Position numbers and translations under genes: made by a program. The notes beneath the pieces were generated by a model. That model saw nothing but the letters and a program-made list of their open reading frames with translations. It ran no database searches and had not been told where the DNA came from. A stretch of 21,318 nt of DNA from a virus, in the IMG/VR virus record IMGVR_UViG_3300026473_000049, positions 1 through 21,318 of that record, one strand, 5' to 3'. Shown here one piece after another: positions 1 through 21,318 of this stretch; position 1 is the first letter of the stretch; each line of letters opens with the position of its first letter.

Positions 1-3000
1 CGCCGGTGACATCAAATGTTGTTCCTTGTATCGAAACTCCGCCGTAATCAATACCAGTCATTAGTTGATTTAATTCTTTACCCAGCATGCCGCTGCTTGG
101 AGAATAATACTTTTCAATCCTGTTGATACTGTCTAATAACTCGTCATTTTTTTGATATGTTATAATAATAACATCATCTTTTAAAGGAGCTTCTATAAAT
201 TTTATTTTACCCTTTAATAAACTGTAGTCATCGACGCTTGAAATATATAAACTAATTTCATATTCGTTGGTTAACACTACTTGACTGTTTTTAGTTATTG
301 TTATCTTACTTTTATCTCTTGTTGGTGCGTAATTTAATTCAAATACTGCGGTAAGTCCGCTGGCAACGAATGTTTGAGAATAAGATAAGTTTGTGTATAA
401 TCCTTGTTTAGCTAATCTATCAAACTTAATTTTTAAATCAAAAGTTCTTGTTTTAGTGTCGCCTAAGATCGGAACAGCTCTTGCTGTTCTATAACCTGTA
501 GCATTACCACCAACTAATGTAACAGTTGGGGCTTTTGTATATCCTGAACCAACTGTTAAAACTTGGATTCCAGACACTTTGCCGTTTGATACAAATGCTT
601 GAGCTGTAGCACCAGTGCCATCACCGTCAATTACTACTCGAGGTGCTTGAGTATATTGCTCGCCTACGTCTGCTATCTGTATATCAACAATTGAAAAGCC
701 TAAATTATCTTTCCACCATTTCCATGGATAGGAATTAATACTGTTACTATTTTTGTTAACTGGAAGAATTCGACCTTCTAATTCAACATACTCTGCAGGA
801 AGGTCAAAGTCTGTAGCAGCCATACCCAATGGCTCGACACTGTCATATCGGCTGATGTATTGTCTTACTGTCGATCTATATGGTTTGACTTCGTCAATGT
901 AATCTTGGAAATTCTTTAAATTATCATTTTTATAATTTAATCTTTGTTCTAAATTACCTATATTATGAATAGCTGTTAAGAAGCTGGTCTTAAAAGCCCA
1001 GTCAACATATAACTGTTCTGAAAATACATATCTGATACAGGTAAAAAATAACTTGTTCCATTCGACAGCATAGTTATTAATAAAGATATCTTCTTTGATT
1101 GCTTTAAGAATATTTCTTAATTCTTTTGCATTTTCAATATCATAAAAACCAGTGTCGAAGCTAGAAACATTATCATAACCAATACCTGCTGTATTAATAT
1201 TGTATAACGTGTCTTTTAATTTAATAGTTCCCTGTTTTCTTGCAACCATTGTAAATCTATCTAAGAATGTTCCGGCAGCATCAGATGTCTTTTCAAACCA
1301 TGCCCATCCACCGCTAGAATATTCTTTAACTTGAATTACATCACCAATACTTACATCAATGGTCGATTCTTCGAAAACTTGAGAAATTTCTTTTACTAAT
1401 CGAGTTCCTACACCGTATCCATCTTTATACCAGTCAATATATTCCCAGTATCTAGTGGTGTCATAGGCCTGAGATGCACTTCTAAAGAATGTTTTTCTTA
1501 TGTCGTCCCAAGCATAAATGCTCCAAAATCCGTTAGCTGTTGAATCTGAATTTACCAACACAGAAAATTGTCTTACACTAACTGTTGCAGAATTGTATCT
1601 CTTGCCTCTCGAATCAATTCTTACTGAAGAAATTCTTCCTTGATTATCTATAATAGCCACAGCTTTGGCACCTTTACCGTCACCATCGATTACTATAGGA
1701 GGAGAAACTTTATATCCAGCACCCGGATCTAATATATCGATCGTATCAACTTCACCGTCGACAATGTTTACTTGCAATTTTGCTTGTTTGGTTCTTACTG
1801 TTCCAACAACGGCCAAATCGTTATAAGTGTCTACAGTTACATCATAAAGATTTAGTGCTTCGCTTGGTGCTAGATCGACCAAGTTTAAATTTTCATAATT
1901 AATTGTATCAGCAAATGGCTCTTTATATAAAATTGCATTGACATTATCGACAACGATTTTTAATGCAGCCAACCTATTAACAAACATACTTTGTCTAGGT
2001 CTAAATGCTATTCCATATTTTTGTTTAATTGGTAGGTCTGGATCTGGCACACGATTACCTGCTTGATCGTAGCCTATTAAACTATCGAACCACTTTGTTT
2101 CTAATTTCGTCGAAGGCAAGCTATCTGCAATACCGTCCGACAATAGTTGATATTCATTATGAATAGGGTTCAGTTCGGAATAATCTTTTCTAAATTGTAA
2201 ATTAATTACCGCAGTAGCTGAAGTCATCACTGACGGTAAATTATAAGTTAATAGTTTATCTTTATCAATTAAAGAGACAAAAGCCACACCAGATGCTGTG
2301 GGATTTGAAATTAGATTGGCCACTGCGGCTGCAGAAATGTTTCTGCCCGGCATGTTCTCCGGAACTACAACTTTATTTTTTACCCAATAATAATACAACG
2401 TATCTGTAGGCTCACCTAGAGAATTAAACAGATATTTTACAGAATATACATCGTTGTTTGGATATAACGGTTGTCCGGAAATCCCTTCAGCTAATCCTTC
2501 ATTAGTATCTGCCAGGGCCGACCATTCGTTGGGTAATAATGGTGTTTCAACCCATTCGTATACGTCAATGGTTGATCCTTCTGCTAATCCGTTCCAGTTA
2601 CCTAGTCTATATGCTAGGTCGCCTTGCTCATAATTTTTCCACTTAGCTGTAGATAGGTTCCACCATAACAATCCAACATTTTTTGTGGTCCATGCAGTTT
2701 CAGGATCTACAACCTGTTCCTCTGTTCCTATACTATAGACAGCAGGATCAAAAGAAGTTTTAAATTTAATTTCTGATTCTGCAGAATTTAAAATTTTTAA
2801 TTTTGCATGATCGATGTAATCAAGCTCTTGTATTTTATAATTCTTTTCAGTATCAAACATCGAAATACTCTTGATCATAGAAATATCTATAGTTGCTGTT
2901 TCTTGACCAATGATGTTTAAAGAATTAACTGATGCGTCTTTCTTGAATAGTCTAACATTTCCTGTTTTCAACCCGGTAGTTGTATTACGATAGTCAGGAG

Positions 3001-6000
3001 ATCCTACTACTATTGCAGATGCGCTAACATCAACACTGTAACCAAAACTTTCAAAAGGTGTAAAATCTGTGTCTAATTTTTCTGCTAAGAAATAAATGCT
3101 GTCTTTGATTTCAAATACATAAGCAGCACCACTATAACCTTGGCTTTCGATAAACTTAGTTCTGCCTTTGTCAAAGATAGTTCCAACAGTCATGTCTAAT
3201 CTTGTAGGAATAATAAACGGAGAATTTTTAGCTCCTACAACAATTTTTTCTGTGTTAGCACTTATCTGAACATTTTGACCAAAGTATTCGTTAGGATATT
3301 GTTCATAACTTTCAAGTTTTTGTTTTAAACGATATTCAACAGGAGCATATCCGTCTGTTCTAAATACATATACGCTACCTTGATTTTGTAAATTAATATC
3401 CGCTAGCGGACTAGAAATAACAAGTGTTGATCCGCTGTAATCTAAATCTAAACTCCATCCAAACTGATCGCCCGAACTAATCAATGATCCAGAATCTATA
3501 TCATTTAGATTAGCCATAGAACCGTTATTGATAGTTTGTTTTAACTGATACAGATCATTACTATTTCTTTGATAGATGTAAACTTTTCCAGATGATTCTG
3601 AAGAGCTGTCACCGACGTTTTCCCAAGGTAAGCGACCAGGCTCTTCGTTATAACTTCTGGTTGTAGAATCACCGATCTCGCCAATTCGCTGTGTTAATTT
3701 ATGATATATGTTATCGTATTTGACCACGTCGCCTTCGATGTATTCGATGTCTGGTCTCCATATACCTCTGTAGTTGGCAAAATATTGTCCGTCGCTGTTA
3801 GGAGATCCTATAGCTAATATACTACCATCTCTGCTCATGGCTAAACTGAAACCAAACTCGTCGCCTTGTTTTACCAGCTCAGCTAATTGTGTTTCGCTGA
3901 CAAGACCTAGTGCTAATGTTGATCCGTCATCGTCTAGTGCAATGTTTTGTGGCAATGAGCATTGGGTCGAAACAGGATCGATTCTAGTCCAACTTAACGA
4001 ATCAACACTTATGGTGCTGCCGTCGCCGAATGTATCTGTGTTAGCTTGCCATAGTCCGCCATTATACCATACTATAGAACCTCTTGGATAGTATGCAGCT
4101 GGACTTGAATTGTATATGCCTTTATAATTTTCGTTTTCTAGGTGTTTCCATTCACCTGACTCGTAAACATACAGATAAACTCTGCCGCGTTTATCTAATG
4201 CTCCTGTAGCAGAAACTGCTAGGTAATATTTAGATCCGCTCTGCCCTACACAAACGTCGGCTCCAAAATTTTCTGCATTAGCAGGTCTTGGGCTTACAAA
4301 TGATTCTGAAATCGTCCATTGTTGATTTACATATTCATAAATGGAGATCATTCCTTGTGCAGCTGATCCAAAACCGGATCCAACAGGAGTTGCTGGAATA
4401 TTAACAGCTATGGTCCAATCCGATGTGTCAAAATCTGCGGTGCTGCCGTCTGCTCTAACGTCTTGGACAGCTTTCCATAATTTACCTTGATACAATACAA
4501 CATCGTCAACAAGATAATTTTTAGTATTATCAAATTCGCCAACATAATCGCTAGGAACATTATTAGCGGATGGACTTGCAACAATTAAAAATCTGCTATC
4601 AGGAGTGATAGCCATTTTAGCTCCGAACGATCCTCTAACACTGTTTTCAATACCAGACGGTGGTGCAACAATTTGTTTGAGAACTAGCCCAGTAGTCCCC
4701 TCAACGTAACACATCACGTAACCAGAGCCCGGTATACTTGAGATGACTTGTTTTAAATTATCGTCGTATAAAACCTTAGTTCCTGCATACAATGGAGTTG
4801 TAATTCCATACTCAGATATAGATAAATCAGTATATTGATTTTTCTTATTAATAACTTCCCAAAGGTCGCTGCCGTTGTTATCAATCCAAAGTTTAGAATT
4901 GTCTTTTAACAATGCCATTGACCCTGGATTAATATCTTCATAAGATTTAAATCTTGACTCAGTTAAAATATAAATCGGTGTTATAGAGCTGATGTCATAT
5001 TCTGGGTCTTGAGCATCTTCAGCAACTGTAACTGTGACTGTTCTTGTATCAATTTCTGTGATTTTAAAAAACCCGGTTAAGTTAATAACATCTTTGATAC
5101 CGATATAATCACCTACTACAAAATTATGAGATCTAGATAATGTGATGGTTACAGCAGTTCCTGTCTTGATTATTCCCTCGATAGTTAATAAAGGACTTTG
5201 ATTAAATCGTAGAACTTGCCACTCGGGGCCATCAAATGTTACCCATATATGGCAATTATCAAACATCTCTTCGATGTTTAAATCAGATAGGTTTTCTCTA
5301 GATTTAATAATGTAATCAACTGTTAGATTATTAACATACCCAGCAGTTTTAATTGGCTTAGTTTCAAAAGAAACAGGATTGATATTAGTAGTGTAAGGAA
5401 TAGGCTCGATTGTAAAATCGGCTTTTACTATTCGATAATTTTGATCTGTTTCAACTGACGGTTGAAATTCTACGAACAATAGAGGCTGCGGATTTAATTC
5501 AAAATTTTGTTTTAGAACAGTGAATTCTACTTCCGATACTTGGTCAACACCGCCAAGTCTACCTAATCGGAAAGCCCATTCTTCGTTTAAATCAATACTA
5601 GTATCAGCAGTTCTACTTAATTTGTCAAATACTTTTGTAACAGAATTTATAGTTCCCTTTTCTCTAATAAATCCTTGATATAGTTGGAATTGTGTTACAG
5701 GATCTTCTGCTAGATTTTGCAAATATTCTCTTTGTTGATATCCAACAGTGTGTCTTGCCAATGCACGTTGAGACTCTCCGATTCCTTGAGAATCAACATT
5801 GTAGTAATCGTAAATCTGATTTATTTTAAAATCAAAATTAGGAATGAGTTGTTTTTCTGGTGTGGAATCTAATTTAGTCCACCTAGTTTCATCAAACAAT
5901 TCTGTGCCGTTTTGATTTTGTAAACTGGTCCAGTTATAAGATCTATATGATACAATATCCCCTAGCTTATAATCAGTCCAAGGCATCCAAGGATCTATGT

Positions 6001-9000
6001 TTACATTATCAAACAAGAATCCAGGGCTGGTGTAATCTCCGTCCCAGTCAATTGTTCTATATCCCTGAGTTTTAATTCTCTCTTGTCGATAACCAGTAGT
6101 CTTATCGTAAATTACATCATTGAAAACTGTTTTATCTGTGAATACCGCAACGTGCTCTTTTAGAACGTAGTATAATTTCAAGTAATAGATACCATCTGTA
6201 GTATTTGTAGTTTCTATTGTTAACGATTGAAACTCTCTGTTAACGTTGATAAAGGCAGGTATCAAAGGTTTTCCGTCAACCTTTAAAACATTGTAGTCGT
6301 AAAAACTGTCTAATAGACTATCTGAAACTCCAACTGGTGTGCTAATATAAAGTTTATTCGCAGCAGGGCTAAGGGTCAGCAATGATCCAATCATCCAGTT
6401 TTGTTTTGTCCAGAATAGGAATTCTTTGGCAGCAGTTGACCAATCTTCATTGGCCTGTATTTCTGGATTGTAATTGTCGAACTTAAATCCTACTGATTTT
6501 AAATATTGCTCATAGCCTAAAAGAAAATCTACTACAGATTGAATTGTAGACAATCTAGTTCCGTAGCTAAGTTTTTGAACTCTTAATGTGTTGAAATTTC
6601 TTCTTCTAAATGCTTCAACGCCGCCGGTTTGCGGTATACCTGTTAACTTAGACCATAGAGAAGAATCAAATTCGTCTGTAGAAGTATGTGTTCTTAAAGC
6701 TCTAAAATAAACATTCTGATATCTAACTAACTGACCGTTATTATATAATTTGTCAGCTTCCCATTCTAAGAATCTTTCGCTAACTCCGCCTACCGACATC
6801 AACGGATCTCGTTGGTTAGGAACCGCAGCATAATAGTTAAAATACGGCAACACATCATCGTAACCGTTAATCGTCCAGCCGCCTTCTGTCTTTTCTAAAA
6901 TTACACCGCTGTATGTTATACTTGAAATAGGTGTGCTAACATTAAAAATAATATCATAGTTCTCCGCTGGAACGAAAACTGTGCTGCTAGAACTGCTTGG
7001 ACTCTTAGAATCTAACAAATACTTTTGTTGAGCTTTGTCAACAAATCCAGATAATCTCGATGACAATCTTACATCAAGATTATTGATCATCTCAACGATC
7101 GAATCAGTATCTAATCCTTTGGATTTTACATATGCAATTAGATATTGTATCAAACCGCTGTTTATAGCGTCATTTGATAAATCGATTGTATCAGTTAATT
7201 TAGAAAATAACTTAGTAGATGCGTTAACAGTTTGATCTAATTTATTGGTTATTGTTTTTGATGTGTCTAATTGAGTAGTAATATACTCAAAAGGTTTCAT
7301 CAAACACATTGCCATAACAATAGAGAATGGCCATTCTGAGCTTGATCTCCAGGCGTATTCGACAGGAGCAACATCTCCTAATTTAAACGGACCTCTATTA
7401 TTAACTAAGGTAAAGTTACCAGCTAGTCCTGATTCAAGAGGACTTAGTAATTTGCCATCCTCATCTGTTGGGATATGCCCCATAATTGTAGGACGCTTAT
7501 ATCGATCGTATGTTCCGGCTCTAGGACCTTGACGAATTATACCATCTCGCAAATCTTCCCATAATAGCAAATTGTTTTTTGTGTAAGGAGCCGGACCGTA
7601 TTGATCTTCCCACCATGTTGGTTTTTCGCTGAATCCTAACATTTCCCAAGGACAGCGATGTGGTCTATCTGTATCGTAGAACCATTGATATACTCCTCTC
7701 CAGAATCCAGGAAGATTTTGCAATCCTGTTGGATCGGTCATATTAGAGTAAGTGTAAGTGAAAGAATTTTGGCTATCAAAATAATCATTATTGATATAAT
7801 CGATGCTGGTATTCATTATCCACTTCAAGAAATTTTGAGAAATAATTTCATCTAGCTGAGGTTTTTTGTATAAACCATAACCGTTATATCCTCCAACTAT
7901 TGTATCGATATCAAACACTGAAGGATCGTATTGTGTTTTAATATTGTTATAAATTCGATACTCTAGTTCTAATAATAGATCGTCTCTATAATCTCCAAAT
8001 GTAGCAGTGATGCTACCATCGTGTCCTTGGATAACATATCTTGGTTCTTGATATGTGTCGTCAAGAAACTTCATAGGAGTGTATTTTTTATACAGTCCCA
8101 TTGCTGTTGGAGTAGGGGGAATATAACATCCAGAAGTTGTTACATATTCTCTAACTTCAATCACACTTCCGATTTGTAAATTAACATTTAATTTTAAAAA
8201 TCCGAATGTAGAATCAAATTCATAATCTCGTGAGTTTAATAATTGTTGATTATTAATATAAACATAAACCGCACGTCTGCTTAATTCTGTTAAATTAAAC
8301 TTTTCCGATAAACTAAAAGTTTTGATTCCCTCGTCTTCAACTACATATCTAATTAAATTGTAAGCACCGCTACCGATCATATCTGAATCAGCGAACGGAC
8401 TTGTTATACTTTTAACTCTTCCGAGATCCGATACAATATCGTCAACAAAATTAGCGATGTTGTTATTGAAATCTATTTCTGTAGCTTTTTGTAAAAAATT
8501 ATTCTTAAATGTTGTGTAAGATTTATTAGCATATTGTAACGCTTTTATAATGTTGTTGGTCTTATCACATAACAGACTAATAGAAATCGGTGCTATTCCG
8601 GAATGTTTTAAAAATCTCTTTCCATAAGATCTATGATCAAACAAATCTCTTAAATTAGATGCTCCGGGAATAACTCCGGAAAAGTCGTCATCGAACTCGA
8701 TAGACGTAACTACATGATCAATAGCTTGACCTAGTGTAAATTCAGTTAAATCGTTGTTGAAAGGATTTTTTTCTAGGCCGGCAGGAATTTCATAATATCC
8801 TTGATCGGGCTCAACATCTGTGATAATCTTAACAGATACCACATCCCTTTCGCTGAATGTATGATCAAAGGTAAATGTATCACCTTGTCTTGTATAAGTG
8901 CCTGTATACTGATTTCCGTTTATATAAAAACGAATGATCGGATCTGATACTAAATCAGTCCAATATATTGTTTTAAAAGTTAATGTAGATGTTGCTTCTG

Positions 9001-11140
9001 AAACAATTTGACTGTCAACGATTGGTTGAACAAAAGTATTAGCTAATTTTATCCAAGCATTTTCATAAACTGAATTTTGAGAAAATTCATAGAATCCAGT
9101 TGAAATCTTTTTACTATGTCTTGTTTGATCAACGGTATAATAAAAAATATCAGAGTCCCAATCCCAATTGAATAGGATATCTCCGACATTGTCGATTTTT
9201 TGATAACTTAAAACGAATCCTAATTCTTTATCAACTAATGCTGTATTTCCTACTTTATAGGACATTAGTTTAGTTCCGTTAAAAGAACTTACCGGATATG
9301 TATCTGGGTCGGAAAAACTAACACCGTTTTCATCAAATACATCAAACAGTGGTGCTTGGTTTACTGAAGTTTTTTCTTGACTCTTTATCCATGCTGTTCC
9401 GTTATAATGAAACATCGAGCCTGCATTATTATTTCCTCGACGAATTAATACACATTCTCCGATGGTTGACAGCGAATCAACTTCTTCTTTTAAACTAATT
9501 TGTCTGCGGTTGTTATGAGTTATAAATGTAACTCTATAAATTTTATTATTAGCTAGAGCATCAGTATCAGCTATTACTAAAACTCTTGCACCTTCAAAAA
9601 CAAATTCACCATCGATGTTGTAACCTGTGCTGCCTTCAATTTTGCTAAAGATGTCATCAGTAAAATCATCAATATAATCAACTGTGGCTTTTGCGATATA
9701 TCCATGATTGAATAATTTTATGTTAGGCAAAAACTCAATAATTGGTCTTTTTGCTCTCGATGCCTCTGGTGAGTCAAAATCCTGCCCTCTGAATTTATAA
9801 GAATATTCTAATACACTTCTATGGAACCAGCGGTTGTAACGGCTCCACGGATTGATATCTTTACTATCTTTAGAAATAGTGATATAATCTTTGGTGCCAG
9901 GATATGCGCTGGCATCGTCGAATGGTTGTGTGTCGAATCCTTCGTTGTCGAATAACACTTCAGGAAGATCTGTTGACAGAACAGGAACTACTAAATCGGA
10001 GAATTTAGTCAACGTGATTTTATTTCCAACGCCTTCAACTAGCCATGAATCAGAAGAATATTTTTCTGGGGTAACATTTCCCATAAATTCTACAACTAAA
10101 CCGTTGGTAAATTTCACTCCATTGCTGCTTTGATAGTTTGTTTTTCCTAAAATTTCTTTGTCAATGTTGATCTTAGTATTAGATTCGATGTCAGCGATGA
10201 CAAATCGTCCAAACTTGTCTGGGCTTGTTACACTTTGATAATATAAAATATCAGGAGCATCATATGGAACAGTGAAAGTCACAGTTCCGTTTTCGATTTT
10301 ATTATTTGTAACTCCTTGATTGTAATCTAAAGAAGTTGCCTGGCTGGAAACAATTTCAACAAATTCCCAGTCTTGACTGTTAATATCAATACTGCTTCCG
10401 TCATTAGCTAATACTTCAACTTTAGCTTTCCATAGTTTATTATCGTAAACAACTACCGAACCAGCAAAATAAGTTCTATTAGGATCGTAGGTTAATGAAC
10501 CAGTATCATAGCTTGATCTGATAGCAAATCCATCATTAGGAAGATTTACCACAAATTTATAAGTTTGCCCTCTATATAAAGTTAAGGAAGGGTTGTTTGT
10601 ATATCCATCCGGTGTGAATATAAAACTGTTTACAGAACTTTTAACTTTATAGGTGCTGACGATCGACGCCGACTGTCCATATACCTGCACAGATGGAGGT
10701 CCTTCTGGTGCCCAGAAATATTCTCTATAGTTTACAAACTTGTCCCAGTCAATCGGTGGGTTCCAAGTATAGTGCTCTTGACTGGTAAAGAGATCGTCTC
10801 GATCTTCATTATTACCAAAAAACTTTAATTGATTTTTAAAATCAAGGTAGTCATAATAATCTAATATTTTTTGATCTTTACTATAAACTACTCCAGGCTC
10901 TAATTGATATCTGCTACGTAATGTATTGTCTGTGTCAAGATAAACGTCTTTTCCGTTGAAAGTTTTTCCGTATCGACGACCAATATAACCTACAGTTTTT
11001 TCTAACACTCCCGGTTGAACCAAAGGATCTAATACGCCCGATAAAAATTTATCGTTAGTAGGAGTTCTAAAGACTGCCGGTAATAGGTCTACAGTTTTTC
11101 TAACAGGTAGTCCGCTTTTTGGAAATTTTTTATCTGCCAT
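1..11140 (-). CDS. Giant virion structural protein with FG-GAP propeller, 3' end outside window
   Basis: The ORF begins at ATG 11138-11140, one base after the gp6 stop. It reads leftward to base 1, at least 3713 codons; I met no in-frame stop in the stretches translated by hand, which cover most of it. The N-terminus (MADKKFPKSGLPVRK, then LLPAVFRTPTNDKFLSG) resembles, from memory, large structural proteins of marine T4-like phages. Visible parts: residues 1-215 N-terminal region; aromatic modules near 218-262, 1460-1498, 1718-1758, 2203-2247, 2350-2388, 2461-2510 and 2834-2866; a stretch near 1030 (VIQGHDGSITATFGDYRDD); a poly-Ser linker near 1378; an FG-GAP propeller at about 2160-2733; and Gly/Tyr beta repeats near 3130-3185 and 3483-3550. 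No signal peptide or membrane segment was seen. T4 has gene 7 and the fibre genes at this place in the operon. The likely role, by inference, is a baseplate-attached fibre or adhesin that binds the host surface. The frame is certain; the exact role is not. Confidence 0.93.
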   Translation of the reverse strand, partial: MADKKFPKSGLPVRKTVDLLPAVFRTPTNDKFLSGVLDPLVQPGVLEKTVGYIGRRYGKTFNGKDVYLDTDNTLRSRYQLEPGVVYSKDQKILDYYDYLDFKNQLKFFGNNEDRDDLFTSQEHYTWNPPIDWDKFVNYREYFWAPEGPPSVQVYGQSASIVSTYKVKSSVNSFIFTPDGYTNNPSLTLYRGQTYKFVVNLPNDGFAIRSSYDTGSLTYDPNRTYFAGSVVVYDNKLWKAKVEVLANDGSSIDINSQDWEFVEIVSSQATSLDYNQGVTNNKIENGTVTFTVPYDAPDILYYQSVTSPDKFGRFVIADIESNTKINIDKEILGKTNYQSSNGVKFTNGLVVEFMGNVTPEKYSSDSWLVEGVGNKITLTKFSDLVVPVLSTDLPEVLFDNEGFDTQPFDDASAYPGTKDYITISKDSKDINPWSRYNRWFHRSVLEYSYKFRGQDFDSPEASRAKRPIIEFLPNIKLFNHGYIAKATVDYIDDFTDDIFSKIEGSTGYNIDGEFVFEGARVLVIADTDALANNKIYRVTFITHNNRRQISLKEEVDSLSTIGECVLIRRGNNNAGSMFHYNGTAWIKSQEKTSVNQAPLFDVFDENGVSFSDPDTYPVSSFNGTKLMSYKVGNTALVDKELGFVLSYQKIDNVGDILFNWDWDSDIFYYTVDQTRHSKKISTGFYEFSQNSVYENAWIKLANTFVQPIVDSQIVSEATSTLTFKTIYWTDLVSDPIIRFYINGNQYTGTYTRQGDTFTFDHTFSERDVVSVKIITDVEPDQGYYEIPAGLEKNPFNNDLTEFTLGQAIDHVVTSIEFDDDFSGVIPGASNLRDLFDHRSYGKRFLKHSGIAPISISLLCDKTNNIIKALQYANKSYTTFKNNFLQKATEIDFNNNIANFVDDIVSDLGRVKSITSPFADSDMIGSGAYNLIRYVVEDEGIKTFSLSEKFNLTELSRRAVYVYINNQQLLNSRDYEFDSTFGFLKLNVNLQIGSVIEVREYVTTSGCYIPPTPTAMGLYKKYTPMKFLDDTYQEPRYVIQGHDGSITATFGDYRDDLLLELEYRIYNNIKTQYDPSVFDIDTIVGGYNGYGLYKKPQLDEIISQNFLKWIMNTSIDYINNDYFDSQNSFTYTYSNMTDPTGLQNLPGFWRGVYQWFYDTDRPHRCPWEMLGFSEKPTWWEDQYGPAPYTKNNLLLWEDLRDGIIRQGPRAGTYDRYKRPTIMGHIPTDEDGKLLSPLESGLAGNFTLVNNRGPFKLGDVAPVEYAWRSSSEWPFSIVMAMCLMKPFEYITTQLDTSKTITNKLDQTVNASTKLFSKLTDTIDLSNDAINSGLIQYLIAYVKSKGLDTDSIVEMINNLDVRLSSRLSGFVDKAQQKYLLDSKSPSSSSSTVFVPAENYDIIFNVSTPISSITYSGVILEKTEGGWTINGYDDVLPYFNYYAAVPNQRDPLMSVGGVSERFLEWEADKLYNNGQLVRYQNVYFRALRTHTSTDEFDSSLWSKLTGIPQTGGVEAFRRRNFNTLRVQKLSYGTRLSTIQSVVDFLLGYEQYLKSVGFKFDNYNPEIQANEDWSTAAKEFLFWTKQNWMIGSLLTLSPAANKLYISTPVGVSDSLLDSFYDYNVLKVDGKPLIPAFINVNREFQSLTIETTNTTDGIYYLKLYYVLKEHVAVFTDKTVFNDVIYDKTTGYRQERIKTQGYRTIDWDGDYTSPGFLFDNVNIDPWMPWTDYKLGDIVSYRSYNWTSLQNQNGTELFDETRWTKLDSTPEKQLIPNFDFKINQIYDYYNVDSQGIGESQRALARHTVGYQQREYLQNLAEDPVTQFQLYQGFIREKGTINSVTKVFDKLSRTADTSIDLNEEWAFRLGRLGGVDQVSEVEFTVLKQNFELNPQPLLFVEFQPSVETDQNYRIVKADFTIEPIPYTTNINPVSFETKPIKTAGYVNNLTVDYIIKSRENLSDLNIEEMFDNCHIWVTFDGPEWQVLRFNQSPLLTIEGIIKTGTAVTITLSRSHNFVVGDYIGIKDVINLTGFFKITEIDTRTVTVTVAEDAQDPEYDISSITPIYILTESRFKSYEDINPGSMALLKDNSKLWIDNNGSDLWEVINKKNQYTDLSISEYGITTPLYAGTKVLYDDNLKQVISSIPGSGYVMCYVEGTTGLVLKQIVAPPSGIENSVRGSFGAKMAITPDSRFLIVASPSANNVPSDYVGEFDNTKNYLVDDVVLYQGKLWKAVQDVRADGSTADFDTSDWTIAVNIPATPVGSGFGSAAQGMISIYEYVNQQWTISESFVSPRPANAENFGADVCVGQSGSKYYLAVSATGALDKRGRVYLYVYESGEWKHLENENYKGIYNSSPAAYYPRGSIVWYNGGLWQANTDTFGDGSTISVDSLSWTRIDPVSTQCSLPQNIALDDDGSTLALGLVSETQLAELVKQGDEFGFSLAMSRDGSILAIGSPNSDGQYFANYRGIWRPDIEYIEGDVVKYDNIYHKLTQRIGEIGDSTTRSYNEEPGRLPWENVGDSSSESSGKVYIYQRNSNDLYQLKQTINNGSMANLNDIDSGSLISSGDQFGWSLDLDYSGSTLVISSPLADINLQNQGSVYVFRTDGYAPVEYRLKQKLESYEQYPNEYFGQNVQISANTEKIVVGAKNSPFIIPTRLDMTVGTIFDKGRTKFIESQGYSGAAYVFEIKDSIYFLAEKLDTDFTPFESFGYSVDVSASAIVVGSPDYRNTTTGLKTGNVRLFKKDASVNSLNIIGQETATIDISMIKSISMFDTEKNYKIQELDYIDHAKLKILNSAESEIKFKTSFDPAVYSIGTEEQVVDPETAWTTKNVGLLWWNLSTAKWKNYEQGDLAYRLGNWNGLAEGSTIDVYEWVETPLLPNEWSALADTNEGLAEGISGQPLYPNNDVYSVKYLFNSLGEPTDTLYYYWVKNKVVVPENMPGRNISAAAVANLISNPTASGVAFVSLIDKDKLLTYNLPSVMTSATAVINLQFRKDYSELNPIHNEYQLLSDGIADSLPSTKLETKWFDSLIGYDQAGNRVPDPDLPIKQKYGIAFRPRQSMFVNRLAALKIVVDNVNAILYKEPFADTINYENLNLVDLAPSEALNLYDVTVDTYNDLAVVGTVRTKQAKLQVNIVDGEVDTIDILDPGAGYKVSPPIVIDGDGKGAKAVAIIDNQGRISSVRIDSRGKRYNSATVSVRQFSVLVNSDSTANGFWSIYAWDDIRKTFFRSASQAYDTTRYWEYIDWYKDGYGVGTRLVKEISQVFEESTIDVSIGDVIQVKEYSSGGWAWFEKTSDAAGTFLDRFTMVARKQGTIKLKDTLYNINTAGIGYDNVSSFDTGFYDIENAKELRNILKAIKEDIFINNYAVEWNKLFFTCIRYVFSEQLYVDWAFKTSFLTAIHNIGNLEQRLNYKNDNLKNFQDYIDEVKPYRSTVRQYISRYDSVEPLGMAATDFDLPAEYVELEGRILPVNKNSNSINSYPWKWWKDNLGFSIVDIQIADVGEQYTQAPRVVIDGDGTGATAQAFVSNGKVSGIQVLTVGSGYTKAPTVTLVGGNATGYRTARAVPILGDTKTRTFDLKIKFDRLAKQGLYTNLSYSQTFVASGLTAVFELNYAPTRDKSKITITKNSQVVLTNEYEISLYISSVDDYSLLKGKIKFIEAPLKDDVIIITYQKNDELLDSINRIEKYYSPSSGMLGKELNQLMTGIDYGGVSIQGTTFDVTG
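485..693 (-). repeat. Gly/Tyr beta repeat pair 2 in the giant protein
   Basis: Two well-preserved units follow directly: VDIQIADVGEQYTQAPRVVI with DGDGTGATAQAFVSNG, then KVSGIQVLTVGSGYTKAPTV with TLVGGNATGYRTA. The DGDG(K/T)GA turn is identical in style to pair 1, about 1.1 kb away. Confidence 0.6.
1580..1757 (-). repeat. Gly/Tyr beta repeat pair 1 in the giant protein
   Basis: The translation shows DTIDILDPGAGYKVSPPIVI, then DGDGKGAKAVAIIDNQG and a weaker second unit, RISSVRIDSRGKRYNSATVS. The unit is about 36 residues: x-(I/V)-x-(I/V)-x-x-x-G-x-x-Y-x-x-(A/S)-P-x-(V/I) followed by a Gly-rich turn. Such units are common in phage fibre and other extracellular beta proteins. Confidence 0.55.
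2546..2641 (-). repeat. Aromatic module copy 7 (degenerate)
   Basis: Residues 2834-2865 of the giant protein: WKNYEQGDLAYRLGNWNGLA, then IDVYEWVE. It is shorter than the others, and assignment to the same module type is tentative. Confidence 0.3.
3611..3760 (-). repeat. Aromatic module copy 6, inside a propeller blade
   Basis: Residues 2461-2510 of the giant protein: WRPDIEYIEGDVVKYDNIYH, a longer Glu/Arg-rich loop, and LPWENVG. It lies in the same loop position as copy 4, between AIGSP and the closing strand GKVYIYQ. Confidence 0.5.
3977..4093 (-). repeat. Aromatic module copy 5, between propeller blades
   Basis: Residues 2350-2388 of the giant protein: YYPRGSIVWYNGGLWQANTD, then ISVDSLSWTRID. 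It follows the closing strand of the second blade (GRVYLYVYE). Confidence 0.55.
4402..4534 (-). repeat. Aromatic module copy 4, inside propeller blade 1
   Basis: Residues 2203-2247 of the giant protein: FDNTKNYLVDDVVLYQGKLW, then KAVQDVRADGSTADFDTSDW. It lies between the ASP end of the first propeller blade and that blade's closing strand (GMISIYEY), so it is an insertion in a propeller loop. Confidence 0.55.
5867..5989 (-). repeat. Aromatic module copy 3
   Basis: Residues 1718-1758 of the giant protein: WMPWTDYKLGDIVSYRSYNW, then a Gln/Asn-rich loop and LFDETRWTKLD. Same pattern as copy 1. Confidence 0.55.
6644..6763 (-). repeat. Aromatic module copy 2
   Basis: Residues 1460-1499 of the giant protein: WEADKLYNNGQLVRYQNVYF, then RALRTHTSTDEFDSSLWSKL. 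Same pattern as copy 1, complete with both aromatic ends. Confidence 0.55.
10352..10489 (-). repeat. Aromatic module copy 1 (carbohydrate-binding-like)
   Basis: Residues 218-263 of the giant protein: YFAGSVVVYDNKLWKAK, ending in INSQDWEFV. The pattern Y-x-x-G-x-x-V-x-Y-x-x-x-(Y/W)-x-A followed about 20 residues later by W-x-x-(V/L) resembles the chitin-binding CBM5/12 fold. Six further copies follow in the same protein. Confidence 0.55.
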
Positions 11141-11141
11141 A

Positions 11142-14100
11142 TTATGTTGAACTTACAATACTATTAACACTGGCTCTTACCTCTGCTGCTGTAATAGCCG
11201 ATACAATTTCAATATCGTCGACGGTTGCGCCGCTGACAAATATTTCGCTGCTCTTACTTTGAATTTCAAACAAGCTGCCAAATTCTTGGCTAGGCTGTCT
11301 TGGTAATATTACCATGTTACTTACATCAGGTGATACGCTGTTTATAACATAAGTGATCATTTCACTAAGATAAAACTTATCACCGAAATCCCAATTGTTT
11401 ACGTCAAAGAATTCATTAATAGCATTAATAATTCTAACCTTAAGATCGTTGTCGTTTATATTCTTAGTAGGATTTTTAACTACCTTAAATGATGCTTGAA
11501 GTTTTTCGTCTGCTTTAGATCCAAACAAAACTTTATATTCTACCGGATGATAAATGATTTCATCGCTGATGGATTTAATATTATCTAGTTTTAGACCGAA
11601 GCTTATTCTTAAACTATCGCTATTCGGTGGTTCTGGTTTATTAGCAGCGCCAGCCAAATAATTTCTAAACGATGTATTATAACTTCTTGTCAACAAATAA
11701 ACATCAACAATATTGCTGGCGCTTGGGTCTATTCTTCTATTGATGCTGGCGTTGTGAATATACTGAAACTTAATATCAGATCTACCAAAAACTCCTCTAT
11801 AAGAATTTTCTAAATCTAAAGTATTTGTAGTTTTATTAACACGCTTCACACGATTTTCATTTACATCATAGAAATAAATTAACTGACCGTCTTCAAAGTT
11901 GTTGATGTTGATCAATGATTCTTTCTGATATACTAATATTGTATCATTTGAATTATCGATTAATGTTCTAGTCACATATCCGTTGTCATCAACAATCTCT
12001 TGGAAGAAAATGTAACTTAATTGACTGTCTTCTCCCACGACATCTTCAAACGCATCTGGGTTATCGATAGCGCCATCATCGTCGGTATCTTTGAAGGCTA
12101 ATTTAATTTCCTGAATACTTTCATATCCATCGTCAAACTTAATAGTATCTGCGATTTCGAAATCGATATCAGATATCAATGGGGTGATTCTATCTTTAGC
12201 TGTGTTTATTCCTAGTATGCTTACAGTATCTTTAACAACTTTGCCTAGGCGATCATTATAGTCTTTTTCGTTGGCATCGAAATAGAATCTGTTTTGTTGG
12301 ATGCTACCAAATATATAATTCAATCCTCTGATTCTTATATTGTATCTGTCTGCTTCTTTTACAAAAGCGATAATCCAAGAACTATCAAGAGCCGCATTTG
12401 TTGTATCTCCAGATTTACCTAAATTAAAATCACTTAATAAATCTAAGTTTGTAGCTGTGATAATTTTCCATGTTTGTTCTGATACACTATATCGCAAACC
12501 AAAATTTAAATCTTGAGATATTTGATTTACCATTTCAGTTTCAATAGCTGTAGATAAATCATTTACAAACTTTGGAACTACTCTAGTAGCAATCGCATAT
12601 CTGTCTGTTGCTACATCCATTGGAATATTTTCGCTCAAAGTAACAGGGCCTAGACCAGACGGTAATGTTCCTCTACCAGCGTTGGTTCCGTCTCCCACTA
12701 CCTTAACTACTTTGGCCCAAATATATTTTAGCTGGTCCGGGTCGCTAGAATCAGCGGCTACAATTTTGTTTTTCTTAAATGCAAAACCCGTAGGAGGAAC
12801 AAATTTAATTAAAGATCCAGCTGTTACATATTTTAAACTGTTAGTAGCATAAGATCCAACTTTAGATAAAAAAGTTCCGTTCTTAAAATATCCGGTCGAC
12901 TGACTCACATCTGAAGTAATGGTCTTCCATTCAATCGTTTCTCCCGATGTGAACAGAATCTTATCAAATTTTGTAAGATAAAAATTGAATGTATCATCGT
13001 TTGAAAACTGAGGTTCTACTGTTCTTCTAATAAAATTGATTGCATCGATTCTACTAGTATACTTAAAAGTTAAAACTTTTTCTGTTTCTTCTTTATAAAT
13101 GTAGCCGTCGTTCGCATACACATTAACAGAACTGTAGCGTCCGGTAGCATCTATGATGTCAAAATTTCTAGAAATTCCAGAACTGGTTCTATTAACTGAT
13201 TTTACTTTTAAAATATTTTGACTACTGGTCAACGGAGCAAGATTATAATCTTCTCCTGTGATCATTCTATTTTGTGTATAGAAACTAGCAGGAGCATTTG
13301 TTCTAATAGTGTCAATGCCTTCTGAAGGTGCAGATGTAGCCACAGTATATTGTAAAGCTAAGCCGATTGTAAGATTATGCTCTTCTCCTCGTTTGTTGGT
13401 GTAAGGAATAGTGATATTAATTCCTCTCATCTCGTTAGGAGATATAGTATAAGACAAACCGTTGCTTGTTCTATAATATACTCTAAAACTTCCTTGAGGA
13501 AGATTACCATAAATTCCGTCAGCAAACACTAATTCAACTCTGTCTTTGTCTTTGGTAACTACAGAATAAATGTTTCTTATGTTTTGAGAAATACTATTAT
13601 AAACAATATTATTTCCTACTAGATTAGCTACCTGAGTCCATTGGTCGAGTTGAATCCCGCCCGCGCTTAGACCAAACAACCAAACATCATCATTGTTAAT
13701 TCCGGTAGCGTCTACTGCTACAGTTTCGTTAGTAGTTGGAACGTCTATAGAAAAATCTGCAAGTTCTAAACTACCTTGTTTGAACATCATATAAAAACCA
13801 GTGTTTGCGCTTCCTGGTCCAGAACCATCGTTTCTATAAATGAATCCTATTTGATTGCCAGGAACTGGTGGTTCTTCATAGGGAGACTCTGCTCCCTTGA
13901 ATGCTGTTGACACTATTTCAAAAGCCATTCCTCTAGCGGCTACAGTCTTGCTAAAAGAGTAGATAGGAACGTCTGCAGAAATAGTTCTAAATCTATATTG
14001 TTCTGTTTGTATTCCTTGAATTACAGCAGATCCCTGGCTTCGACCAAATTCTGTATTATCTGCCATTGCAGAATTTAACACTGAAATAAATTGTTCTAAC

Positions 14101-14555
14101 CAGTTAGTATTTGTAGGATCATTCCAACTAATAATTTGTTGTGCTAGATTTTTTCCGTTACTATCAAACACTTCCTCTGTTGTAGTAACTGTTGTAAATT
14201 TTAAAAGACCTTGTGCCGAAACATTGCGTTTAGCATTATAACTCAACATCTTCGCTAAACGAATAACACTTTCTTTAGTTTCAGCTAGTTCAATGAAATT
14301 CTCTCTGCTGGCTAAATCTATCCGAAAAGCCAGACTTTGTCCTAGAAATGCAACTGCATCAATGAGAGCCATGTATTCGCTGCTCTCAATATAATCGTTA
14401 AAATCTTCTGGATAATTTTCACGCAGATAGGTAATAATAACTCTGCGTAAGTTTTCAAAATCGTAAGATTTGAAATCAGCATTTTTAAATGTCTGATAGA
14501 TTCTAGTCCAATCTTGATTTAGAATTAAATTATTTTGTCTAGATGTTGTTGTCAT
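11142..14555 (-). CDS. 6: Baseplate wedge protein gp6-like
   Basis: This is the wedge subunit that in T4 dimerises to form the inner ring of the baseplate. The N-terminal 120 residues are typical of the family: LRENYPEDFNDYIESSEYM, then an Ala/Leu/Phe helix, ASRENFIELAETKESVIRLA and MLSYNAKRNVSAQG. The C-terminal 180 residues (LRISFGLKLDNIKSISDEII near 970, then a region with FDVNNWDFGDKFYLSEM) look like the GpJ/gp6 C-terminal fold that contacts neighbouring wedges. At 1137 aa it is much longer than T4 gp6 (about 660 aa); the extra length lies in the middle and is rich in beta-type sequence. It starts at ATG 14553-14555, with AGGA (complement of 14564-14567) 8 nt upstream. It follows gp25 after a 42-nt gap, the only real gap in the operon, and ends one base before the giant gene. 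Confidence 0.93.
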   Translation of the reverse strand: MTTTSRQNNLILNQDWTRIYQTFKNADFKSYDFENLRRVIITYLRENYPEDFNDYIESSEYMALIDAVAFLGQSLAFRIDLASRENFIELAETKESVIRLAKMLSYNAKRNVSAQGLLKFTTVTTTEEVFDSNGKNLAQQIISWNDPTNTNWLEQFISVLNSAMADNTEFGRSQGSAVIQGIQTEQYRFRTISADVPIYSFSKTVAARGMAFEIVSTAFKGAESPYEEPPVPGNQIGFIYRNDGSGPGSANTGFYMMFKQGSLELADFSIDVPTTNETVAVDATGINNDDVWLFGLSAGGIQLDQWTQVANLVGNNIVYNSISQNIRNIYSVVTKDKDRVELVFADGIYGNLPQGSFRVYYRTSNGLSYTISPNEMRGINITIPYTNKRGEEHNLTIGLALQYTVATSAPSEGIDTIRTNAPASFYTQNRMITGEDYNLAPLTSSQNILKVKSVNRTSSGISRNFDIIDATGRYSSVNVYANDGYIYKEETEKVLTFKYTSRIDAINFIRRTVEPQFSNDDTFNFYLTKFDKILFTSGETIEWKTITSDVSQSTGYFKNGTFLSKVGSYATNSLKYVTAGSLIKFVPPTGFAFKKNKIVAADSSDPDQLKYIWAKVVKVVGDGTNAGRGTLPSGLGPVTLSENIPMDVATDRYAIATRVVPKFVNDLSTAIETEMVNQISQDLNFGLRYSVSEQTWKIITATNLDLLSDFNLGKSGDTTNAALDSSWIIAFVKEADRYNIRIRGLNYIFGSIQQNRFYFDANEKDYNDRLGKVVKDTVSILGINTAKDRITPLISDIDFEIADTIKFDDGYESIQEIKLAFKDTDDDGAIDNPDAFEDVVGEDSQLSYIFFQEIVDDNGYVTRTLIDNSNDTILVYQKESLININNFEDGQLIYFYDVNENRVKRVNKTTNTLDLENSYRGVFGRSDIKFQYIHNASINRRIDPSASNIVDVYLLTRSYNTSFRNYLAGAANKPEPPNSDSLRISFGLKLDNIKSISDEIIYHPVEYKVLFGSKADEKLQASFKVVKNPTKNINDNDLKVRIINAINEFFDVNNWDFGDKFYLSEMITYVINSVSPDVSNMVILPRQPSQEFGSLFEIQSKSSEIFVSGATVDDIEIVSAITAAEVRASVNSIVSST

Positions 14556-14573
14556 TTTTTCGGTCCTATCTAA

Positions 14574-14581
14574 TATTTACC
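14574..14581 (-). promoter_or_regulatory. Weak candidate late promoter before gp6-like gene
   Basis: In the 42-nt gap between the gp25-like and gp6-like genes the minus strand reads GGTAAATA, 6 of 8 matches to TATAAATA, 18 nt upstream of the gp6 start. It is the only non-coding gap within the operon, so an internal late start is plausible, but the match is weak. Confidence 0.25.
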
Positions 14582-14597
14582 AAACAAAATAATATGG

Positions 14598-15038
14598 TCA
14601 GTTAATAATACTGTTGTTCTTATCAAAGTTAAATGTCATTCTTTCGTTGATGTTAAATGGAATATAGGTAATATCTGCCTGTATTCTAATACCTTGATCT
14701 GTGCTATCTATCTGTATTTCGTTAACTGAAATTCTCGGGTCGTAGTTTATAATTTCTTCAACATCTTTTGAAATGATATTTTTAACTTCTTCTGTGAAAG
14801 GCTCAAAAAGAATGTCCCAGATCACTGTGCCAAATTCTGGATTTTCTAATTTTTCTCCCTTGCGGATATAGAAGTGATTTATAAGGTCTTGCTTAACAAG
14901 ATCAACATCGAATAATTTATAGTTTCGTTTACTTTCTAAAGAATTGAATCCCTTATAGGCAAAACTGGTGTTGCCTTGTGTTCCTATACTAGCTGTATTA
15001 GTTGCTACAGTTTTTTGATTATAAAGTTTATTTGCCAT
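14598..15038 (-). CDS. 25: Baseplate wedge protein gp25-like
   Basis: This is a small wedge protein of the gp25/GpW family, which forms part of the wedge core and contacts the start of the sheath in contractile tails. Visible family features are FDVDLVKQDLINHFYIRKGE, then ENPEFGTVIWDILFEPFTEE, then a helix ending in the conserved NYDPR motif (the EPR-type turn), followed by beta strands to the C-terminus. At 146 aa it is close to the usual 120-140 aa. It starts at ATG 15036-15038, two bases after the gp5 stop, so translation is probably coupled. In T4 gene 25 lies in a different cluster (with 26, 27, 48, 54); here it sits between genes 5 and 6, an order I associate with marine T4-like phages. 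Confidence 0.95.
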   Translation of the reverse strand: MANKLYNQKTVATNTASIGTQGNTSFAYKGFNSLESKRNYKLFDVDLVKQDLINHFYIRKGEKLENPEFGTVIWDILFEPFTEEVKNIISKDVEEIINYDPRISVNEIQIDSTDQGIRIQADITYIPFNINERMTFNFDKNNSIIN

Positions 15039-15040
15039 GA

Positions 15041-16615
15041 TTATACTTCCCTATCTGTGTTAGAAGGTGTTAATTGTTCTGGTGCTTGGTTTTCGTGCAG
15101 AGGCCAAGGCTCATGCATAGGAACACGTTTCATAATGCTACTAATATTTTCTGAAATGTATCTTTTATCCCATCCTGCATCAACACTTGTCGAAATATTA
15201 TCGTGTGTTGGTATAGGTTCAATTGGCGTGGCCGCAGCAGCGGTAACTGCTGGAAAACTGTTTAAGTCAATTCTAGCGCCACTCTGCGTGATATTCCCGC
15301 CGCTCTTGATATCTGTAGTTCCACTGGCTGTAAATTTGCTGGCAGCGCCTACACGAAGATCAAAATTAGCACCTACTGTGATTTTAGTGTCTCCAACAGC
15401 TACATGCTCGTATACACCGCCTACTGAGATTTTGCCATCTTGGCCGACTAGCACTTCCCAATTTTGTGCCATTTCCATTCTTGTGCGACCACCGATAGCT
15501 TTCATATTGATATTTCGACCAGCTTCTAAATTAATATCTCTGTCAGCTCGAATGTTTAAATCATTTTCTGTGTGAACACTAACACTATCTTTGGCATAGA
15601 TATCTATTTTGCCGTTGCTAGTTAATTCTATCCACGTAGTTCCTCTAGCATTGCCGATATAAATCAAATCTTCAGAATTATGTAAAAGTATCTGATGACC
15701 CGTCCTTGTGCGTAATCTTAAACATTCGCCATAGGGAATTGTAGGATCACCTTTTTCACCGGCTAATACATCTGCATACTCTACCGGTCCTTCTTTAGCA
15801 GATTTTTTTCTTTGATAGCGTTCATCGCCATCGTCCATAACAAATTGTGTTCCACCTAATCGACTAACCGGAACCGTTGTTTGTGTAAGGTCTTCTTGTT
15901 TACCTATTAGAGATTTTTTTGCTCCGGGCCTTTTGTCTAATGGTCCAGGAGTGCTAATACCGTATACTGCACTTGGCGCTTCTCGTCTTGCAGAACTTGT
16001 TACTACGCCTCTAGTGTCGTCTTCTAATAATCCTTGTTCTAAAAATCTATCAGCTATAGGATGAACAACTTTTTTTATTTTGTCTGGATCAATGGTCTGG
16101 GTCTTAGTATTAAGTTTTTTATTGATCTCTGCCACAGGCAGCGGTTGTTTTGTTCCGTATTTTTTCTTATCATCCGAATCCATGTCTACTTCAGTAGACC
16201 CTGCTATTGCAGGCACCATATTATTAATAAACTTTCCAGGAACACAGCCCATCCAATAACCTTGGCTAGGGTCTCCGTTAACAAAAAATACTAAAACGTT
16301 AACACCAATATCAGGCGGAACAAACCACATACCATAACTCTTTTGTGTGTCGTTATATCCATCTATGGTTTTTTTAGAAGCATCGTTCTGCCCCATGAAC
16401 TCAAAAGCAGTATAGCCGAAAAACGGCATTGCACATCGGACCACGTAACTTTGATTGTCGTCACCTACGGTATTGCCCTGCTCTCTTAGTAATGTTACTT
16501 CTAGACTGCCCATAAGACTAGGGTCTAGATGTCCCACGATCCTAGCTAGATAAGGACCATTTTCTAAACTTGCGCCTTCTCTTGCCGAATACGATGATCG
16601 TTTTTCTTGTGCCAT
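15041..16615 (-). CDS. 5: gp5-like baseplate central spike, no lysozyme domain
   Basis: This is the needle protein at the centre of the baseplate, which in T4 forms a trimer and pierces the outer membrane. Residues 20-135 are an OB-fold-like domain (GPYLARIVGHLDP, then YGMWFVPPDIGVNVLVFF and GDPSQGYWMGCVPGKFINN). Residues 138-290 are a charged linker. Residues 295-455 are a VgrG-like beta-helix with short repeats in D-x-N-x-x-A style (IELTSNGKIDIYAKDSVSV, NDLNIRADRDINLEAGRNIN). Near the C-terminus is RVPMHEPWPLHEN, a motif I recall from gp5 of marine T4-like phages. The T4 lysozyme domain between OB fold and helix is absent, so peptidoglycan cleavage must come from another protein. The start ATG overlaps the preceding stop as TAATG. 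Confidence 0.9.
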   Translation of the reverse strand: MAQEKRSSYSAREGASLENGPYLARIVGHLDPSLMGSLEVTLLREQGNTVGDDNQSYVVRCAMPFFGYTAFEFMGQNDASKKTIDGYNDTQKSYGMWFVPPDIGVNVLVFFVNGDPSQGYWMGCVPGKFINNMVPAIAGSTEVDMDSDDKKKYGTKQPLPVAEINKKLNTKTQTIDPDKIKKVVHPIADRFLEQGLLEDDTRGVVTSSARREAPSAVYGISTPGPLDKRPGAKKSLIGKQEDLTQTTVPVSRLGGTQFVMDDGDERYQRKKSAKEGPVEYADVLAGEKGDPTIPYGECLRLRTRTGHQILLHNSEDLIYIGNARGTTWIELTSNGKIDIYAKDSVSVHTENDLNIRADRDINLEAGRNINMKAIGGRTRMEMAQNWEVLVGQDGKISVGGVYEHVAVGDTKITVGANFDLRVGAASKFTASGTTDIKSGGNITQSGARIDLNSFPAVTAAAATPIEPIPTHDNISTSVDAGWDKRYISENISSIMKRVPMHEPWPLHENQAPEQLTPSNTDREV

Positions 16616-18924
16616 TATTCGCCTTCGCCTCCGTATATCGGTTCTTGAGCCGGAGTGCTTTTATCTTTAACTTCGCCTGCAACAGTAGTAGCCATAGATT
16701 TAAGTTTGTCGATAACAAGATTACCGATAGCATTAGGATTCTGTTTGCCGTAATCTTGACTCTGTCCAGGTTGTCTAACACATTTAAGTTTTTGTTTAAA
16801 GATACCGTCTGTAAATGTATTGTCACATTTTGTTACACGATAAATTCCACTAAACGGACTTTCTCCTCCGTCTTTTGGCCATTGATATAAACCAGTAACT
16901 TCATCTAGGTCTGAAGGGGTTCTAAATGTCAAATAAACAAACACATTTCCTCCTTCATAATTCATTGTTCCGTCCTCAGTTAATAATTTACTTTTATTAC
17001 TTTGTCTAGCAAAATAATTTGATATGCCGCTGTCAATTAGCCAGTAAGGATCTCCCATAATTTCTAGATCAACGTTTACTAAATCGCCACTACCTGCAGT
17101 AATAAATGATTTATGAAAAGCTTCAGCTACTTTTTGTTCTGTGTCTTTATCTGAATTTCCGCCCGCAATATTGCTCAGTGTAGCTGGATCTTTTTTAACT
17201 CTTGCTCGACCCATAGTAGCCTGTTGCGCGGTGGGTGCCGCACCTTCTGTGGTCTTTGCACCTTTTACAGTATCAGTGGCTACACCTTTTTGGTCTTGAT
17301 TAGATACTGAGCCGCTCTTCTGTTCAGAGCTGGTATTTTTACCTGTAAAAAATAAATTGTTAATTTGAATATCAAATTTTAAAACATCTACGTTTTGTCC
17401 TGTATAGATATAATTGTATTGTTTACAGATTTGTTTTTTAAGTTCATCGTAACCAATTGGTGCTGCGGTCGGAGGACTAAAAATAGTATGATGGACCATG
17501 TAAGGAACAACACGGAAAATAAATTTCTGTGCATATTCTCCGATCAACGGATCTAGATCTAATAATTGAACCTGGACATCAATTCTCCACCACTTGATAA
17601 ATCCTTCCGGAGTTAAATTTTTTGGATCGATGGCTTTTTTAGCGTAAACAGAATTCAATATCACTTGGTTAATAATCGACGTTATACTTTGTTTTTGTGT
17701 GAATTGAAAAACTCTAGTTTTAGGATTGATCTGCATCCTATCTCTAGACACAACACCCGTCTTAGGATCAACTTTATCACCGTATCGAGCGAACGGATAA
17801 TTACCGCCAGACTTCTGATCAAAACCAAAATCACTTGCACCTATATCGTTAGATCCAAAATCTAAGGACACCGCTACATTTTTACCTGCAACAGTTACCC
17901 TATCTTTGGCGTTAGGATCAAGCGTGGCTTTTCTTTCAGTTCCAGGAATAGGTGATGCGTTTAAAAATTCATCTGATTTTTCCGGAAATTCAATAACATA
18001 AACATCTTTTATTTTGATCTGTTTTTCGTCAAGATATTTTTGTTCAAGATCGTTTAGATATGCACAAAGACTTTTTTCTCCTGAAACTAAAACATCTTTC
18101 ACTGTGCCGGCATCTGGTCCTGTTTCAGAGCAGGCAATTTTTACATCTGTGTAAACAATGTTAGTGATATCTGAAAAACCTTTATGGCTCATCGGCACAG
18201 CGTCTACCTTATAAACACTGCCGTTTTCGTTTACTGAGAATGTTACTTTGGTTAGAGCCACTGTCCAAAATTTAGGCTTAATCGAAGTCATTATTCGACC
18301 ATCTTCGTCATAACCCATAAAGTCTAAACGGAGAACAAAAGGACAATTATTTAGATAGTTATTATAGCCTGCTTTAATCGCAGCATTCTGCATACTCTGT
18401 AATAATAGACCCATGCTGTGAGGTTCTACTATATCAAATGAAAATTTGAAAGCGTTTGAATTACCTGTCTTAACTGTTCCAGATATCGCAGTCTCCATAA
18501 CAAAATTATTGATAAAATATTCCGGAGCACCGTGAACTGTATTAACTCGTTGACTGTCAAATCTTCCTCCGCTGGCAAAAACAATATGTTTTAGTGCTGC
18601 TGGGTTTCCTCTGTAACTTGCTGGATTATTATATTGTTTAGGCTCTAAACAGGCAAAGGTCCATATTGGAGTATAGTGAGCAAAATTTTCTAAAGGATTA
18701 GGAACTATGTTTTGAGGTGTGGTATTGATCTGATTGAACAACCCTGCGTCGGCAAGGATTGACGATATACCACCTTTAAGAGCATCAGTCGCTTTGCTGG
18801 TAGTTAGTCCTGTAACTACAGAAGCATAACCTTTAGTTATAGAACCAGCACCCGGACTTGCTAGTATACCGCTACCGTCTGGTTTTATAAGATTAGCTAT
18901 AGACTTTCCAAGATCTCTAATCAC
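16615..18924 (-). CDS. Baseplate hub-associated structural protein (possible gp27 counterpart)
   Basis: This 769-aa protein is not confidently assignable to a named family. Residues 70-260 are a folded region with PIWTFACLEPKQYNNP, FDIVEPHSMGLLLQSM, LRLDFMGYDEDGR and FWTVALTKVTFSVNE. Residues 400-530 contain KWWRIDVQVQLLDLDP and FRVVPYMVHHTIFSPP. Residues 535-600 are a low-complexity Lys/Gln/Thr/Ala linker. Residues 620-718 contain LEIMGDPYWLIDSGISNYFA and GIYRVTKCDNTFTDGIFKQK, resembling the C-terminal strand pattern of hub proteins that encircle a spike. The position directly before the gp5-like spike fits a hub (gp27-like) or hub-adapter role, which is inference from context. It starts with GTG at 18922-18924, because the nearby in-frame ATG option is blocked by TGA; an AGGAG lies 6 nt upstream. 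It ends in a TAATG overlap with gp5. Confidence 0.85.
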   Translation of the reverse strand: MIRDLGKSIANLIKPDGSGILASPGAGSITKGYASVVTGLTTSKATDALKGGISSILADAGLFNQINTTPQNIVPNPLENFAHYTPIWTFACLEPKQYNNPASYRGNPAALKHIVFASGGRFDSQRVNTVHGAPEYFINNFVMETAISGTVKTGNSNAFKFSFDIVEPHSMGLLLQSMQNAAIKAGYNNYLNNCPFVLRLDFMGYDEDGRIMTSIKPKFWTVALTKVTFSVNENGSVYKVDAVPMSHKGFSDITNIVYTDVKIACSETGPDAGTVKDVLVSGEKSLCAYLNDLEQKYLDEKQIKIKDVYVIEFPEKSDEFLNASPIPGTERKATLDPNAKDRVTVAGKNVAVSLDFGSNDIGASDFGFDQKSGGNYPFARYGDKVDPKTGVVSRDRMQINPKTRVFQFTQKQSITSIINQVILNSVYAKKAIDPKNLTPEGFIKWWRIDVQVQLLDLDPLIGEYAQKFIFRVVPYMVHHTIFSPPTAAPIGYDELKKQICKQYNYIYTGQNVDVLKFDIQINNLFFTGKNTSSEQKSGSVSNQDQKGVATDTVKGAKTTEGAAPTAQQATMGRARVKKDPATLSNIAGGNSDKDTEQKVAEAFHKSFITAGSGDLVNVDLEIMGDPYWLIDSGISNYFARQSNKSKLLTEDGTMNYEGGNVFVYLTFRTPSDLDEVTGLYQWPKDGGESPFSGIYRVTKCDNTFTDGIFKQKLKCVRQPGQSQDYGKQNPNAIGNLVIDKLKSMATTVAGEVKDKSTPAQEPIYGGEGE

Positions 18925-18925
18925 A

Positions 18926-19225
18926 TTAGACTCCTAGAAACTTTTCTAAATTAGATTTTTTAGGAATATAGATTACAGTCCCAGTTTCAAAATCATAGAT
19001 GGGATCTTTAATTGCATCCATATTGCGTTGAACAAATACCCACCATAATTTAGGATTGCCGTATAAGTCATAGGCTAACAAATCTGGCCTATATCTATAT
19101 TGACTTTCTATAACATATCTAAAATCATCCGGCTCTGCAGGAACCGGTCTAATGTTTAATAGCTCGAGATATAAATTATTTTGTGATGTTATTGCCCAAG
19201 GACTTGATTGAGTATACTGTGCCAT
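18926..19225 (-). CDS. 53: Baseplate wedge protein gp53-like (short form)
   Basis: This 99-aa protein matches the core of gp53, a wedge component that in T4 joins wedges into the baseplate ring. The diagnostic stretch is residues 42-90: YRYRPDLLAYDLYGNPKLWW, then VFVQRNMDAIKDPIYDFETG, then VIYIPKK. The family core includes a LysM-like fold, and the pattern here (Tyr/Trp-rich, ending in I-x-I-P) fits it. T4 gp53 is about twice as long, so this is a compact version; both ends look intact rather than truncated. It starts at ATG 19223-19225, one base after the previous stop, and its own stop lies one base before the GTG of the next gene. In T4 gene 53 also lies next to gene 5, with no 769-aa gene between. 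Confidence 0.92.
   Translation of the reverse strand: MAQYTQSSPWAITSQNNLYLELLNIRPVPAEPDDFRYVIESQYRYRPDLLAYDLYGNPKLWWVFVQRNMDAIKDPIYDFETGTVIYIPKKSNLEKFLGV
18931..18935 (-). promoter_or_regulatory. Ribosome binding site that fixes the GTG start of the 769-aa gene
   Basis: The minus strand carries AGGAG here, 6 nt before GTG 18922-18924. The overlapping ATG at 18924-18926 is followed at once by TGA in its own frame, so GTG is the start. The site lies within the last codons of the gp53-like gene. Confidence 0.7.
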
Positions 19226-19226
19226 A

Positions 19227-20321
19227 TTATAGGTATCCTACTCCGCTCGACGGAGTTCCTCTCGAGTATTGTTCAAGATTGAACTTACGTTGTCTGCGTC
19301 TATTGTAAACAGGTGCTACTGTTACCGAAATAGTGCTGACTACTGGAACCCATGTATTAGTTCCGAATGTATTGCAGTTAATGTAGTTTACATCTTCTTT
19401 CAAATCAACAGAGAATGATTTAATTATTACAGGAACTTTATCAAACACACTACTACCGTATCCAGTTAGATTGCAGACTAGTGGAGGATTTCCTGCTAGG
19501 GCGCCTTCACCAAAAAACATTTTTGTTGCTGTCTTAAAGAACGTAGTTGCTGCGATCCAGTATGCTGCATCTGTTTCTGTTTCGCAGGTAAACTCTCCGC
19601 TGATAGTAATGTCATCTACTGTGCTGTTCTTGTAGCCATACATTTGATAGTTACTGTGGATAGTGCTAATAGAATTATATTCTGCTTTGGTGCTGATTGT
19701 AATGTTTGGATTATACGGCCAAACGACACCGCCTGTTCTTTCTAACGGTTTAAATAAAGGTGAGTTAAAAATATTCCACTGGCAGGTGATTCTTACTCTC
19801 CAATCACCTTTGGTTCCCGGGAACAACTGTATTGGTGTTCCTTGTTTTAAAAATAATTCGCCGCCGCTAGGAAGATTAGCTCCCCTACCAAGGCTAAGAA
19901 TATTGTTTAACATTCCGGCACCTTTTGAAATAGAACCAGCTAAACTTTGCAGACCTCCCGCTAGGTTGCCTCCCGCAAGTTTGTTTAATCCTCCGGAGAT
20001 ATCTGCAGTAATATTACTGATGCTACCAGTTACACTTTGTAGACTGCCTAAAGAACCTACACCAGGAATACTAGATGACACACCAGATACACCGTTTAAT
20101 GCAGATTTTGCTCCGGCAAGCAAGGAATCTGCTCCACCAGATAATCCATTTAAGCCGCTGTTTAAACCGCCACTTAATTGTGATACTTTAGCATCTAAAT
20201 TAGCCTTGGTTATTGCATCACCAACAGCAGGCAAATTTGCCTGTGCTTGATTAGTAGCTTGAGATATGGAACTAGAGACCTGTGCCACCAATTTTGCTAT
20301 AGGGTTAATAGATAACGACAT
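19227..20321 (-). CDS. Baseplate/tail-tube-associated structural protein (gp48/gp54-like candidate)
   Basis: This is the first gene of the leftward operon, 364 aa. Residues 1-150 are low in complexity and rich in Ser, Gly, Leu and Ala, with approximate repeats such as LSGGLNSGLNGLSGG and GVGSLGSLQSVTGSI; they look like a flexible or helical stalk. Residues 165-345 form the folded part: GDWRVRITCQW, GVVWPYNPNITISTKAEYNS, IHSNYQMYGYKNSTVDDITI, SGEFTCETETDAAYWIAATT, FFKTATKMFFGEGALAGNPP and VPVIIKSFSVDLKEDVNYI. This resembles, from memory, a conserved structural protein next to gp53 in marine T4-like phages, sometimes annotated as the tail-tube cap (gp48). The exact T4 equivalent is uncertain, so no symbol is given. 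It starts at ATG 20319-20321 with a weak AGGA (complement of 20333-20336) 11 nt upstream. Confidence 0.88.
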   Translation of the reverse strand: MSLSINPIAKLVAQVSSSISQATNQAQANLPAVGDAITKANLDAKVSQLSGGLNSGLNGLSGGADSLLAGAKSALNGVSGVSSSIPGVGSLGSLQSVTGSISNITADISGGLNKLAGGNLAGGLQSLAGSISKGAGMLNNILSLGRGANLPSGGELFLKQGTPIQLFPGTKGDWRVRITCQWNIFNSPLFKPLERTGGVVWPYNPNITISTKAEYNSISTIHSNYQMYGYKNSTVDDITISGEFTCETETDAAYWIAATTFFKTATKMFFGEGALAGNPPLVCNLTGYGSSVFDKVPVIIKSFSVDLKEDVNYINCNTFGTNTWVPVVSTISVTVAPVYNRRRQRKFNLEQYSRGTPSSGVGYL

Positions 20322-20348
20322 TTTGAGTAAATTCCTAATGTTATACTC

Positions 20349-20356
20349 TATTTATT
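20349..20356 (-). promoter_or_regulatory. Candidate T4-type late promoter for the structural operon
   Basis: The minus strand reads AATAAATA here, matching 7 of 8 bases of the T4 late consensus TATAAATA. It lies 27 nt upstream of the ATG of the first operon gene, a normal distance for a late promoter, with a weak ribosome site between. T4 late promoters need no -35 element and are read by polymerase carrying gp55; the gp55 gene is adjacent. The AT-rich context lowers the significance of a single match. Confidence 0.45.
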
Positions 20357-20374
20357 TTAGTAAAAATATGCTAT

Positions 20375-20380
20375 TATAAT
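20375..20380 (+). promoter_or_regulatory. Candidate -10 element for gp55
   Basis: A perfect TATAAT lies 22 nt upstream of the gp55-like ATG at 20403. The region 17 bp further upstream is only TTATTT, so there is no good -35 box; an activator or a phage-specific promoter type is possible. The same ten bases, TATTATAATT, recur just before the next gene. Confidence 0.45.
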
Positions 20381-20386
20381 TTAAAT

Positions 20387-20391
20387 AGGAG
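20387..20391 (+). promoter_or_regulatory. Ribosome binding site of gp55
   Basis: AGGAG ends 11 nt before the ATG at 20403. The spacing is on the long side, but no other in-frame start lies close by. Confidence 0.6.
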
Positions 20392-20402
20392 AATTCAGAT
20401 AC

Positions 20403-21248
20403 ATGAACGCACCACCAAAAATAAAATACCTAACTAACAAAGATCTCTTAAGAGAAATACACCTAAGCAAAAATACCTACTGTAGCTTTACAAAACAAGA
20501 ATACAGTGAATATGACATGATTGTTACTAGCTTAGATAAGATTAATGTTAGGACCATAGCAGAAGCCAAAAGAAATAAAGCTGCTAAGATGTCTAAAAAG
20601 GCTCACGAAGCCGCAGTATTAGCCGAGGGAAAAAAACTCAGTGCTAAAGATTTTGAAATTGATTATAAAAAAGTTTCAAAACAAGACGTAGTGTTTCGCG
20701 TAATGACTTTCGAACATGTGCCGTTGGCACCGGGTCGTAAAAAGACTCTAAAAAATACTGCCGATAGTCACGAAAAGGTAAACTTTCCTCCTTTCCAACA
20801 TTGGAAGTTTGACGACAATGATAATCTAATTTTAGTAGGAAAGAGTCATTGGCAGGGCGGTCTTAAAACTGGAAAGTTTTCCAAGGATCACGGGCAGATG
20901 ACTGATAATCTTGCTCGCATGTTTTTAAAATTATGTGATCGTTACGCTACCAGAGGTAACGTCAGGGGCTATACCTACAACGATGAGATGAAAGGTCAAG
21001 CCATTCTTCAACTAACTCAAATAGGACTACAATTCGATGAGAGCAAATCTGATAATCCTTTTGCTTACTATACTGCTGCTGTCACTAATTCATTCGTTAG
21101 AATTATCAACATTGAGAAACGTAACCAAAACATTAGAGACGACATTCTCGAAATGAACGGTATGAATCCAAGTTGGACTAGACAAAATAGCGGAGGCGGA
21201 AGTGCTCCTTCTGCTCCAATTACTATTGATACGTCTGATTGGGATTGA
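20403..21248 (+). CDS. 55: gp55-like late-transcription sigma factor with N-terminal extension
   Basis: This is a reduced sigma factor that directs host RNA polymerase to late promoters, normally with the sliding clamp as activator. Residues 167-245 match the gp55 core, equivalent to sigma region 2: LARMFLKLCDRYATRGNVRG, YTYNDEMKGQAI, then FDESKSDNPFAYYTAAVTNS and FVRIINIEKRNQNI. There is no sigma region 4, as in T4 gp55. The acidic, hydrophobic C-terminus (ITIDTSDWD) could be a clamp-binding tail, by analogy with T4. The protein has 281 aa against 185 in T4. The excess is N-terminal: residues 6-45 (KIKYLTNKDLLREIHLSK, then a stretch with EYSEYDMIV) and 92-160 (DVVFRVMTFEHVPLAPGRKK, NFPPFQHWKFDDNDNLILVG) look like ordered domains, joined by a Lys/Ala-rich linker. 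The gene faces away from the tail operon and precedes gp47, which is also close to gene 55 in T4. Confidence 0.9.
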   Translation: MNAPPKIKYLTNKDLLREIHLSKNTYCSFTKQEYSEYDMIVTSLDKINVRTIAEAKRNKAAKMSKKAHEAAVLAEGKKLSAKDFEIDYKKVSKQDVVFRVMTFEHVPLAPGRKKTLKNTADSHEKVNFPPFQHWKFDDNDNLILVGKSHWQGGLKTGKFSKDHGQMTDNLARMFLKLCDRYATRGNVRGYTYNDEMKGQAILQLTQIGLQFDESKSDNPFAYYTAAVTNSFVRIINIEKRNQNIRDDILEMNGMNPSWTRQNSGGGSAPSAPITIDTSDWD

Positions 21249-21270
21249 CATTTACTTTTAAAAAAGTTAT

Positions 21271-21276
21271 TATAAT
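21271..21276 (+). promoter_or_regulatory. Candidate -10 element at the gp55/gp47 junction
   Basis: A perfect TATAAT follows a perfect TTGACA (21245-21250, overlapping the gp55 stop codon), but the spacer is 20 bp, longer than the usual 16-18. The ATG of the next gene comes only 3 nt later, so a transcript from here would be leaderless or start inside that gene. The surrounding bases TATTATAATT are the same as upstream of gp55. Confidence 0.3.
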
Positions 21277-21279
21277 TCT

Positions 21280-21318
21280 ATGAATCTATTTAAAAAAGTA
21301 GCCTGTTTTACGGATATA
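21280..21318 (+). CDS. 47: gp47-like recombination nuclease subunit, 5' fragment
   Basis: Only the first 13 codons are in the window: MNLFKKVACFTDI. The K-x-x-x-F-T-D-I opening is the start of a calcineurin-like metallophosphoesterase, in which the Asp is usually followed within two residues by the metal-binding His of the D-x-H motif; that His would be just past the window end. This is the SbcD/Mre11-type subunit that in T4 works with gp46 in recombination and host DNA degradation. Gene 47 lies near gene 55 in T4, which supports the call. The start is 31 nt after the gp55 stop, and no Shine-Dalgarno sequence is visible. Confidence 0.65.
   Translation, partial: MNLFKKVACFTDI

Follow-up and report, generated by a model that had tools for sequence, protein, structure and literature searches.

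A predicted seven-bladed FG-GAP beta-propeller in a giant tail-cluster protein of uncultured jumbo phages

FG-GAP propellers are best known for their role as adhesion heads, and their signature in a giant phage protein encoded next to the baseplate raises the question of whether such a propeller is really there, how it has been inherited and what it might do on the virion. The window analysed here, 21,318 nucleotides long, covers part of the genome of an uncultured jumbo phage and has the following gene order:

2..11140, minus strand: giant virion protein gene, 3713 aa here, 3' end lost at the contig end
11142..14555, minus strand: gp6-like baseplate wedge gene, directly upstream of the giant gene (phrog_10646, 945 bits; phrog_219)
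14598..15038, minus strand: gp25-like baseplate wedge gene (phrog_43 and phrog_261, baseplate wedge subunit)
15041..16615, minus strand: gp5-like baseplate hub gene (phrog_13211)
18926..19225, minus strand: small, gp53-like baseplate wedge gene (phrog_7145, baseplate wedge subunit)

The giant ORF has a full length of 4552 aa in L015/L001 (identical contig) and matches phrog_10938, a virion structural protein, with 1062 bits. Its adjacency to baseplate genes, pointed out in a preliminary description of this DNA, recurs in the loci opened, where the giant gene immediately follows a gp6 homologue; the second and third genes downstream of it code for tail-fibre-like proteins. The protein scaffold is common to PA5oct, RaK2 and Atu_ph07 (about 24–32% identity), and the homologues in PA5oct and fENko-Kae01 are marked as virion-detected by mass spectrometry.

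The preliminary description had placed six FG blades of an integrin-type, seven-bladed propeller at positions 2942–4660 on the minus strand, corresponding to residues 2161–2733 (573 aa) of the giant ORF (2..11140). The strong FG-GAP profile match to which it had looked for support was obtained in Pfam, where the 573-aa query reached 81.8 bits with FG-GAP_2 (PF14312; cut-off 23, E=4e-23), a family also matched by 43 of 43 relatives. With a blade HMM trained only on sequences from outside the window's clade, we likewise counted six FG blades and no more in the entire protein (3713 aa), each of them within residues 2161–2733 (starts at 2166, 2283, 2424, 2547, 2614 and 2691; E 1.3e-3 to 3e-12). 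With so short a motif, and a Pfam profile of only 49 positions, FG and GAP dipeptides arising by chance, or some unrelated kind of beta-repeat that forms no propeller, were weighed as an explanation. The six blade profiles are mutually homologous, with hhalign E-values mostly between 1e-5 and 3e-14 (weakest pair 0.0026) as against at least 0.037 for blades versus control segments. The blade HMM also found FG blades in 45 of 58 slots of relatives, 20 of these with exactly seven matches and none with more, and gave 0 matches among 116 shuffled and reversed slot sequences. On blade homology, the independent HMM and these controls we dropped the chance reading, and the Pfam E-value together with the concordant AlphaFold2 and Foldseek results described below leaves it a practically negligible probability. 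The integrin alpha-type FG-GAP profile PF01839 scored 15.5 bits on the 573-aa query (cut-off 22.1), and a regular expression for the integrin kind of calcium loop (D.[DN].[DN]G) found no instance in the propeller. When 50,697 phage records were searched by tblastn for the propeller, no relative appeared at E<=1e-5, the only match being nt-1 at E=0.2.

Structure prediction, which the preliminary description had also proposed, gave an AlphaFold2 model (43-row alignment; mean pLDDT 80.5, pTM 0.79) in which DSSP assigns 28 strands, that is, seven four-stranded blades. The leading Foldseek matches in the PDB are integrin alpha heads (best E=1.2e-12), with low global TM-scores, mostly 0.2–0.45; stand-alone viral FG-GAP-like propellers of 393–415 aa gave TM-scores of 0.67–0.70 normalised on the target. 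A PDB search with the single sequence of the whole giant protein returned no match. Pfam, AlphaFold2 and Foldseek thus all back an integrin-type FG-GAP propeller, and the profiles and the model support residues 2120–2749 of the giant protein as its predicted seven blades:

4664..4783, minus strand: blade 1, the seventh blade, FG motif lost; residues 2120–2159; four strands, pLDDT above 90
4298..4663, minus strand: blade 2, FG; residues 2160–2281; blade HMM 2166–2206; CBM module 1 between strands 2 and 3
4142..4297, minus strand: blade 3, FG; residues 2282–2333; blade HMM 2283–2332
3878..3967, minus strand: conserved blade-like motif SLPQNIALDDDGSTLALG; residues 2392–2421; earlier candidate seventh blade
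3530..3877, minus strand: blade 4, FG; residues 2422–2537; blade HMM 2424–2533, E 2e-11; CBM module 3 between strands 2 and 3
3308..3529, minus strand: blade 5, FG; residues 2538–2611; PF14312 alone 34.6 bits against cut-off 23
3074..3307, minus strand: blade 6, FG; residues 2612–2689; PF14312 alone 27 bits
2894..3073, minus strand: blade 7, FG; residues 2690–2749; PF14312 alone 20.1 bits; blade HMM E 1e-7

The blade lacking FG was not where it had been sought. The segment IALDDDGSTLALG near residue 2400, put forward earlier as a possible seventh blade, was modelled at pLDDT<50 (model 341–358), as was the SLPQNIALDDDGSTLALG motif around it (2392–2421, pLDDT below 50). CBM-free relatives (L177/L179) are collinear over seven blades with residues 2120–2159 as blade 1, and this stretch, which aligns with the FG-like blade 1 of L179, falls just outside (upstream of) positions 2942–4660. 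We therefore rejected the segment near residue 2400, given its low model confidence and the blade alignment of the CBM-free relatives; yet the motif is well conserved in the clade and bears a weak likeness to blade 4 (E 1.5e-4).

The same interval holds three inserted CBM5/12-like modules that had gone unmentioned, and the loops that carry them (two strand 2–3 loops and one strand 4–1 loop) belong to a single face of the propeller:

4364..4555, minus strand: CBM5/12-like module 1; residues 2196–2259; PF02839 37.4 bits against cut-off 26.2 (573-aa query); alone E 5e-5
3968..4141, minus strand: CBM5/12-like module 2; residues 2334–2391; loop from strand 4 to the next strand 1, blades 3/4; found with a within-family CBM HMM
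3596..3763, minus strand: CBM5/12-like module 3; residues 2460–2515; PF02839 alone E 0.024, below cut-off

Modules 2 and 3 fall below the Pfam cut-off on their own, module 2 alone giving no Pfam match; they are related to each other (hhalign E 6e-4), and PF02839 scores 66.9 bits on the whole giant protein. In a further CBM module, at residue 1459, which was the one aligned to chitinase A1, a Phe is aligned with the Trp of the chitinase A1 motif AGWEP, where a surface Trp serves chitin binding. Such modules occur in 44 of 44 propellers of the window's sub-clade, with one to four in each (module 2 is absent in L083/L007 and mostly missing in L075), and in 1 of 51 propellers elsewhere in the FG clade. 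The 50 propellers without them indicate that the basic job of the propeller needs no modules. Across relatives, extra CBM, cupredoxin-like-looking and small beta modules pile up in the propeller loops.

The propeller sits at a fixed site of the conserved giant protein directly after gp6, and FG-GAP was found in the tail-cluster protein of 133 of 154 loci surveyed. Distant cultured phages differ in this slot, Atu_ph07 and Phosso carrying about 1200 aa of other sequence and RaK2-like phages a short stretch, and the slot measures between 270 and 2774 aa, which suggested a host-range cassette, a permissive slot whose receptor-binding propellers are exchanged with each change of host. On a tree of the flanks (scaffold) of the giant protein with 115 tips, however, the FG-GAP state changes only once; it is present in 95 uncultured lineages and absent in 20, including every cultured relative checked (at the slot itself, in 7 of 7 cultured relatives examined). 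The propeller is moreover only somewhat more divergent than its surroundings, with mean pairwise identity mostly 0.45–0.57 compared with 0.56–0.69 for most of the scaffold. Because a single state change means vertical inheritance, not swapping, we dropped the cassette as improbable. These phages gained (or lost) the propeller a single time in their history; it is an old, vertically inherited hub, to which CBM5/12-like modules were added later, in the window's sub-clade. A search of bacterial genomes with the propeller, made to obtain a clue to the host, gave no match. Queried with the scaffold, bacterial genomes yielded three contigs in metagenome-assembled genomes (L264–L266), possibly mis-binned phage DNA, which were left out of the analysis.

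What, then, could such a hub do? Building on a fold, blade count, insert positions and inheritance that the analyses demonstrate, the propeller could plausibly act as a hub for contact or docking on the virion, with sugar-binding-type modules in the window's sub-clade. In our preferred reading, to which as a whole we give nearly even chances, it would serve the tail or baseplate as a rigid hub whose CBM face points outward; the modules might bind host-surface glycans weakly and multivalently, and host specificity would come from the dedicated tail fibres, whose genes lie just downstream. The confinement of CBM5/12-like modules to one face favours glycan contact, and the beta-propeller platform of the phage 80alpha receptor-binding protein is suggested to bind GlcNAc of wall teichoic acid (PMC7048315). 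The CBM-face loops without modules, on the other hand, are more conserved than the other-face loops (entropy 1.52 vs 2.01, p=0.0035), which is unlike a variable receptor-binding surface. The Phe in the residue-1459 module, the sub-cut-off scores of modules 2 and 3 and the many FG propellers without modules also count against glycan contact. Stable inheritance (one state change on the tree, 95 lineages), top-face loops more conserved than bottom-face loops and two separate tail-fibre-like genes nearby together favour a structural or docking role. The propeller might accordingly lie inside the baseplate, its conserved face holding a further virion protein such as the neighbouring wedge or the base of a tail fibre, with the CBM-like modules serving as spacers or protein-binding add-ons devoid of glycan activity. 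A precedent is the SU10 nozzle protein (PMC9509320): its core is a propeller of seven blades, blade 1 carries a fibre-dock loop, and the nozzle domains are inserted between blades 2 and 3. Here, however, the candidate partner is only hypothetical, and modules accumulating in propeller loops suit an exposed surface better than a packed interface; we give this alternative substantial but minority weight. As an adhesin, the propeller would mark the machinery with which a widespread group of uncultured jumbo phages contacts its hosts; as a docking hub, it would represent a novel baseplate architecture. In a bolder version of the preferred, glycan-contacting reading, which we consider rather unlikely, an integrin-fold FG-GAP propeller would have become the centre around which this clade built its tail tip; small ligand-binding modules would then have entered its one-face loops, in parallel to I-domain integrins, giving a multivalent glycan adhesin separate from the tail fibres.

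As late as 2024, a paper on an algal virus called it possibly the first virus with confirmed FG-GAP domains (PMC11467894), and a search of the open-access literature for FG-GAP together with baseplate or tail fiber found none. The absence of the propeller from the slot of all seven cultured relatives may explain why it went unnoticed. The propeller belongs to a known fold family.

Among phage proteins, T4 gp7 is also encoded directly after gp6. Identity of the giant protein with gp7 was not supported: hhalign of both its halves against five gp7 proteins gave probabilities below 1% (E 0.14 and 0.53), and in a fold search with the N-terminal 480 residues the 50 PDB matches listed were cupredoxin-like proteins. 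The giant proteins of PA5oct, RaK2 and Atu_ph07 occupy the same place directly after gp6 but have no FG blades in the slot; those of cyanophages S-ShM2 and P-SSM7, in the same place, carry LamG and YHYH modules, and no FG-GAP was found in them. FG-GAP-type propellers also occur in FG-GAP-annotated viral proteins (Vibrio phage nt-1 VPFG_00309, MntV1, giant viruses and uncultured Caudovirales in BFVD), none demonstrated within a gp6-adjacent giant tail protein; VPFG_00309 (402 aa) has a gene of its own, whose neighbours bear no tail annotation, and matches at E=0.2 only. The SU10 nozzle (seven blades) and the 80alpha receptor-binding protein (five blades) likewise use beta-propellers as hubs or receptor-binding platforms in phage tails, but are different proteins, set apart by descriptions whose available text does not mention FG-GAP (PMC9509320, PMC7048315). 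With the FG-GAP_2 family (PF14312) the propeller shares a profile match far over the cut-off and repeated FG...GAP blades, while differing in its place inside a giant phage virion protein, its CBM5/12-like modules in one-face loops and its one blade without FG. The integrin alpha head shares the seven-bladed fold, provides the top Foldseek PDB matches and also has extra domains in one-face loops, an alpha-I domain being inserted in such a loop in some integrins; the phage propeller, in contrast, lacks the D-x-D/N-x-D/N-G calcium-loop motif, stays below the PF01839 cut-off and bears three small modules instead of one I domain.

The giant protein carries FG-GAP blades at residues 2161-2733 (window 2942-4660), where a preliminary description had placed six FG blades of a seven-bladed propeller. 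This region matches Pfam FG-GAP_2 (E=4e-23), and a blade profile built from relatives only, with the window's clade left out, likewise found six FG blades there and zero elsewhere in the 3713 residues. Profile comparison shows that the blades are homologous to one another. The AlphaFold2 model (43-row alignment; pLDDT 80.5, pTM 0.79) bears out the predicted fold, as DSSP assigns it seven blades of four strands each.

Propeller blades assigned by DSSP on the AlphaFold2 model (residues of the giant protein)
2120-2159, blade 1
2160-2281, blade 2
2282-2333, blade 3
2422-2537, blade 4
2538-2611, blade 5
2612-2689, blade 6
2690-2749, blade 7

The seventh blade had been sought at residues 2392-2421, a candidate rejected at a pLDDT under 50; its existence stood, and its modelled place is residues 2120-2159, a four-stranded blade with pLDDT above 90. 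This assignment is model-based, sequence comparison alone falling short of proof. In three related loci (L177-L179), a propeller of ~470 residues without CBM5/12-like modules occupies the same slot between the scaffold flanks; its profile alignment to the window is collinear (E=4e-25), and its FG-like first blade falls on 2120-2159. Seven blade matches occur in 20 of 58 slots of the wider family, and none has more.

Integrin alpha heads are the top Foldseek matches to the propeller model in the PDB, and giant-virus and phage FG-GAP-like proteins rank first among viral models. Integrins give low TM-scores (mostly 0.2-0.45), a probable effect of the ~180 insert residues, and further flanking ones, among the 731 modelled; for stand-alone viral propellers 393-415 residues long, the score normalised on the target is 0.67-0.70. 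A separate 393-aa 'hemagglutinin' of the cultured relative Atu_ph07 (A0A2L0UZX4, BFVD) also matches the propeller model (TM 0.70 on target) and is a possible stand-alone counterpart.

In a census that took the scaffold flank as its seed, and not the propeller, 78 of the 80 nearest loci had FG blades; of the remaining two, one breaks off a little upstream of the flank and one is a weak match. Of the 58 non-redundant slots in a second census, seeded on PA5oct, 38 matched Pfam FG-GAP_2 and 45 an iterated blade HMM, which in its final form matched 0 of 116 controls. On a quick tree built from 115 flank sequences, slot excluded, the FG state changes once, on a branch starred at 100 that separates 95 rows with FG, all uncultured, from 20 without, among them all seven cultured relatives tested, whose slots lack FG blades. 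CBM modules are present in all 44 propellers of the window's sub-clade; outside it, a single near outgroup, L253, has them, and 0 of 50 other FG propellers do. The propeller is thus an old, inherited component, and the CBM-like modules a later gain in one sub-clade.

Of the three CBM5/12-like inserts, the first (residues 2196-2259) and third (2460-2515) split blades 2 and 4, respectively, between strands 2 and 3, and the second (2334-2391) follows strand 4 of blade 3; all three share one face, since four-stranded blade topology puts 2-3 and 4-1 loops on the same face. Among relatives, blade lengths are near-constant and insert-bearing loops variable: module 2 is missing altogether in L083 and for the most part in L075; its loop has gained a small beta module in L050, L063 and L065; and blade 3 gains ~150 residues in L088 and L090. 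In pairwise comparison, most blades show identities of 0.45-0.57 (two half-blades, 0.40 and 0.71) and the three modules 0.46-0.49, with mostly 0.56-0.69 in the scaffold. In 68 rows of the scaffold-seeded census, conservation is stronger in the loops on the CBM face, leaving the modules out, than in those on the opposite face (entropy 1.52 vs 2.01 bits, p=0.0035); this set avoids the bias of alignment A5, whose search used motifs from some blades, which may therefore look conserved in it.

The same kinds of modules, CBM-like and cupredoxin-like, recur elsewhere in the giant protein, with two to four CBM5/12-like modules outside the propeller in each protein of the sub-clade.

CBM-like modules outside the propeller in the window
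10349-10486, minus strand, residues ~219-264
6641-6775, minus strand, residues ~1456-1500
5843-5977, minus strand, residues ~1722-1766

The N-terminal 480 residues are predicted to adopt a cupredoxin-like fold (Foldseek matches to AcoP, amicyanin and CueO); a CBM5/12-like module lies within the sequence range of this region (window ~10151-10648, minus strand). We propose that the propeller acts as a rigid hub displaying contact modules. The CBM-like modules most likely serve weak, multivalent glycan contact beside the true fibres, whose probable genes lie two and three positions downstream; that the propeller is instead a docking hub is nearly as likely.

Gene order on the source virus contig (21,318 bases) places the giant gene at the end of a minus-strand series of two virion proteins and gp53-like, gp5-like, gp25-like and gp6-like genes, which follows the late sigma factor gene.

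Landmarks of the contig
20403-21248, plus strand, late sigma factor gene
2-11140, minus strand, giant ORF, running past the contig end

The full-length protein has 4552 aa (L001/L015, identical to the contig across the giant ORF); apparent frameshifts break the ORF in L004/L018, L019, L068, L087 and L091. Residues 761-1713 match phrog_10938 (virion structural protein), and the middle part shares ~24-32% identity with relatives in PA5oct, RaK2, Atu_ph07, SCTP-2, Vibrio 2.275.O and other jumbo phages. The homologues in PA5oct and fENko-Kae01 carry an annotation of detection by mass spectrometry. The giant gene directly follows gp6 in the phage loci inspected (by annotation; in SCTP-2 by position), and from gene position we infer the hub's location on the virion. 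Short beta repeats (G-x-GY-x3-P-x-V-x-I...) at residues ~3117-3196 and 3483-3545 match numerous PHROGs (baseplate, hub and connector proteins), and such matches are for that reason not to be taken as whole-protein homology. Between the giant gene and a fibre-like gene, L015 (17451-18155) and similar loci encode a 234-aa protein of unassigned function (phrog_11259), a candidate partner.

Profile comparison and the fold of the N-terminal 480 residues were both negative for identity with T4 gp7, and we therefore do not name the giant protein gp7. T4 gp7 has an Asp-box-like sequence, SNDKGQTW, ahead of its helical domain, and may contain a propeller, which we note as a lead only. Annotation has already placed FG-GAP domains in viruses (nt-1, MntV1, giant viruses, BFVD entries); the open literature searched, which leaves out most subscription journals, yielded no giant tail protein encoded next to gp6 that bears an FG-GAP propeller with CBM modules and is fixed in a clade of jumbo phages. 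In the cyanophages S-ShM2 (L098:1-18597) and P-SSM7 (L099:5053-26427), the proteins encoded directly after gp6, in neither of which FG-GAP was found, are even larger (6198 and 7124 aa) and bear LamG and YHYH modules.
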